A stretch of DNA of 64,000 nt, taken from Verrucomicrobiales bacterium (GTDB lineage Bacteria; Verrucomicrobiota; Verrucomicrobiia; Limisphaerales; UBA11320). The notes under the pieces were generated by a model. It searched no databases and was not told where the DNA came from. It saw only the letters and a list, made by a program, of their open reading frames with translations. Location of the stretch: assembly GCA_016793885.1 (NCBI GenBank), contig JAEUHE010000025.1, positions 1 to 64,000 on the forward strand. The letters run 5' to 3'. Positions 1 through 64,000 of the stretch are shown here, in pieces (position 1 is the stretch's first letter; each line of letters opens with the position of its first letter). The position numbers and the translations under genes are program-made.

Positions 1-226
1 CTTCACCACCGGCCAGGCTCTGCAGCTGACCGCGACCATCGGAACGGATCGTCCGTCCATCTCCGTGGTCCGCAATGCCAATGGCAGTCTGACCGTGACC
101 TGGGAAGGCGAACTCCATGTGGCCACCTCGGTCAATGGACCCTACACCAAGCTGGAAGGTGCCGTGAGCCCGCTCACCTTGGCTCCGAACCAAGCAGCCC
201 AGTTCGCTCGCGCGGTGAAGCCGTAA
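1..226 (+). CDS. C-terminal end of a large secreted protein (partial)
   Basis: An open frame enters from the left edge in phase with base 2 and stops with TAA at 224-226, giving 74 residues. The tail reads as a beta-rich sequence containing a VTWEGELHVATSVNGPYTKL segment. That pattern (TW...L..A..V.GPYT.L.GA.SP) is the usual C-terminal domain of verrucomicrobial extracellular autotransporter-like or Ig-domain proteins. The N-terminus and function lie outside the window. A strong terminator follows 43 bases downstream. Confidence 0.6.
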   Translation, partial: FTTGQALQLTATIGTDRPSISVVRNANGSLTVTWEGELHVATSVNGPYTKLEGAVSPLTLAPNQAAQFARAVKP

Positions 227-268
227 GCTGACCGCTACGCAGAGGCCATTATTCTGCCATAACTCAGT

Positions 269-302
269 GAGGCCGGAGGGCAACCTCCGGCCTCTTCTTT
301 TT
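269..302 (+). terminator. Rho-independent terminator of the partial gene
   Basis: A perfect 11-bp stem, GAGGCCGGAGG at 269-279 pairing with CCTCCGGCCTC at 284-294, encloses a GCAA tetraloop and is followed by TTCTTTTT. It sits just after the stop codon at 226. Confidence 0.9.
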
Positions 303-329
303 GTCCCTTCTCCACCGGCGTCATGGCCG

Positions 330-487
330 GGGCCCTATGGACCGCGGTGGCACGACACCGCTGTTCCTTCACGCCACCCCATGTCCCTCCAACGCACACA
401 CCAATCCTAGACCCATCGCCAGCCACTCCGCCACGCGCAGGAAAAGCGGAGACCTGTCTCCGCGCTCCATAGAGCGCCCCTCCTTCG
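330..487. repeat. Dispersed repeat family A, copy 1
   Basis: About 158 bases that recur with roughly 90% identity by eye at 6799-6957; the right third recurs at 882-937. Conserved internal inverted repeats are GGTGGC...GCCACC near the left end and GCGGAGAC(2 nt)GTCTCCGC near the right end. It begins 28 bases after a terminator. Reading frames through it give spurious proteins containing EQRCRATAVHR. Confidence 0.85.
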
Positions 488-506
488 CTCGCCTTTCCAC
501 GGCCGA

Positions 507-650
507 GAACCCGCAGGGTTCACAGAGATTAGCCGGGGCGTGGAGCGCAGCGACACCCCCGGTCGGTCGGCCCCCTATTCAACAGCACCCTGAAAGGCGT
601 GCCACCAGTCGGCCAATGGACTGAGGAACTTTTTGGTTTCTGGAGTCGGG
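507..650 (-). repeat. Dispersed bipartite palindromic repeat family B, copy 1
   Basis: It carries the palindrome GAACCC-GCA-GGGTTC, then AGATTAG, then a second hairpin with arms CCGGGG and CCCCGG, then a tail shared with 60369-60540 (family tail ...CCTGAAAGGCGTGCCAC...CGGCCAATGGACTGA). The reverse complement of the two hairpins matches 697-762 and 15599-15667, so these are the same family in the opposite orientation. Confidence 0.85.
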
Positions 651-696
651 CGCCTCAAGTGTGAGCAGCCGGTGGCATCACTGCGCGATGCTCCGT

Positions 697-762
697 ACTT
701 TTAACAGTTCCGGGGGTGCGAGCACCCCCGGCTATTCTCTGCGAACCCTGTGGGTTCGTGCC
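697..762 (+). repeat. Repeat family B, short form (copy 2)
   Basis: Hairpin one is CCGGGGGTGC-GA-GCACCCCCGG. After the spacer CTATTCTCTGC comes hairpin two, GAACCC-TGT-GGGTTC. The same order and spacing occur at 15599-15667, and in reverse complement at 507-570 and 60369-60430. Loop bases vary while stem arms are kept. Confidence 0.85.
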
Positions 763-881
763 CTGCCGACCCACACAGATTATTCTTCAACCGAGTCATC
801 CGAGAAATCCGTGGTCATCACTGCCGTTTTCGCATTCAACGCGACTTCGCTCGATTACGCCTTTCTCCGACGGCGCCCTAA

Positions 882-937
882 CAGCCACTCCGCCACGCGC
901 AGGAAAAGCGGAGACCTGTCTCCGCGCTCCATAGGGC
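882..937. repeat. Dispersed repeat family A, right-end fragment
   Basis: It matches the right third of the copies at 330-487 and 6799-6957, including the perfect inverted repeat GCGGAGAC-CT-GTCTCCGC. It abuts the stop codon of the minus-strand dehydrogenase gene and may contribute a transcript end for it. Confidence 0.8.
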
Positions 938-939
938 CA

Positions 940-3570
940 CTACTTCCCGTCGCCTCCGGAAAAGACATAAGCCAGCAGGTCCACGACCTGCTGTTTTTCG
1001 AGCGAGTTCAGCATGCCGGACGGCATGTTCGAAAGGGATGAGGCTCGCTGGCTCACCACCGTGGACTTGGCAAGCCGGACGGTTCCCACCAAAGAGGAGG
1101 CGGTGCGAATGATCCAGAATTCGTTTTCCTCACGCTCCACCGTTCCCGTAATCACCTCTCCATCCTTCGTTTCCCATTCTTGAGAAACATATCCGTCGGC
1201 AATGGTCTTCGAAGGGTCCACCAACGACTCCAACAGCGCAGCCAGTCCGAGCCGTCGTCCGACGTCCGTCAAATCCGGCCCTACCGAACCGCCCTCACCG
1301 CCCAGGCGATGACACTGAACACAGCCCACCTGCCGGAAGACCTGCTTCCCCGCATCCGACGCCCCCAGCTTGCCCTGTTGAATCAGCACCAGCTCCGCCT
1401 CCAGATCCTGGACCTTCCAGTCCCGCACCAAACGCGTCTCCGACTTCATCCCCGCAATCCAGCGTCGCATCAACGCAATCGCCCGCTCATCCACCTTCGA
1501 GGTTCCCAAGGGCGGCATTTGACCACGGCCCCGTTGCGAAATCCGATGAACCATCACCGAGCTGTCCGGAAGGCCGGGGGCGATAATCATGGCATTCGTC
1601 AGGCCAAACGTGTCGTGCTGAGGGCGCGCTGAGACCAGGTTCATCGCCTCGAGAGATCGGGAGAACTCCAGCTCCATGCGGGCATTCCCTCCCCCCGCTT
1701 CCACATGACACACCGAACAATTGGCGTGTAAGTAGGATCGCGCTCGAGCCTCCAATTCTTGGGTCTCGTCATAGGGATTCACCAGCCGTGGCGACTGGTC
1801 CAGTGAGGCGGGAGGAGGTTCATGAAATAGGTCCAAGCGACGAAACACCTCGAGTTGGTTTTCCCTTCCGGATCCAAGGTCAACACTGCAATTCAGCTGA
1901 ACCTGACTCAGGCCGAGCACGTAGTTCACCGCCCGGGCATGGCACGATAGGCAGTCAGCTCGACTGGGAACACGCCAACTTACCTCGGGACCGCCATCCG
2001 GACGGCCCCGCATCACCAGATTGGTTCCTTCCTTGGACACAAGGTACGCTTCCGTTTGATCCACATTCCAGGCATACGAATAGCCCTGCCACTCATTGTC
2101 GTCTCGTACCAACAACCGCGTCTCGACCCGCACACCACGCTCCGCCCTCCCATCCACCCCCGGCAAACTCAGCGTTTGCACCAGGACCGTCCGATTGGTG
2201 AAATTCCAACCTCGGGTTGCGGCGTAGTGCATCTTGGCATCCCCGGAGAGCGCGATAAACCGGTCCGCCTGCGCCCCATCGACCCACCCCGCCACATTGA
2301 CCACATAGGGAATCAATCCGGGGTGTGGCAGGTGCTTTGCAACCGAGCTGAAAAGTCCGGTCTCACTCAGACGTTTCGGGAACGGGCGAGCCAGTGGCGC
2401 GGGGATGCGCGGGGAAAGCCGATAAATGCCCCCGCCCAAATCCACCACCAACAGGTTGCCATGTTGGTCGTTGCGAAACGCCACAATCTGGAGCGTCGTA
2501 TCCGCCAGCTCCTGATGCCACACCAGGCGTCCCTCGCGATGCCGAGCACCCCAGATCTTGCCGGTGGAATAGTCTCCATACACATAGGCACCCGTCAGGC
2601 TGGGAAAAAGACCGCCTTGATACACCACGCCCCCCGTGAGGGATCTAAACTCCGAATGAGCATGCTCAATGATCGGTGCAGAAATCGGTGTCGGACCTCG
2701 CCGTCGGTTGGGATAGAAGGGGTGGCTACCTTCCAACACGCTCCACCCGTAGTTGTCTCCGCGGCGAACGAGATAGGCGGTTTCCCAAAGATCCTGACCA
2801 TTGTTACCCACCCAAATATCGCCCGTACGACGGTCGATATCCATTCTCCAAGGGTTGCGGAACCCATACGCCCAGATTTCCGGTCGAGCGCCCGGGTGCT
2901 TCACAAACGGGTTATCGCTCGGAACCGAATAGTTCCGGCCAGCCTCAGGCTGGTCGACATTGATCCGAATCAAGGTCGCCAACAGATTGCTCAGATCCTG
3001 GCCGCTATTGTAGGTGTCCGAATCGCTCGAACCATCACCGGCGGTGATATAAAGCATCCCATCGAGACCAAAAGCCAGATCACCGCCATCATGTCCGGCC
3101 GAAAACCATTCCAGAATCAGCTTCTCGGACTCGGGCTCACAGCGCGGGGCCTCTCCGGCAGAGACGCGGTAACGCAAGATTCGATTCGTTCTCGAAGCGT
3201 CACCGGTCGGGCCGTTGCAGAAAAGATAGACCCAGCGGTTCGAAGAAAATCCCGGATGAAAGGTGAGTCCGTAAATGAGTTGTCGCCGGGAAATCTCCAG
3301 GACTTCTTGGGTCTGTTCGGCTTCGGGACTGTTACGCCAGCTCAGGATCCGCGACGGTCGGTCCTTCTCTCCTCCCTGGAGTACCACCCAGAGACGATCA
3401 CTGCCCGGTTCGTCGGCTAGATAGAGGGGCGATTTAAGCTTCAACCTCGGAAAGGCAGGCTCCACGACATAGGGCGTCGGCGGCTCGGGCGAGCCCACTA
3501 GCGTTTCGTTGGTCCACAAGATTCGTGGAGCCGCTGGCACGGTCCCAAGCAGCCCCATGCCAAAGACCAT
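940..3570 (-). CDS. PQQ-type sugar dehydrogenase fused to three cytochrome c domains
   Basis: Probably an exported oxidase of sugars or alcohols that passes electrons to its own hemes. Numbered from an upstream start at 3750, residues 80-450 form a glucose/sorbosone dehydrogenase-type beta-propeller (AGHDGGDLAFGLDG, ITAGDGSSD, WAYGFRNPWR). Residues 470-690 match a conserved region known from related phyla and carry CLSCH (600) and CSVCH (678), with a possible Met ligand in GQMPPLG. A last domain has CVQCH (810) and the planctomycete/verrucomicrobial heme-binding signature GPDLTDVG...LVDPSKTI. The frame is open to 3750 (GTG), with ATG at 3747 overlapping the kinase stop as TGATG. However, residues 8-20 of that extension translate a dispersed intergenic repeat, so I prefer ATG 3570, which gives a signal-like MVFGMGLLGTVPAAP. 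The exact start is uncertain; the enzyme class is fairly sure, the substrate unknown. Confidence 0.85.
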   Translation of the reverse strand: MVFGMGLLGTVPAAPRILWTNETLVGSPEPPTPYVVEPAFPRLKLKSPLYLADEPGSDRLWVVLQGGEKDRPSRILSWRNSPEAEQTQEVLEISRRQLIYGLTFHPGFSSNRWVYLFCNGPTGDASRTNRILRYRVSAGEAPRCEPESEKLILEWFSAGHDGGDLAFGLDGMLYITAGDGSSDSDTYNSGQDLSNLLATLIRINVDQPEAGRNYSVPSDNPFVKHPGARPEIWAYGFRNPWRMDIDRRTGDIWVGNNGQDLWETAYLVRRGDNYGWSVLEGSHPFYPNRRRGPTPISAPIIEHAHSEFRSLTGGVVYQGGLFPSLTGAYVYGDYSTGKIWGARHREGRLVWHQELADTTLQIVAFRNDQHGNLLVVDLGGGIYRLSPRIPAPLARPFPKRLSETGLFSSVAKHLPHPGLIPYVVNVAGWVDGAQADRFIALSGDAKMHYAATRGWNFTNRTVLVQTLSLPGVDGRAERGVRVETRLLVRDDNEWQGYSYAWNVDQTEAYLVSKEGTNLVMRGRPDGGPEVSWRVPSRADCLSCHARAVNYVLGLSQVQLNCSVDLGSGRENQLEVFRRLDLFHEPPPASLDQSPRLVNPYDETQELEARARSYLHANCSVCHVEAGGGNARMELEFSRSLEAMNLVSARPQHDTFGLTNAMIIAPGLPDSSVMVHRISQRGRGQMPPLGTSKVDERAIALMRRWIAGMKSETRLVRDWKVQDLEAELVLIQQGKLGASDAGKQVFRQVGCVQCHRLGGEGGSVGPDLTDVGRRLGLAALLESLVDPSKTIADGYVSQEWETKDGEVITGTVEREENEFWIIRTASSLVGTVRLAKSTVVSQRASSLSNMPSGMLNSLEKQQVVDLLAYVFSGGDGK

Positions 3571-3698
3571 CAACCCGAGCCGAACGAACCAACGGAGTAA
3601 TCCAGCCGAGACCGACCAGGCGGGAGAGTGTAGAGCAGGCAAGATCACCGCACAGATGTGAACCAAGGTCTTTCCTCTGGCAACTCCCAAGATTTCAC

Positions 3699-3730
3699 CC
3701 CCCTTTGTGGCTTCGTGGCTTAGTGTGAGA
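3699..3730. repeat. Short dispersed repeat (CTCACACTAAGCCACGAAG type)
   Basis: Read on the minus strand this is CTCACACTAAGCCACGAAG followed by CCACAAAGG. Related words occur at 37697-37731 and, inverted, at 37944-37971. Because it is intergenic elsewhere, it argues that 3571-3746 is a leader region and not coding. Confidence 0.55.
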
Positions 3731-3746
3731 CAGTCCGGCCGTTTCA

Positions 3747-5201
3747 TCACCGTCCGCTCTGCAAATGGAGGACGACCTCTAGGCCCGATGGCACGCGATT
3801 GCGAGCTGAGACTCGTCCCTGACAGGCGTCCATGCAGGTTTTCACGATGGAGAGGCCCAAACCAACTCCTCCGGTCTCGCGACTCCGGGAAGCTTCCACG
3901 CGGAAAAACGGATCAAAAATTCGAGGCAAGAACTCTTCCGGAACTCCCGGTCCCTGATCTTGAACCTTGAGTTGCACTTCCCCTCCCACGAGTTCTCCAA
4001 GGACCGCGATCGGCCCTGACTCGCCCGCATAGCGAAGCGCATTGCGGACCAAGTTAGCAAGGGCGCGAGCCACCAACTCTGGATCTCCCAACGCCGACAT
4101 TCCCACCGGAACGCGAACATCCACTCGCGCCTCGGGTGCTTCGCGGTCCACCACACGCCTTGCCAATTCCAACAGCTCAACGGACTGCAGCTTCACATCC
4201 TGAGGCCGCAGCCCTGCTTTGGAAAAACTGAGCAACTCATTGACCAATGAGGACATCTCCTTCACCTCTTCGGCCGCATCTTGAACGGATTCACGAAATG
4301 CCGGGTCGCCACGCTGTTCCAGAATGCCGATCACCATTTGCAGCCGAGCCAGCGGCGCGCACAACTCATGAGAAATGTCCCCCAGAAAGCGCTTTTGACC
4401 GTTGACGTAGCCCGACAACCTCTCCGCCATGCGGTTCACCGACTGCGCCAAAGACCCGATCTCATCGCCACGGTCCGTGGGAACTCGAGCCTCGAACCGT
4501 CCTTCGGCAATCTGCTCCGTGACTCGGGTCAATTGTCCAATCGCCCGCGTCATACTGCGGATCAATGGCAACCAGAACAGTCCGGAAAGAATCACCACCC
4601 CTCCTCCGGCGATCAGCCACGGTTTGACATCGAAAAAGAGACCATTCCCGCGGAACGAGGGGGAGCTCGCCACCAGAGTCGCCGGGAACGGACGCTGCCC
4701 CGCCTTATCCGTCAGACGGAGGCGAACCAGCACCCAATAGCGAGTCGGTTCGGTCGTTCGAACCATCATCTTCGGCGGGCTGCCTCGCGGTCCTAGACGG
4801 CCACCTCGACGCGAAGGAAGCTCGGCTGCCCCTGGCCCGTCAGGGATCGGACGCCCCCCGGGCGGACCCCCACCTATCCTCATCCGGACCGCCTCAGGTA
4901 GCTCCGAAGGAGCTCCCGCCAAAAGCCTTCCCTCGTTGGCAAAGAGGCCGAAATCCACCCCCTGCGCCTCGCTCAACTCCTTCAGCAGCGCCTCCCAATT
5001 CGAGCGCGGCTCCTCCCGGAGTTCCTCGGCCAACGCATCCGCCACCGCCTGCACCCGATCGCCCGCCTGCGAAGCCAGCAACCAATCCATCCCGAAATGA
5101 AATTGAAACGTCACCACCAAGAGCGCGACCGCAGCGAGCAGGATCAGGTTCAGGAAGAACCAGAGCTGAATCTTGGCAAAGAGTGGAAGTCGGGAGAGCA
5201 T
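3747..5201 (-). CDS. CpxA-like sensor histidine kinase
   Basis: A membrane sensor kinase of 484 residues that autophosphorylates and passes phosphate to the regulator encoded just upstream. Residues 10-33 form TM1. The periplasmic part (about 34-195) includes a Gly/Pro/Arg-rich stretch, and TM2 is about 197-216. HAMP follows, then the H-box FLGDISHELCAPLARLQ with phospho-acceptor His about 278. The ATPase domain has NLVRNALRYA, DQGPGVPEE and GGVGLGLSIV. The start is ATG 5201, preceded by GAGAGG; the open frame extends to TTG 5216 but ATG leaves an 11-base gap after the regulator stop. H-box and linker wording resemble CpxA/RstB kinases. The neighbour across the divergent promoter is an exported EF-hand protein, so a Ca2+ or envelope-stress signal is plausible but inferred. 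Confidence 0.93.
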   Translation of the reverse strand: MLSRLPLFAKIQLWFFLNLILLAAVALLVVTFQFHFGMDWLLASQAGDRVQAVADALAEELREEPRSNWEALLKELSEAQGVDFGLFANEGRLLAGAPSELPEAVRMRIGGGPPGGRPIPDGPGAAELPSRRGGRLGPRGSPPKMMVRTTEPTRYWVLVRLRLTDKAGQRPFPATLVASSPSFRGNGLFFDVKPWLIAGGGVVILSGLFWLPLIRSMTRAIGQLTRVTEQIAEGRFEARVPTDRGDEIGSLAQSVNRMAERLSGYVNGQKRFLGDISHELCAPLARLQMVIGILEQRGDPAFRESVQDAAEEVKEMSSLVNELLSFSKAGLRPQDVKLQSVELLELARRVVDREAPEARVDVRVPVGMSALGDPELVARALANLVRNALRYAGESGPIAVLGELVGGEVQLKVQDQGPGVPEEFLPRIFDPFFRVEASRSRETGGVGLGLSIVKTCMDACQGRVSARNRVPSGLEVVLHLQSGR

Positions 5202-5212
5202 GGTCGGACCTC

Positions 5213-5977
5213 TCAAGGAGCCTCAGGGTTGATCAGCATGTATCCTGCGGAACGAAGAGTCCGAATGAAGCGAGGTTCCTTCGGATCGTCTCCCAACTTC
5301 TTGCGCAGACTCGAAATGTGAACATCGATCGACCGGTCGAAGACGTCGTAGTTGCGATCGCGGATCTCCTCCAGCAACTGTTCGCGGCTACGCACTCGGC
5401 CCCGAGCCCTGGCCAAGCTTAACAGCAAATCAAATTCCACCGGAGTGAGGCTGAGAGACTCTGCACCCAACATCGCCGTCCTCGTGTTAGGGTCTACGCG
5501 CAACGACCCCACGCCGCAAACCGGATCCGCACCCTCGGCACTGGGAATGGGAGTTGTCGCCGGACGCTGCCCCCGGCGAATCACCGCCCGCAAGCGCGCC
5601 AGCAGTTCCCGGGTCGAGAAGGTTTTGGGCAGGTAATCGTCGGCCCCCATCTCCAAGCCTACAATGCGATCAGCTTCCTCTCCACGGGCGGTCAGCATCA
5701 GCACGGGGACCTCCGAGCTCTTTCGAATCCGTCGCAGCACCTCAAAACCATCCAGCCCCGGCAACATGACATCCAGAATGACGGCATCCCACGCAGCGGA
5801 CTGCGTGGCAGCCACGCCTTCCGGGCCCGTATGAACCGTGCTGACCTGATAGCCCATCGGTTGAAGATAGTCCCGAATCAGTCGACAGAGCTTCTTGTCA
5901 TCGTCAATCACCAGAATTCGAGTGCCGCCCTCGGAAGCATCCGCAGCCTGCGGCTGATTGAGATTCGTTGAGGTCAT
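5213..5977 (-). CDS. OmpR-family response regulator
   Basis: A 254-residue DNA-binding regulator, partner of the downstream kinase (11-base spacing). The receiver domain starts at TRILVIDDDKKLCRLI, with phospho-acceptor Asp about 69 in VILDVMLPG and the switch lysine in DYLPKTFSTREL. The C-terminal winged helix has SLTPVEFDLLLSLA, RSREQLL, RSIDVHISSLRKKLGDD and RTLRSAGYML. In the receiver the lysine motif reads LPKTF where many members have LPKPF. ATG 5977 is preferred over TTG 6025. It is divergent from the EF-hand gene; the shared intergenic region contains direct and inverted repeats that could be its binding sites. Confidence 0.94.
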   Translation of the reverse strand: MTSTNLNQPQAADASEGGTRILVIDDDKKLCRLIRDYLQPMGYQVSTVHTGPEGVAATQSAAWDAVILDVMLPGLDGFEVLRRIRKSSEVPVLMLTARGEEADRIVGLEMGADDYLPKTFSTRELLARLRAVIRRGQRPATTPIPSAEGADPVCGVGSLRVDPNTRTAMLGAESLSLTPVEFDLLLSLARARGRVRSREQLLEEIRDRNYDVFDRSIDVHISSLRKKLGDDPKEPRFIRTLRSAGYMLINPEAP

Positions 5978-6054
5978 CGTGCTCGGTTCATTCGGTTCGT
6001 CAGTCAGGGTAAAATAAGGTGTCAACCGATCAAAAGCCCTGACTTTTACAATCC

Positions 6055-6113
6055 CTTAACAAATCTCCCCGTTGGCGCACATACGGGCTTAACAAATGGG
6101 GAGTCTATTAACA
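6055..6113. promoter_or_regulatory. Candidate operator: repeated TTAACA boxes in divergent promoter
   Basis: CTTAACAAAT occurs at 6055-6064 and again at 6088-6097, exactly 33 bases apart (three helical turns). A further TTAACA lies at 6108-6113. Each 10-mer is followed by half of an inverted repeat, CTCCCC (6065-6070) and GGGGAG (6098-6103). The position between the regulator gene and the EF-hand gene fits an OmpR-family binding array. Confidence 0.5.
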
Positions 6114-6150
6114 GCAGATAGTTATGACACCTACACAAAACAAAAACACT

Positions 6151-6726
6151 ATGAAAACCAAACTCGCAGTGATCGCTCTCGTGGTCGGAATCAGCGCCGA
6201 TTTCGCTATCGCCCAACAAGGCCCCGGTGCCGGCCAAGGCCGTCGTGGCCGTCCGGATGGCTCGCAGGGACAAAATGGAGGTCCGGGAGGTGAGCAGGGC
6301 GGCCCCCGACGCATGCCCCCGTTCATCGCCGCCCTGGACACCAACCAGGACCAAATCATCGACGCTGCCGAATTGGCCGCCGCCCCCACCTCGCTGAAGA
6401 AACTCGACACCAACAGCGATGGATCGCTGACGGCCGACGAGCTGCACCCGCGACGCGGTCCTGGTGGACCCGGCGGACCCGACGGTGGCACTGGGCCGGA
6501 CGGAGAAAAACGCCCGAACCGCCCGCTGCCTCCGATGCTGGCGGCACTGGATGCGAATCAAGATGGCACGATTGACGCCACGGAACTGGCCAACGCTGCA
6601 GTAGCGCTGAAAACACTCGATAAGAATCAGGATGGCCAGCTGTCCGCCGAGGAGCTGCGCCCCGGAAGAGGTCCGGGCGGACCCGGTCGCCGTCCGGGCA
6701 GGGGCAGTGAAGCTCCCGGAGAGTAA
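6151..6726 (+). CDS. Secreted protein with four EF-hand calcium-binding loops
   Basis: A 191-residue exported protein that should bind Ca2+. A signal peptide ([21 protein letters not shown]) is followed by a Gly/Arg/Pro-rich linker. Two EF-hand pairs come next, with 12-residue loops [36 protein letters not shown] and [12 protein letters not shown]; all keep the D-x-[N]-x-D...E ligands. Each pair ends with a G-P-G-G-P-rich segment, so the protein is an internal duplication. The open frame begins at 6124, but ATG 6151 starts the signal peptide. It diverges from the OmpR-family regulator gene. The role is not known; likely an envelope Ca2+ buffer or sensor under control of the adjacent two-component pair. 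Confidence 0.88.
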
Positions 6727-6754
6727 GCGCAAAACCTACCACAGGGTCGGAGCC

Positions 6755-6784
6755 GCCTCGGGAGACTTGCTCTCCCGAGGCGTT
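6755..6784 (+). terminator. Terminator-like hairpin after the EF-hand gene
   Basis: An 11-bp perfect stem, GCCTCGGGAGA (6755-6765) with TCTCCCGAGGC (6771-6781), with loop CTTGC. The following tract GTTCTTAT is only moderately T-rich, so efficiency is uncertain. Confidence 0.65.
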
Positions 6785-6798
6785 CTTATGGACCGCGA

Positions 6799-6957
6799 GG
6801 GCCCTATGGACCGCGGTGGCACGACACCGCTGTTCCTTCACGCCACCCCATGCCCCGCCAACGCACCCCCTCACCCTAGACGCCCCTCTAGCCACCCCGC
6901 CACGCGCAGGAAAAGCGGAGACGTGTCTCCGCGCTCCCTAGAGCGCCCCTCGTTCGA
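6799..6957. repeat. Dispersed repeat family A, copy 3
   Basis: Nearly full-length match to 330-487 in the same orientation. It keeps the GGTGGC/GCCACC arms and the GCGGAGAC-GT-GTCTCCGC inverted repeat; the central 2-nt spacer differs (GT for CT) while the stem is unchanged. Like copy 1 it begins within 20-30 bases of a terminator hairpin. Confidence 0.85.
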
Positions 6958-7029
6958 TCAACTTGAGGGAGGACGAGACCCCATTCCCAATTGACGCTGC
7001 TGGCGTACGCCGGATAGAGCTATGCCCGC

Positions 7030-8406
7030 ATGAGCATCACCAACATCCCGACCGCCTCCGGTTTCACCCGAAGCCGACGTTCCTTTCTCATGCGGTTGGG
7101 CAAGCAAGCCATGGCCGCCGGAGTGCTCAGCGCCCCAGCCAGCTCACTCCTCGCCGCTGCCCCCGGGTCCAAACGCCTCCAGGTCGCAGCCATCGTGACC
7201 GAATACTCCTATCGCAGCCATGCCCATGTCATCCTCGAAAACTTTCTAGAACCCTACCTTTTCAATGGAAAACGCACGGAATCGGGGATGGATATAGTGA
7301 GTCTTTACGTCGACCAAACCCCCGCCAACGAACTTTCCCGCGCGATCTCCGCCCAATACAAGATTCCCGTTTATCCCACCATCCATGGCGCCCTGTGCCA
7401 GGGCGGACGCCAACTGGCGGTCGATGCCGTTCTGTCCATCGGCGAACACGGCAAGTATCGGGTCAACGCCAAGGCTCAAATGGAGTATCCACGCAAACGC
7501 TTCTTCGATGAGATCGTCGCCGTGTTTCGCGCCAGCCGACGGACTGTCCCCGTGTTCAGCGACAAACATCTCTCCTACCGCTGGGATTGGGCCAAAGAAA
7601 TGTATGACACTTCACGCCGAATGGGGTTTCCGCTCATGGCGGGCAGCTCCGTCCCGCTTGCCGAGCGAACCCCCACCTTCGAGTTACCCCCCGGTGCGCG
7701 AATCCAGGAGGCCGTCTCGATTCACGGAGGTGGAGTCGAATCCTACGACATCCATGCCTTGGAAGTCCTGCAGTCCATGGTGGAGGCGCGCCGCGGCGGA
7801 GAAACCGGGGTCGCACGCGTGCAGTTCCTTGAGGGGGACAAACTCTGGCAGGCCGCGCGGGAGGGGCGCTGGTCGCCTCAGATCGCCATCGCTGCGCTCG
7901 CCAGCAAGCCCATCCCAGGACTACCCACGGCATCCAAGCTGTTCGAGCCGAATGCCCAGGCAGGCGGGGGCCGACCCTTCGTTTCTCATGGCATTCTCAT
8001 CGACTATCGAGATGGAACTCGCGGGACCATGCTGGCCGCGGGAATCACCGGGATCCGATGGTATTTCGGATGTCAACTGGCAGGGGAGTCAGCGCCTCGG
8101 GGCACCAGTTTTTATGTTGGACCCTGGCAGAATCGAAACCTCTTCAAAGCGCTCTCGCACGCCATCCAGACTCATTTCCGAGAGAAGCGTTCTCCCTATC
8201 CGGTGGAACGCACCCTCATGACCACCGGCATCCTGGATGCCGCCATGGATTCTCGAATTCAGGGCGGAGTCCAGTTGGAGACGCCCCAGTTGCGGTTCCG
8301 GTATCGTCCGCGGGACTACCGGCACCTACGCGAAATGGGAGCCAGCTGGAAACTCATCACCGAGGATCGTCCCGAGCCCAAGGGCATCGACTTCGCTGGA
8401 GAGTAA
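7030..8406 (+). CDS. Tat-exported protein of unknown function
   Basis: 458 residues. The N-terminus has a twin-arginine signal (SRRSFLMRLGKQAMAAG, then hydrophobic, then AAA), so a folded or cofactor-bearing product is probably exported. The mature part reads VAAIVTEYSYRSHAHVILEN, SLYVDQTPANELSRA, SIGEHGKY, FSDKHLSYRWDWAKEMYDT and PLMAGSSVPL. I recall this combination from unnamed proteins of Planctomycetes and Verrucomicrobia, but no catalytic assignment is established to my knowledge. Conserved His/Asp/Glu in VTEYSYRSHAH, GEHG and DKHLSY could be metal or substrate ligands (inference). The gene stands alone, 73 bases after repeat A and convergent with the sugar ABC operon. Confidence 0.75.
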   Translation: MSITNIPTASGFTRSRRSFLMRLGKQAMAAGVLSAPASSLLAAAPGSKRLQVAAIVTEYSYRSHAHVILENFLEPYLFNGKRTESGMDIVSLYVDQTPANELSRAISAQYKIPVYPTIHGALCQGGRQLAVDAVLSIGEHGKYRVNAKAQMEYPRKRFFDEIVAVFRASRRTVPVFSDKHLSYRWDWAKEMYDTSRRMGFPLMAGSSVPLAERTPTFELPPGARIQEAVSIHGGGVESYDIHALEVLQSMVEARRGGETGVARVQFLEGDKLWQAAREGRWSPQIAIAALASKPIPGLPTASKLFEPNAQAGGGRPFVSHGILIDYRDGTRGTMLAAGITGIRWYFGCQLAGESAPRGTSFYVGPWQNRNLFKALSHAIQTHFREKRSPYPVERTLMTTGILDAAMDSRIQGGVQLETPQLRFRYRPRDYRHLREMGASWKLITEDRPEPKGIDFAGE

Positions 8407-8439
8407 CGTCGTCCGAGGGCCCCCATGAACCTAGAAAGG

Positions 8440-8480
8440 TGGATGTAAACCACGGATAGCTCGGATGACGCGGATCCGCA
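8440..8480. repeat. ATCCGTG-type intergenic repeat
   Basis: CCACGGATAGCTCGGATGACGC followed by GGATCC. The CACGGAT/CGGAT words match those at 790-825, 36239-36345, 36426-36452, 37758-37856 and 37995-38031. Confidence 0.45.
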
Positions 8481-8517
8481 AAGACTTGGAAAGACGACCC
8501 TGAGGGACCAGTGCCCT

Positions 8518-9504
8518 CTAGGCGGCCGACTGCCGCTGCCGGAGCTTGTCCAGTCCCACCGCGAAGATAATCACAATTCCAATGATGATCTCCTGGACGT
8601 AGTTATCCCAGTTCATCTGACTCGAGCCGGCACGGAGCACCGCCATGATGAGGGCACCAATAACCGATCCCATCACGCTTCCCGTGCCTCCACTAAGGCT
8701 CGCGCCTCCAATCACCACCGCCGCGATGATGTCCAACTCGAGTCCGACTGCCACGCTGGGATCGCCCTGAGTGAGTCGCGAAAGCTGCATCAGCCCAGCC
8801 AGGCCGAAAAAGAGCCCGGCAATGGAATAGATCAGCACTTTGTGAAGCCGGACGGAAATGCCGCAAAGCCGCGCCGTCGCCTCGTTGGAGCCGATGGCAA
8901 AAATGTATCTTCCGAACACGGTGCAACGAAGCATCAACGAAACCAAGGCGGTCAGCACCAGCGCGATCCAGACCCCGGACGGAAGCGGGAGAAACGTGTC
9001 CGGACTTAGCTTCTCCATCACTTTGACGACCGGCGATTCTCCTTCGATATTGACGGTCTGATTGCCCGCCAGCCATTTCGCGGCACCCCGGGCAATTCCC
9101 ATCATGCCCAGCGTGACGACAAAGGGCAGCATCCGAAACCCCGCGATGATGGACCCGTTGATCAGACCGATCAGCCCGCCCGTCAAAACCGTGGCCAGGA
9201 CCACCAGCGGAGGAGAAACGTGCTGCTCCAAAAGACGAGCGCCCACCACCCCTGTCAACGCCACCACCGAGCCGACGCTCAAATCGATGCCACCGCTCAC
9301 AATGATCAGCGTCATGCCCAGCGCTCCTAGGGAAACGATAACGGTCTGAGTCAGGATGTTTTTCCAATTCGCTCCCGTGTAGAAGACGGGCCGCAGATCT
9401 TCGCTGAACGCGAAAATGCCGGTGACGAAGGCCAAGCCCAAAAAGGGCCCAGCCAAACTCAAAAACCTGGCCCACTTGGAGCGTTTATCGTGTTCGCTTG
9501 CCAT
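8518..9504 (-). CDS. Ribose-type sugar ABC transporter permease (RbsC family)
   Basis: A 328-residue inner-membrane permease of the BPD_transp_2/RbsC family, the channel of a monosaccharide or polyol importer. It is strongly hydrophobic throughout. The family hallmark is present as VSGGIDLSVGSVVALTG near residue 65-80, and the C-terminal IGGASLSGGTGSVMGSVIGAL is also typical. I chose ATG 9504 over the upstream ATG 9543 because it lies 4 bases after the ATPase stop, has GGAAAGG about 10 bases upstream and gives a normal short cytoplasmic N-terminus. It is the last gene of the binding-protein/ATPase/permease operon. Confidence 0.93.
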   Translation of the reverse strand: MASEHDKRSKWARFLSLAGPFLGLAFVTGIFAFSEDLRPVFYTGANWKNILTQTVIVSLGALGMTLIIVSGGIDLSVGSVVALTGVVGARLLEQHVSPPLVVLATVLTGGLIGLINGSIIAGFRMLPFVVTLGMMGIARGAAKWLAGNQTVNIEGESPVVKVMEKLSPDTFLPLPSGVWIALVLTALVSLMLRCTVFGRYIFAIGSNEATARLCGISVRLHKVLIYSIAGLFFGLAGLMQLSRLTQGDPSVAVGLELDIIAAVVIGGASLSGGTGSVMGSVIGALIMAVLRAGSSQMNWDNYVQEIIIGIVIIFAVGLDKLRQRQSAA

Positions 9505-9508
9505 CCGA

Positions 9509-10996
9509 TCATCCCTTTCCCACCGCCGCCTCAATGATTGCATGCTCAGTCCATTGCGAGACCGGACGCTTCTCCCCCAGGATACCCCGACACATCACCG
9601 CGATGGTATCACAAACTCCCATCAGCTCGGGCAGATAGGAACTCACGAACAGCACGGCCTTGCCTTGCCCCGCCAGTTCGTTGATCAGTCGATAGATCTC
9701 GGCCTTGCTGCCCACATCAATGCCCCGGGTAGGCTCATCGAGAAGAAAGATCTCCGCTTCGTGATGCAACAAGCGGCCAATCGAAATCTTTTGCTGATTG
9801 CCGCCCGACAACTCCCCCACCGCCTGCCAGGGATCTCGAGCGCGCACCCGCAGCCGCGTCATCAACTCCTGCGCCTGTTGCCCCTGCTTACCTCGTCGCA
9901 CCAGACCATGCTGCGCCACCGCCGAGAACCGGCTCAGGGTCAAGTTGTCCGCCAAGCTTCGCTGGAGAAGAAGTCCTTCTTCCTTCCGATTCTCACTCAC
10001 CAGACCCACCCCGCGATTCCACCGATCCGAGGGAGTGCCTCGGGTGCTGTCGCGACCAAAGACCTTTACCTTTCCGGACTCGATCGCATCCAGGCCAAAA
10101 GCCGCGCGCAGCATCTCCGTTCGACCAGCCCCCACCAGTCCGGCGATGCCCAGGATTTCACCACGACGCAGGGAGAGGCTGGCTGCTTTGGGCTTGCTCA
10201 ATCCTGCGAGGTTGTGCAGTTCGAATACCGGCTCTCCCAAGGTCCGCTCGCTGCGCGGGTAGATCTCCGTCACATCGCGTCCCACCATCAGCCGGATGAT
10301 CTCCGTCAGCGAGCTGGTGGCCATGGATCCACTGCCCACCGACTCGCCATCGCGAAGCACCGTGTAGGTATCGCTGATACGCTGGCACTCTTCGAGAAAG
10401 TGGCTGATATAGAGGATGCTCACCCCCCGGTCTCGCAAGCGCTGGATCACGCGAAAGAGCCGCTCGCTGTCCACCTGGGTCAGACTGCTGGTCGGCTCAT
10501 CCAGGATGAGCACCTTGGGCTCGTGCAGCAGCGCCCGCGCGATCTCGACCAATTGTTGTTCGGCAATCGTGCACCGGTTCACCGGCAGGTCCAGGGGCAG
10601 ATGCTCGTGCTGGAGCTCCCGCAAGGCCTGAACGGCCAGCTCCCGACGTCTCCGAGCATCCACCCACCCCCAGCGAGCAGGTTCCTGCCCCAGAACAATG
10701 TTTTCCTCCACCGAAAGGTGGGGAGCGAGGTTCAGCTCCTGATAGATCATCGCCACGCCGGCGCGGCGCGCGTGCTGCGGATCCCTGGGCTGAAAGGGCA
10801 CCCCGTCCAGCAGAATGGTCCCCCCATCCGGCTCGCAGGCACCGCTGAGAATCTTCATCAGCGTACTCTTGCCCGCTCCGTTCTCGCCGATGATGGCCTG
10901 AACCTGACCCGCCTTCAGCTCCAGGCTGACCGATCGAAGCGCCAAGGTCGCTCCGAACTGCTTGCGAATTCCGGTGATCTGGAGTCGGGTCGACAC
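9509..10996 (-). CDS. Ribose-type sugar ABC transporter ATPase (RbsA family, tandem NBD)
   Basis: A 495-residue cytoplasmic ATPase with two nucleotide-binding domains, energising the neighbouring permease. NBD1 has Walker A GENGAGKST (about residues 37-45) and ILDEPTSSL. NBD2 has the family's altered Walker A (GLVGAGRTE), the signature LSGGNQQK and LLDEPTRGIDVG. The open frame continues upstream to 11140, but that part overlaps the binding-protein gene and has no homology. GTG 10996 (VSTRLQITGIRKQFG) gives the usual length of about 500 residues and leaves a 58-base gap after the binding-protein gene. No Shine-Dalgarno is evident at this GTG. Confidence 0.93.
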   Translation of the reverse strand: MSTRLQITGIRKQFGATLALRSVSLELKAGQVQAIIGENGAGKSTLMKILSGACEPDGGTILLDGVPFQPRDPQHARRAGVAMIYQELNLAPHLSVEENIVLGQEPARWGWVDARRRRELAVQALRELQHEHLPLDLPVNRCTIAEQQLVEIARALLHEPKVLILDEPTSSLTQVDSERLFRVIQRLRDRGVSILYISHFLEECQRISDTYTVLRDGESVGSGSMATSSLTEIIRLMVGRDVTEIYPRSERTLGEPVFELHNLAGLSKPKAASLSLRRGEILGIAGLVGAGRTEMLRAAFGLDAIESGKVKVFGRDSTRGTPSDRWNRGVGLVSENRKEEGLLLQRSLADNLTLSRFSAVAQHGLVRRGKQGQQAQELMTRLRVRARDPWQAVGELSGGNQQKISIGRLLHHEAEIFLLDEPTRGIDVGSKAEIYRLINELAGQGKAVLFVSSYLPELMGVCDTIAVMCRGILGEKRPVSQWTEHAIIEAAVGKG

Positions 10997-11054
10997 AGGA
11001 GAGTAGAAGTGGGAGCGATCTCCGACGACAGTTTGAAAACGCCTGGCTCTGGAG

Positions 11055-12044
11055 CTATTTATCGAGATACTGACTGATCGGAGGATACAGCAGTTCCTTG
11101 AACTCCGTCTGATCCATGTTTTCGGGAGTGACCAATCCAACGCCGGTATCGATCTGTTTCTCGACCGGCTTGCCCTGCAGATGCTGAACGAGCGTCTTAA
11201 CTCCGATGTACCCCATCTTCACGGGGTTCTGCACCACCAGGCCCTGCACATCCCCCGCCTTCATGTCCTTGATCGATTGGCTGCCCGCATCGAAGCCGAT
11301 CATCTTCACTTTTCCGCCTGTCCGACCGATGTCTCGCAAAGCCTTCGTCATGCCGATCGTGGAGTTCTCATTGACGGCGAAGACGCCATCGACTTCCTTG
11401 CCAAAGCGATTCAACAGGTTCTGGGAATTGGCATAGGCTGTCTCGCGCGTGGGTCCGGCGAACTGATCCGCCGACAGCAGGCCGATCCCAGGAAAGGACT
11501 TCAGACCAGCGAGGAAGCCAGCCTCGCGCTCCTCCGTGCTGGCGGAGCCAACCGCGTAACGGAGCAGAATAACCTTTCCTTTCCCATTCAGGAGCTTGCC
11601 CATATGGGCGGCGGCCAGTTGGCCCCCTTTAAAGTTGTCGGTCGCAACGTAGCTGACGTGTTTGTCAGATTTCAGGCCAGAATCGAACACCACCACCGGA
11701 ATCTTGGCCGCCACGGCATTGGCGACCGGCCGAACCAAGGCCTGGGAGTCGAGCGGGGCGAGCAAGATGCCACTGACGCGCCGGGCGGTAAAATTCTCCA
11801 CCACCTGAATCTGCTGATCCCGGTCGTCCTCCCGCAAGGGCCCCTTCCAAAGAATCTTCACCGACACGCCCTCAGCCTCCAGCTCCCGCTGAGCCTTGAT
11901 TGTTCCCGCATGGATGGATTTCCAAAACTCATGGGTCGTGCCCTTGGGAATCACGGCGATTTGGTAAGGGGCGGCGCCAAAGACATTCAGCGTCGAAGCA
12001 AGGCACACGATGCACCAGAGTCGCAAACAGGGGAGCCATTTCAT
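11055..12044 (-). CDS. Periplasmic sugar-binding protein of ribose-type ABC importer
   Basis: A 329-residue solute-binding protein (Peripla_BP_4 fold) with a signal peptide (MKWLPCLRLWCIVCLASTLNVFGAA). Family features are IAVIPKGTTHEFWKSIHAG, ILLAPLDSQALVRPVANA, VVFDSGLKSDKHVSYVATDN, VFAVNENSTIGMTKAL and MIGFDAGSQSIKDM. It is the first gene of the operon and starts 98 bases from the divergent oxidoreductase gene, which suggests common control. The sugar cannot be read from sequence; ribose, inositol or another monosaccharide are all possible. Confidence 0.92.
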   Translation of the reverse strand: MKWLPCLRLWCIVCLASTLNVFGAAPYQIAVIPKGTTHEFWKSIHAGTIKAQRELEAEGVSVKILWKGPLREDDRDQQIQVVENFTARRVSGILLAPLDSQALVRPVANAVAAKIPVVVFDSGLKSDKHVSYVATDNFKGGQLAAAHMGKLLNGKGKVILLRYAVGSASTEEREAGFLAGLKSFPGIGLLSADQFAGPTRETAYANSQNLLNRFGKEVDGVFAVNENSTIGMTKALRDIGRTGGKVKMIGFDAGSQSIKDMKAGDVQGLVVQNPVKMGYIGVKTLVQHLQGKPVEKQIDTGVGLVTPENMDQTEFKELLYPPISQYLDK

Positions 12045-12142
12045 GGAACCAAACTAGGCAACGAAGCTGGCCCTTTCAATAGGGAAATCTTGGGAAGCCA
12101 ATTCCGATTGTGTTCGCGCCCGGCTTCGCCTAAATAAAGCCC

Positions 12143-13483
12143 ATGAACCGCCGAGAATTCCTTCAAGCCACCGCCGCAGGTGTCGCTTTATCTTCCATGG
12201 GTGCTTACGCCGCCGAATTCGCTGATCAAAAGAAACGGGTCGGTCTGATCGGATGCGGATGGTACGGCAAGTGCGACCTGCTCCGCCTCATCCAGGTCGC
12301 CCCAGTCGAAGTGGTGTCCTTGTGCGATGTGGATCGCCGAATGCTGTCCGAGGCGGTTGACATCGTGGCTTCCCGGCAGGCGTCCAAACGCAAGCCGCGA
12401 ACCTACTCCGACTATCGACAGATGTTGAAGGAGAAGGACCTGGATCTGGTGATCATCGCCACTCCGGACCACTGGCATGCCCTGCCCATGATTGCCGCCT
12501 GCGAGGCGGGTGCGGACATCTATGTGCAAAAGCCGATCGGCGTGGATGTGGTTGAGTGCCAGGCCATGGTCGCTGCCGCACGCAAACACAAGCGGGTGGT
12601 GCAAGTGGGCACCCAACGCCGCAGCACCCCACACCTGATTGAAGCGCGCGATCAAATCCTCAAAACCGGGAAGCTCGGAAAGATCGCCTTGGTCGAGATC
12701 TGCTGCTATTACCATATGCGCGCTCGGGAAAACCCGCCCGACACCGCCCCTCCCGACTACCTGGATTACGAAATGTGGACGGGTCCCGCCCCCATGCGAC
12801 CTTACAACAAGCTGGTCCATCCCCGGGGATGGCGGGCCTTCAACGAATACGGCAACGGTATTGTCGGGGACATGTGCATTCACATGCTCGATATGGTTCG
12901 CTGGATGATGGATTTGGGCTGGCCAATCAGCGTCAGCAGCTCCGGCGGAATCCTGGTCGACAAAGCCAGCAAGGCCAACATTTCCGACACCCAGTCCGCC
13001 ACGTTCGACTTCGGTGATCTCAAGGTCGTCTGGACACATCGCACCTGGGGCGAGTCGCCGGATCCAAAGTATCCCTGGGCCGCCACCTTCTATGGGGACA
13101 AAGGGACGCTCAAGGCCAGCGTCAACAGTTACGACTACATCCCGCTCGGAGGCAGAGGCACTCCCATCCACAAGGATGTCGTGATGGAGCTGGAACAATA
13201 TCCCGAGGACAAAACCGAGAAGGATCTGGAGCGGCATGTAGCGCCCGCGATCCGGGGTCACATGAAGGATCTACTGCAGAATATCGCATCGCGCGGCAAG
13301 CCGGTCGCAGATATCGAACAGGGCTACATCTCCAGTGCCTCCAGCATTCTCGCCAACCTATCGATGCAGCTCGGGCGAACCCTTCAGTGGGACGCCGCCA
13401 AAGGCAAGGTCATTGGGGATAAGGAAGCCAACCGCTTGCTGCGTCGCCCTTATCGAAGCCCGTGGGTGCATCCCGAGGCCTAA
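12143..13483 (+). CDS. Tat-exported Gfo/Idh/MocA family oxidoreductase
   Basis: A 446-residue NAD(P)-type sugar or polyol oxidoreductase. The N-terminus MNRREFLQATAAGVALSS is a twin-arginine signal, so the enzyme probably carries its cofactor tightly bound to the periplasm. The Rossmann fold begins at KRVGLIGCGWYGKCDLL and has SLCDVDRRM. The catalytic-lysine motif is YVQKPIGVD (Q in place of the common E before KP). The C-terminal domain shows the GDMCIHMLDMVRWMMDLG helix typical of the exported verrucomicrobial/planctomycete subfamily. It diverges from the sugar importer, which makes a joint job in using one sugar or polyol plausible. It ends with a 4-base convergent overlap with the next gene. 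Confidence 0.92.
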   Translation: MNRREFLQATAAGVALSSMGAYAAEFADQKKRVGLIGCGWYGKCDLLRLIQVAPVEVVSLCDVDRRMLSEAVDIVASRQASKRKPRTYSDYRQMLKEKDLDLVIIATPDHWHALPMIAACEAGADIYVQKPIGVDVVECQAMVAAARKHKRVVQVGTQRRSTPHLIEARDQILKTGKLGKIALVEICCYYHMRARENPPDTAPPDYLDYEMWTGPAPMRPYNKLVHPRGWRAFNEYGNGIVGDMCIHMLDMVRWMMDLGWPISVSSSGGILVDKASKANISDTQSATFDFGDLKVVWTHRTWGESPDPKYPWAATFYGDKGTLKASVNSYDYIPLGGRGTPIHKDVVMELEQYPEDKTEKDLERHVAPAIRGHMKDLLQNIASRGKPVADIEQGYISSASSILANLSMQLGRTLQWDAAKGKVIGDKEANRLLRRPYRSPWVHPEA

Positions 13484-15504
13484 CGGTCTTCCCGGATCAG
13501 CTTGGCCGCCCCCTTCACCAGGGCTTGGGCGGCAGGGGTGGTGAGTGGCACGAACGGGCCGAATGCCTGATCGTTTGACGCCGCTACAACAGCCGCGGCA
13601 TCGCTCGGGAGCTTCGGGGAGGGCTCGAAGTCTCCGGTGTATCTAACCCCGCGGCTGATCCTCACGTCGTCGATGGATCCCTTCCAAAAGCCGGCGGGTT
13701 GTGAAAAATTGTGGACGTTCCAGGCGGGGCTGGGGCGGGCTCCGATGTAGAGGGCTTTGTCAGATCCCAGCCTGGCCAGCGATGCGTTAGTGGAGCCGAC
13801 CCGCTTTCCGTCGACATAGAGCAGGATCTGACGCCCGTCAAACACTCCGGCCAAGTGATGCCACTCGCCCGTGGATAGTTTTCGCGGCGACTTGATCGAT
13901 AGTGGGGGCTTTAGGTTGCTGGTTTTTCGAGCGTCGACACCGCTTGCATCGGTTTGAACGCTAAACCGAGGGCTACCCGCCACATCCAGGCTAAACCCGC
14001 CGACCTTCAAATTCGAGAGCAGGGCTCCATCCGTCTCAGCGGCAGGCTTCGCCCACAGCTCGACCGTAAAGGGACCTTCCAACCCCGCCAGAATCGCTTG
14101 ATCTAACTCCAAACACGCGCTCTTTCCGTCCAGAACGAAAAGGCCATTGGTCTCGGGTCTCACCCAGCCGCTGGCGGGGGCCTGAAGCACCGCTCTGGCC
14201 TTCAGGGCTCGCGGAGGCATCGTCAGCCTGGCCCCGTTGGCCAGCACGTCGAATCGCAGCTCAAATTCAGGCAACTCCATACCGTCGAGGGCGACGCCGG
14301 ATTCTCGGTTGCAAAAAAAGTCGAAGATGAGATGCGCCCCCGGTTGGAGCTGCCGATGCCGATGATCCGGCGCCAAGAGCCAGGACTTGTCGCCCTTGGC
14401 CAGAACGGTGACATCGATGGGTAGCCGACAGGTGTTCGTGAGCCTCACCTGAGTGAGGGAATTGGCATAGCCGTCTGCTCGAATCGGGATGGGCGGAGAT
14501 ACAAAATCGTGGAGCAGGTAGCGCGCGGCGTCCACCTCAGCCATCCGGTCAGGCGTGAACTGGCGGGGATCAAACACCGTTCCGACCGGGATCGCCGCCA
14601 TGGAAAAACCTGAGTCACGCACGGTGACGACGTTAAAGTGGTGGATCATGCCGAAGTACTGATACTCCATTCCGGCCGAAAGCGATCCTCCGGTGGTGGC
14701 CAGCGCGTAATATCCAATCCCGTCGCGCACGCCATCGTAGCGCAATTGGTGAATGTGGCCAGCGATGACAGCCCGCACATTTCCGTTCCCGGCCAGGAGC
14801 TGATGGACCGAATCCCAATTGCTGCCGGGGTAACGATCACTCCACCAGAAAGGATGATGAAGAAACACAAAGACGTGTTTGAGGTGTTTCATCTCCGCGA
14901 GAGCCTTGGCGATCCAGTCGCGCTGCCTCTGACTGATCTGCTGCTGATCACGGTCTCCAAAATCGCGAGGCCGACCGTCCGGGTGGCCCTCGTCGGAGAA
15001 GAGGATCAGGAATCCGGACTTCTTGTGCTCGAACCAGTACCACAGGGGTCCAAAGTGTTTCTCATAATGGTCCTCATGCTCACGCAGCGGCCTGGCTTCC
15101 GGGTTAGTGGCCGCACCCCGCCAATAGATATCATGATTTCCGGCCACCGGAAACCAAGGCATCTTGAGCTTGTTCATAGTTCCTCGGTACTCCTCCATCT
15201 GCTTCATCCATTGCGGGGTCTGGTTGTAGCCGTTCACCAGATCCCCAACCGTCAGAACAAGGTCCGGGTCGAGCAGGTTGGCATCCTCCACCGCCTGAGC
15301 CAGGACCTTGATGCCTTCATCGGGTCCTCCGGTGCGATCACCGAAGACCACAAAATGAAACACATCGTCGCCTTTAGGCAACGGCAGGGTCTGGGGCGAA
15401 GGACGATCGGTATGAATACGCGGCGAGTCAGCTCCCAGGAGAAGAGTGGTGCAGCCTAAGACAAGGAGAGAGACGGCGACGCTCCGGATCAATGCGGTGT
15501 TCAT
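13480..15504 (-). CDS. Secreted metallophosphoesterase with C-terminal LamG domain
   Basis: 674 residues with a signal peptide (MNTALIRSVAVSLLVLGCTTLLLGA). The calcineurin-like phosphoesterase domain (about 50-330) shows VFGDRTGG, LTVGDLVNG, VAGNHDIYW, FLHHPFWW and AGHIHQLRY, which supply the dinuclear metal site. A beta-rich linker follows. Residues about 465-640 form a LamG/concanavalin-like domain (PFTVELWAKP, TGEWHHLAGVFDGRQILLYV, GSIDDVRISRGVRY), commonly carbohydrate-binding. In the first motif GDRTGG replaces the common GDxH. It likely acts on phosphate esters or diesters at the cell surface; the substrate is unknown. Confidence 0.88.
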   Translation of the reverse strand: MNTALIRSVAVSLLVLGCTTLLLGADSPRIHTDRPSPQTLPLPKGDDVFHFVVFGDRTGGPDEGIKVLAQAVEDANLLDPDLVLTVGDLVNGYNQTPQWMKQMEEYRGTMNKLKMPWFPVAGNHDIYWRGAATNPEARPLREHEDHYEKHFGPLWYWFEHKKSGFLILFSDEGHPDGRPRDFGDRDQQQISQRQRDWIAKALAEMKHLKHVFVFLHHPFWWSDRYPGSNWDSVHQLLAGNGNVRAVIAGHIHQLRYDGVRDGIGYYALATTGGSLSAGMEYQYFGMIHHFNVVTVRDSGFSMAAIPVGTVFDPRQFTPDRMAEVDAARYLLHDFVSPPIPIRADGYANSLTQVRLTNTCRLPIDVTVLAKGDKSWLLAPDHRHRQLQPGAHLIFDFFCNRESGVALDGMELPEFELRFDVLANGARLTMPPRALKARAVLQAPASGWVRPETNGLFVLDGKSACLELDQAILAGLEGPFTVELWAKPAAETDGALLSNLKVGGFSLDVAGSPRFSVQTDASGVDARKTSNLKPPLSIKSPRKLSTGEWHHLAGVFDGRQILLYVDGKRVGSTNASLARLGSDKALYIGARPSPAWNVHNFSQPAGFWKGSIDDVRISRGVRYTGDFEPSPKLPSDAAAVVAASNDQAFGPFVPLTTPAAQALVKGAAKLIREDR

Positions 15505-15598
15505 GGTGTCGTGTGGGGCACAGTAGGGACGTGTCCGCAGCCAAAGTCAAACCACCTAAGTTCGCCATCCGAGAGCAGGACCGCAGGAAGGGGTCGAG

Positions 15599-15738
15599 AC
15601 TTATAACGGTTCCGGGGGTGCCGGCATCCCCGGCTTATTTCTATGAACCCTACGGGTTCGGGCCCCTAACACCCAGGTGAGAAACTGCTGTAATGCCCAA
15701 CTTATTTAGTCTGCATTCTTGGAGGTAGGGAGGAGGGC
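15599..15738 (+). repeat. Repeat family B, short form with tail (copy 3)
   Basis: Hairpin one is CCGGGGGTGC followed by CGGCATCCCCGG (arms keep pairing through a G-T pair), and hairpin two is GAACCC-TAC-GGGTTC. The tail CTGCATTCTTGGAGGTAGGG (15711-15730) matches the tail of the copy at 60369-60540. It occupies most of the 260-base gap between two minus-strand genes; nothing else is visible there. Confidence 0.8.
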
Positions 15739-15764
15739 ACGACACCCGTGTACCAGCACCCCGC

Positions 15765-17012
15765 TCACGTGGGACTTTGCCCAGGAGTTCGACTCCCCAC
15801 CAGCCGTTCGAAAAGAGGCGATGCCATCAGGGTGGTCACGACGGCCATAATCACCAGGATGGCGAACAGCGCCGGCGAAATGATTCCCTTCTGCAATCCA
15901 ATGTTGATGATGATCAACTCCATCAACCCGCGCGCGTTCATGAGAGTCCCAATGCCCAGGGCCTCCCGATTCGAAATTCCCGTAGCTCGCGCCGCCAGCC
16001 AACAGGCGACACCCTTTCCCGCCACCGCTGCCACCAAGACGGCCACCGCCATCTCCCAAAGGTAGACGGAGTTGAGCAGGCCAATCTTGGTGTTAAGCCC
16101 AGAGTAGGTGAAAAACAGCGGCAAAAGCAGCGCGACAGTCAAAGGCTGGATCCGTTGAATCAGGGTCTCACTCACGAGACCGCGAGGCATAGCCACTCCC
16201 ATCACGAAGGCTCCGAAGACCGCGTGCAGTCCGACGGCGTCCGTAAACCAAGCACCCAAGGACAGCAGGGCCAAACACACCACGAGTTCATTTTCCGTGA
16301 GCGGCTCGCGACGTTGCTCCCCACCTAACCATCGCGCCAGCAAGGGACGAATCACCAGCAATGAAAGGCTTACATAGGCGATTCCCCCACCGATATTCCA
16401 CGCCGCATGAGAAAAATCACCCGAGAAGCTCGCCAAAACCACCGCCAGCAGGCACCAGGCCATGGCGTCGTCGATCGCACCAGCCCCCAAGGCCACCGTG
16501 CCCATGGTAGTGCCCGCCAAACCCTTGAAATGAATGATCCTCGCCAGCATGGGAAATGCCGTGATGCACATGGATGCGCCCAGGAACAGCATCGCTTCCA
16601 ACTCCGAGGTCTGCTTGGGAAACAATTCGGTGTGATGGAAGAAGTAGTAACCTAGGCCGGCGCCCAGAACAAACGGAGCCACCATGCCGGCCAACGACAC
16701 CGCAATGGAACTCTTGTAGTTCTGACGAACAATATCCATGCGGAACTCCAAACCCACCACAAACATGTAGAGCGCCAATCCCAACTGGGAAATGGGAAAC
16801 AGGATCCGGAGTGAATCTGCTGGGAAGAGACGCGTAAAGCCCTCCGGCCAGAGCAGCCCTAGCAGCGAGGGTCCCAACAGGACGCCTGCGATCATCTCCG
16901 CCACCACCTGAGGCTGCCCCAATCGCGCCGCCAGCATCCCGACCAACCGGCAAAAAAGCAGGATCAACCCGAGCTGAAAGAAGAACTGAACCGCAAGCTG
17001 CAGGTTAGTCAT
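15765..17012 (-). CDS. CPA2-type cation:proton antiporter
   Basis: A 415-residue integral membrane protein of the KefB/NapA type Na+/H+ or K+/H+ exchanger family, with about 12-13 hydrophobic segments. The paired acidic residues of the transport core appear in ALGAGAIDDAMAWCLLAVV. The last segments include ALGIGTLMNARGLMELIIIN, a CPA2 hallmark. There is no C-terminal RCK/TrkA-N domain, so this is the short form. It is divergent from a LysR regulator 113 bases away. Confidence 0.9.
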   Translation of the reverse strand: MTNLQLAVQFFFQLGLILLFCRLVGMLAARLGQPQVVAEMIAGVLLGPSLLGLLWPEGFTRLFPADSLRILFPISQLGLALYMFVVGLEFRMDIVRQNYKSSIAVSLAGMVAPFVLGAGLGYYFFHHTELFPKQTSELEAMLFLGASMCITAFPMLARIIHFKGLAGTTMGTVALGAGAIDDAMAWCLLAVVLASFSGDFSHAAWNIGGGIAYVSLSLLVIRPLLARWLGGEQRREPLTENELVVCLALLSLGAWFTDAVGLHAVFGAFVMGVAMPRGLVSETLIQRIQPLTVALLLPLFFTYSGLNTKIGLLNSVYLWEMAVAVLVAAVAGKGVACWLAARATGISNREALGIGTLMNARGLMELIIINIGLQKGIISPALFAILVIMAVVTTLMASPLFERLVGSRTPGQSPT

Positions 17013-17125
17013 AGCGTCAGGTAGTCGTGATTTGGCAACCGCATGGGCAAAGAATAGCGCTAAGCCTGATGTAACGGAAATACAGAATTGCTATCGCACT
17101 TATGCCAAAGCAGCATTGATCCACG

Positions 17126-18037
17126 ATGGACCTACGCCAATTGCGCTATTTCCAAGCCGTCGCGGAGGAGTTGAGCTTCTCCAAAGCCGCCGTGCGACTC
17201 CGAATCGCCCAACCCGCCCTCAGCCGCGCGGTTCAGGAACTGGAGCGAGAACTGGGTGCCGCCTTGATGAATCGTACCCGCCGAACCGTGCGCCTGACAC
17301 CCGCCGGTGCGGTGCTGTTGGAGGAGGCAGCGCTTCTGTTCGACCGGTTTGCGGAATCGATCCGAAGGGTAAAACGTACGATGTCCGGGGAAGAAGGGGA
17401 GCTTCGTTTGGGCTATATCGGGCCGCCCACTCAGACGTTCCTCGGCAGGATCTTGGCGGACTATCGTCAGGGACATCCGAACGTCTCGGTGCATTTGGAG
17501 GAGCGCACTCCGGAACGGGTCTGGGAAATGGTCGCAAAAGGGCGGCTCTCGGTCGGCCTTACCCGCCCCGTGCTGGCCCACGAGTCCCTCGGGCTGCCTT
17601 CGATCCTGCTTCGTAAGGAACGATTTTGTGCCGCAGTTCCACCGACCCACGCCTGGGCTCGGAAGGAAAGTCTGCCGTGGAGCCGGCTGGCCGCGGAGCC
17701 TGTGGTGTTGCTGGCGCGACGGGAAGGCGTCGGGTCTCACGACACCATCATGGCCGCTTGCCGAACCGCTGGGTTCGTCCCCCGGGTGGCTCACACCCCC
17801 AGTCTGATCGGAACAGTGCTCCGCTATGTGGAGGCAGGCATAGGAACTGGCATCGTTCCGGAGGGAGTGATCGCGGATCCGCCCGATTCCGAGGTCAAGT
17901 TGATCCCCCTCAAACCCATCCAGATCGCACCGCTGATCATGGTCTGGAACAAAACAGCAGAAGACCCTCCTGTGCTCGCGTTCATCGAGCTCATGCGGAA
18001 CTGGCTGGCAGCCGACCGACTGTTTCCGTTGCCTTAG
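17126..18037 (+). CDS. LysR-family transcriptional regulator
   Basis: 303 residues. The N-terminal winged helix-turn-helix is MDLRQLRYFQAVAEELSFSK...RIAQPALSRAVQELERELG...RTRRTVRLTPAG. Residues 90-300 form the two-lobed effector domain (LRLGYIGPPT, VGLTRPVL, GIGTGIVPEG). The family usually regulates the divergent gene, here the antiporter; the 113-base intergenic region has ATAGC (17054) and GCTAT (17090) half-sites, but their spacing is too wide to be a clear T-N11-A box. Its stop codon overlaps that of the convergent glycosyltransferase gene by 4 bases. Confidence 0.92.
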   Translation: MDLRQLRYFQAVAEELSFSKAAVRLRIAQPALSRAVQELERELGAALMNRTRRTVRLTPAGAVLLEEAALLFDRFAESIRRVKRTMSGEEGELRLGYIGPPTQTFLGRILADYRQGHPNVSVHLEERTPERVWEMVAKGRLSVGLTRPVLAHESLGLPSILLRKERFCAAVPPTHAWARKESLPWSRLAAEPVVLLARREGVGSHDTIMAACRTAGFVPRVAHTPSLIGTVLRYVEAGIGTGIVPEGVIADPPDSEVKLIPLKPIQIAPLIMVWNKTAEDPPVLAFIELMRNWLAADRLFPLP

Positions 18038-21000
18038 GCAACCTGCGCATCCGCAAGCACGGCCCTCAAAGCGGCGGCGGCGCTGGGCAGCACCGTTTCC
18101 AAACGAGGCAAGGAATCTCCTATTCGCCGAACGACCGATTCCGAACCGCTTCCTACCAGTCGACGGAACCAGCCGCAAAACTCCTGGCTCACCATCGGCT
18201 CCTGTTCGGGTGACAACGACTCAACCGGTTGACCGGCGAGCACCTGACACAGGATCAACGCGGCTCGATGGGAGATCCTGGTTCGATCCTCGAACCGGGC
18301 CCAAAGCTCCAAGGACTGTTCAAGCTCGCCCATTCGCAGCAACACTTCCGCACGGGCGATGCCGAGCACTGGATCGCGAGGAAAATGCTTCACAGCCTCC
18401 GCGGTCCAATCGGCCGCAAACTCGCCGAATTCAGGCTTTCGCAACGCGATGTCCGCACCCAGCCGCCAAGCGGCCAGCTCCCCTGGTTTAACCGTGATGA
18501 CGTGATGTAATTGTTCCAGCGCCGGAACCCATCGATCGGCTTGTTCTAAAAACCTCGCGTAATCCAGCCGCACTTTCGCCGAAGCGGGATCCTCCTCCAA
18601 CGCCAGTCGATACTCCTTGTCCGCCTCCAAGGGCAATCCCAATTGAATAGAGGACAACGCCAGCATATGACGCGGCGCCACGGAATGAATGTCCGGCAGG
18701 ATGGGAGAAAGAGCTGGTTGATTTCGTTTCGCCACACAGCTCTTGAGGTGTTTCGCTGCCTCGTCAAACTTTCGCTGCAGGTAGAATCCCACCCCAAAGA
18801 GCATGTGAAGCGAGGCCGTGGGACCGGAGGCTTTGACGGCAGCCGAGGCGGAAAGCTCGATCAAGGACTGAAATCGCTGGGCGCTGACCAGATGGGAGGC
18901 CATCAAGGTGAGCAAACGCTCGCGCAACTCCGGTGGAACCTTGGCGGCAGGCTGCTGATTCATGGCGGCGAATGCACGGCCATACTCTTCAAGCCCTGCG
19001 TCGAGCTGGCCCGAGCGAACCAACTCCAGCCCGTAGCTCATTCGCAGGCTGATATCATGAGGCTGCTCTTCGATCGCGACGGACAGCAGCTTGAGATTGC
19101 GAGCCACCTTGGATCGCTCCTTGACCACCTGGTCCGAGTAGCCGTGATGGCGGAGCTGGGCGTTCCCGATGCGATTCTCCATCCCCCACTCTTCGATGGG
19201 ACGCTCCAAGCTTCCGAAAGCGTGCTCATGAATCCGGCCCGTGAAGCAGGCACCAGGAATGTTTCTGAACAACCGGGGCACGTAATGGTACCCCTCCTTC
19301 TCCTTGCCGACATCGGCCAAAGGAAGCCGCCAGGCCAGGACTGCGTCCGTGCGCATGAGTTGCCGAAGGCGTTCCTCGGAGTCGGGCAGCAGTTCCTCAT
19401 CGGCATCCAGGACCAAAACCCAGTCGCCTCGAACAAACTCCAGGGCAGCGTTGCGGGCCACGCTGAAATCGTTGGACCATTCAAAAGCATGGACCTCAGC
19501 TCCGGCAGCCTCCGCCAGTTCAACCGTCCGGTCGGTGGAGCCCGTGTCAACCACCACAATCTGATCCGCGACTCGACGAACCGATTTTAAACAGGACTCG
19601 ATGAACCGCTCTTCGTTCTTCACGATCAGGCAGACCGAGAGACGAGGCGCGGCGTTGCCCAAACCCTTCGCCCATTCGGGAATCCCCAGGTGAACCTGGG
19701 TCGCAGAGGTGGCCCCCACTCCATTGGGCAAACTTTTGGCGGATTTCCATTTCGGAACGCGTTTTCGTAAACGTGACACGCACTCCTTGTAGAGTCGCTC
19801 ATCGCCCACGGCCTTCGCGATCTGACACTGGAGCAGCCAGGCTTCCGGATGAAAGGGACGCAACCGCAGCGCATCCCAGGTGGCATCCCAGGCTTCGGCG
19901 AAGCGTCGGCTCTCGAACGCGGAGCGAGCCGAAGCAATGTCTCCCAGGCGGGAGACCGCTGCCGGACCGGAACTACTCGACCGCTCGGCGAAACGCTGGA
20001 ATGCCAACTCAACCACCTCGACCAAAGGCATCAGCCAAGCCCGGCCCTCATCATCCGAAGTCGAGCGTGGACCCGTTTCGGCCAAAGCCACCGCGGAGGC
20101 CTCCACCTGGACCTCGAGATCATCGGACGCTTGAGCGGAAAGTTGCTCAGCCACCCGGCGGGCCAGGTCTGGTTGGTTCTGACGACGACAAATCTCAGCC
20201 AGCATGCGAAGCGTACCACGGTCACGCGGATCCAGCCGAACAAGGGTCTCCAGACCGCGACGCGCGCGGACCCAGTCTCCCGACTCGAGCGCAATTCGAA
20301 CGCAGCTTAGTTGGAGGGACAAGTCCTTGCCCGCGCTGGCGATCGCCACTTCCAAGCATTCGAGTGCCGAGGAGATCTCGCCCTGTGCGGAGCGGATCTC
20401 TGCCAGGAGACCCAACCAAGGCCGAAGCGCGGGTGACCCTACCGGCACGGCTCGGGGGTGAACTGGAGCCGAGGCGATGGGGACGGGGCTACGCTGCCCC
20501 ACATAGTCGGGCTCAAGCCCGGAGCGAATCCACTCGAGCACCTGGGCCACTCGACGCTCGGTAGTATGATTGCATCGGACAGTTTCCTGAGCCTGGCGCA
20601 CGCGGCGTTCTCCCAGTGCGGGCTCGGCAAGAAGCTGCTCCACTTCGGCGGCCAGGGCCTGCGCGTCGTTTTTCTCGAAAAAGGCGATCTCCTCACCGCG
20701 TCTAAAAAGTCCCAGGGCTCGTGGACGCTGTGCCATCTCCCAAGAAACGACCGGTCGGCCGGCGGCCATGGCCTCAAAGACACGCCCCGCAAAGCTGTTC
20801 ACATAGGACGGAAGATTGACGACCGGACCGCCAGCCTGGAGCCCTCGCAACCAGAGATCGAAGCACGCCGTTCGAATACGACGCCATGCTTCGAGCTGAA
20901 CGAGCAAGCTCTCCGGATCAATGGCTTGCCCCGAGCAGAGCAGCGAATCGAAGGTGCGGAACAACTCATCGAACCATCCAGGGTATCGAGTCGAGTCCTC

Positions 21001-23910
21001 ACCCGGCTGCAGCTGGAAGGTGAGCAATCGCCGGAGAGCGGGTAAATGCAAGAGCTCGCTTCGATTGCCGTAAATAGCACCGGAGAAAAGGGCTCGGCGA
21101 TCGGGGCTCGGACCGGGAGGCGGCAAGATGGATCGTCCGGGAACTGTCTGAGGCCACCAAATCGCGGCGACCGTCCGCTTCTGGTTCAACTCCTCGGCGT
21201 CGATTTCATCGATGCACAACGCATGGGTGACATGGCTCAGACGCTCTAGAACCCGTGCATGTCGGTCACGCAGTTGGGGGGCCTGCACATACACCTCAGG
21301 ATCGTAGCGCAAGGATTCCATCACCAAGCCTACCCGTATGGGAGCCAGGCCGGAAATCCACTGCCAGAATTCCTCATCCCACTCGCTGTGCACAAGCTCC
21401 ACCCAAACCTGATCGAAATGCTGCCCGGCGCAGAGACGTCGAACCTGCTTTTGCCAAGCAAGTCGCGCGGTCTCCGAAAACCCGCACACGCTGGGAATGG
21501 TGACCCACTCCACATCGTTGGCGCGAAACCCCTCCTCCATCCCCAACCCGGCAGGATACGCCAAACGCTTGGCATACTGCCATTGAGCGAACTCCAGACA
21601 AAGGTAGAGGATTCGAGGCTTGCGGATCTGGGGAGAGCCTGGATTGACCACGGGCTGGGACTCCGCCTCCGCGGCAGGGGGAATAACCAGCTCGCCATCA
21701 GACAAAGAAGTTGGCGAAGCCGCACGCAACGGCAACGTTTCCCAATCCTCCCTTCCCACCGTGGTTTGGTGCATCCTTCCTTCGGTCAACTGCGCATACT
21801 CCAACAGGTCAGCCAACCGGCGATGCTGAAATCCGCGCGCTTCCATCTGGCGCAACAGCAGCGTCGCCTGCGCGTGCAGCATGGAGTGCTCCGCGAGGTC
21901 GGCGAGCAAGACCACCGCCTGCTGGTCAGCTGCAGGCTCATTCACTTCCAGAAGCAGGCGTGCTTTGAGCAGTCGATAAAGAGGGAACTCCGCATCCTGG
22001 GCGATCGCCTGCTGCACGTACTCCAGCCGAAGACTCTTCGGAGCATCCGGGCCTGCGAATCCAGGACCGACTGCTTGGCGTAGATCCGCCTCCGAATAAC
22101 AGGCGAGGTAATAGGCGATCGAGCCCAGGATCAACTGACTGAGATCCGCGCTCGCGTCCTCCCTGCGCTGAAGGGCCAAAGTGCATCGATCGAAATAGGA
22201 ACGATAGTTGAAGAACTGACCAAAGAAGTCCCAAGGAAAAACATCCTCATCGCACGACACCTCCCAGTTTCCCTGGGAACCCGTCAGGGTCTGGATTGCC
22301 GTCATGAGGGCCTGGGAGACCTCCTCGGGCTCGCCGAAGTGCAATGCGGCTCGGATAAAATTAAACCGCAGCACCAAAGATCTCGGAAAACGGCGCATGC
22401 CCAAGCGATAGAGGTCCAAAGCGCTGGAGAGGACCTCACGATCGATCTTGGATCGAGCGTTGTAGTTCTTATGGTAGACTTGTGCCGCTGGAAAATAGGC
22501 GGCGGTGGCAAACTCCAATACCAACTCGCGGGCCATGTTGATGACGCACGCGGCCGAAGCCTGTTGAGTCAGATCGGAAGCCCATTCCTTCAAGCTGCGC
22601 TGCCGGACCGCTAGATTCACAGCGGGTCTCCACGACCAGCCTTTGCAAAGAATGCTGCGCTTCTGACGAAGCAACCGAGGATCCACCTCCACCCGCGCCG
22701 CGCGGGGCTTGGCTGCCAGAAAGGTCAGGAATCGAAAATACTGGGAAGCCGCCCGGGTCGAAGTGAACTCCTGGCGAACTACACCAGCCCCGATCAGAGC
22801 CCGTTCGCGAAACAGCTCCCATTCCCGAGTGATCCTCTGGAGGGCGTCGGGCAGATCCCCTTTCTCGAGCGAATAGGAGACCACCCCCTCATTCTCGCCG
22901 AGATAGGCCCTAAGAATGCTTTCCTCCTGCACCGCGATCGCCGCTCCCATCGCCAAGGATTCCATCCCACGAGTCGGCATGCCCCCGGGATGCCGGATGT
23001 ACGTGAACGCAGCCCGGGTGCAACCCAGGATGTTCAGGTAATCGGCCATGGGAAGAAAACCTTCGAGGAACTTCACCTTCAGATCCCGGTTGCGGAGGAC
23101 CTGATGAATCAATCGAGCCTTGTCGGGATGGTAGGGATGCTGGGTTGTTCCTGAGATGAACACATCCAGGGCTCGAAGGCCATCCGGCACCGCCGGCAGT
23201 TTGAGAGCCAGACCAAAGGCCTTGGGAAAGACCGAGACCGGACCTTGACGAAGCTGGGACACATCACGCCACTCCGTCTGGTCGGTAGTGAGCACCTCAT
23301 CAAACACCCCTAACCAAGGGTGAACCGCCTGGATATGAAGATCGTAGTCGGCGGTGTGGCCGAAGACGGGGCAGGGTAGAGTCTGCAGGTTTGGCGGCAG
23401 CAAATGCCATTCGAGCATTTTTGCGACGTAGAAATCGGGCGGCCGCTTCTCATCGAAACACCGCCGAATATCAGCATAGGGCCGAATGGGCTGGTCGTTG
23501 ACATCGAACCCATAGTTCACGATCTCGAATCGCTGGTCCTCGCGAATGGAGGTGATGAAATCCCACTGGCTTCCCCGGTCACATTGGGAGAGCACTTGGA
23601 TCTTGGGTTTGCGCAACAACGCCAAGAGTTTTCGAGCGTGCTCCGTAGTGAGCCCGGCTAGGGCTTTCACCGCGACTGCATCGTTTCCATCGATCCAGTG
23701 AGTGACCCCCTCGTAGAACCTGGCCTCTGGCACAGAGAACCGAGCCAAGCCCTCCAAGGCTGGCTTGGCTAGCCCAATCAGCCCTTTGGCAGCATGGGTA
23801 CGCCAGTCACCCTCGTGACCGAAGAGCGCGGCAGAGGCGTAGTCGCCGCGGTCAAAGGCATGTTCTACAGCGCCCCCTGGGGCGTGCTCAATCGGCAGTG
23901 CGTCCGTCAT
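18034..23910 (-). CDS. Giant multi-domain glycosyltransferase/TPR protein
   Basis: 1958 residues with no signal peptide, so cytoplasmic. Module order: (1) residues about 100-400, a GT-B/CgeB-like domain (DYNLHI-type core, GGMPTRGMESLAMGAAI at 309); (2) helical, TPR-like 420-740; (3) residues about 764-1135, a second CgeB-like domain (RILYLCLEFAQWQ, GNRSELLHLPALRRLL, FAGRVFEAMAAGRPVVSWEM); (4) TPRs about 1160-1390; (5) residues about 1424-1600, a GT-A family 2 domain (LSVCLIVKNEERFIESCLKS, VVDTGSTDRT, DxD as LDADEE); (6) TPRs to the C-terminus. All three catalytic modules keep recognisable nucleotide-sugar elements. Such chains are known for surface polysaccharide or glycoprotein synthesis, but I do not know this exact arrangement. 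The substrate is unknown. No polysaccharide export genes lie nearby. Confidence 0.85.
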   Translation of the reverse strand: MTDALPIEHAPGGAVEHAFDRGDYASAALFGHEGDWRTHAAKGLIGLAKPALEGLARFSVPEARFYEGVTHWIDGNDAVAVKALAGLTTEHARKLLALLRKPKIQVLSQCDRGSQWDFITSIREDQRFEIVNYGFDVNDQPIRPYADIRRCFDEKRPPDFYVAKMLEWHLLPPNLQTLPCPVFGHTADYDLHIQAVHPWLGVFDEVLTTDQTEWRDVSQLRQGPVSVFPKAFGLALKLPAVPDGLRALDVFISGTTQHPYHPDKARLIHQVLRNRDLKVKFLEGFLPMADYLNILGCTRAAFTYIRHPGGMPTRGMESLAMGAAIAVQEESILRAYLGENEGVVSYSLEKGDLPDALQRITREWELFRERALIGAGVVRQEFTSTRAASQYFRFLTFLAAKPRAARVEVDPRLLRQKRSILCKGWSWRPAVNLAVRQRSLKEWASDLTQQASAACVINMARELVLEFATAAYFPAAQVYHKNYNARSKIDREVLSSALDLYRLGMRRFPRSLVLRFNFIRAALHFGEPEEVSQALMTAIQTLTGSQGNWEVSCDEDVFPWDFFGQFFNYRSYFDRCTLALQRREDASADLSQLILGSIAYYLACYSEADLRQAVGPGFAGPDAPKSLRLEYVQQAIAQDAEFPLYRLLKARLLLEVNEPAADQQAVVLLADLAEHSMLHAQATLLLRQMEARGFQHRRLADLLEYAQLTEGRMHQTTVGREDWETLPLRAASPTSLSDGELVIPPAAEAESQPVVNPGSPQIRKPRILYLCLEFAQWQYAKRLAYPAGLGMEEGFRANDVEWVTIPSVCGFSETARLAWQKQVRRLCAGQHFDQVWVELVHSEWDEEFWQWISGLAPIRVGLVMESLRYDPEVYVQAPQLRDRHARVLERLSHVTHALCIDEIDAEELNQKRTVAAIWWPQTVPGRSILPPPGPSPDRRALFSGAIYGNRSELLHLPALRRLLTFQLQPGEDSTRYPGWFDELFRTFDSLLCSGQAIDPESLLVQLEAWRRIRTACFDLWLRGLQAGGPVVNLPSYVNSFAGRVFEAMAAGRPVVSWEMAQRPRALGLFRRGEEIAFFEKNDAQALAAEVEQLLAEPALGERRVRQAQETVRCNHTTERRVAQVLEWIRSGLEPDYVGQRSPVPIASAPVHPRAVPVGSPALRPWLGLLAEIRSAQGEISSALECLEVAIASAGKDLSLQLSCVRIALESGDWVRARRGLETLVRLDPRDRGTLRMLAEICRRQNQPDLARRVAEQLSAQASDDLEVQVEASAVALAETGPRSTSDDEGRAWLMPLVEVVELAFQRFAERSSSSGPAAVSRLGDIASARSAFESRRFAEAWDATWDALRLRPFHPEAWLLQCQIAKAVGDERLYKECVSRLRKRVPKWKSAKSLPNGVGATSATQVHLGIPEWAKGLGNAAPRLSVCLIVKNEERFIESCLKSVRRVADQIVVVDTGSTDRTVELAEAAGAEVHAFEWSNDFSVARNAALEFVRGDWVLVLDADEELLPDSEERLRQLMRTDAVLAWRLPLADVGKEKEGYHYVPRLFRNIPGACFTGRIHEHAFGSLERPIEEWGMENRIGNAQLRHHGYSDQVVKERSKVARNLKLLSVAIEEQPHDISLRMSYGLELVRSGQLDAGLEEYGRAFAAMNQQPAAKVPPELRERLLTLMASHLVSAQRFQSLIELSASAAVKASGPTASLHMLFGVGFYLQRKFDEAAKHLKSCVAKRNQPALSPILPDIHSVAPRHMLALSSIQLGLPLEADKEYRLALEEDPASAKVRLDYARFLEQADRWVPALEQLHHVITVKPGELAAWRLGADIALRKPEFGEFAADWTAEAVKHFPRDPVLGIARAEVLLRMGELEQSLELWARFEDRTRISHRAALILCQVLAGQPVESLSPEQEPMVSQEFCGWFRRLVGSGSESVVRRIGDSLPRLETVLPSAAAALRAVLADAQVA

Positions 23911-24051
23911 AAAACTGAAGTCCTAGTCCTTGGTTACAGGTCCCCTGCCCGCTGCTCGCACACGGAATGCGCCTGGGTTGAAACTAAGCACCCTGAGTCC
24001 CTCGCGAGAAACCCAGGGCGACGGACCATAAGATCGATGAACCCAGCGACG

Positions 24052-24477
24052 CTAAGCCACGGCGCGACTGGAGGACGCCTCGGAGCGATAGACTCGGACT
24101 TCCTCGGCAGTGATGCGAATTTCACCGGTGGAGAGCAGCGCTTTCAGTTCGAGAACTCCCTCGGAAACCACGTGCACCTCGTGACAGAGCCAGGACAACG
24201 CGGTGGCACCTTCCTCCGGAAGTCGTGCTTGGCGGACCCCTCTGAAAATGAAGACATGACGCTCGAGCTCCACGATAACTTGATCGAATGCCGGCCGCTC
24301 GACTACTCGAACCGCCTCGTCGCTAAAATCTTCAGTACTCAGCTGGCGCCACCCATCTCGCAGCGATGGATTGATCGAACGCAGATGAGCTGCGTATTCC
24401 TTCTCGATTTGAGTCCACTGCTTGCGTCCCTTGGGGTTCCGAGCTGCTTCGTAGGCTTTGCGATTGAAGTATTCCAT
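24052..24477 (-). CDS. Hypothetical 141-residue protein
   Basis: I do not recognise the family. The protein starts MEYFNRKAYEAARNPKGRKQ and is soluble, with a charged, helical first half (WTQIEKEYAAHLRSINPSL) and a beta-strand-like second half (VIVELERHVFIFRGVRQARL, CHEVHVVSEGVLELKALL, GEIRITAEEVRVYRSEA). Codon use is like the neighbours and the frame is not a shadow of another gene. It is probably expressed alone or with the upstream OmcB-like gene (which has its own terminator). It may be a small ligand-binding or nucleic-acid-related protein; no function is assigned. Confidence 0.65.
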   Translation of the reverse strand: MEYFNRKAYEAARNPKGRKQWTQIEKEYAAHLRSINPSLRDGWRQLSTEDFSDEAVRVVERPAFDQVIVELERHVFIFRGVRQARLPEEGATALSWLCHEVHVVSEGVLELKALLSTGEIRITAEEVRVYRSEASSSRAVA

Positions 24478-24653
24478 GGTCAGGGTTGGATTGAGGTTGA
24501 ATCGGCCAGGCGAGCTTCGATCAACGAACCACCCACTCCCTTCATGGGCTCGGCATCCGTTGCACGAACTACTAGGTAATAATATCCTATCGCGGCCATC
24601 TGAAACTACTAAGCAAGCCGCGTGCCGACGTCGCCCATGCGGGGAAGGTGCTA

Positions 24654-24685
24654 CAAAAAAAGGGCTGGCCTTTCGGCCAGCCCTT
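24654..24685 (-). terminator. Rho-independent terminator of the OmcB-like gene
   Basis: Read on the minus strand: an 11-bp stem, AAGGGCTGGCC with GGCCAGCCCTT, a GAAA tetraloop, then a run of seven or more T. It lies 31 bases past the stop codon. Confidence 0.93.
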
Positions 24686-24715
24686 GCAAGGGAGCTGAAT
24701 CGCTACCCGATCAGT

Positions 24716-26302
24716 TTAGTACTGATGGGTGGATTCGGTCTCTTCGACCGAGCGATCGGTCTGATCGCTGGTGAGGACGGTGTCGAAACGCACATCGCCA
24801 GCCTTGAGGGCTTTAACGGTGACCTTCCAGGAAGCCTTCGCTTTCGGGGCGATCGAACCGACGATTTCATAAACGATCGTCTTGCCGCTGGCACTCACCG
24901 CCGAGGTGCCCGTGCCAGAGACGAACTCTTGCGAGTCTTCCAGCTTGCTGACGACCTTGACGTTGGTCAGGGGAGCGGTACCCTGGTTGGTCACGATAAC
25001 CTCGTAAACTTCGTTGGCACCCACTTCGATCGGATCGTTCGCATCAACAACTTCCAACAGCACAGCGCCGATACCACGGTAAACCGTCTGGCAGCTGGTG
25101 GTGGCCGGAGCGGCGCAACCACAGGTAGCGCTGGCGCTCAGCGAGAACTGGCCGGCAGTCGCAGAAACGACCGTGGCGCAGACTTCCTTGGACTCGCCAG
25201 CACCGAGGGTACCAACGCGCCAGGTGACTTTGCCGTTGGCGAAGGTGCCGCCACCGGTGGTGCTCTGGACCGTCAGACCCGCAGGAACAGAAGCTTCGAT
25301 CACAGCGTCGCCACAAGCAGCGTCACCCGTGTTGGAGATCTTGAAGCAGAAGTCACCCGGACGGCCGAGATAACGTTCAGCCGGAGCGGTGCAGGTAAGC
25401 TGGATGACAGCTTGGCGCACCATCGTGCTGGCGCTGGCCTGAGCGCTGACGCCTTCCTTCGAGGTCGCCTTTGCCGTGTTGTCAAACTTGCCCGTGCGGC
25501 CAGCCTTCAAAGCCACCGGGATATCCTTGGATTCGCCCGGAGCCAAACGACCCACAGGGACGCTAACCGAAGTGCGTCCGTCAGCTGTGGTCAGACCGGA
25601 CGGAAGTTCGTCGGTAACCGTCACATCATTCAGCGTGCTGCTGCCCGAGTTGCGCACCGTCAAGGTCATGTTGATCGGGTCACAAACCGTCGCTTCCGGA
25701 GTCAGCTTCTTCACGAGCTCCAGACCGGGCTTCAGAATCTTGATGGGTTCGCACAGGATCGGGCTGTAGGTGGCCCAACCGCAGGTCGTAATCGTGCCTT
25801 CTTCGCTGGCCGAACCAGTGACGGTGATCACCTTCGTCTGGTTGGGTTCCAAGGTATCAAGGCTCCAAGTGGCCAAACCACCATTCACGTTCGACGGCTT
25901 CGGATCCGCCGAGCTGGCGCTGAAATTGGAGGTGACGCGATCCGTCACCATGACCTGGTGCAGCGCGTAGGGGGTCAGATTCTTGACTTCATAACGGTAG
26001 GTGAAAGGAACACCCACCATGGCCTCAGCCGGAACCACCTTCTCCAAAAGCAGGCCGCTGCCGTCGAGCTTGCCTGAAGGAAACGCCATGGAACCCTTGA
26101 TGAACTTGCTCCCGTCAGCCTCATAGGTGCTGTAGGACGGTCCATACCCGTCGGTGCGGGCAGGAGCTGCCTTCGCCGGAGTCGGGGCGGCACCGTGAGA
26201 ATGATTGGCTTGTTGTTGCTGCTGGGCACATCCCGCGAGCAGCAGCGCTGCCATCAAGCTGGCTGCGATGGACTGGAGACCATGATGTTTGGTTCGTTTC
26301 AT
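24716..26302 (-). CDS. OmcB-like cysteine-containing envelope lipoprotein with DUF11 repeats
   Basis: 528 residues. MKRTKHHGLQSIAASLMAALLLAGC is a lipoprotein signal (lipobox LLAGC), followed by a Gln/Ala/Pro linker. Five or so DUF11/Ig-like repeats follow (e.g. FTYRYEVKNLTPYALHQV, CDPINMTLTVRNSGSSTL, DFCFKISNTGDAACGDAV, VYEVIVTNQGTAPLTNV). The final segment ends KVTVKALKAGDVRF...EETESTHQY, which I recognise as matching the end of chlamydial OmcB. About eleven cysteines are present apart from the lipid-bearing one, including CGWATYSPILCEP and CGCAAPATTSC, far fewer than in OmcB. Likely a structural periplasmic/outer-membrane protein. ATG 26302 is used; the open frame to 26383 is an AT-rich leader. 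A strong terminator follows. Confidence 0.87.
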   Translation of the reverse strand: MKRTKHHGLQSIAASLMAALLLAGCAQQQQQANHSHGAAPTPAKAAPARTDGYGPSYSTYEADGSKFIKGSMAFPSGKLDGSGLLLEKVVPAEAMVGVPFTYRYEVKNLTPYALHQVMVTDRVTSNFSASSADPKPSNVNGGLATWSLDTLEPNQTKVITVTGSASEEGTITTCGWATYSPILCEPIKILKPGLELVKKLTPEATVCDPINMTLTVRNSGSSTLNDVTVTDELPSGLTTADGRTSVSVPVGRLAPGESKDIPVALKAGRTGKFDNTAKATSKEGVSAQASASTMVRQAVIQLTCTAPAERYLGRPGDFCFKISNTGDAACGDAVIEASVPAGLTVQSTTGGGTFANGKVTWRVGTLGAGESKEVCATVVSATAGQFSLSASATCGCAAPATTSCQTVYRGIGAVLLEVVDANDPIEVGANEVYEVIVTNQGTAPLTNVKVVSKLEDSQEFVSGTGTSAVSASGKTIVYEIVGSIAPKAKASWKVTVKALKAGDVRFDTVLTSDQTDRSVEETESTHQY

Positions 26303-26531
26303 ATTTGAGTATTTCAATTTGGAATAAAGTCGGTTCGATTGCCTAGTGTTCTCAACAAAACCGGGGAAATGATGTACGTTCAAAAACCGAACGCAAGATT
26401 TGCTTTTGAAAAGTTACAATTCTTTTAACCTTTCAGCACGCGTCGGAACAATTTATCTAACAACAATTTACATCTTTAGAACTGCAAGTAAAGAGCGGAA
26501 ACCGCCAAGCCAGAGCGCTCTGAATTCTGGT
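26303..26531. promoter_or_regulatory. AT-rich upstream region of the OmcB-like gene
   Basis: Unlike the rest of the window this 229-base interval is A/T-rich (notably 26395-26500), which fits a strong promoter and untranslated leader for the minus-strand OmcB-like gene. I cannot assign exact -35/-10 boxes. Confidence 0.4.
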
Positions 26532-27674
26532 TCAAGGAGTTCCCTGACTCAGCTCCGTCGCGACGATCTGAGCGAGAGTTTCGAGACACCGCGACGGGTC
26601 AGCGAACGCCGCTTCGGCACTGAAATGCTTGGGAACCAGTGCCGCGACGGTCACGAAATGTGACTGTAATCCAGGGTTGGAGTCGGTGACTCCGGCAAGT
26701 CCGACACAGGGACGACCCATCTCCCGACAGAGCCGCGTCACTCCCCCGACCCCCTTGCCCATCAAGGATGACGCATCGATGGAGCCTTCAGCGGTGATCA
26801 CGAGATCGGCCGATTTAATCTGGTCTGGAAGTCCCGCCAAAGAAGCAAAGAGATCAAAACCCGGGGTCAACTCTGCTCCTAGAAACGCGGCCAAGCCGAA
26901 CCCGAGTCCGCCCGCCGCACCCGACCCCGGTAGCTCAGCGAGGCTTTCGGAGTCAGCACATTCGTTGGAGGTTTCCTTGAAAACCGAAGCTAACTTCGCC
27001 AAGCAAGCTTCCGCTCGAACAAACTGCTCCGGCTTCAAGCCCTTTTGAGGTCCATAGATGCGTGAACAACCTTGTTCCCCGAGAAGCGGGTTCTGCACGT
27101 CCACCGCCACCTGCAGGAGTCCGAGCCCCGAGGAAGCGGAAGGACGCACGATCCGATGCAGCCCTTCTAAATCAAACCACCGTTGGATGGGGTTTCCTGA
27201 TTTATCAAGAAATCTCCATCCCAGAGCCGAGGCAACGCCAAATCCCCCATCGTTGGTCGCGCTCCCTCCAATGCCGACGATACAACGGACCGGCTCAAAC
27301 TGAGCAATCTCCCTCAGAAGCATGCCCACCCCATAGGTGTCCAAGTCGGTGACCGAAAACTGTCCCTTCGGTAGCCTGGCGAGACCATTCGCCCGAGCTG
27401 CTTCCACGATAGCCAATCGTTGGGCAGGCACCCACCACCAGTCCACTTCGCCCGGTCGATGCGCGGCGTCCATAGCCGGAACGCGTCGGGTCTCCCCCTG
27501 CAGATGATCGGCCAGAATGGGGCCAAAACCATCACCCCCGTCACTCATAGGCAGCAACCGAATCTCATCCTGAGGGTGGACACGACGCCATCCTGCCGCG
27601 ATAGCGGCTGCCGCCTCGTGCGCCGTCAGCGTGCCTTTAAACTTATCCGGAACGATGAGAATGCGACGTGGCAT
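26532..27674 (-). CDS. Glycerate kinase (GlxK/GarK family)
   Basis: A 380-residue cytoplasmic enzyme that phosphorylates D-glycerate to a phosphoglycerate. It begins RRILIVPDKFKGTLTAHEAA, the family's N-terminal hallmark, and has LPMSDGGDGF, GIGGSATNDGGFG, SGAAGGLGFGLAAFLGA, DLVITAEGSIDASSLMGKGVGG. Length matches the family. It follows the enolase-superfamily gene by 6 bases, so the two form an operon that channels a sugar acid or hydroxyacid into glycolysis. Confidence 0.94.
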   Translation of the reverse strand: MPRRILIVPDKFKGTLTAHEAAAAIAAGWRRVHPQDEIRLLPMSDGGDGFGPILADHLQGETRRVPAMDAAHRPGEVDWWWVPAQRLAIVEAARANGLARLPKGQFSVTDLDTYGVGMLLREIAQFEPVRCIVGIGGSATNDGGFGVASALGWRFLDKSGNPIQRWFDLEGLHRIVRPSASSGLGLLQVAVDVQNPLLGEQGCSRIYGPQKGLKPEQFVRAEACLAKLASVFKETSNECADSESLAELPGSGAAGGLGFGLAAFLGAELTPGFDLFASLAGLPDQIKSADLVITAEGSIDASSLMGKGVGGVTRLCREMGRPCVGLAGVTDSNPGLQSHFVTVAALVPKHFSAEAAFADPSRCLETLAQIVATELSQGTP

Positions 27675-27680
27675 ACAATT

Positions 27681-29090
27681 CTAGCGCGACCAAGTGCCTA
27701 CCGCCTCCGGCAGGGTCCGCGCAATCTCGTCAACCCGCCCACCAAAGCCTGCACCCCGCAGGGTGCCCAAATCCACCACCCCGTCCCGACGACGATACAG
27801 CCCCGGATGAACCTGAGCCTCGGGAGCGGAGGCCTCCGGATAATACTGCATGGCGTTGGTCTCCACCCCCATCAGCGTGCCGATGTGCGCGGCGAGCAGC
27901 AAATGAGGTATCTGGGCGAGCATCGGGTTGGTGAGATCCTGAACCATCAGGGCCATCCCGTGTGCCTTCGCCCAACAACCACTCAACAGAGCCCCGGTTT
28001 GAGTCTTGCAGGTCTTGAGCGCAACCCCATTCCAGCCCAGCTCCCGACCCCGACGCACGAGCCGCCAATCGTGAGCACTCTCGTCGAGGAAAAGCGGCTT
28101 CCGGCTGGCGATGCTATGGGTGTCGATCGGATAGGCCTCCAAGTCGTAAGGAAAAGGCTGCTCGACATAGAGCATCATGCCATAGAGACGAGGGTAATCT
28201 TCACGCAATCGATCGAGAATCTCGTTCACATACTCGGGATCTCGGACCGTGCAATTGAAGTCGGCGGTCAGCCAGTCCACGCGGTTCTGCAACGCGATCT
28301 CTCCCACTCTCACCAGCCGCTCAAAGTCCCAAGCCCCGTCATTCCCCCGCAGCTTCACCTTCAAACAGCGCAAGCCATCCCGACGGATCCAATCGGCCAG
28401 CACCAGCGGATGACCATCTTGTGGTTCGTTGCCTGTCAAATCGTCAGGGCCCAGCGCATCCAATCCGCCCACCAAATGCCAGGCTCTCAGCTTCGCAGCA
28501 GGGACGGCCAAAAAATAATCGGCCGGGAAGCGGTCCTTGAATGCCACCGCAGTGCCGTGCGCCGGCGTGATGAACCGGGTCAGATCCCGATTCAAGAACG
28601 GAGGCCGGTAGGTCTGATAGACCGGAAGTCCCACCGAATTCCCATAGGCGTCATGAATGGCCTGATCCAACACCGATGCGCACACCAGCGCCGCCAACTG
28701 AGGCATCGGCTCCCGTCCCGCCCGCTCCTCGGCGTTGAAACGCACGAGCAGATTGGGCAGTCGTTCTTCCAAGAATTGATGCCCGATCTCCAAGGCGTGT
28801 CCCTGGGCCGCAAAACCCACCCAAGCCTGGGCAATTTTCTCCGTGAAGCTTTTCAAAGCCGCATGGCGCTCGGCATAGGGAATCGCGCTGGGCCAAACCC
28901 ACTGCACACTCAAGGGGGTCTCGCCCCATCCCACCGCGGACAAACCCTGTCCACTGGATACCACCACCCGCGCCCGAGCACAGGTAACCGAGGTCACCGT
29001 CTCGGTGCCAAACTTCAAAGGCACCCGCGTCTCGATCGGAAGGTAGTAGAGGGAAACCTCCAACACCCGGATGTCAGTGGATATGGGCAT
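27681..29090 (-). CDS. Enolase-superfamily (mandelate racemase/muconate cycloisomerase-like) enzyme
   Basis: 469 residues. The N-terminal capping domain begins DIRVLEVSLYYLPIETRVPL; the barrel carries LKVKLRG (candidate base lysine), WLTADFNCT (metal Asp), YVEQPF (metal Glu), LDESAHD (metal Asp) and ALKTCKTQTG (second lysine). This is the K-x-K ... D-E-D ... K layout of the muconate-lactonizing-enzyme branch. The length exceeds the usual 370-400 residues because of insertions. ATG 29090 is used instead of TTG 29096. Coupling to glycerate kinase suggests dehydration or cycloisomerisation of an acid sugar or lactone, but the substrate cannot be read. It is divergent from the ABC exporter pair. 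Confidence 0.85.
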   Translation of the reverse strand: MPISTDIRVLEVSLYYLPIETRVPLKFGTETVTSVTCARARVVVSSGQGLSAVGWGETPLSVQWVWPSAIPYAERHAALKSFTEKIAQAWVGFAAQGHALEIGHQFLEERLPNLLVRFNAEERAGREPMPQLAALVCASVLDQAIHDAYGNSVGLPVYQTYRPPFLNRDLTRFITPAHGTAVAFKDRFPADYFLAVPAAKLRAWHLVGGLDALGPDDLTGNEPQDGHPLVLADWIRRDGLRCLKVKLRGNDGAWDFERLVRVGEIALQNRVDWLTADFNCTVRDPEYVNEILDRLREDYPRLYGMMLYVEQPFPYDLEAYPIDTHSIASRKPLFLDESAHDWRLVRRGRELGWNGVALKTCKTQTGALLSGCWAKAHGMALMVQDLTNPMLAQIPHLLLAAHIGTLMGVETNAMQYYPEASAPEAQVHPGLYRRRDGVVDLGTLRGAGFGGRVDEIARTLPEAVGTWSR

Positions 29091-29251
29091 ACTCAAAAGC
29101 AGCTAGGATTCCGTCGGCGGTCCGGCCGAGGTCTGGAAACGATGCCGGGGTTCCGACCTGACATGCAATCCAAATGCCTAGTTTCAGCTGGCAGCTAGCT
29201 CCGCCTCGAGCCAATCTCCCCTGACTGTGACTGAATTGGTTCTGACGTGAC

Positions 29252-31048
29252 ATGGAAGAGACCCGCTCCAAAAAAACTCGAGGCTCTCTGCGCAGCCTGC
29301 TGGTGGTTCTGAGTTTCCTGCGGAGCTACCCAGGCTGGTTCTGCCTGGCCATCGGGCTGCTGCTCACCAACATCGGCATCGAGCTCGCCCTCCCGCAGGT
29401 CCTGGGCGAATCCATGAACGGGCTTCAGCGCTACGTGGACCACCAGGAGGAGTTCTCCCCCACCCTGTTCGTCATCATCTACCTCGCCTTGGTGGGCATC
29501 CGCTCGGGCATCGGCATCATTCTCGGCCCCATTCGCAATCGCCTGGTCCATACCACCCTGGGGGACATTCGCGCAGCGATCTACAGCGCACTCCAAAGGA
29601 TGGCCTTCTCCTACCACGACCGCACTAACTCCGGCGAGCTGATCTCCCGGGCCACGACGGATGTCTGGAGGCTTCAAGAATTCTTCTTTGCATGCATGCT
29701 GATGACAGCCGATATCGTGGTGACCTTGATCGCCACCACCTGGCTGATCTTCTCGATCAGCCCCGCCCTGGGCGCCGCCGCCTTGGCCACCATGGGACCC
29801 ACCGTGGCACTGATTGCCTACTACGCTAGCCGCCTCCAACCCCGCTGGCGGGAGGTCCACGATCTCCACAGCGCCATGACGACCGTGGTGCAGGAGAACA
29901 TTGCCGGCGTGCGCGTGGTCAAAGCCTTTGCGCGGGAACAAAGCGAAATCTCCAAATTCCGAGACCGCAAGGAAACCTACCTCAAGCACCTCCTGCACAC
30001 GGTGAATTACTGGGCTTCGCGGGTCCCGTTCGCCCAGTTCATCTACGGACTCAGCATGCCGCTCGTGCTCTGGATCGGAGGCCGCCAGGTGATCCAAGGG
30101 GAACTGCTCATTGGCGACCTGGCCAAGGTGGTCTTCTACCTCATGGCCATCGGACACCGCATGGGCCTCGTGGGCCAATTTACCAATATCGTGCAGAACG
30201 CCAGCGCCAGCGCCGAGCGCATCTGCGAGATCCTCAAGGAGCCCCCGCGGATCGTGAGCGGCCAGCAGCCGCTGCCTTCGGGAGGCGGGGAGGTCCGCTT
30301 CGAGGGTGTCTCTTTCGCCTATGAAAAAGACCGCCCTTCCTTGCATGAACTCTCCCTGGCCGCTCCCGCCGGAAAAACCATCGCCATCGTGGGTCCAACC
30401 GGCTCCGGAAAGTCCACGCTGGTCCAGCTGATTCCCCGCTTTTATGATCCCGAAGCCGGGCGCATCCTCCTGGATGGCGTCGATGTCCGCGACCTGGATC
30501 TGGCGGAACTGCGACGGTCCGTCAGCATGATTTTCCAGGAGACCTTCCTCTTCAGCGCCACCGTGGCGGAGAACATCGCCTACGGTCGCCCGAACGCCAC
30601 CGCGGAAGAGATCGAACGCAGCGCCCGCCTCGCCCAAGCCCACGAGTTCATCACTGGCCTGGAAAAGGGATACGACACCATCATCGGGGAACGCGGGGTC
30701 TCCCTGAGCGGTGGCCAGCGCCAGCGCATCGCCATCGCCCGTGCGTTCCTCATGAACCCCCGTGTGCTCATCCTGGACGACGCCACCGCCAGCGTCGATT
30801 CTCAGACCGAGCGTCTCATTCAGGAGGCGATGCGCGAACTGAGCCGCGGACGAACCACCTTCATCATTGCTCAGCGGTTCTCCACTGTTCAGCACGCCGA
30901 TCAAATCGTGGTGCTCAATCAAGGACGCCTTGTGGAGATCGGCACGCATCAAGAACTCACCGCGCGTGGTGGCTTCTATGCTGAAATCGTGTCCCGCCAG
31001 CTGCGGGGACGGGAAAGTCAGCCCGCCACTCAGGAGGCCAGCCGATGA
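29252..31048 (+). CDS. ABC exporter half-transporter with degenerate ATP site
   Basis: A 598-residue type IV ABC exporter subunit: a six-helix membrane domain (about 25-320), then an NBD. Walker A is GPTGSGKST (381-389), and the signature is intact LSGGQ (485-489). Walker B is VLILDDATASVD, with Asp in place of the catalytic Glu (510), and the H-loop reads FIIAQRFST, with Gln for His (541). It pairs with the next gene (4-base ATGA overlap), which has the complementary changes; together they form an asymmetric heterodimer like TM287/288 or BmrCD. Substrate (lipid, drug or peptide) is unknown. Confidence 0.93.
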   Translation: MEETRSKKTRGSLRSLLVVLSFLRSYPGWFCLAIGLLLTNIGIELALPQVLGESMNGLQRYVDHQEEFSPTLFVIIYLALVGIRSGIGIILGPIRNRLVHTTLGDIRAAIYSALQRMAFSYHDRTNSGELISRATTDVWRLQEFFFACMLMTADIVVTLIATTWLIFSISPALGAAALATMGPTVALIAYYASRLQPRWREVHDLHSAMTTVVQENIAGVRVVKAFAREQSEISKFRDRKETYLKHLLHTVNYWASRVPFAQFIYGLSMPLVLWIGGRQVIQGELLIGDLAKVVFYLMAIGHRMGLVGQFTNIVQNASASAERICEILKEPPRIVSGQQPLPSGGGEVRFEGVSFAYEKDRPSLHELSLAAPAGKTIAIVGPTGSGKSTLVQLIPRFYDPEAGRILLDGVDVRDLDLAELRRSVSMIFQETFLFSATVAENIAYGRPNATAEEIERSARLAQAHEFITGLEKGYDTIIGERGVSLSGGQRQRIAIARAFLMNPRVLILDDATASVDSQTERLIQEAMRELSRGRTTFIIAQRFSTVQHADQIVVLNQGRLVEIGTHQELTARGGFYAEIVSRQLRGRESQPATQEASR

Positions 31049-32841
31049 GCCACGACGCCGAGCTGGAGGAGGAGTTCGCCCAGCGGAAAATGTCGCGCGA
31101 GCTGTTCGTGCGGTTGTATTCCTACCTGCGGCCCTACCGGTCCCTGGTCATTCTCAATCTGGTGTTCACGGTGCTCGCTACGGCCTCCCAGCTTCTGGGA
31201 CCTAAATTCATCCAGGTGGGGATTGATCGCTACCTGACGCAGTTCACTGGCATCGAAGCGGCGCGCCGAGGCATTCTGGTCGTGAGCGGGATCTACCTGG
31301 GCAATCTGCTAGTCGGTTGGCTGCTCTCCGTCATCCAAGTCCGCACCACGATCCGGGTCGGCCAGAGTGCGATGAACGATCTCCGCCTGTCTGTCTTCGA
31401 GCACATCCAGCGGCTGTCGCTGAACTATTTCGACAAGACCCAGCAGGGCCGGATCATCAGCCGCGCCGATACCGATATCGATTCCTTGGATCGGGTGATT
31501 ACCTGGGGCGGTTCGCAGCTGCTCTCCAGCGTGCTCACACTCGTCGGCGTCATGATTCTCATGCTCCAGTATGACTGGCGCCTCTGCCTGGCCGTGAGCA
31601 CGGTTCTGCCAGCGCTGGTCGTCGCTACCCGACTTTTCCACGCGCACGGCATCCGAGCTTACCGGCGAGTGCGAGCCCATTCCTCCAGGCTGGCGGCCTC
31701 CATGGCGGAAAGCATCCAAGGTGTCCGAGTGGTCCAGGCCTTCGCACGCGAGGAGGAGAACTTGGAACGCTTCCAAGAGTTGCATGGGGAATACGCCGGC
31801 TTCGCCATCGAAGCAGCCCGCGTGTTCCACACCTACATGCCGTTCATCGCCCTGATCTCAGGCCTGGGCACCTGCATCATCCTCGGCTACGGAGGCCATC
31901 TAGCCATGGCCCGCGAGATTACTGTCGGCGAGCTCGCGGCGTTCATCCTCTACCTGGGAATGTTTTTCGGGCCCATCCAGACGATGGGCGATCTCTACAA
32001 CGCCCTGCTTTCCACCGCCGCCAGCGCCGAACGCATCTTCCAGCTGCTCGACACCGAGCCGCAGGTAAAAAACCGAACCGATGCCCAGCCACTGCCGCGA
32101 TTGCGGGGCGAAGTGCGGTTCGATAAGGTCTGGTTCCGCTACGACAGCACGCCGGCGGACGCCTGGATCCTGAAGGACATCTCCTTCACCGCGAAGCCCG
32201 GGGAGACGGTGGCGCTCGTCGGCCACACTGGATCCGGAAAAACCAGCATCATCAGCCTGCTGGCCCGGTTCTACGACCCCCAGCGCGGGGCCATTCGGGT
32301 GGGTGACGTGGATCTACAGACCGCCACCATCGACTCCCTGCACAGCCAGATCGGAATCGTGACCCAGGAGAATTTCCTATTCACCGGCACCGTCATGGAA
32401 AACCTCAAGTTCGGACGGGCAGAGGCCAGCGATGAGCAGGTCATTGAGGCGGCCAAGAAATTGGGAACCGATCCGATCATTAGCCGCCTGCCCGACGGCT
32501 ATCAGACCAAGGTGGCCGAGCGCGGCGGCAACTTCAGCGCGGGGGAGCGCCAGCTCATCACCTTCACCCGGGCCATGGTCGCAGAGCCGAAGATCCTGAT
32601 CCTGGATGAAGCCACCAGTGCCGTGGATCCCCAGACGGAGGATGTCATCCAGCACGCGTTGGAGAAGCTATTCGAGCAGAGAACCTGCTTTGTCATTGCA
32701 CATCGGCTCTCGACCGTCCGCACCGCCCACCGTATTCTGGTGCTGGATCACGGAGAAATTGTGGAATCAGGAACGCATCAGGAGCTGTTGACGCGCGACG
32801 GCCCCTACTCTCGACTTCACGCTGAGTTCGTTGGCAGTTAG
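31045..32841 (+). CDS. ABC exporter half-transporter with canonical catalytic site
   Basis: 598 residues, translationally coupled to the previous gene (ATGA overlap; CAGGAGG about 9 bases upstream of the ATG). Walker A is GHTGSGKTS (393-401), Walker B ILILDEATSAVD keeps the catalytic Glu (522) and the H-loop keeps His (553, FVIAHRLST). The signature is altered to FSAGE (497-501). Hence its Walker A/B plus the partner's LSGGQ build one competent site, and the partner's Walker A/B plus this FSAGE build the silent site. Confidence 0.94.
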   Translation: MSHDAELEEEFAQRKMSRELFVRLYSYLRPYRSLVILNLVFTVLATASQLLGPKFIQVGIDRYLTQFTGIEAARRGILVVSGIYLGNLLVGWLLSVIQVRTTIRVGQSAMNDLRLSVFEHIQRLSLNYFDKTQQGRIISRADTDIDSLDRVITWGGSQLLSSVLTLVGVMILMLQYDWRLCLAVSTVLPALVVATRLFHAHGIRAYRRVRAHSSRLAASMAESIQGVRVVQAFAREEENLERFQELHGEYAGFAIEAARVFHTYMPFIALISGLGTCIILGYGGHLAMAREITVGELAAFILYLGMFFGPIQTMGDLYNALLSTAASAERIFQLLDTEPQVKNRTDAQPLPRLRGEVRFDKVWFRYDSTPADAWILKDISFTAKPGETVALVGHTGSGKTSIISLLARFYDPQRGAIRVGDVDLQTATIDSLHSQIGIVTQENFLFTGTVMENLKFGRAEASDEQVIEAAKKLGTDPIISRLPDGYQTKVAERGGNFSAGERQLITFTRAMVAEPKILILDEATSAVDPQTEDVIQHALEKLFEQRTCFVIAHRLSTVRTAHRILVLDHGEIVESGTHQELLTRDGPYSRLHAEFVGS

Positions 32842-32943
32842 GGGGGAGGATCCCACACCCGACGGCGCGCGGAGCGACAGCACGACGGACGGAACAGGGG
32901 GAGCGCAGGCTCCACCTCAGGAACAACAAGTCACGGAACGAAC

Positions 32944-35900
32944 ATGAAAACCCGTTATTGCACTCGGTTCTCCCGATCTCTCCTCGGAATCCTCCTCAGC
33001 CTGCAGGCCCTGAACGTGCCTGGCCAAATCGAGGACAACGGATTTGCCTGGGTCAAAACCGGAGGCGGTCCGCAGAATGATGCTGGAACCGGGCTGACGG
33101 TCGACGCCGCCACCAATGTGATCGCGGTGGGTACGTACAGCAATGTCGTCGCGTTCTCCGGGATTACCCTCACCAATGCAGGTAACAAGGACTTCTTCAT
33201 CGCCAGCTATCGGCGGGATGGCGAGTTGAACTGGATCCAACGAGCGGGAGGCGCGCTCGATGATGGGGCCGGAGGGGCGTCAGCGGATACGAATGGGTTC
33301 ATCTACGCAACGGGATTCTTCCGCGGCCAGGCGCGATTTGGCCAAACGCTACTCAGCGCGCGCGGTACTTCCTCGGCGCTGGACGCATTCCTGGTTAAAT
33401 ACTCCCCCACCGGGGCGCTTCAGTGGGTCCAACAAGCCGGCGGACCCGGCGATGATCGAGGCCATGCGGTGGCTGCCGATCCCGGCGGCGGATGCTGGGT
33501 GGCCGGATCGTTCAGCGGCACCGCCATCTTCGGTCCGAACGTACAGCTGGTGGCGACCAACTCCCAGGTTCCCGAAACATTCGTGGCACGCTACCAAACC
33601 AACGGAAGCTTGAGCTGGGTGAAGCGCTTCGGGTCGAACCGCGGGCTGATTGGATATGCCATTCAAGCAGGACCGAACGGGCGCGCTGTGCTCGGCGGAG
33701 AGTTTGCCGGCACGGCTGAGTTCGGCACCAACAGCTTCATTTCCGCCGGAGATAGAGACGCCTTCGTGGTGTCGCTGAACGCCCAGGGGGAAGCAGAGTG
33801 GGCATTTCAACTGGGAGGCGGAAGCGCGGACGGCGGGCGCGGACTGGGTATCGATGCGGGAGGCAATGTTTATGTGGGTGGCTATTTCTCCGACACGTTC
33901 CGCTGGGGCGGCGCAACCGTTTCGTCGGCGGGCCGCAAGGACGTCTTTCTGGCCTGCCTGACTTCCCTGGGTGTCCCAACCTGGATCCAGACGGGCGGCG
34001 GCACCGAGGATGACTCGTTCAACTCGGTCACCGTGAGCACACGCGGGGCCATCTACGCGGGCGGGAGCTTCAGCACCTCGCTGCGGATTGCGGGCGTCAC
34101 GCTGGCCTCGGTCGGCAATCTGGATGGCTTTCTGACGCGTTTCGATCGCCATGGCACTCTGGATTGGATGGCACGCTGCGGCGGATCAGCCACCGCAGCC
34201 GATTCCATCACCGCCATCGCCGCCGGGCCCGGGAACAGTCTGTTCGCCACTGGGGAGTTCAGCGGCAACGCCACCTTTGGCACCAATTCCGTTTCGACCT
34301 CCGGAGCAATCAACCGGGATTTCTTTCTGACCGAGCGTCGAGTCCGCCCTCCCGATGTGCCCCTCTCACCCACCAACACGGTGGCGACTCTCGGCGAACC
34401 ATTCACCCTCAGCGTAACGGCGAGCGGATCGGGCCCCTTCACTTACCAATGGTATTTGAACCAGGTCGCCCTGGCCGGAGAGACCAATGCCGTTCTCACG
34501 CGTACCAACACCACCCTGGCCGATGCCGGATCCTACGAAGTCACGGTGGGAAGCAACGAGTCCGAATACCGAAGCCCGCCGGCGGAGGTGAGCCTGGAGG
34601 TGAAACTATCGCTGCAAACCCAGGGTAATGGACAAATCCTCGCCGATCCGATTCTGGATCGCTACCCGCTCGGAAGCACGGTGCAACTATATGGGCTCGC
34701 CGAGGACGATGCCTTCTTCGTCCGCTGGAGTGGCGATCTCGAATCGCATGACAACCCCGCCCAACTTCAGCTGAACGGCAACCGCTCCGTGAGGGGAATC
34801 TTTGGATCGCGAAGATTGCAGTTGGTGGCCATGGGTTCGGGAACCATCAAGGCAACCCCCGCTCAAGAACTCTATGCCCCCGGCGAAGCCGTCATCCTGA
34901 CCGCAGAGGCCGGAAAGTCGTACAGCTTCACGGGATGGGACGACGGAGACGCGCGAAACCCGCGACCCATTGTCATTGGTGAAACCAACCGCTACACGGC
35001 CCTCTTTACCAATTTGGTGCCGGTGGAAACTCTGGTCTTCGGAAGCGTGACCCGCACCGCCCAGACCGGCATGCCCGCTCTCTTCGTGGACAATGAGTTT
35101 ATTGTCGATGGACCCGTATTGCGGGGAGATGAGGTCGAGATCCGGCTTTACTCCTCCTTCACCAATGGCACCGTGGTCTACTCTCTCGACGGTTCGACAC
35201 CCAATCGGCGATTTGAAGGCCCGTTTCGAGTCGCCCGCTCGGTGCAGATCCAAGCCCGGGCTTACTCGGAAGATTTTCTGGAGGAAGTGTCCATGGATGC
35301 CATTCAGCTGCTCATCGTTCCCAGCTTTCAGATCCAAGCGACCACCACCGGCGGGGGGACCGTCACGATTTCTCCTCTGCAAGAGCGCTACCTGAGCAAC
35401 ACCCTGGTCACCATCACCGCGACGCCCACCAACGGATGGACATTTCTGGGCTGGGCCGGCGACCTTGGCGGCCACGAGGCCACCAACCTTGTTCACATCG
35501 ATCGCGACCGCTGCGGACAGGCAATTTTTGGAACCACCCTCGCCCTCACCAACGCCGGCGCAGGTCGCCTGGTGGCCGAGCCAAATTTAAGCACGTTTCC
35601 TTACGGCAGCACTGTCCGAATCACCGCCTTTCCCGAGGCGGGCAACCAGTTTGTTTCCTGGGGCGGTGCGGGCAGTGGGGCAGTCAATCCGCTGGTGCTT
35701 CAGATCACGCGCACCAATCCCACCGTTCGAGCGCTCTTCCTCTCGAGCGGCAACGATTTCCCGCTCGTGGTCGAGCCCACCGGAGCTGGCTCCGTCGTGG
35801 TGTTCCCGCGTCAGAATCTCTACACTAATGGGCAATCCGTCTTGCTCATCGCCAGCCCGGAAGCAGGGCAGGAATTCCTGGGGTGGACCGGAGATGTCGA

Positions 35901-36198
35901 GGCCTCCACCAATCGACTGACCTTGCGGATGACCCAACGTTCCATCATCCAGGCGCGATTCACCAGCAAGCCCAGCCTGAAGATGATCTACTGCCTCAAC
36001 CCTAAACGCGCCGAGGATCTCCGGTTGGAAATTCAGAGCGATTTGGGAGCTTCGTTATCCCTCGAACGAAGTCAGAATCTGACATCCTGGACTTCCTGGC
36101 TGACGCTCACGAACACTTTGGGATATCTGTTAGTCCCCGATCCAGAGGCGTCCGGAGGCGCTGGCTTCTTCCACCGAGCCGTTCGAACGGGGCCATGA
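32944..36198 (+). CDS. Large secreted protein: SBBP propeller, Ig-like and bacterial-repeat modules
   Basis: 1084 residues with a signal peptide (MKTRYCTRFSRSLLGILLSLQALNVPG). Residues about 28-460 carry repeated D..G.A....DA..NV...G.F...A.FG blocks (SBBP-type beta-propeller). About 470-555 is an Ig-like domain with FTYQWYLNQVALAGETNAVL...ADAGSYEVTV. From 555 to about 1010 there are several 'bacterial repeat' units (LGSTVQLYGLAEDDAFFVRW, SNTLVTITATPTNGWTFLGW, YGSTVRITAFPEAGNQFVSW), with a chitobiase-like segment (TVVYSLDGSTPNRRFEGPF) between. It is probably an adhesin or surface-anchored matrix protein. No enzyme motif is seen. Confidence 0.85.
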   Translation: MKTRYCTRFSRSLLGILLSLQALNVPGQIEDNGFAWVKTGGGPQNDAGTGLTVDAATNVIAVGTYSNVVAFSGITLTNAGNKDFFIASYRRDGELNWIQRAGGALDDGAGGASADTNGFIYATGFFRGQARFGQTLLSARGTSSALDAFLVKYSPTGALQWVQQAGGPGDDRGHAVAADPGGGCWVAGSFSGTAIFGPNVQLVATNSQVPETFVARYQTNGSLSWVKRFGSNRGLIGYAIQAGPNGRAVLGGEFAGTAEFGTNSFISAGDRDAFVVSLNAQGEAEWAFQLGGGSADGGRGLGIDAGGNVYVGGYFSDTFRWGGATVSSAGRKDVFLACLTSLGVPTWIQTGGGTEDDSFNSVTVSTRGAIYAGGSFSTSLRIAGVTLASVGNLDGFLTRFDRHGTLDWMARCGGSATAADSITAIAAGPGNSLFATGEFSGNATFGTNSVSTSGAINRDFFLTERRVRPPDVPLSPTNTVATLGEPFTLSVTASGSGPFTYQWYLNQVALAGETNAVLTRTNTTLADAGSYEVTVGSNESEYRSPPAEVSLEVKLSLQTQGNGQILADPILDRYPLGSTVQLYGLAEDDAFFVRWSGDLESHDNPAQLQLNGNRSVRGIFGSRRLQLVAMGSGTIKATPAQELYAPGEAVILTAEAGKSYSFTGWDDGDARNPRPIVIGETNRYTALFTNLVPVETLVFGSVTRTAQTGMPALFVDNEFIVDGPVLRGDEVEIRLYSSFTNGTVVYSLDGSTPNRRFEGPFRVARSVQIQARAYSEDFLEEVSMDAIQLLIVPSFQIQATTTGGGTVTISPLQERYLSNTLVTITATPTNGWTFLGWAGDLGGHEATNLVHIDRDRCGQAIFGTTLALTNAGAGRLVAEPNLSTFPYGSTVRITAFPEAGNQFVSWGGAGSGAVNPLVLQITRTNPTVRALFLSSGNDFPLVVEPTGAGSVVVFPRQNLYTNGQSVLLIASPEAGQEFLGWTGDVEASTNRLTLRMTQRSIIQARFTSKPSLKMIYCLNPKRAEDLRLEIQSDLGASLSLERSQNLTSWTSWLTLTNTLGYLLVPDPEASGGAGFFHRAVRTGP

Positions 36199-36238
36199 AG
36201 CCATGCCCCAACGCTCACCATCCAGATCCGAATTCTTG

Positions 36239-36452
36239 CCCACGGAACACACAGACCACACGGATGAAACCCGAATAGGGAGAATCCACCGTATTCCTGA
36301 AAACTGCAGTTGTAACCGGATTTCGCGGATGCCACGGATGGAAAAGAATTTACGGTGCTCACTGACGACAGTTTCCAGGTAAGGATCGCTTCAACACATT
36401 TTCTCGCTGATCTGCTTCTTAATTCGGGTGGTCCGTGTGATCCGCGGGCAAC
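36239..36452. repeat. ATCCGTG-type intergenic repeat cluster
   Basis: CCCACGGAACACACAGACCA, then CACGGAT, later GGATTTCGCGGATGCCACGG and GTGTGATCCGCGGGCAACC. The same phrases occur at 37758-37856 and 37995-38031. The cluster occupies the space between two convergent genes. Confidence 0.6.
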
Positions 36453-36490
36453 CAAGTCCCCTCTCCCGTCAGAGGTTGGCGGGATCCTCA

Positions 36491-37639
36491 TCACTTCCGC
36501 TCGATCCAAGGGACCACCTTATCCGCCCAACGAGCGGCATGCTCCCGCAATCCGGGGCCACTGAAATGAACTCCCTTGCCGCCAGAATCCCGCAGTGCGC
36601 CTTTGAGCGCATCTGAGTCCGGCCCTTCCATCGCCACCCCGTCCTTCCACAACGAAGCCTGAGCTGCTCGAATATCGGGCGACGCTTCGTCGCCAGGAAC
36701 ATGGTAGCTCACCTGCGCCACAAACCAGGGAGCCTCCCAGCCGATCTGCCGATTGGATTCTCGGATGATCTTCTCCAAATACTCCCGATACAAATGACCG
36801 GCCAGAGTGCGGGTCGTATCCGCTTGATTCGCATCGCTCTCGCCCTGATGCCAGAGCACCGCGCGGAACCCCTGGAGCCCGGCCTGCTTGAGGCGCGCCA
36901 CCAAACTCTCGAACGCCCGTCCATCGCACTCCCAGTAACCCCCGGGCAGTTGGCGGACGCGGCTCACCAGCGTCGGTGGATTGGGGAAAGTGGACCCCTT
37001 GGGCAACCACTCTCGCACACTCGTCGCGCCAATTCCGCAGGAGATAAAACCCACCGGCACCCCCAGTCGCTTCGTCAACGCGTCGCCCAAAGGTGGCAAG
37101 AAACTGCCGCCGCCGCCGCTGGCTCCCGGCTGTGGATCATTGCAGAGTTGCCAGCGTTTCCCGTCGAAGGTCACCACTCGCCCCGTCGTTGCCTGTTGCT
37201 TCTCCTCACCGTGATTGGCGGAATTGGACTGTCCGGCCACGACGAGCACCTCCCCTACCCCCACATGCGCCACCGAGACTTGGTCCAGGGCCTCTCTGCC
37301 GTTCACCGCCCGAATCTCCAGTCCATACCATCCGCCGCTGGGGACGGCGAGAGATCCAGCAAAGCCTGCGCTCGGCGATAGGCTAGCCACCCGACGCCAT
37401 TTGCCAGGCCGTCCCCCCACCACCAAGCGTGCCTCGATCTGGCCTTTGGCCCAACCGCCACTGAGGCGTCCTACGATGGGAATGATCCCTTTGCTCTTCG
37501 AAGCGCGTTGAATTACCTGATAGTCAAGCGGGGATGACAGTTCGAGCCGAGAAGGCCGGACGGGATCATCAGGTCCAGCGGCACGGGCGGGAAGCACCAG
37601 CCACAGGCAAGCCGCGAGCCAAATAAGGGAGCGTTTCAT
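36491..37639 (-). CDS. Sialate O-acetylesterase-like SGNH hydrolase
   Basis: A 382-residue exported carbohydrate esterase (DUF303/SASA type). The signal peptide is MKRSLIWLAACLWLVLPARAAG. SGNH block I is VVAGQSNSANHGEE (nucleophile Ser in GQSNS). The block with WHQGESDANQADT is also typical, and GPGLREHAARWADKV closes the fold. The N-terminal part (70-170) is a beta-sandwich accessory region. The open frame extends to 37783 through intergenic repeat DNA; ATG 37639 is the first start that gives a signal peptide. It likely removes acetyl groups from sugars. Confidence 0.87.
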   Translation of the reverse strand: MKRSLIWLAACLWLVLPARAAGPDDPVRPSRLELSSPLDYQVIQRASKSKGIIPIVGRLSGGWAKGQIEARLVVGGRPGKWRRVASLSPSAGFAGSLAVPSGGWYGLEIRAVNGREALDQVSVAHVGVGEVLVVAGQSNSANHGEEKQQATTGRVVTFDGKRWQLCNDPQPGASGGGGSFLPPLGDALTKRLGVPVGFISCGIGATSVREWLPKGSTFPNPPTLVSRVRQLPGGYWECDGRAFESLVARLKQAGLQGFRAVLWHQGESDANQADTTRTLAGHLYREYLEKIIRESNRQIGWEAPWFVAQVSYHVPGDEASPDIRAAQASLWKDGVAMEGPDSDALKGALRDSGGKGVHFSGPGLREHAARWADKVVPWIERK

Positions 37640-38179
37640 TGCAAAAAGTAGAGAGCATCTCGCCCGAGGAGACAATGGAAACCTCCCACTCTCCGATGTC
37701 TCACACGAACCCACCAAGCCGCAAAGGTTCAAAGAGCAGCAGCAGGACGGGGACCGGTTGCCCACGGAACACGCAGAGCACACGGATCAAGAACCGGATC
37801 CTTGAGGAGTTGAATCCATCCCATCCGAGCAATCCGCGAAATCCGTAGTTACCACTCCGTCCGCTTCTTTCGTCTCCTTTCGTTCTTTGGGGCTAATCCT
37901 GAAGTCCCTGCCAAAAAGGCCCCTCCGTTTTAGGTAACAGATCTCTTCGTGTCTTTGTTGCGTGTGAGGGCATCGGGTTCGGCCGTCCCCTTCCTATCCG
38001 TGTGGCCTGTGTGATCCGCGGGCAACAACTCGGACACGGTTTCGATGGCGTCGCGACAGTCAATCGGCGGTTCGGTCCGTGGAGGGCGATAAAAACCAAG
38101 CCAAAGTCTCGCTCTCGGCCAAAATTTCCCATTGCAAATTTCTGTGCACCGAATGGAATGGTACCTTTACGACTATTTG
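37640..38179. other. 540-base intergenic region rich in dispersed repeats
   Basis: No credible gene. It holds CTCACACGAACCCACCAAGC (37697-), CCCACGGAACACGCAGAGCA (37758-), GAGCAATCCGCGAAATCCG (37826-), CTTCGTGTCTTTGTTGCGTG (37944-) and GTGTGATCCGCGGGCAACA (38008-). These match words at 3699-3730, 790-825 and 36239-36452. Confidence 0.6.
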
Positions 38180-39541
38180 ATGAAATCAAAATCCTCTGAG
38201 GTACCGGGCTCGATTGTCGCTCCGATCGGTTTTCGAACCGCCGGCGTGTTCTGTGATATCAAGCGTCTCGGCACAGGCAAAGGCTCCAACAAAGGCAAGA
38301 AGCGTGATCTGACGCTGATCGTCTCCGATGCCCCCGCCAGCGTGGCCGGCATGTTCACCACCAACCAAATTTGCGCCGCCCCCGTCAAAGTGTGCGCCGC
38401 GCGCGTCCGCCAGGGGCAAGCTCAGGCGATCGTGGTGAATTCAGGCAACGCCAACGCCTGTACGGGCAAGCAAGGTCTGCTCGACGCCCTGGAGATGACG
38501 GCCCTCGCGGCGCGCAAGCTGAAGCTCTCTCCCGACCATGTGCTAGTCGGATCGACCGGACGAATCGGCGTCACCATGCCGATGAAGAATGTCCGCCAGG
38601 GCATCCTAGCCGCAGCGCCCCTCCTGGGTTCCACCCCAGAGCACGCGGGACAAGCCGCCGAGGCAATCATGACCAGCGACACCAAGCCCAAAACCGTGGC
38701 GGTGGAATTCAAGCTGGGCGGCAAAGTCGTGAGGATCGGCGGGATTTGCAAAGGCGCGGGCATGATCCAGCCTGGAATGTCGGCCACCGGCGCTCGGCCG
38801 GCGGCATTTCCTCAGGGATTGCACGCAACCATGCTGTGCTTCGTTACCTCCGACGCCAATATCGCCCCCAAAGCCCTTCAAGCCGCCCTTCAGGAAGCGG
38901 TGGCCCACAGCTTCAATCGGATCACGGTCGATGGTGACATGAGCACCAATGATACTGTGCTCGTGCTCGCCAATGGCCTTGCGGGCAACCGAAAGCTTCA
39001 ACCCGCGGACCTGGCGGTTGGCCCGAAGAAAAAAGCCACGGCCGATGGCGCCGCCTTCCAAGCGGCACTAAATCGGGTCTGTTTGACCTTGGCACAGATG
39101 ATCGTGCGCGATGGAGAGGGCGTGACGCGATTCGTGACTGTGCGGGTTGGAGGTGCGGCGAGCAGCGCCGACGCCGATGCGGCGTCCCGAGCGGTCGCCA
39201 ACAGCTCGCTCGTCAAGACCAGCTGGCACGGCGGCGACCCGAACTGGGGACGAATCATTGATGCACTCGGATACAGCGCGGCCAAAATCGTGGAAAACAA
39301 AGTGGATATCGGCTACAGCGCCCCCGGCAGTCGCAACGTCTTGTGGTCCCTGAAAAAGGGGCAACCTACCAAGGCCTCCTTCAAGGATCTCTGCGCCGCA
39401 GCCGCACCCCGCGAATTCGATCTGCACATCCGACTCAATCTCGGTAAAGGCAGCGCCCTGATGTATGCCGCCGACCTCACCGAGGAATATGTCGACTTCA
39501 ACAAAGGCGACGTCACGGATCCAACCTCGCTCGGAGGCTAA
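38180..39541 (+). CDS. argJ: Bifunctional glutamate N-acetyltransferase/ornithine acetyltransferase
   Basis: A 453-residue enzyme that recycles the acetyl group between N-acetylornithine and glutamate in arginine synthesis. It is made as a proprotein cleaved before a Thr nucleophile; the cleavage motif is present as HATMLCFVTSDANI. Other hallmarks are NSGNANACTGKQG, STGRIGVTMPM, KGAGMIQPGMSATG and WGRIIDALGYSAAKI. The open frame extends to 38132, but ATG 38180 gives the family's usual short N-terminus before GFRTAGVFCDIK. It is followed by argB after 42 bases. Confidence 0.96.
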   Translation: MKSKSSEVPGSIVAPIGFRTAGVFCDIKRLGTGKGSNKGKKRDLTLIVSDAPASVAGMFTTNQICAAPVKVCAARVRQGQAQAIVVNSGNANACTGKQGLLDALEMTALAARKLKLSPDHVLVGSTGRIGVTMPMKNVRQGILAAAPLLGSTPEHAGQAAEAIMTSDTKPKTVAVEFKLGGKVVRIGGICKGAGMIQPGMSATGARPAAFPQGLHATMLCFVTSDANIAPKALQAALQEAVAHSFNRITVDGDMSTNDTVLVLANGLAGNRKLQPADLAVGPKKKATADGAAFQAALNRVCLTLAQMIVRDGEGVTRFVTVRVGGAASSADADAASRAVANSSLVKTSWHGGDPNWGRIIDALGYSAAKIVENKVDIGYSAPGSRNVLWSLKKGQPTKASFKDLCAAAAPREFDLHIRLNLGKGSALMYAADLTEEYVDFNKGDVTDPTSLGG

Positions 39542-39583
39542 ACTCTCGATCACCGCACCCCTCAGTTCCTAGAGAAAACCCGC

Positions 39584-40459
39584 ATGCAAGACCTGATCTC
39601 CAAGGCCGCCACCCTGCTCGAGGCCCTCCCCTACATTCAACGCTTCAGCGGCGAAACGTTCGTGGTGAAATACGGCGGAAGCTTCATGGATTCACCCGAC
39701 CCGACGGTTCGCCAAGGCGTCGCTCGGGACATCGTCTTTTTGGAAGCAGTGGAAATCAATCCGGTGGTGGTGCATGGCGGCGGCAAGGCCATCACTCGGG
39801 CAATGGAATCCTCAGGACTCAAAGCCCAGTTCATCCAAGGGCAGAGGGTCACCGACGAAGCCACGGTAGAGGTGGTCGACCGGGTGCTCTCCCGAGAGAT
39901 CAATCCTGAGGTGGTTGCGACCATCAACGCGCTCGGCGGGCGGGCGAAAGGTTTTGCTGGGACCGATATCTTCCGCTGCCGAAAGCTGGCCGCCCAAGGA
40001 TCCAATGGCGAAAGTCTCGACTTCGGTTACGTCGGGGAAGTGACGTCAGTTAACACCGCCCCCCTCCTGGAGTGTATCCAGCAAGGCCTGGTGCCGGTGA
40101 TCAGCCCCACGGCCCGAGGGGAGGACGGCAAGATCTACAACTGCAACGCCGATGTAGCCGCCGCGCAGGCAGCCATCGCCCTTAAGGCGCGTCGCCTCGT
40201 GTTCATGAGTGACGTCCCCGGACTGATGCGTGATCCAAAGGACCCCTCTACCCTCATTGCCCACCTCCAAACCAGCGAAGTTCCCGGGCTCAAGAAAGCA
40301 GGAGTCGTGGACAAAGGAATGATCCCCAAGGTCGACAGCGCTGTCGCCGCCATTCAAGCGGGCGTCGACAAAGTGTCCTTTGTCGACGGCCGCGTTCCGC
40401 ACAGCGTGCTGCTGGAGATCTTTACCGATGCGGGCGTCGGCACCGAGGTCGTGTTATAA
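39584..40459 (+). CDS. argB: Acetylglutamate kinase
   Basis: A 291-residue amino-acid kinase that phosphorylates N-acetylglutamate, the second step of arginine synthesis. It has VVKYGGSFMDSP (phosphate binding), VVVHGGGKAITRAM, GQRVTDEATVEVV, NCNADVAAAQAAIALKA (ATP site) and MSDVPGLMRDP. The C-terminal IPKVDSAVAAIQAGVDKVSF is typical. It is in an operon with argJ. Confidence 0.96.
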   Translation: MQDLISKAATLLEALPYIQRFSGETFVVKYGGSFMDSPDPTVRQGVARDIVFLEAVEINPVVVHGGGKAITRAMESSGLKAQFIQGQRVTDEATVEVVDRVLSREINPEVVATINALGGRAKGFAGTDIFRCRKLAAQGSNGESLDFGYVGEVTSVNTAPLLECIQQGLVPVISPTARGEDGKIYNCNADVAAAQAAIALKARRLVFMSDVPGLMRDPKDPSTLIAHLQTSEVPGLKKAGVVDKGMIPKVDSAVAAIQAGVDKVSFVDGRVPHSVLLEIFTDAGVGTEVVL

Positions 40460-40491
40460 CAACCTGCGGCAGTGACACCTTCCAGCGGAGC

Positions 40492-40887
40492 TTACTTGGC
40501 TCCCTGATCAATCCAGGCGCGGATCAATCCGACCTGCTCCTTGGTCAAGGGATCACCCTTGCCGTCGGGAGGCATGGCCGAATCTTCATCCAGGCGGGCA
40601 ATGGACACCACGAGCGACCCCTTCTTGCTGTCGCCCTTGGTGAGGATTTCTCCATTCTCAGAACCTTTCAGCGTGGCTTCGAGTGTGTCCACTCGCAGCT
40701 TGCCCTTCTGCTTTTCCGCGCCATGGCACTTCACGCAGGACTTCTCAAAAATAGGCTTAATATCGGCCGCGAACGTGATACCGGTCTTGGTCGAAGGAGG
40801 GGGGAGCTTGCTGAGATCCGGTGCGGCGTGTGCCCCGAGCGTAGCGAAAGCAGCCAGGAGGGTCGAATAGATGATTTTTGGTGTCAT
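40492..40887 (-). CDS. Small exported planctomycete-type cytochrome c
   Basis: 131 residues. A signal peptide (MTPKIIYSTLLAAFATLGAHA) is followed by one heme motif, CVKCH, in the PSCyt1 context FAADIKPIFEKSCVKCHGAEKQKGKLRVDTL. AMPPDGKGDPLT supplies a possible axial Met. It probably carries electrons in the periplasm. Here the domain stands alone; related phyla often fuse it to larger proteins. It is convergent with argB. Confidence 0.87.
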   Translation of the reverse strand: MTPKIIYSTLLAAFATLGAHAAPDLSKLPPPSTKTGITFAADIKPIFEKSCVKCHGAEKQKGKLRVDTLEATLKGSENGEILTKGDSKKGSLVVSIARLDEDSAMPPDGKGDPLTKEQVGLIRAWIDQGAK

Positions 40888-41158
40888 AAATTGCAATAAA
40901 AGACTGTCATTCGGACGCCCCCAACGTCAAAGAGATTCAAACTAGCCGCGCGAGCCGGGGGGCTCCTGGAACTGGGTCTCGGCTGAGCTTACCATCGCCA
41001 ACAGGGTAGGGAGAAACTCCGTGGAGCCCTGGTGGGCCCACAGGAGTTTGTCCTCATCTAGTCGACCGGTACTGGACGCGAACGTCACCCCGATTTAATC
41101 GCCCCCGCCCCAACTACTAACTGACAAACCTCGATCGACGCCCTATAATATCGGCGCC
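40888..41158. other. 271-base intergenic gap
   Basis: Divergent spacing between the small cytochrome and the coiled-coil operon. I see no gene, repeat or clear hairpin; it must hold promoters in both directions. Confidence 0.5.
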
Positions 41159-44050
41159 ATGATGCATCGTTCTGACATCGACGCGGTTCTGCGGATGATC
41201 GCCATCCTTTGCATGAGCGCCTGGGGGATGGTCGCAGCCCCCGCCGAAGACCCCCTCCAGCAGCAGAGCGCCAAGCAAGAGCAGATTAAGACCTCGGCCA
41301 CGCGCGTGGGCATCCAACTGGACCAAATCCTCACCGAATTCGACCTCAACGGCATCTCAGGCGAAGACGTTAAAATCCTCCGGGCCATTCGAAGCGTGCT
41401 GAACCGGTTGACCGATCAGGACATGCAAAAGGTGCTCCAGCTACTCACGGACGCGCGCCAGAATCAAAACAGCAACAACCAGCAGGTCTCCGAGGCCTTC
41501 TCCGGGCAACGCAACATCATTACCCAACTCCGCCAACTCCTCACGGAGTATCAGCGACAGCAGGCGGTCTATGACATCGCCATCCGACTCAAGGAGCTGG
41601 CCGCACGGCAGACGGACAACATGAGGCTGGCGGTCTGGCTCGCTCGTCAGGTGGACCGGAAAGCGCTCGAGCAATTTCAGGAGACTCAGCGGCTCAACCT
41701 TCAACTTCAGGAGACCGACGAAGCCTCAATTCGTGCCGAAACCTCCTTGGTGCTGGATCAGTTGGAGAAGCTCGTGACGGCTTCAGGCGACGCCACCACC
41801 GCCGAGCGTCCGCGTCTGGCGTTGGAGCGAGCCAAGCAGGGCGGGATGATGCTCGCCCTGGACACCGCCCTGCGCGAGTTGAAGAGTGCCCGCATGCTCG
41901 GCGCCGCCGGCAGCGAAAAGCGGGCGCGCGACCAGATGCGCGAGGTCGCCCGGCTGCTCACCCAATCGTTGGACAAACAGGATGCCCTGCGGGAGGCCCT
42001 CCGCGAACTCGATGCCGCGATCGACAAACAGCAAGCGCTGACCGACGCCACCCGCAAACTGCAGAACAAGGAGGAGGCCGGGAAACGCGAAGGAGAGCAA
42101 GGCGAGGTGGTTGACTCCACCGACCTCGTTCGCAAGGACATTCAAGACCTCGCCCCCGCCGCGGCGGAACATCTGCAAGCCGCCACCGATCGAATGCAAG
42201 AAGCACGCAGTTCACTTCTATCCGGCCAAGCCCCCCAGCTCAGCCGTGAACAAGCCATCGCCAAGCAAGGGGAGTCGCTCACGAAGATGGAGCAGGCCCG
42301 CCGAGAGCTGCTCGATCAGCTGACCAAGGCAGAATCGCCCAAGCAGCTTCCCGAAAAAGCCTTGTCAGCCATCGAGATTCTCCAGCAACGGGTGCGCGAC
42401 CTGATCCGCAAACAAGAGCAGCTTCGGAAGGAGACCTCGGTCAGCCCCGCCGACAAGGTCGCCGCCTTCGCTCCCAAGCAAGGGGACATCCAGGATGACG
42501 CCCACGAAACGCAGCAACTAGCCGCCGAACCTGCTCCGGAAGCGGCCGAAGCTCTGGGGGAGGCGGCGGCCCAGATGCAGAAATCGCAGAAGTCTCTGGC
42601 TGAAGAAAAGAATCTCGACTCGGCGCAGCAAGCGGCGCTGGAGGCACTGGAACGCGCCGCTCAGGCCCTGGCGAAGCAAAAGGAACATCTGGAGGAAGCC
42701 ACCAAGGAGCTGGCCGATCTTGAGGCCTTGTTGAAAAAGCTCATTGCGATCATTCAAGAGCAACAAGACGTCTTTACCCTGACCACGCGCGAGGCGGTGA
42801 AACCCATTCCCGCGGCCATGCCGGAAACCGTTACCCGGCAGCACACACTCAGCGAAGCCACACGGGAGCTGGGAAGCGAGGCGGAAAAGCCGGCCCCCAA
42901 GGCATCCGAATACCTCGCGGAGGCAGCACTCTACATGGTGCAGGCCCGTGAGCAGCTCTCCAAAGTCCAACCGATCGACGCCCAGGCAAAGGAATCCATT
43001 GCCCTCAAGCAGCTGTACGCCGCCCGCAAGGAGTTAGAGCGAAAAATTGATCAACTGAAGGAGGAACTGGGCGAGGAGTCGGAGGAGGAATCGGACAATC
43101 TCCAGGATATCTCACAGATCATTGCGGAGGCACAGAAGGATGTGAACGAAGCGCTCTCGCAGCTGCAGCAGGGCGCGGCGAACGCCATGCAGACTTTGAA
43201 GGACAAGCAACAGCAGATCGCCACCGACCTGGCCCAGCCGATGATCTCAGCCCCCGCCACCACCCAAGCCAAGCGGGAAGCGGAGATGGCGGTTCAAAAA
43301 CTAACCAAGGCGGATCTGCCCAGCGCCCTGGAATCCATGAAAGCAGCCCTCGGAGCGATGGAGCGCGGGGTCAAGGCGAATCAACCGCTCGTGACGGAAG
43401 GGGCTCCGAACCTGCCCACCATCTCCGATCATCAAAAAGAAGTTCTTGGCTTGGCTCAGGCTCTCGAAGCAGCCATGAAAAATGCCTCCACCGCCGCCAT
43501 GGATAAAGCCGCCCAATCACTCAGCCGGGCAGGCAAGAAGATCCAACCGCTCTCCAGTGGCAAAATGGGAGAACTCCCAGGAGCAGCGCAGCAAGAGCTG
43601 GAAGCCGCTCAAGAGGAACTCGATACCGGCGCTGCCGAAGCCGGAGAACATCACGGAGCGCCGGCTCAAGCCAGCGCCCAAAAAGCCGGACAACACCTCG
43701 CTCAGGCGCAGGCGGCTATCGCGCTGGCTCAATCGGGGCTGAGTTCAGACAGTCAGCAGCAGGCGAGCAACTCGCAAGGCCAAGGCAAAAAACCCGGCCA
43801 GGGCAAGACGAAGCGCAGCCAGCAAGGCCAGCCCGGGCCGCAGGGTGATGGACGCGAAGGCAACTGGCGTGGCAACGGTGGAGCGGACGGCCCAACCACT
43901 GCGGCCACCGGGAGCAGTAAATTTACCGGACTCCCGGCCCGTGATCGGGCCGCCATCCAGCAATCGCAGAGTGAATCGTATCCCCAGGAATACGCACCCC
44001 TAGTGGAGCAATACCTCCGAAACCTGGCCGATCAGGCAGAACCCAAATGA
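41159..44050 (+). CDS. Long periplasmic coiled-coil protein
   Basis: 963 residues. An N-terminal hydrophobic segment (LRMIAILCMSAWGMVAAPA) acts as signal or anchor. Almost everything after it is helical, rich in Ala/Gln/Glu/Leu/Lys, with repeated LEQ/AQALAKQKEHLEEATKEL-type heptads. From about residue 845 the chain becomes Gly/Gln-rich and disordered, ending in a conserved-looking LPARDRAAIQQSQSESYPQE...EQYLRNLADQ tail. It overlaps the next gene by ATGA. I know similar coiled-coil/squalene-cyclase-fold pairs from planctomycete and verrucomicrobial genomes, often near MoxR/VWA genes, which are absent here. The role is unknown. Confidence 0.75.
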   Translation: MMHRSDIDAVLRMIAILCMSAWGMVAAPAEDPLQQQSAKQEQIKTSATRVGIQLDQILTEFDLNGISGEDVKILRAIRSVLNRLTDQDMQKVLQLLTDARQNQNSNNQQVSEAFSGQRNIITQLRQLLTEYQRQQAVYDIAIRLKELAARQTDNMRLAVWLARQVDRKALEQFQETQRLNLQLQETDEASIRAETSLVLDQLEKLVTASGDATTAERPRLALERAKQGGMMLALDTALRELKSARMLGAAGSEKRARDQMREVARLLTQSLDKQDALREALRELDAAIDKQQALTDATRKLQNKEEAGKREGEQGEVVDSTDLVRKDIQDLAPAAAEHLQAATDRMQEARSSLLSGQAPQLSREQAIAKQGESLTKMEQARRELLDQLTKAESPKQLPEKALSAIEILQQRVRDLIRKQEQLRKETSVSPADKVAAFAPKQGDIQDDAHETQQLAAEPAPEAAEALGEAAAQMQKSQKSLAEEKNLDSAQQAALEALERAAQALAKQKEHLEEATKELADLEALLKKLIAIIQEQQDVFTLTTREAVKPIPAAMPETVTRQHTLSEATRELGSEAEKPAPKASEYLAEAALYMVQAREQLSKVQPIDAQAKESIALKQLYAARKELERKIDQLKEELGEESEEESDNLQDISQIIAEAQKDVNEALSQLQQGAANAMQTLKDKQQQIATDLAQPMISAPATTQAKREAEMAVQKLTKADLPSALESMKAALGAMERGVKANQPLVTEGAPNLPTISDHQKEVLGLAQALEAAMKNASTAAMDKAAQSLSRAGKKIQPLSSGKMGELPGAAQQELEAAQEELDTGAAEAGEHHGAPAQASAQKAGQHLAQAQAAIALAQSGLSSDSQQQASNSQGQGKKPGQGKTKRSQQGQPGPQGDGREGNWRGNGGADGPTTAATGSSKFTGLPARDRAAIQQSQSESYPQEYAPLVEQYLRNLADQAEPK

Positions 44051-45132
44051 AGACCGCCTTCTCGCAACCGATCCAGCCCGCCCGACTCCTGTACGTGGCG
44101 CTGATGATCTTCGCATTCTTAAGGGGATCTCCGCTGTTCGGTGCCGCCGGAACTGGACCCATCCTGAGACAACCCGACCCGGTCAAGGTAGATGCCAAGT
44201 CCGAGAAGATCATCAAAGGAGCACTCAAATTCCTGGCCTCGAAACAGCAGCCCAACGGGGCGTGGGGAACCCAAGATGAAGAGCTGCGCCACCAAGTGGC
44301 CATGACCGGATATGTCCTGATGTGCTTCCAAGCGGCAGGCCAACTGCCGGGTGAAGGGGAGTTCGGAAAGAATGTGCAGCAAGGTGTCCAATTCCTCGTG
44401 GACTCCACGGCGGCGGATGGATTGATCGGCAACCGGAACAACGGTCAATACATGTACAATCACGGTATCGCCGCAATCGCCCTGGGAGAGATCTATGGCC
44501 AGGGCCGTAACCCGAGCCTGCGTATCAAGCTCGATCGCATTATCAAAGTGATCCTCAGCTCGCAGAACGAGGAAGGCGGATGGAGATATCGTCCCGTGGC
44601 TCGCGATGCCGACATCTCGGTCACCGTCCTGCAGGTGGTAGCCCTACGTGCCGCCAAGAATGCTGGTCTGGATGTCCCCCAGCGAACCATCGACCGGGCG
44701 GTCAAATATGTGCGCAGCTGCTACCACGAGAAGTCAGGCGGTTTCTGCTATCAGCCGCAGCGGGAGCCGGGATACGCCCGAACCGCCGCGGCGATCTACT
44801 CACTGCAGGTCTGCGGCATCTATGATGATCCGATGGTGAAGGCCGGAGCCCGCTACCTGATGAACACACCGCGAAACAATCAGGACTGGTTCACCTACGG
44901 AAACTTCTACGCCGCCCCGGCGCTCTACATGGTGGGATCGGAGACTTGGGCGAAATATTACGCCACCATGACCGAGCTGCTTCTCCAAAACGTGAACAAC
45001 CGCGGAGATATGGCCTGGTGGGATCCTAGCCTGGATCAAGGACGAATGGGCGTCGGCGAGGTCTACTGCACGGCGGTCTATACCATGATGCTGGCCATGC
45101 CCTATCACTACATCCCCCTCTATCAGCGCTAA
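44047..45132 (+). CDS. Exported prenyltransferase/squalene-oxidase-repeat protein
   Basis: 361 residues with a signal segment (LLYVALMIFAFLRGSPLFGA). The mature part is an alpha/alpha-barrel of the terpene-cyclase/alpha-macroglobulin type, with repeats GALKFLASKQQPNGAWGTQD, MYNHGIAAIALGEIYGQG, VILSSQNEEGGWRYRP, RAVKYVRSCYHEKSGGFCYQP and GGDMAWWDP. The DXDD motif of squalene cyclases is not seen, so a binding or structural role is more likely than catalysis. It is translationally coupled to the coiled-coil gene (ATGA), implying a complex. Confidence 0.82.
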   Translation: MKTAFSQPIQPARLLYVALMIFAFLRGSPLFGAAGTGPILRQPDPVKVDAKSEKIIKGALKFLASKQQPNGAWGTQDEELRHQVAMTGYVLMCFQAAGQLPGEGEFGKNVQQGVQFLVDSTAADGLIGNRNNGQYMYNHGIAAIALGEIYGQGRNPSLRIKLDRIIKVILSSQNEEGGWRYRPVARDADISVTVLQVVALRAAKNAGLDVPQRTIDRAVKYVRSCYHEKSGGFCYQPQREPGYARTAAAIYSLQVCGIYDDPMVKAGARYLMNTPRNNQDWFTYGNFYAAPALYMVGSETWAKYYATMTELLLQNVNNRGDMAWWDPSLDQGRMGVGEVYCTAVYTMMLAMPYHYIPLYQR

Positions 45133-45362
45133 GCAGGCAGGGCCACCCACCATTCCCGCAGCCCTCTCTCGTTCGAAACCCGCCAGAAGATTTGCCAGCC
45201 GTGCCGCCGGCCGTTACGCGTGGGCAGATCGGAAGCGAAGTAGTTTGCGAACCTCCTGACACCCTGCCCGGCCCGCAGGCGATTGCACTCAGTTGACGAC
45301 AGCCGCTGAGGCAGCTCACGTCGCAGCCAGGTGCAGAACGCAGCCGAGTCCTTGAGTTCAGA
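45129..45362 (-). pseudogene. Possible gene remnant: coding-like frame without a start
   Basis: On the minus strand a 78-codon frame is stop-free from 45362 to TAG at 45129-45131. Its composition looks like protein, with RRFANYFASDLPTRNG and WQIFWRVSNERGLREWW, but it has no ATG or GTG start near its beginning and an in-frame TGA (45363-45365) just upstream. It may be the tail of a decayed gene. Weak evidence. Confidence 0.25.
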
Positions 45363-45410
45363 TCAGGACGTCAAGAGAGTTCTGGCGAGGTGGCTTCCCG
45401 GGCCGAGCTG

Positions 45411-46376
45411 CTACTTCAACTTCAGCTGAAACACTTTCACAGCGTTCCCCCGCAAAACCTTGCGCAGTGCATGCGGGTCGGTCAGGAGCTTGCGCACCTG
45501 CGCCAGGGTCTGCGCTCCTTGACAACCAGGTCCTCTCCCCAGCTCATCCGCACAGTCAGAGCCATAAATCAGCTTGTCCTGATGGCGATGGAGAAAGGCG
45601 CAGGCAAATTCTTCATCGCGAACCAGAAAGTTGAGCCCGGAGCCGGCGGATAAATCCCCGTACATATTGGGATAGTCGCGCAGGTAACGATCGGTAAGCC
45701 CTCCAGGACGGATCACACCCTTGGGATAAAGATCGGTAGGATCAGCCACATGTCCCACATTGTTCCACCAAGTCTGTGCGTGTCCGATGAAATTCACGTC
45801 CGGAAATTTCTCCAGGACGCGATGAAAATTTTCAAAGCCCAGGTTGTAAGCGCCATGCTCGAAGTGGAGCAGCACAGGAACGCGGTACTCTCTGGCCAGC
45901 TCGGCGATTTGAATCATCGACGGCCCATCGCAAGGCACCTTGAACTTTTGCTCGGCAATACCCACCGCACCCAGCTTGAGGTACTTCTCAATCTCCCCGC
46001 GCGCCTCCGGGATATCCGGCAACTCATTCGCGCAGAAGGAAAACTCCTTGGGATGCGCTCGACAAAAATCTACCACGGTCTGATTTCCACCACACTGGGC
46101 CGCCAGCCCATGGAGCCGTCCGGCCGGGAGCAGAATGGAATGTTGAATCCCCATTGCACGCTGATGCCGCAACATCGCTTCATCAGTGCGGGCGTGGTAG
46201 TGGGTGTGCTGATGGATATCCACAATTCCATACTCATTCCCACCTAACCCCTTAGCCTCGGCCGATGTCTCGGCCTCGGCTTGGGCGGCACGCTCCGCCA
46301 AGGGAATCGCCGCCACTGCCAAGGCAGATGCTACCAGGAATTCACGACGATCACCGGATTTTTGAAGAAGACGCAT
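45411..46376 (-). CDS. Tat-exported amidohydrolase (TIM-barrel metal hydrolase)
   Basis: 321 residues. The N-terminus has a twin-arginine signal (GDRREFLVASALAVAAIP). The barrel shows VDIHQHTHYHART (HxH metal ligands), VLLHFEHGAYNLG, NFIGHAQTWWNN (metal His) and YGSDCADELGRG (catalytic Asp), so an amidohydrolase_2 domain with a hydrolase or decarboxylase role. The substrate is not known. Upstream is a Calx-beta protein gene, 14 bases away, transcribed in the same direction. Confidence 0.87.
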   Translation of the reverse strand: MRLLQKSGDRREFLVASALAVAAIPLAERAAQAEAETSAEAKGLGGNEYGIVDIHQHTHYHARTDEAMLRHQRAMGIQHSILLPAGRLHGLAAQCGGNQTVVDFCRAHPKEFSFCANELPDIPEARGEIEKYLKLGAVGIAEQKFKVPCDGPSMIQIAELAREYRVPVLLHFEHGAYNLGFENFHRVLEKFPDVNFIGHAQTWWNNVGHVADPTDLYPKGVIRPGGLTDRYLRDYPNMYGDLSAGSGLNFLVRDEEFACAFLHRHQDKLIYGSDCADELGRGPGCQGAQTLAQVRKLLTDPHALRKVLRGNAVKVFQLKLK

Positions 46377-46390
46377 TCTGCCTCAAGATA

Positions 46391-48754
46391 CTAATCGTTC
46401 ACCGGCGCTTCGTCGAGCGACAACGTCTGCAACCGATAGAAGCGCCGGGACACCCCCTCCACCTCGGGGTCCACATAGTGAACCGCACCATCCTCGGCCG
46501 ATACCGGCCCCAGATCATTCCAGTTCGTCAGATCGGGTGAAACCTCCAGTCGATAGCCGAGCCCGCGGTTTCCCGGCAGACACAAATGAAACAATCCGTC
46601 GGGAAGCAACTGGCAAGGCGGCCGAGACTGATCGTTGTCCAATATGACCACCACCCCCTGCGCAGGGCGTCCCAGACGATAGGCGGGCCAGCCAATACCC
46701 GGCTTCACCAGACCGCTATCTGCGGGGAGCAACTCGATGGAGACGGTTTCGATCCGCTCCACCTCTTGATCATCGGTCGGGCGAACCACCAGCCGCACAC
46801 TCCCCACACCCGCAGGAATCACCACCTTCTCCGGTAACGTCGCGTAGTCCTTGGCTGGAACGGCACTTCCCCCAATCTTAAGTCCCACCGATAATTCATC
46901 GTCCATCGGACCCTGACGCCGGATCAAGAAGGTAGCCGTGGGAGTAGCCCACTCACTCGAACCTTCCGTGGCGATGGCATCCCGCGCCAGGATGCTGACC
47001 GTGGGCCGCAGGTCTGAAACCACTCGGATTGAAATTTCGGCGGTCAGAGTGGTGGCTCCACCGTTGTCATGCGCCACAGACGTGATCCCATACGATCCCT
47101 CCGCCACATTCTCCCAACGGAACGTGTGCGTGATCAAGGCGCCAGGTTCAGGTGCCTTGATAAAATCGATCCGGGAGTCGCCAATCTTTTCCTTGCCCAA
47201 GAAGAATTCGACCCACGGGACATAGCCGTCCGCATCGGCCGTCTGCACGACGATGTCGAACGATGCCGGCGCCTCAAACTCGCTGCCGCGAGCGGGGCTC
47301 ACGATGTCGGCTTTAGGGGGGCGATTCTCGGGAGCCAAGCCATTATCACGAATCTGCACCTTGGCCGCATAGTCGGTTCCCAGCTCGTAACGCGGGATGA
47401 GAACCGGCGGGTCGATCGGAGGAAGAATCAGGTCGTCGGGGTTGGACCCGAGCACCAGAGGATCCGGAGGGAGGGAAATCGGCCATCGAACTAAAGTCAC
47501 AACCACAGACTCATCTTCTTCGAGGAGACGATCGTAGAGTGGCACCACTTCGAGGAGCGTGGACTTGCTGCCGGCGGGGATCGTAGCCGTGTAAGCAAGC
47601 CGCCCATAGTCCACTCCATTGACCGCACTGCCACCCAGCCGATACATCACGGAAAGAGGCGCATCGAAGGGTGCGGTGCGGGAGACCACAGCATAGGCCT
47701 TGTCAACGCGCAGGATGTCGGGGTCCGCAGAGGAGGGCTCCGTAGCGACGTCATCCAAAGTGCTGATGCTCACCACCGGCAAGTTGACCGGCTTACCCTC
47801 TCCGTTATCCAACAACTCCACCTCCGCCACCGCAGGAGCTCCAACCTCATAGCTGGCCCAAAGAACACCGCCCAGGTCGATCCCCGGTAACCCAACCTCG
47901 GCCGGCTCGGGCAGCGTCAAGGGGTCGATGAGGGTCAAAACCACTGATTCGGGGGACTCCACGACTCCATCGTTGATCGGAGTCACATCGAGATCAATCG
48001 TTGACGCACCTTCGGGGATAACGATGGCGGAGCGGAGCGCCTGATAGTCGCTGCCATTCAACGCAGTTCCGCTCAGAGAATAGAAGACCCTCAAGGGGGC
48101 GGTGGTGGATCCCGTCCGAGCAATCCGGAACTGACCACGATCCAAGAGCAGGCGTTCGTTCGGAAGCGGGGTTCTCGGTTCTCTCGCCACCGCGTCCGCA
48201 GCAACGACCGAAACCTGCGGAGGGAAACCGTCAGTTACCGCCCCGTTGTCGAGGATGGTCCCTTGAGCCACCGCAGGTTGCCCCACGAGGTAACACTCGC
48301 GTGGGGGCGGGAAGATGGCGGGACAAATCGGGTACTCCAGGGCAACGACCACCGTCTCGGTCGATTCAGCCCGGTCGTCATCCAGGGGCATTACGGAAAG
48401 GCGAACGCTCGTAGAGCCTTTCGGAATGGTGATCAACCCGGAAAGCCGCTCATAGTCGCTGCCATTTTCCGCGCTGCCGGATAAGCGGTAGAAGATGGGT
48501 AAATCGAAATCGACCGGCCCCAGGCGTGAAACGACGAAGACGAGTGGATTCAACACGATGGGCCGCAGCATTCCAGGGGGAATTCTCTCAGGCTCAGCCC
48601 CTTCAGCATCCACCACAGCGATGCTTACCACTGGGCGTAGAGGGGGAGTGATCGGTGGATCGATAACCTGGGAGGACGCGGTCAAGACGGAGCCGAACAG
48701 ACAAAGCCCGCAGGACAGAGCAGCCCAGCAGAGCGGGAGGCGGCATCGTTTCAT
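46391..48754 (-). CDS. Secreted Calx-beta repeat protein
   Basis: 787 residues with a signal peptide (MKRCRLPLCWAALSCGLCLFGSVLTASSQ). Four Calx-beta domains share a common plan: VVSRLGPVDFDLPIFYRLSG...NGSDY...IPKGSTSVRLSV, later FRIARTGSTTAPLRVFYSLSG, YAVVSRTAPFDAPLSVMYRL and FLIRRQGPMDDELSVGLKIG. A Big_7/Ig-like domain lies between the third and fourth (PASFDIVVQTADADGYVPWV). Calx-beta domains bind Ca2+, so Ca-dependent adhesion is likely. The end (YRLEVSPDLTNWNDLGP) is a common verrucomicrobial C-terminal domain. ATG 48754 rather than 48802. Confidence 0.86.
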   Translation of the reverse strand: MKRCRLPLCWAALSCGLCLFGSVLTASSQVIDPPITPPLRPVVSIAVVDAEGAEPERIPPGMLRPIVLNPLVFVVSRLGPVDFDLPIFYRLSGSAENGSDYERLSGLITIPKGSTSVRLSVMPLDDDRAESTETVVVALEYPICPAIFPPPRECYLVGQPAVAQGTILDNGAVTDGFPPQVSVVAADAVAREPRTPLPNERLLLDRGQFRIARTGSTTAPLRVFYSLSGTALNGSDYQALRSAIVIPEGASTIDLDVTPINDGVVESPESVVLTLIDPLTLPEPAEVGLPGIDLGGVLWASYEVGAPAVAEVELLDNGEGKPVNLPVVSISTLDDVATEPSSADPDILRVDKAYAVVSRTAPFDAPLSVMYRLGGSAVNGVDYGRLAYTATIPAGSKSTLLEVVPLYDRLLEEDESVVVTLVRWPISLPPDPLVLGSNPDDLILPPIDPPVLIPRYELGTDYAAKVQIRDNGLAPENRPPKADIVSPARGSEFEAPASFDIVVQTADADGYVPWVEFFLGKEKIGDSRIDFIKAPEPGALITHTFRWENVAEGSYGITSVAHDNGGATTLTAEISIRVVSDLRPTVSILARDAIATEGSSEWATPTATFLIRRQGPMDDELSVGLKIGGSAVPAKDYATLPEKVVIPAGVGSVRLVVRPTDDQEVERIETVSIELLPADSGLVKPGIGWPAYRLGRPAQGVVVILDNDQSRPPCQLLPDGLFHLCLPGNRGLGYRLEVSPDLTNWNDLGPVSAEDGAVHYVDPEVEGVSRRFYRLQTLSLDEAPVND

Positions 48755-48998
48755 AGAGTATAAGCAACGACTGGATAAGATGTTTGGCGCACCTCCGGGC
48801 AAAGGACTCCAAACTGATAGAACTTTCTAACGAATGAACAAAGAATCCATATCACGGCCGACGCAAAAGCACAAGAGGCAGGAGAGGGTGATCCGTAGGT
48901 AAGATCCAAGACACCCCGTGTTGGCTAATCACCCTCGGCTGACCCCAGGTCAAAATCAGCCGAATTCCCGGGAGAGACCCGACGTCAGTAATACCCAT

Positions 48999-49859
48999 AT
49001 GACCTACCGTCCTCTCCTGTGCGCCTTTGCCATGCTGGCAGCCGCCCTGTCATCCCCAGCCGCCCATCCGATCCCCGACGCCTACAAGATCTCCGGCTTC
49101 GCGGTCGGGTGCCAAGCCTACACGTTCAACCGCTTTAGCCTCTTCGAGGCTATTGAAAAAACCGACCAGGCTGGCGGACGAATCATCGAGTTTTATCCCG
49201 GACAGAAGCTGAGCCGGGAAGAACCCGGGGTTAAGTTTGACCACAACGCCTCCGACGAAGTGCTGGCCAAAGTCCGAGCGAAGCTGCTGCAGCACAAGAT
49301 CAAGGTGGTCAACTACGGGGTCGTAGGCGTTCCCAAAGGGGAAGCCGAAGCACGCAAGATTTTCGAATTTGCCAAGAAAATGGAGCTCTATGCGGTGACG
49401 ACCGAGTCATTGGATGCGCTGGATACCATTGAGAAAATGGTCAAGGAGTATGACATCAAGGTCGCTTTCCACGAACACGCCAAAAACCCCAGCCGCCCCG
49501 ACTACAAGATCTGGGATCCGAACTACCTCGCATCCGTGCTCAAGGATCGTGATATGCGCATCGGTGCCTGCGCGGACACCGGCCATTGGGCAAGCTCCGG
49601 ACTCAAGCCGGTGGAATGCCTGCGCATTCTCAAAGGCCGGATCGTCAGCACCCATCTCAAGGATCGGGCAGCGATCGGGTCGCACCTGCCCGACCAAGTC
49701 TACGGTTTGGGAGTCTCCGACGTGGCGGGATGCCTGAGCGAACTGAAAGCCCAAGGTTTCGACGGGAACATCTCCATTGAATACGAAAACAACTGGGACC
49801 ACTCCGTGCCCGATGTGGCCCAATGCGTCGGCTTTATTCGGGGATGGGGGGGAAGGTAG
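48999..49859 (+). CDS. Exported sugar phosphate isomerase/epimerase-like protein
   Basis: 286 residues; a signal peptide (MTYRPLLCAFAMLAAALSSPAA) precedes a xylose-isomerase-like TIM barrel (AP_endonuc_2 fold). Candidate metal ligands sit in IIEFYPG, VAFHEHAKNP, GACADTGHWA and VSTHLKDR, with IEYENNW at the end. Exported members are typical of Planctomycetes and Verrucomicrobia; substrates are mostly unknown. ATG 48999 is chosen because it begins the signal peptide. It ends in a 26-base convergent overlap with the UreF-like gene. Confidence 0.87.
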   Translation: MTYRPLLCAFAMLAAALSSPAAHPIPDAYKISGFAVGCQAYTFNRFSLFEAIEKTDQAGGRIIEFYPGQKLSREEPGVKFDHNASDEVLAKVRAKLLQHKIKVVNYGVVGVPKGEAEARKIFEFAKKMELYAVTTESLDALDTIEKMVKEYDIKVAFHEHAKNPSRPDYKIWDPNYLASVLKDRDMRIGACADTGHWASSGLKPVECLRILKGRIVSTHLKDRAAIGSHLPDQVYGLGVSDVAGCLSELKAQGFDGNISIEYENNWDHSVPDVAQCVGFIRGWGGR

Positions 49860-50580
49860 TCCCCGAAGGCGCCACGCCGCCGGACGATCGATCCAAGCCC
49901 TCGAGGAAGAGCAATGTCCCGAGGGCCGCCGGGAGAGCGGCGTTCAGCTCCTGCATCATTTCCTCAATCTCACCGGCCGGCACCGCAAAGCGGCGACCGG
50001 CACTGTGAATGAAGCCCCGCATGACCTGCTGGGCGTAGCCTAAAAGCCCCTGACGCAACGGGACGCTGTAGATAGCCAGGGTCAGCCCAAAAACCAAGGT
50101 GTGCCAGCCCTCCGCTTGCTTGGCTTCGACGGCAGCCAAGTAACGCTGCAAAACCCTCACATCTCTTAACGGGCGCAATCGCTTCAACTGCGCCTGCCCC
50201 ACACGGCGGCTGGCGGATGAGAGATGCTTGAGTCGCGGAGTCTCGGCGATCTTTCGGTCCAACTCGATCAACTCTCGGGTCCGCCCTTTGTCCGCATGGA
50301 GAAACGCCTGATGAATGATCGGCAGCTCCAGGGGCAACAGAATGCGGCTGCGATAGGCGCGCAGAAAACTCCACAGGGATTCCACATCCGTCACGGTGTG
50401 ATGAGCGATCAGTTTCGAAGTTTCTGACAGCTCGTGCAGCCCCTCCGTCGACCCCAGCTGCTGAACTAAGGGATGCAGCTCTCCAAGGAGATTGATCTCC
50501 GCGTCGACGCCAGAATGTGACTGCTTTTCCATGCTCTCCGACCGATACACCCCGAAGGGTGTGGCGCTCTGTCTTTCCAT
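49834..50580 (-). CDS. UreF-like protein (no urease genes nearby)
   Basis: 248 residues, soluble and largely helical. The second half reads LIELDRKIAETPRL, SASRRVGQAQLKRL, GWHTLVFGLTLAIYSVPLRQ and GLLGYAQQVMRGFIHSAGR. That follows the layout of urease accessory protein UreF (a charged helix, a Ser-Arg-x-Gly helix, then G-H-x-x-V-F-G and the Y...V..A.R helix). The resemblance is moderate and motif-level only. UreF helps load nickel in urease, but no ureABC/ureG lies nearby, so this copy probably has another role or partners elsewhere. ATG 50532 is an alternative start. Confidence 0.6.
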   Translation of the reverse strand: MERQSATPFGVYRSESMEKQSHSGVDAEINLLGELHPLVQQLGSTEGLHELSETSKLIAHHTVTDVESLWSFLRAYRSRILLPLELPIIHQAFLHADKGRTRELIELDRKIAETPRLKHLSSASRRVGQAQLKRLRPLRDVRVLQRYLAAVEAKQAEGWHTLVFGLTLAIYSVPLRQGLLGYAQQVMRGFIHSAGRRFAVPAGEIEEMMQELNAALPAALGTLLFLEGLDRSSGGVAPSGTTFPPIPE

Positions 50581-50682
50581 TAGTGGCTATATCGGCACTG
50601 CCCTCCCACGCCAACAGGAAAACTTTCGGGAACCCCAACTTTTTTTGTTGCCATGCACCTCAGCGAAACTCGCTTTGACTTG

Positions 50683-50708
50683 CTAGGGAATTTCCCTAGG
50701 CACCTAGG
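50683..50708. promoter_or_regulatory. Palindromic operator-like site upstream of the AraC gene
   Basis: A perfect 17-base palindrome, CTAGGGAA-T-TTCCCTAG (50683-50699), is followed by CACCTAGG, so CCTAGG appears twice 8 bases apart. It lies 116 bases upstream of the PocR-AraC start in the divergent intergenic region, a usual place for a regulator site. Confidence 0.4.
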
Positions 50709-50823
50709 AGGCAGGCACCGCCACGATTAATCATCGCTCCCAATACCCAGATGGAAGCGCTAGCTCTAGATTGTCCTGGTCAGCGCCAATGGGCGGGCAC
50801 CCCGAAAGGGAAAGGAAAATGCA

Positions 50824-51699
50824 ATGAATGCGAATGAAACTTTGGTTGAGACCCTGACTAAATCTCCCCTCTATCGGGAATTTGAGCAAGCTTACAGCGA
50901 AATTACCGGCCTCCCTATGACCTTGCGTCCGGTGGAAACCTGGCAGCTTCCGCTCCATGGTAAACGCAAGGAGAACCCCTTTTGTGCGCTCATGGCAGAG
51001 AAAAGCCGAAGCTGCGCCGCCTGCCTCCAAATGCAGGAACGTCTCTGCAAGAGCGCCGTCGACGAACCACGCTCGCTCACCTGCAACTATGGCCTTTGTG
51101 AGATGGCGGTGCCGGTCCGACTGGGAACGGACACCATCGGCTTCCTGCAAACCGGCCAGGTCATGAAGACCCCCCCCACCGAAGCCCAGTTTGAGAAGGT
51201 GGCCAAGGAGTTTGCCGACCATGGACATGATGTGAACCCCGAGAAACTCCATGATCTCTACTTCGCTACCCCCGTGGTCTCCGCGAAGAAGCTCGATGGA
51301 GCCATGCAGATGCTGACCATCTTCTCCGAACACCTCGCCATCAAGAGCAACCAGATCACCGTCCAGAACAACAACATGGAACCTCCCGTCATCACCCGGG
51401 CCAAGAAGTACATCGAGGAGCACCAGGACGAAGAACTCAGCCTCGGCAAGGTCGCCAAGGCGGTCAACACGAGCACTTTCTATTTTTGCAAGCTGTTCAA
51501 GCGAGCGACGGGACTCCACTTCACGGAGTTCGTGTCGCGGTCGCGCATCGAGAAGGCCAAGAACCTCCTCCTGAATCCCAACCTGCGCATTAGCGAAATT
51601 GCCTACGCGGTCGGGTTCCAGTCCCTAACGCACTTTAACCGGGTCTTTAAGAAGGTCATGGGCGAGTCCCCGACCGAATACCGAAATCGGCTGCCCTGA
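50824..51699 (+). CDS. AraC-family regulator with PocR sensory domain
   Basis: 291 residues. The N-terminal PocR-type ligand-binding domain has a Cys cluster: NPFCALMA, SRSCAACLQMQERLC, SLTCNYGLCEM (seven Cys). The C-terminal AraC double helix-turn-helix has LSLGKVAKAVNTSTFYFCKLFKRATG and LRISEIAYAVGFQSLTHFNRVFKK. The Shine-Dalgarno AAAGGA precedes the start. PocR-like domains sense small hydrocarbon or alcohol ligands in known cases; Cys suggest redox or metal sensing as an alternative. It is divergent from the UreF-like gene and 38 bases upstream of the kinase gene. Confidence 0.9.
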   Translation: MNANETLVETLTKSPLYREFEQAYSEITGLPMTLRPVETWQLPLHGKRKENPFCALMAEKSRSCAACLQMQERLCKSAVDEPRSLTCNYGLCEMAVPVRLGTDTIGFLQTGQVMKTPPTEAQFEKVAKEFADHGHDVNPEKLHDLYFATPVVSAKKLDGAMQMLTIFSEHLAIKSNQITVQNNNMEPPVITRAKKYIEEHQDEELSLGKVAKAVNTSTFYFCKLFKRATGLHFTEFVSRSRIEKAKNLLLNPNLRISEIAYAVGFQSLTHFNRVFKKVMGESPTEYRNRLP

Positions 51700-51737
51700 C
51701 TTCGGTGTGGATTTGGCGGGCCGCGAGCGGTATGTGA

Positions 51738-53162
51738 ATGGGTGTGCCGGGTCAACCAACACAGCGCACCCCAACTCAGCAGGAAAGCATTAGGGTCGCG
51801 AACCATCTCATTCGCAACTCGCCGGATCTGATTTGCATCCAGCGGGAGGGGAAGATCGTGTTCCTGAACCGGGCGGGCACTCGCATGCTCGGGTTGAGCC
51901 ATCTCTCGGAGGCTAACGGCCGCAGCCTGATGGAATTTCTAGAGGCCCCGGAGAAGAGTTCCTCCCGCCATTCCAGCCGTCGCCTCTTACAGTTCGCTCA
52001 GCGAAAGGTCGCCTTTGAAGCGCGCCTTAAACCAAACGGTAACGCGCCGGCCGGCATTGATGTCGAAGTCAGAGTAATCCCCTTGGGAAGCTCTCCTCAG
52101 TCCGAGATTCAGGTGATCATGCGGGACATCTCGGATCGCAAGCTGGGCGAGCGGGAAATGCTCCGAACGCTCAAGGAACTGAGAGACGTCAAGGCAGCCC
52201 TGGACGAGCATTCCATCGTGGCAGTGACGGACGCCGCCGGCCGCATCACCTACGCGAATCAGAAATTCTGCCAGATTTCTCAATACACGCATCGCGAGCT
52301 GATCGGCAAGAACCATCGCCTCATCAACTCCGGCCATCATCCCCGAAGCTTTTTCATGGAGCTTTGGTCCAACATCTCCGAGGGCCGCGTCTGGCGTGGA
52401 GAGATCCAGAATCGAGCCAAGGACGGATCGCTCTACTGGGTGGACACCACCATCTTTCCCTTTCTCAACTCCGAAGGGAAGCCGGTGCAGTACGTCGCCA
52501 TCCGGACTGATATTACGAATCGGAAGCAACTGGAGCAAGAACTGCTCGCCCTCAGCGAAAAGGAGCAACGTCGGATCGGCAGGGATCTTCACGATGGCTT
52601 GGGACAGCAGCTCACGGCGCTGGAACTGCTCAGCCACGCGCTGGTGGGAAAACTCAAGACCTCCGCTCCCGCGCTGGTCGACTTCGCTCGAGACATCACC
52701 CGCCAGATTCGTCAAACGGTTCACAGCACACGGCTGCTTTCGCACGGACTCTCGCCGGTACCACTGGGGTCCGAGGGATTGATGATCGCGCTGGGGGAGT
52801 TGGTCGCCGGGACCCAAACACTGCCCGGGGTGACTTGTGAACTGGTCTGCGATGAGAAGGTCCTCCTCCACAACGAGGGCCACGCCACCCACCTTTACCG
52901 AATCGCGCAAGAGGCCCTCAACAATGCGCTCAAGCACAGCCGGGCTTCCCGAATCATCCTGTCGCTGCACGAGGATCAGGACCGTTGGATCTTGAGCATT
53001 TCCGACAATGGGCGAGGCCTTCCCTCGCGCCGAAAAAAAGAGCCGGGGCTGGGGCTGCGGTTGATGAAATACCGGGCGCAGGTCATCGGAGCGACCCTGG
53101 AAGTCGCCTCCGAACCCCGCAAGGGCCTGCGAGTGACCTGCACCCTCTGGAAAAAACCATGA
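51738..53162 (+). CDS. Cytoplasmic PAS-type histidine kinase (NarX/DegS class)
   Basis: 474 residues without membrane segments. Two PAS domains (about 20-130 and 150-265; the second has TYANQKFCQISQYTHRELIG and a PAC motif) are followed by a HisKA_3 dimerisation domain with EQRRIGRDLHDGLGQQL (His 285). The ATPase has EALNNALKH and DNGRGLPS and is followed by GLGLRLMKYRAQVI. It is coupled by ATGA to the next regulator. No periplasmic sensor, so it reads an internal signal. Confidence 0.94.
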   Translation: MGVPGQPTQRTPTQQESIRVANHLIRNSPDLICIQREGKIVFLNRAGTRMLGLSHLSEANGRSLMEFLEAPEKSSSRHSSRRLLQFAQRKVAFEARLKPNGNAPAGIDVEVRVIPLGSSPQSEIQVIMRDISDRKLGEREMLRTLKELRDVKAALDEHSIVAVTDAAGRITYANQKFCQISQYTHRELIGKNHRLINSGHHPRSFFMELWSNISEGRVWRGEIQNRAKDGSLYWVDTTIFPFLNSEGKPVQYVAIRTDITNRKQLEQELLALSEKEQRRIGRDLHDGLGQQLTALELLSHALVGKLKTSAPALVDFARDITRQIRQTVHSTRLLSHGLSPVPLGSEGLMIALGELVAGTQTLPGVTCELVCDEKVLLHNEGHATHLYRIAQEALNNALKHSRASRIILSLHEDQDRWILSISDNGRGLPSRRKKEPGLGLRLMKYRAQVIGATLEVASEPRKGLRVTCTLWKKP

Positions 53163-53917
53163 GCAAAGCCAAATCAGCCAACAAAAACGGCCAGCCCTCC
53201 GCCCTCCCGCGGGACCTCTCCGAAAGGCGTCCCGCCGAGAAGCAAGTCACCATGCCGGCCAAGCGAATTTTTCTGGTCGACGATCATCCCATGATGCGGA
53301 TGGGCATGGCTCAACTCATCGCCGGTGAGACCGGCCTGGGCGTGTGCGGCCAAGCCGGCTCGGCGAATGAAGCCTTGGCTCAATTGCCTAAGTGCCAGGC
53401 GGACCTGGTCATCACCGACCTCACTCTGCCAGGCAAAGGAGGGTTGGAACTGATCAAGGACCTACGCGTGTTTTATCCAGAACTCCCTATCCTGGTTATT
53501 TCGATGCACGACGAAATGTTGCATGCCGAACGGGCGCTCCGCGCCGGGGCCCGAGGCTACCTCATGAAGGAGGCAGGCGGTGAAAAAATGATCGTGGCCA
53601 TCCGCCAGGTACTCGCTGGACAGATTTTCGTCAGCGAACGGATGTCGGCCAAGATCCTGGAGATCTTCTCGGGGAGTCGCACCTCCACCTCGAAGTCAGG
53701 AGTAGAATCCCTGACCGATCGCGAGTTCGAAGTCTTTCAGCTACTCGGTGAGGGCAAGAGCACCAAGGAGGTGGCCCGGATTCTTAATCTGAGCAGCAAG
53801 ACAGTGGATGTGCACCGAGGACACATTAAGGACAAGCTGGAACTAAAGGATGCCACCGCGCTCGTAAGCCACGCAGTGCGTTGGGTAGAATCCCAAAACG
53901 CCGGGAAAAATCGATGA
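53159..53917 (+). CDS. NarL-family response regulator
   Basis: 252 residues. The receiver domain has IFLVDDHPMMRMGMAQLI and phospho-acceptor Asp 87 in LVITDLTLPGKGG, then switch residues VISMHDEM and GYLMKEAGG. The LuxR-type HTH is SLTDREFEVFQLLGEGKSTKEVA...LNLSSKTVDVHRGHIKDKL. The open frame extends upstream to 52985 within the kinase gene, but the real start is ATG 53159 (ATGA overlap), preceded by a 34-residue basic N-terminal tail. Partner of the kinase. Confidence 0.95.
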   Translation: MSKAKSANKNGQPSALPRDLSERRPAEKQVTMPAKRIFLVDDHPMMRMGMAQLIAGETGLGVCGQAGSANEALAQLPKCQADLVITDLTLPGKGGLELIKDLRVFYPELPILVISMHDEMLHAERALRAGARGYLMKEAGGEKMIVAIRQVLAGQIFVSERMSAKILEIFSGSRTSTSKSGVESLTDREFEVFQLLGEGKSTKEVARILNLSSKTVDVHRGHIKDKLELKDATALVSHAVRWVESQNAGKNR

Positions 53918-53941
53918 TCTCCCCCTCCGAAATCGGTCCCA

Positions 53942-54790
53942 TCACCAGTAACCTGTAGCACCATCAGCGCCCCACAGACGGGAGGCCCGGTAAGCTCGCA
54001 ATTCCCCGACAGGTTTCCAGGTGACCGAACCATCCATGAGTCCGACGTTTCCTCCCTGAGCTCCGACACTGATGGCGGTCTGGTTGTAGGCGTCGTCATT
54101 GTCACCGAAGTAGTTATCGTCTTTCACCTCGGGGCCACGAGCGGCGTGCGGGGCGAGAATTCGCTGAAAGCTATAGGCCTGGACATTCAGGTCCGCGACC
54201 AGGACCAAGCGCGGATCATCAAAATCGGTTTGTGGAGAAATCCATCGGTTCGTGGTGCCATCGACGGGTTCCCAAGGCGTACCCAAATGCCCCCCCATGT
54301 AGTGATAGCCAATCGCCACACCATAGTCATCCTGATCCCGCCATCCCTGCCGCGTTTCCATCCAATTCGCCAAGTTGGGACAATCCAGCGACTTCAGCTG
54401 ACTGGCATACTCAAGCAGGTTGGTCTTGGCTTCGCTGGAGAGGATGGGCGTGTGGGTGTCCTCCTTATTGGAGTTGTCGGTGCCCCCACGCGGCAGCTTG
54501 TTCTCGTGGTCGGTGGCATACAGTTTGACCGCGAGGATGAACTGCCGAGCGTTGTTGATGCAGGACGTCCGCTTGGCCCGCTCTTTCGCTCCCCCCAGAG
54601 CGGGAAGCAGAATTGCCGACAGAATCGCGATAATCGCGATGACCACCAACAACTCAATGAGCGTAAACCCCGTTACGCCCTCAGGAGATCGACGAACGAT
54701 CACGGGCTGCGCTCCACAGCGCGAGCTGAGGGGCGGGGCCCCCTCGAAAACAAACTCCATTTTGTGAGCTGAGGTCATAAGTCGTTGCAT
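53942..54790 (-). CDS. Type IV pilin-like (prepilin-type signal) protein
   Basis: 282 residues. The prepilin peptidase site and N-terminal helix are [18 protein letters not shown]; the rest is the soluble head typical of verrucomicrobial/planctomycete DUF1559-type pseudopilins. The usual C-terminal H-x9-DG motif has its DG ([11 protein letters not shown]), but Gly sits where the His is normally found. Longer frames overlap the upstream gene; ATG 54790 (23 bases after that gene's stop) is preferred. Probably secretion-related pseudopilin or surface protein. Confidence 0.83.
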
Positions 54791-54813
54791 CGAGGGGCAG
54801 TGGAGCGGAGAAA

Positions 54814-56427
54814 CTACTGAGTCTTCGCCCGAACTTGGAGGAATTGGGCCGGTTGATCGAGCAGAGGGATCTCTACCACCAGCCCCCCATCGCGGGGGAT
54901 CCAGGGATATGCCTCCAACGTCCATTCGCCAGAAGGGGCCGTCACATCGGGAGAGCTGATAATCTCGAGTTGTTGACCGTGGTCAGCTTCAAGGTTACCC
55001 CCTTCAGCCGCGCGCACCTCCAGTTGAAGGCCGGTTCCATCGGTCAACCGTCCGGCGGTCACAGCCAAGGCCGGAAGCGGAGGAAGGGGGGGGGCGACAT
55101 CGACCGCGATGATCTCGGAATTGGCAGCGCTGTTGCGCGCGTAAATTCGACCGTTGGCCAAAGCGACATGGTTCCAGCATAATCGCGTGAGCACTTTAAG
55201 TTTCCCAAGCTGGGAATACGCCGAAGGGTTAGGATCCACCAGCACCAACTCTCCATCCTCGGTGAGCACGATCAACGCGTTCTTCGCCTTGATCACGCTG
55301 CCAAACCCGATCCGTGCAGAACCAACCGCCGACTGCGCCCAGCGGTTAGTGCCAGTCACTGGATCAAAGCATGCCAGCTTGGCTTGCGAGGAACTTTGGC
55401 TGGGAACCGTATATATAAAGCCCTCGTGGGCAACGGGGGTCGCCCAATGACTGAAGTAATCATTGCCTCTGCGGGGATTGGCACCAGCGACTGGGGTGGC
55501 CGTGAAAGCGTTTCCATTCTTACTGACTCGCGCGACCCACGTGCCGGAAGCATAAGCGGCAGAGGCATGAACTAGGTTTCCGGAGACGATAGGAGAGGAT
55601 GCTGTTGAGGTCGCAGAGGGTGAAAACGGGAGCTGCCACAGCGTGACACCGGTCTCAGGAACCACTGATGTCAGCCCCGACAGAGTGAGGAAAATGACCT
55701 GTGGGACGTCGTGAATGACGGCATAGGTTGGAGTTGAGTGGGTAATAATCCCGCCCGCCACTCGCCAAGCAGTACCCCCGTCAGACTTGCGAACCGCCAG
55801 CAAACGCTGACTGCCCGCATTGGCGTTGAGCAGAATCAGATCGCCCACGATGAGTGGGGAAGCGGCATTTTGCCATGCAATGACCTGGCTTCCCAACTCA
55901 GCCTTAAAGTCTCGGCTCCAGACCTCGGCGCCCGTATCAGCTCGAAGACAGTAGAGCTTCAGATACGAGTTGAGCACGTAGACGAAATTGCCATCGACGG
56001 TAGGAGTGGAACGCGGCCCGTCCTCATTTTGCTCACTGTAGCCGGCTAAATCTGTGTACTGGGCCACCCCTACATCCACCCTCCAGATCTCCTCGCCAGT
56101 GGCAGCATTGAGCGCCAGGCAAAGCTCGCGATCCACTACATTGCGCGCGCGCTTCGATTGTGTAAAAAGTCGGCCGCCGCCGGTCGTGATCGAGCTAAAT
56201 CCCTGTCCGATCGGCTTCCGCCAAAGCACCTTGGGCGCAGCCTCCGACCAGTTCGTGCGCACCATCTCAGGCGAGCTTCCATCCCCTTGAGGGCCCGCAT
56301 ATTGAAACCAATCGGCGGCTGGAAGCTGCCCCAAAAAACCCCAAGTCAAAGCCGCTAAAACGCAGCAGCTCCTCAAGGAGGCTAAGGTAGGCGATCGAAA
56401 GAAAGAGGTTGGCACATCATGCTTCAT
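54814..56427 (-). CDS. Exported PQQ-like beta-propeller protein
   Basis: 537 residues with a signal peptide ([19 protein letters not shown]). About seven propeller blades contain W or A at conserved places ([47 protein letters not shown]). This is the BamB/PQQ-binding-like fold that binds proteins or cofactors; residues specific for PQQ enzymes are not evident. The C-terminal segment ([20 protein letters not shown]) is a verrucomicrobial secreted-protein tail. ATG 56427 replaces the longer open frame. It precedes the pseudopilin gene. Confidence 0.84.
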
Positions 56428-56663
56428 AACACAGCAGGCGAGATTTACAAAGACTGTCAACAAATGCCACGGCTGGAGCGCGAAGGCGAGGCTAAAGTGC
56501 TCAAAGATGGGACAACCCCAAGTCCGGCCCAGCGGAACCTCCCAGATCGGTCTGGCGTCCGCAGGTGCCGCGCAGGCCACACCCATGAGGTGTGAGTCAA
56601 CTCAGGGGCTGTCACCGGAACTGGGCTCAACTCCTTGGACCCGCCTGCCGATATCCCAGAAGT

Positions 56664-56728
56664 GGACAGTTTTGTGTCCTGAAACGATTTGACTATGGCA
56701 TGAAAAAAGACGATCTATTTAGGACACA
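56664..56728. promoter_or_regulatory. Inverted repeats upstream of the duplicated secreted protein
   Basis: GGACA (56664-56668) and TGTCC (56675-56679) form a short hairpin. In addition TGTGTCCT (56673-56680) is the exact reverse complement of AGGACACA (56721-56728), 40 bases away and just before the ATG at 56742. Possible operator or leader structure. Confidence 0.3.
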
Positions 56729-56741
56729 TACCACCCCTACC

Positions 56742-59700
56742 ATGAATACGTACAAACCCCTGTGGCTGCGCCTCAGCACGCAGTACTTAGCCCTTCTGTT
56801 AACCCTACTCACCGGTTGGAAATCGCAGGCCCGCGTGCTTGACGATTTCAACGACAACACCAAAACCGCCTGGACAGATTTCACGTTTGTACCCGGATTC
56901 GGACTTCCGAGTGAGGCCGACGGCAAGTTCCGCTTCGAGCAGCCCGGGGCTGGCCGAGCCATCTTTAGCGCCAGTCAGAAGACCTCCGAAACATTCGAAC
57001 TCAAGGAGGGCCGGACAGTTGAGTTCCGAGTCGATCTCGTGGAAGGAGGAGCCAAGGACTCCTTCGCGATCTTGGCGTTTCTCCCGACTTCCATCGGAGG
57101 ACAACCCAATAGCCCCGGCACACTGGCCGGCTATGGGCTCGCCAAGTCAACCACGGATGTGCTGATCACCAAGGGGATCAACAAGTACTTCGTCGCCGAT
57201 GATGGTCCGGCAGCCAACCTCAAGAACAACAACATCACACTGGTACTCACGCTCACCGTCAAAGAAGGCAGCGTCTACATCCGAGCACGCGCCCTGGACA
57301 AGGAAGACAACGACAACGTGATCTGGGAGAAGGAAGTCATCGACACCCCCGGCGCCGACACCTTGATTGGTGGAGCGGACGATCCCGCGGCTCCCTTCAT
57401 CAACATCACCGGCTATTTCACGCTCTACCTGTATCAGGATTTCGCAGCCAATGCCGTGGAGAATCCCTACCAGGCGACGTATGACAACGCTCAGGTGTTT
57501 ATCACCGAAACCAGTGTTCTGGATAGCTTCGACGACAATACGAAAACCAGCTGGACGGACTTCACCTTCGTGCCCGGGTTTGGTCTGCCCGTCGAGACCG
57601 AGGGGCAGTTCCGCTTCGAGCAACCTCCCGCTGGCCGCGCGATTTTCAGCGCCAGCCAAAAGACTTCGCGCTTGTTTGAGCTGAAGGACGGCGAACGGTT
57701 GGAGTTCAAGGTGGATGTCATCGAAGGAGGCGCCAAAGATTCGTTTGCAATCCTCGCGTTCATCCCCAACACAGTGGGGGGACAGCCCAATACCCCCGGC
57801 ACCCTGGCAGGCTACGGACTCGCTAAGTCCACCACCGACGTGCTCATCACTAAAGGGATCAACAAATACTTCATCGCCGACGCTGGCCCCGCCGCTAACC
57901 TGAAGAACAACAACATCACCCTCCGTCTGCACTTGGAAGGGATCAACGGAAGTGTGGTCATCACCGCCCAGGTGCTCGATAAGGAGGATAACAATGCCGT
58001 GATTTGGGAGAAGATCGTCACCGATACCCCCGGCGCGGACACTCTGATCGGTGGTTCCGATGATCCGGCGGCGCCCTTCTTGACCAGTGGTTACTTCACG
58101 CTCTACCTGTATCAGGATTTCGCGGCCAACGCGCCGGAGAATCCCTACAAGATTTACTACGACAACGCCGTGGCTTCCGCGCCGCCCATCGTTGGAAACA
58201 CGGCGCCTACCATCTCCGAAGAGATCCCCGCCAATCTCTCCAACTTTCTCCCGGCCGCCACGGACATCTCGTTCAAAACGACCGACGATCAGGCGATCGC
58301 GGCAAACTCAATCAGCATTAACTTGAACGGGGTCGCCTACACCACGGCGAACGGCCTCGCCGTGACTGGTGCCGATCAGGCTCGCACGGCCACCCTCACC
58401 GGGAAACTGCTCCCGAACAAGAACTACACGGCAGTCCTGAGTGTTACCGACTCCGCCAACGTGACCACCACCAAGACCCTCTACTTCGACACCTTCGGAT
58501 CGGATGCGATTATCGTGGAAGCGGAGGATTATAACTTTGGCGGTGCCTACTTCGATGCACCCGTGATCATTCCCGAAGGCTCGGGTCCCCAAGATCAAGC
58601 CTACGGCGGGCAAACCGGCGTTGAAGGGACCGACTTTCACGAGACGCGCACGACACCCAATGGGACAGATACCAAGTACCGCTCAGCGGATCCGATTCGC
58701 ATGCAACGCTCCCTCGATATCGTGCGCTCCAAATTCGCGGAGGCGGGCGGCGCCGAGTCCGGAGTCTACGACTACGATGTCGGTGATATCGTTAGTGGGG
58801 AATGGCTGAATTACACCCGGAGCTTCCCTTCGGGCGCTTACGAGGTCTATGTCCGCCAAGCTCTGGTGAACATGGCTACCGGAGAGAGCGTGCTGGAGCA
58901 GGTGCTCACCGACCCGACCCAACCCGATCAAACGGTGAGGAGTCTGGGCTCGTTCCTAGGATTACGCACGGGGTTCGAATTCCGAAACTTCGCACTCACC
59001 GATGGCAGTGGCCAAAACAAGCTGCGCCTCAACCTGAACGGACCCACCACTCTGCGCGTGCGTCAGGTCACCACCGACGCCGCGGATGGCGCCCGATATC
59101 AGAACTATTACGTGTTTGTGCGGGTCGGCGACCTCGAGGTTCAGAGGGCCATTGTCACCTCCCTCAGCCCAACGCCGGACTCAACCACCGACACCCTGAT
59201 TCCAAACATCCGAGTGGAAATCCAGAACCGCGATACGACTGTCAAAGTCGATACGCTCAAACTGGAGGTCAACGGTCTGACAGTCACGCCTCAGATCACA
59301 TCGGACGCGGCGGGCGCGGTAGTCACCTACACGATGCCGACGCTCCCCAACTCCGAGACCGTAAACTCAGCCACGATCTCCTTTAAGGACAGTCAGGACG
59401 TAACGGTGAATTCCACCTGGCAGTTCACCTTCCGCTACCCTTCGCTCGATCCAGCCAACCGCGTCACGGGAACGCCCGGCGAGCGGGGATTCCGCATTCA
59501 TGTGGTGCAGGCCCCCACCGGATCCGCTCTTGCTAACAGCATCCTGCGGGCAGAGGATCAGATCAAAGCCAACTCCACCATTCCGCGCGTGGTGGATGTG
59601 ACCGACGTCGCCACGGTGATCAACTTCAACAAGAAATCGCCGACTTCTGCAGGCGACTTTCAAGACGATCTACCCGTCCCGGGCATCCCCTTCACCGACC

Positions 59701-60266
59701 CGGAAACCGGAGCCAGCAACGGGTTGGATGACTTTGCCTTGGAGGCCGTTGGCTACCTGAAGCTGAGCAAGGGCGTTTACCGATTCGGCTTCCGCACCGA
59801 CGACGGCTTCAAGCTCACTTCGGGTAAAACTGTAAGCGACATCCTTACTCCACCGCTCGCTTTCGAGCCTGATGGGGTCGCCAACAAGACCGTAGACTTC
59901 CTGGTCAAAGAAGATGGGATCTATCCCTTCCGGTTCCTATGGTATGAGCGCGGGGGCGACGGTTACGCCGAACTCACCTCGATCAATATCGACAGCGGCG
60001 AACGCCTGCTCATCAACGATCTCAGCTCGGAATCAGCGATTGTTGCCTATCAGGAAATCATCACCTCGACATTGCAACTTCAGTCTTCAGCCACGGTGAC
60101 AGGACTCTTCGCTGAAGAACCGACGGCAGTCGTCGATGCCACTGCGAAGACCGTAACGATCACGGCACCCGTTGCCTCACGATTCTTCCGCCTCGTGGGC
60201 TCCTCGGCCGTGAGCATCAAGAACATCAAGGTCGAGGCCGGCAAGGTCGTGTTGACCTACGAATAA
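56742..60266 (+). CDS. Secreted protein with tandem-duplicated domain and carbohydrate-binding modules
   Basis: 1174 residues; signal peptide MNTYKPLWLRLSTQYLALLL plus TLLTGWKSQA. Residues about 32-258 and 259-478 are two copies of a roughly 220-residue domain of very high similarity (e.g. NTKTxWTDFTFVPGFGLP, GGAKDSFAILAF, TTDVLITKGINKYF, GYFTLYLYQDFAANA). Then come an Ig-like segment, a CBM6-like domain (IIVEAEDYNFGGAYFD, FRNFALTDG), more Ig-like repeats and a PA14-like C-terminal domain (GVYRFGFRTDDGFKLTSG, YPFRFLWYERGGDGYAEL). Likely a surface carbohydrate-binding protein. ATG 56742 starts the signal peptide; ATG 56700 is an upstream alternative. A strong terminator follows. Confidence 0.87.
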   Translation: MNTYKPLWLRLSTQYLALLLTLLTGWKSQARVLDDFNDNTKTAWTDFTFVPGFGLPSEADGKFRFEQPGAGRAIFSASQKTSETFELKEGRTVEFRVDLVEGGAKDSFAILAFLPTSIGGQPNSPGTLAGYGLAKSTTDVLITKGINKYFVADDGPAANLKNNNITLVLTLTVKEGSVYIRARALDKEDNDNVIWEKEVIDTPGADTLIGGADDPAAPFINITGYFTLYLYQDFAANAVENPYQATYDNAQVFITETSVLDSFDDNTKTSWTDFTFVPGFGLPVETEGQFRFEQPPAGRAIFSASQKTSRLFELKDGERLEFKVDVIEGGAKDSFAILAFIPNTVGGQPNTPGTLAGYGLAKSTTDVLITKGINKYFIADAGPAANLKNNNITLRLHLEGINGSVVITAQVLDKEDNNAVIWEKIVTDTPGADTLIGGSDDPAAPFLTSGYFTLYLYQDFAANAPENPYKIYYDNAVASAPPIVGNTAPTISEEIPANLSNFLPAATDISFKTTDDQAIAANSISINLNGVAYTTANGLAVTGADQARTATLTGKLLPNKNYTAVLSVTDSANVTTTKTLYFDTFGSDAIIVEAEDYNFGGAYFDAPVIIPEGSGPQDQAYGGQTGVEGTDFHETRTTPNGTDTKYRSADPIRMQRSLDIVRSKFAEAGGAESGVYDYDVGDIVSGEWLNYTRSFPSGAYEVYVRQALVNMATGESVLEQVLTDPTQPDQTVRSLGSFLGLRTGFEFRNFALTDGSGQNKLRLNLNGPTTLRVRQVTTDAADGARYQNYYVFVRVGDLEVQRAIVTSLSPTPDSTTDTLIPNIRVEIQNRDTTVKVDTLKLEVNGLTVTPQITSDAAGAVVTYTMPTLPNSETVNSATISFKDSQDVTVNSTWQFTFRYPSLDPANRVTGTPGERGFRIHVVQAPTGSALANSILRAEDQIKANSTIPRVVDVTDVATVINFNKKSPTSAGDFQDDLPVPGIPFTDPETGASNGLDDFALEAVGYLKLSKGVYRFGFRTDDGFKLTSGKTVSDILTPPLAFEPDGVANKTVDFLVKEDGIYPFRFLWYERGGDGYAELTSINIDSGERLLINDLSSESAIVAYQEIITSTLQLQSSATVTGLFAEEPTAVVDATAKTVTITAPVASRFFRLVGSSAVSIKNIKVEAGKVVLTYE

Positions 60267-60292
60267 CGCAGACCACCGCGTTGGTTTCACTG

Positions 60293-60326
60293 GAGCCGGA
60301 TCACTTAAGTGATCCGGCTCTTTTTT
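60293..60326 (+). terminator. Rho-independent terminator of the duplicated secreted protein
   Basis: GAGCCGGATCACTT (60293-60306) and AAGTGATCCGGCTC (60307-60320) are perfectly complementary, followed by six T. It lies 27 bases after the stop codon. Confidence 0.93.
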
Positions 60327-60368
60327 CAGAGAAATAAGCCAGCTGTGCCGAAAAGCTGCCGAAGCCCA

Positions 60369-60540
60369 GAACCCCTAGGGTTCAAAGAGATTAGCCGGGG
60401 TGTGGAGCACAGCGACACCCCCGGTGGGTCGGCCCCCTATCCAACAGCACCCTGAAAGGCGTGCCACCCGTCGGCCAATGGACTGACGAACTGATTAGGT
60501 TCCTGGAGTCGGCATTCTTGAAGGTAAGGATGAGAGCCCT
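60369..60540 (-). repeat. Repeat family B, long form (copy 4)
   Basis: It contains GAACCC-CTA-GGGTTC, then a second hairpin, CCGGGGTGTG...CACCCCCGG, then the long tail shared with 507-650 and ending CTGGAGTCGGCATTCTTGAA. It starts 43 bases after a terminator. Relative to 507-570 the second hairpin keeps its pairing although the arms differ in sequence (compensatory change). Confidence 0.85.
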
Positions 60541-60607
60541 CTGCCGCTTTACCTAAAAAGGAGAATGGAGCGGTATCGAGATGTGCAACAGCTTGGATGG
60601 GAGACGC

Positions 60608-62011
60608 TCACGCAACCCGCATCTCCACCACATCAACGATCTGTTCGCCGGCGGTGATGGAGCTGATGATCACGACCTGATCCCCCTTGCGCAGCAAGCC
60701 ATGGGTAACCATGTAATCCAAGCCATCCTCAATATTCTCCTCCGGACGGTCATGGTTAAAGGGCATGACCAGCGGGTTAAGTCCCCAGATGAGGGCGAGG
60801 GACTGGGCGACCTTGGGATTCTCGCAAAACGCGTAGGCTTTTCCGTAGAAAGGTCGGAACGATGCGGCGTGACGGGCCATATTGCCCCGAACTGTGAAGA
60901 CAACGATGGCGGCTGCCTGGAGATCCTCCGCCAGTGAAATGGCGCTCTTCACCAGCTTTTGACGAGGGGTGGAAAGCTCGCCCCGCGCGCTGGGGTTCGG
61001 TGCGCCGCTTCGCTCAATCCGACGGGTAATGCGATCAAACACTTCGACACATTTAACCGGATACTTTCCAACCGTGGTCTCTCCGGAAAGCATAATGGCA
61101 TCAGCTTGCTCAAAGACCGCGTTGGCAACGTCGGAAATTTCCGCCCGGGTGGGCATCGGATTCTCGATCATGCTCTCCAGCATGTGCGTGGCTACGATAA
61201 CCGGCTTACCCACCTTCAAGCAGGTCTTGACGATGCGACGCTGGATCAGGGGCAGATCCTCATAAGGGCACTCGATTCCCAGATCCCCGCGAGCCACCAT
61301 CACTCCATCAGCGGTGCTGACGATGGCATCCAGATTCGCAACCGCTTGCTGGTCCTCGATCTTGGCGATAATCAGAGGTCGGTGCGCCGAGCGTTCCGTG
61401 ACCGCTCTGAGCTGCTGAATATCCCGGGCTTCCCGGACAAAAGAGAGCGCGATGTAGTCCACCTCGACTTCCAAGCCCACCTGCACATCCGCCAAGTCCT
61501 TGGCGGTCAGAGCAGGAAGGCTCACCCGCACGCCCGGAAGATTGATGTGGCGTCGACTGCCCAGTTTACCCGGAGTCAACACCTCGCACTCCACCTTATT
61601 GGCATACTTGGCCAGGACTTTCATGTGAATCTCCCCGTTGTCGAGCAGCACGACATCGCCAACATTGATATCGTTGACAAACTCCTCGTAGTTCACATCC
61701 ACCGAATGCATCTCCTCGCTCTTCTCTCCCCGAACCGTAAGCGTGAATTTCTGGCCTGGCTGCAGATCCAGCGAGGCGGGCAAGTCCCCGGTCCGGATCG
61801 CAGGTCCCTGGGTGTCGAGCAGGATGGCCAAGGGGCGTTGCCGCGCCGCGGCGGCCGCTCTCAGGTCCTTGACAACACGCCTCACCCAATCGTGCGGGGC
61901 ATGAGACATGTTCAATCGGGCCACGTCCATGCCAGCATCCAACATCCGCCCCAACAACTCGGGAGAATCGGTGGCGGGGCCCAGGGTGGCTACAATTTTG
62001 GTTTTGCGCAT
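60608..62011 (-). CDS. pyk: Pyruvate kinase
   Basis: A 467-residue glycolytic enzyme making pyruvate and ATP from phosphoenolpyruvate. It has RKTKIVATLGPATDSPELL, ARLNMSHAPHDWV, LLDTQGPAIRTGD, VMVARGDLGIECPYEDL, the K+/Mg2+-site KIEDQQAVANLDAI, and THMLESMIENPMPTRAEISD. The family start is ATG 62011 (MRKTKIVATL), which leaves 7 bases to the pdxA stop; the longer open frame overlaps pdxA and is discarded. Confidence 0.97.
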   Translation of the reverse strand: MRKTKIVATLGPATDSPELLGRMLDAGMDVARLNMSHAPHDWVRRVVKDLRAAAAARQRPLAILLDTQGPAIRTGDLPASLDLQPGQKFTLTVRGEKSEEMHSVDVNYEEFVNDINVGDVVLLDNGEIHMKVLAKYANKVECEVLTPGKLGSRRHINLPGVRVSLPALTAKDLADVQVGLEVEVDYIALSFVREARDIQQLRAVTERSAHRPLIIAKIEDQQAVANLDAIVSTADGVMVARGDLGIECPYEDLPLIQRRIVKTCLKVGKPVIVATHMLESMIENPMPTRAEISDVANAVFEQADAIMLSGETTVGKYPVKCVEVFDRITRRIERSGAPNPSARGELSTPRQKLVKSAISLAEDLQAAAIVVFTVRGNMARHAASFRPFYGKAYAFCENPKVAQSLALIWGLNPLVMPFNHDRPEENIEDGLDYMVTHGLLRKGDQVVIISSITAGEQIVDVVEMRVA

Positions 62012-62018
62012 AAAGTAA

Positions 62019-63050
62019 TCAGTGATGCCCGGGGGATCGCTCGCCCTGCACAGGGCCACGGTTCCCAGCAAGACGTTTGGCCATTCGGATGGCCGACCAC
62101 ATGCTATGGGGGTCCGCCACACCTTGACCGGCAATATCGAAGGCTGTGCCGTGATCGGGGGAGGTGCGGATGAACGGCAATCCCAAAGTCCAATTCACAC
62201 CGCTCTCGAACGCCACCATCTTCAAGGGTGCCAGGCCCTGATCGTGATACATCGCCACCACAGCGTCGAACTCACCGCGGTAGGCCCGATAGAACAAAGT
62301 ATCGGCCGGGATCGGTCCCTCAATCCGGCTCTGAGCACTCAACAGCCGGGCTCGGGCGATCGCCGGGGCGATGGTGGTTTGCTCCTCGATCCCAATCTTG
62401 CCGCCTTCACCGGCATGCGGGTTTAGACCACAGACTCCGATGCGCGACTGGGGCAGCCCCAAATCCCGACAAGCATCGACGGACCTGCCGATCGCTCTCT
62501 CCACCGCCGCTGAGGTCAGTCGGGACGCCACCTCCGCCAACGGAATATGAATGGTTGCCAACGCTACCCTCAGCCAGCGTCCGCGATCGTCGGCGCCCAA
62601 CAGCATCATGATCGGATCAGGCACGCCGGCGAGGCCAGCTAGGAACTCGGTTTGCCCAACAAAATCGGGGTAGCCAGCCTCCATGATCGTTTCCTTGCAA
62701 ACGGGAGCGGTCACCAGAGCCTGAGAACCGCCACGCAGGCAGTCCTGCGCCCCATTCTCTAGCCAGAGCATCGCTGCTCGGGCGGAGCGGACTCCACGCT
62801 GGGGAAGGGCTCGAACCGGCAGTGACTCGAGCTCGCGGGCTGATACCACCCTCAGACGCCCATCGGTGGCGTCGGATCCGGACGACAAAGGCAGGCCAAG
62901 TCCGAGGGTCTGGTTGAGTTGAACCAACTGGGATAGATCGCCCTGAAGCCGGTAGCTACAGTCATCCGCTGGGAACTCCAGGCTCAACGCCTTTAGAGTC
63001 ACCTCGGGACCGACACCGCTAGGATCGCCGCAAGCAAGGGTGATGACCAT
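62019..63050 (-). CDS. pdxA: 4-hydroxythreonine-4-phosphate dehydrogenase
   Basis: A 343-residue enzyme of the DXP-dependent pyridoxal phosphate route, oxidising 4-phosphohydroxy-L-threonine. It has ACGDPSGVGPEVTLKAL, VTAPVCKETIMEAGYPDFVG, GQTEFLAGLAGV, GLNPHAGEGGKIG, AMYHDQGLAPLKMV and RTSPDHGTAFDIAG, the metal- and NAD-binding hallmarks. It lies 64 bases downstream of the surA-like gene, an order (surA-pdxA) shared with enterobacteria. Confidence 0.97.
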   Translation of the reverse strand: MVITLACGDPSGVGPEVTLKALSLEFPADDCSYRLQGDLSQLVQLNQTLGLGLPLSSGSDATDGRLRVVSARELESLPVRALPQRGVRSARAAMLWLENGAQDCLRGGSQALVTAPVCKETIMEAGYPDFVGQTEFLAGLAGVPDPIMMLLGADDRGRWLRVALATIHIPLAEVASRLTSAAVERAIGRSVDACRDLGLPQSRIGVCGLNPHAGEGGKIGIEEQTTIAPAIARARLLSAQSRIEGPIPADTLFYRAYRGEFDAVVAMYHDQGLAPLKMVAFESGVNWTLGLPFIRTSPDHGTAFDIAGQGVADPHSMWSAIRMAKRLAGNRGPVQGERSPGHH

Positions 63051-63114
63051 GTCAGTGAGCTAGAACGCCTCTCCCCCGCCCCAACAAACCGAGCCCACGC
63101 CACACCAGACCTGG

Positions 63115-64000
63115 TCAGAGGTAGACAATGAAAGACTTCTTGCGGAGGCGTTTGAGCCAACGTTCCTGGAGACGACTACGTTCTTGGAGCACCAAAGTCT
63201 TCTCAATTTCATCCCGAACCTCGTCCAGAGGTCGAACATGGGCGACTTTGCGATCTTCGACTTGGAGGATGTAGAAGCCATCCGGCGTCTCGATCAGGGA
63301 GGAGGCGGTCTTGAGAGGCAGCTTCGACGCAGGCTCACGGAATTCTTCGCGCAGAGTGGAAGTCTCCAACATTTCCTTCCGATCGCCCCCCTCGCGGGCG
63401 AAGGAATCCTCCGAATAGGTGATCGCCAACTCCGCAAAGGGAGTCCCTGACCTCAACTTGGCAAGCAGTTCCTCTCCGAGCTTTTTCTTAGAGGCATTGT
63501 CGTCGCCACCGGGTTTGTTCAACGTGATGATGCGCAAACGAACCCCTTCGCCCACCATGAATTCATTTTGGTTCGTCTGATAAAAATTCTCAATCTTGCG
63601 AGGTGAAATGAGGATCTTCTCGTTGGAGAGATTCCTTCGCCGCATGAAGTCCGCAATGATCGTCTCTTTGACATCCTCCCGGAAATCCTCCGAGGTCTGA
63701 CCCTTGGCCTGAAGCTCACGGGTCAAGCTGACGCGGTCGCCAAAACGATCGCGGATGCGATTCTTGATTTCGTCCTCAATGTAGCGATCCGGGATCAGAC
63801 CTCCGCTCGCTTTGAACTCATCGATGATCAGACGGTGATCGATTAGCCCCTCCAGAACCTCAGATCGAAGCTGGCCCAGCTTTTTCTCCAGCTCCTGCGG
63901 CTGATTGCGATACTGGCGCATGAGCGGTGGGAGAGAGGGCATCATCTGCTCCTGCACCTGCTGATAGGTGATGATCGATTGATTCACCCAAGCCATAACA
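63115..64000 (-). CDS. SurA-like periplasmic peptidyl-prolyl isomerase (5' end cut off)
   Basis: At least 295 codons; the frame is still open at the right edge (the codon before the first in-frame ATG encodes Val), so the signal peptide lies outside. SurA-type N-terminal region (AWVNQSIITYQQVQEQMM, LEGLIDHRLIIDEF) is followed by a parvulin (rotamase) domain: RLRIITLNKPGGDD, LLAKLRSGTPFAELAITYSED, SLIETPDGFYILQVEDR. Such chaperones help outer-membrane proteins fold. The end has EERSRLQERWLKRLRKKSFI-type basic tail. Confidence 0.9.
   Translation of the reverse strand, partial: VMAWVNQSIITYQQVQEQMMPSLPPLMRQYRNQPQELEKKLGQLRSEVLEGLIDHRLIIDEFKASGGLIPDRYIEDEIKNRIRDRFGDRVSLTRELQAKGQTSEDFREDVKETIIADFMRRRNLSNEKILISPRKIENFYQTNQNEFMVGEGVRLRIITLNKPGGDDNASKKKLGEELLAKLRSGTPFAELAITYSEDSFAREGGDRKEMLETSTLREEFREPASKLPLKTASSLIETPDGFYILQVEDRKVAHVRPLDEVRDEIEKTLVLQERSRLQERWLKRLRKKSFIVYL

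Follow-up and report, generated by a model that had tools for sequence, protein, structure and literature searches.

Within a 64,000-nt window from a Verrucomicrobiales bacterium (i.e. the whole stretch of DNA analysed here; the assembly containing it comprises 8.7 Mb in 274 contigs), the minus-strand gene at 26302..24716 encodes a 528-aa protein, P0001, that is probably related to the chlamydial envelope protein OmcB. P0001 is real and well conserved, and is probably an abundant lipoprotein of the envelope; its kind is already known. We favor, at a probability of roughly 60%, that it represents a lipid-tethered, internally disulfide-bonded rod of Ig-like domains that is highly expressed, has a structural role in the envelope and descends from the same stock that gave rise to OmcB.

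The gene (528 codons plus stop; 24716..26302) was assigned from its open reading frame and profile matches as an OmcB-like four-repeat DUF11 lipoprotein gene. It starts with an ATG; an upstream TTG would yield a product of 555 aa, and the ATG at 26302 appears as the preferred start, as the predicted signal peptide then lies N-terminally. This signal peptide (26228..26302; minus strand, as for all features below) ends in the lipobox LAGC (LLLAGC25 in its longer form, located by pattern), with the putatively lipidated Cys25 at 26228–26230 and alanine as the +2 residue. Among relatives, 46 of 61 carry a cysteine in the lipobox column, and by its signal peptide and lipobox P0001 classifies as a predicted bacterial lipoprotein. 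A mostly disordered Gln/Ala/Pro-rich linker (aa 26–55; 26138..26227) leads to four DUF11 domains. Domain 1 (aa 56–190; 25733..26137) contains the C174–C184 pair, domain 2 (aa 191–296; 25415..25732) a VCDPI motif with C207, and domain 3 (aa 297–410; 25073..25414) the cysteines C304, C319, C330, C375, C394, C396 and C404. Domain 4 (aa 411–528; 24719..25072) is devoid of cysteines and harbors the motif DxxDPIxVG...VTNQG as well as the C-terminal signature GDxR...ETExTxxY. Just past the stop codon lies a strong intrinsic terminator (24660..24685; z −3.8). The initial annotation had read a lipobox, about eleven cysteines and two OmcB-like segments from this DNA. All were recovered in the translation: the lipobox with Cys25, exactly 11 cysteines (the lipobox residue included), the block VVDANDPIEVGANEVYEVIVTNQG at aa 418–441, and AGDVRF...EETESTHQY at the C-terminal end.

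A Pfam search assigned four stretches of P0001 to DUF11 (PF01345; E 4.6e-39, 133.7 bits versus a cut-off of 24.6), and all four repeats surpassed the DUF11 cut-off when scanned singly. The AlphaFold model, with a pLDDT of 90.5, is all-beta and predicts four Ig-like DUF11 domains arranged as a rod; the signal peptide and linker remain unstructured in it (pLDDT <50 for aa 1–49). The closest folds in structure comparison were strings of Ig-like domains, e.g. integrin legs, antigen I/II C123 (Z 14.7) and the Ig domains of PrgB. Integrin alpha legs reached Z scores of up to 18 with a large rmsd, probably reflecting hinges between domains, and EbpB fitted domain 4 closely (Z 13.1; 2.3 Å over 114 residues). 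An Ig fold in common says nothing on function. P0001 might also have an adhesin or polysaccharide-binding role.

A profile built from five relatives of P0001 (A1) mostly retrieved proteins of 480–620 aa that aligned through their final residue. Matches at E < 1e-40 occurred in ~30 of 97 near genomes and in ~75 of 294 Planctomycetota genomes, and matches at E < 1e-30 in ~19 of 289 genomes of a wider sample of Verrucomicrobiota, the phylum of the window; close relatives of P0001 were labelled Verrucomicrobia. A full-length match to the last residue, combined with the signature DxxDP...TNQG and ETExTxxY, defines what we refer to here as the PVC OmcB-like four-repeat family (64 members, alignment A2), and P0001 possesses each of these features. 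Run on 199 control genomes from the phylum that includes a Lachnospiraceae locus, the family profile produced partial matches only (≤72 bits), none of which went beyond position 394 of the 520 model positions. As these matches never extend into the C-terminal repeat, this repeat marks the family, which is coherent, set apart from generic DUF11 proteins and populated by members from Verrucomicrobiota and Planctomycetota. D420, D423, P424, N439 and T525 are present in all 64 members, E523 in 63 and R505 in 59, while residue 528 is aromatic throughout (Tyr in 60, Phe in four). The extreme C-terminus (24719–24799; GDxR ... ETExTxxY) is thereby one of the best-conserved stretches in these proteins, and both segments singled out at the outset belong to its best-kept regions, a degree of conservation exceeding chance. 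A protein ~78% identical to P0001 is encoded on a public MAG contig whose title reads Akkermansia muciniphila (L011/L110); the title is probably wrong, as a match occurs at the same place on a contig of G291, which is listed under the window's genus.

A quick tree of 84 proteins displayed two deep clades, each containing Verrucomicrobiota and Planctomycetota. This mixing, together with the patchy presence of the family, could point to horizontal transfer, i.e. a scaffold that spread among PVC phyla, to or from Chlamydiae, after these had split. However, group labels required merely five changes on the tree compared to 38 in shuffles, so that transfer between phyla looks rare and this scenario decidedly unlikely. 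The tree rather fits an old duplication with little between-phylum transfer. Many Planctomycetota genomes, and some of Verrucomicrobiota, carry the family gene as head-to-tail tandem pairs (L133–L135, L137–L140, L144–L146). The source genome itself encodes one paralogue (C86; L124, L010:1015-2511) of 498 aa, 44% identical over aa 193–528, which has the cysteines at 207, 304, 319, 375, 396 and 404 in common with P0001, lacks a lipobox and diverges in its N-terminal domain.

Is the resemblance to OmcB more than a common DUF11 fold and a similar C-terminal string, as would be expected of a generic DUF11 adhesin or spacer? On P0001, Pfam's profile for chlamydial OmcB-type proteins, Chlam_OMP6 (PF03504), scored 33.9 bits (E 4e-8), 0.2 bits short of its curated cut-off of 34.1 and far below the DUF11 score; among the single repeats it weakly matched repeats 3 and 1, the best match being to domain 3. 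The profile also matched generic DUF11 proteins, namely five in a set of 18 long ones; the set included three that had been selected with Chlam_OMP6 itself. As some generic proteins match too, we rejected a PF03504 match as proof of OmcB identity. Among the 64 family members, 44 were matched at E < 0.01 (best, 1.5e-17). In a separate scan, most of the Chlam_OMP6 matches that were positionally comparable with those of the family profile in the Verrucomicrobiota sample fell on repeat 1. What argues against a generic protein is a sharply delimited family, matched over its full length and marked by a C-terminal signature of its own, that is missing from the control phylum; the generic DUF11/TIGR01451 repeat proteins encountered, similar to P0001 in their repeats, were mostly very long, contained multiple repeats and lacked this signature. 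In addition, the family profile recovered planctomycete proteins of 880–896 aa that have zero cysteines and were matched in their C-terminal half (L149, L150, L160). These fit a published OmcB homologue, a cysteine-free, 907-aa protein of Rhodopirellula baltica (CAD72259) that C. trachomatis OmcB matches at 3e-25, mainly in the C-terminal region (2006, PMC1403754). By its published description, CAD72259 is of the same type as the ~890-aa members, with similarity in the C-terminal region, and differs from P0001 in its greater length, its lack of cysteines and its N-terminal part. An OmcB orthologue cluster including members from other bacteria has likewise been described (2009, PMC2811131), so that, with a cysteine-free homologue known since 2006, the relationship is not new in outline.

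Taken together, we regard the generic explanation as unlikely. The initial annotation had named best full-length matches to generic DUF11 proteins as the outcome that would speak against an OmcB connection; the best such matches instead came from a distinct PVC family. Because of this, and because the control phylum gave only partial matches, a kinship with OmcB specific beyond that of any DUF11 protein is likely, based indirectly on the Chlam_OMP6 profile and the published descriptions of homologues. Database searches were silent on OmcB itself: genome contigs searched with P0001 yielded four loci, none of them chlamydial, viral contigs searched with A1 no OmcB, plasmids weak DUF11 matches only, the PDB searched by sequence no OmcB, and text searches for OmcB strings nothing relevant.

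In its layout, P0001 resembles chlamydial OmcB (the 60-kDa cysteine-rich outer membrane complex protein): the proteins are alike in length (528 vs. 547–560 aa), and both comprise a signal peptide, a variable N-terminal region and a conserved core of ~460–470 aa with OMP6/DUF11 repeats. In OmcB, the variable region (aa 41–79) is basic and carries a heparin-binding XBBXBX motif, and the conserved core extends from aa 96 on (PMC2229832). P0001 has a disordered linker ahead of its core and lacks such a motif (aa 26–80 contain no adjacent basic residues). P0001 further differs in its lipobox, its 8.7-Mb host genome and its cysteines, which number 11 as opposed to 24 (4.4%) in C. trachomatis OmcB (PMC2615015, PMC1403754) and are predicted to pair internally. 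Planctomycetes also possess cysteine-rich cell wall proteins with a YTV domain (cited in PMC8567305). As cysteine-containing PVC envelope proteins these are comparable to P0001; judged by name and description, their domain is a different one.

The chlamydial OmcB ending, which we take to be AGDARG...DTENTHIY (GD.R ... [D/E]TE.TH.Y), fits the family signature and as such provides a lead, and the preceding cysteine-rich block presumably reads C-V-V-D-x-C-D-P-V-C. P0001 has no cysteine at these DxCDPVC sites, where it holds E417, N422 and E426. That cysteines had been replaced at these positions, the second half of the proposed OmcB link, was not borne out: none of the 64 relatives has a cysteine in columns 417, 422 or 426, and hence there is no trace of former cysteines outside Chlamydiae. 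If the chlamydial motif given above is correct, the corresponding chlamydial cysteines would be gains, and a gain of cross-linking cysteines in Chlamydiae is probably more economical than their loss or replacement elsewhere.

The cysteines that P0001 does possess appear to be paired. Co-occurrence was observed for C174 and C184 in 56 of 58 members, for C207 and C396 in 44/44, for C319 and C375 in 14/14, for C304 and C404 in 15/21, and for C330 and C394 in 4/5; these numbers, from which the pairing was deduced, are inflated by common ancestry, and 304–404 was paired mainly by elimination. Parsimony reconstruction of cysteine gain and loss on a FastTree tree (125 branches) placed joint changes of 174–184 on three branches, of 207–396 on two of two, of 319–375 on three of three, and of 330–394 on two of three. 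By this reading, the five pairs use all ten non-lipid cysteines. In the model, C319 and C375 would lie in strands corresponding to Ig strands B and F, the sites of the classical Ig disulfide.

Were P0001 a working OmcB analogue, its cysteines would join adjacent rods to one another, and to further envelope proteins, in a disulfide mesh like that of chlamydial elementary bodies. Eleven cysteines, a related architecture and an OMP6-type domain are compatible with such a function, as are the DsbA-type domains present in the source genome, which count equally for internal disulfides (VKOR, searched as an oxidant, was not found). However, as every one of the ten non-lipid cysteines belongs to one of five co-varying pairs, internal disulfides are predicted rather than a cross-linked mesh. 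Moreover, cysteines account for 2.1% of P0001, compared to the published 4.4%, relatives with anywhere between 0 and 14 cysteines (median, 9) keep the same architecture, and the zero-cysteine relatives show that the family does not have cross-linking as its shared function. Nor does a conserved cysteine-rich partner gene occur nearby among the ORFs of at least 90 aa in 42 neighbourhoods, although a gene like omcA (encoding a small cysteine-rich lipoprotein) might be shorter than this. We therefore consider a cross-linking OmcB analogue very unlikely.

In these same neighbourhoods, and for the same ORF sizes, we found no conserved operon and no widely kept partner gene, consistent with expectations for a stand-alone structural gene. 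In six relatives, a gene for a ~217-aa lipoprotein-like protein adjoins the family gene or lies close to it (e.g. L012:5419-6072, L011:3902-4558); in the window this gene is not adjacent, and it was rejected as a partner. As a separate observation, a minus-strand ORF of 1958 aa (18034-23910) looks as if glycosyltransferase and TPR-type segments had been fused. With respect to expression, 0.93 of the arginine codons in the P0001 gene are CGY, compared to 0.21–0.67 in 21 other genes of the window, and its ENC of 41.9 is low for its GC3. A promoter scan of the gene found none. The codon bias and the strong terminator suggest high expression of P0001.

The preferred reading, a structural rod akin to OmcB, thus combines computed features (ORF, lipobox, predicted fold, family, paired cysteines, codon bias and terminator) with an outer-membrane location, abundance, structural role and OmcB descent that we infer. 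As a lipoprotein, P0001 would probably reside in the outer membrane and serve the cell envelope structurally: the lipid on Cys25 and the flexible linker would tether the four-domain Ig-like rod, and up to five internal disulfides (174–184, 207–396, 319–375, 330–394 and 304–404) would stiffen it. Working without intermolecular cross-links, the rod might act as a spacer, a surface protein or a scaffold. The old Planctomycetota/Verrucomicrobiota family would then be the apparent stock of chlamydial OmcB, and the addition of further cysteines to such a rod in Chlamydiae could have produced a redox-switched mesh. That an ancestral PVC envelope scaffold of this type, lipid-anchored, with paired internal disulfides and common in Planctomycetota and Verrucomicrobiota, became OmcB through added unpaired cysteines is a tentative proposal, to which we assign slightly less than even odds.

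How the disulfide-linked chlamydial envelope, which replaces a full peptidoglycan wall, originated is an old question. What is new here is a further member of a known family type, accompanied by a useful evolutionary reading of its cysteines. A non-chlamydial family of the same architecture, with cysteines in pairs and with cysteine-free members, would offer a concrete before-state for OmcB and a testable sequence of events: first the scaffold, then internal disulfides, and then, in Chlamydiae only, cross-linking cysteines.
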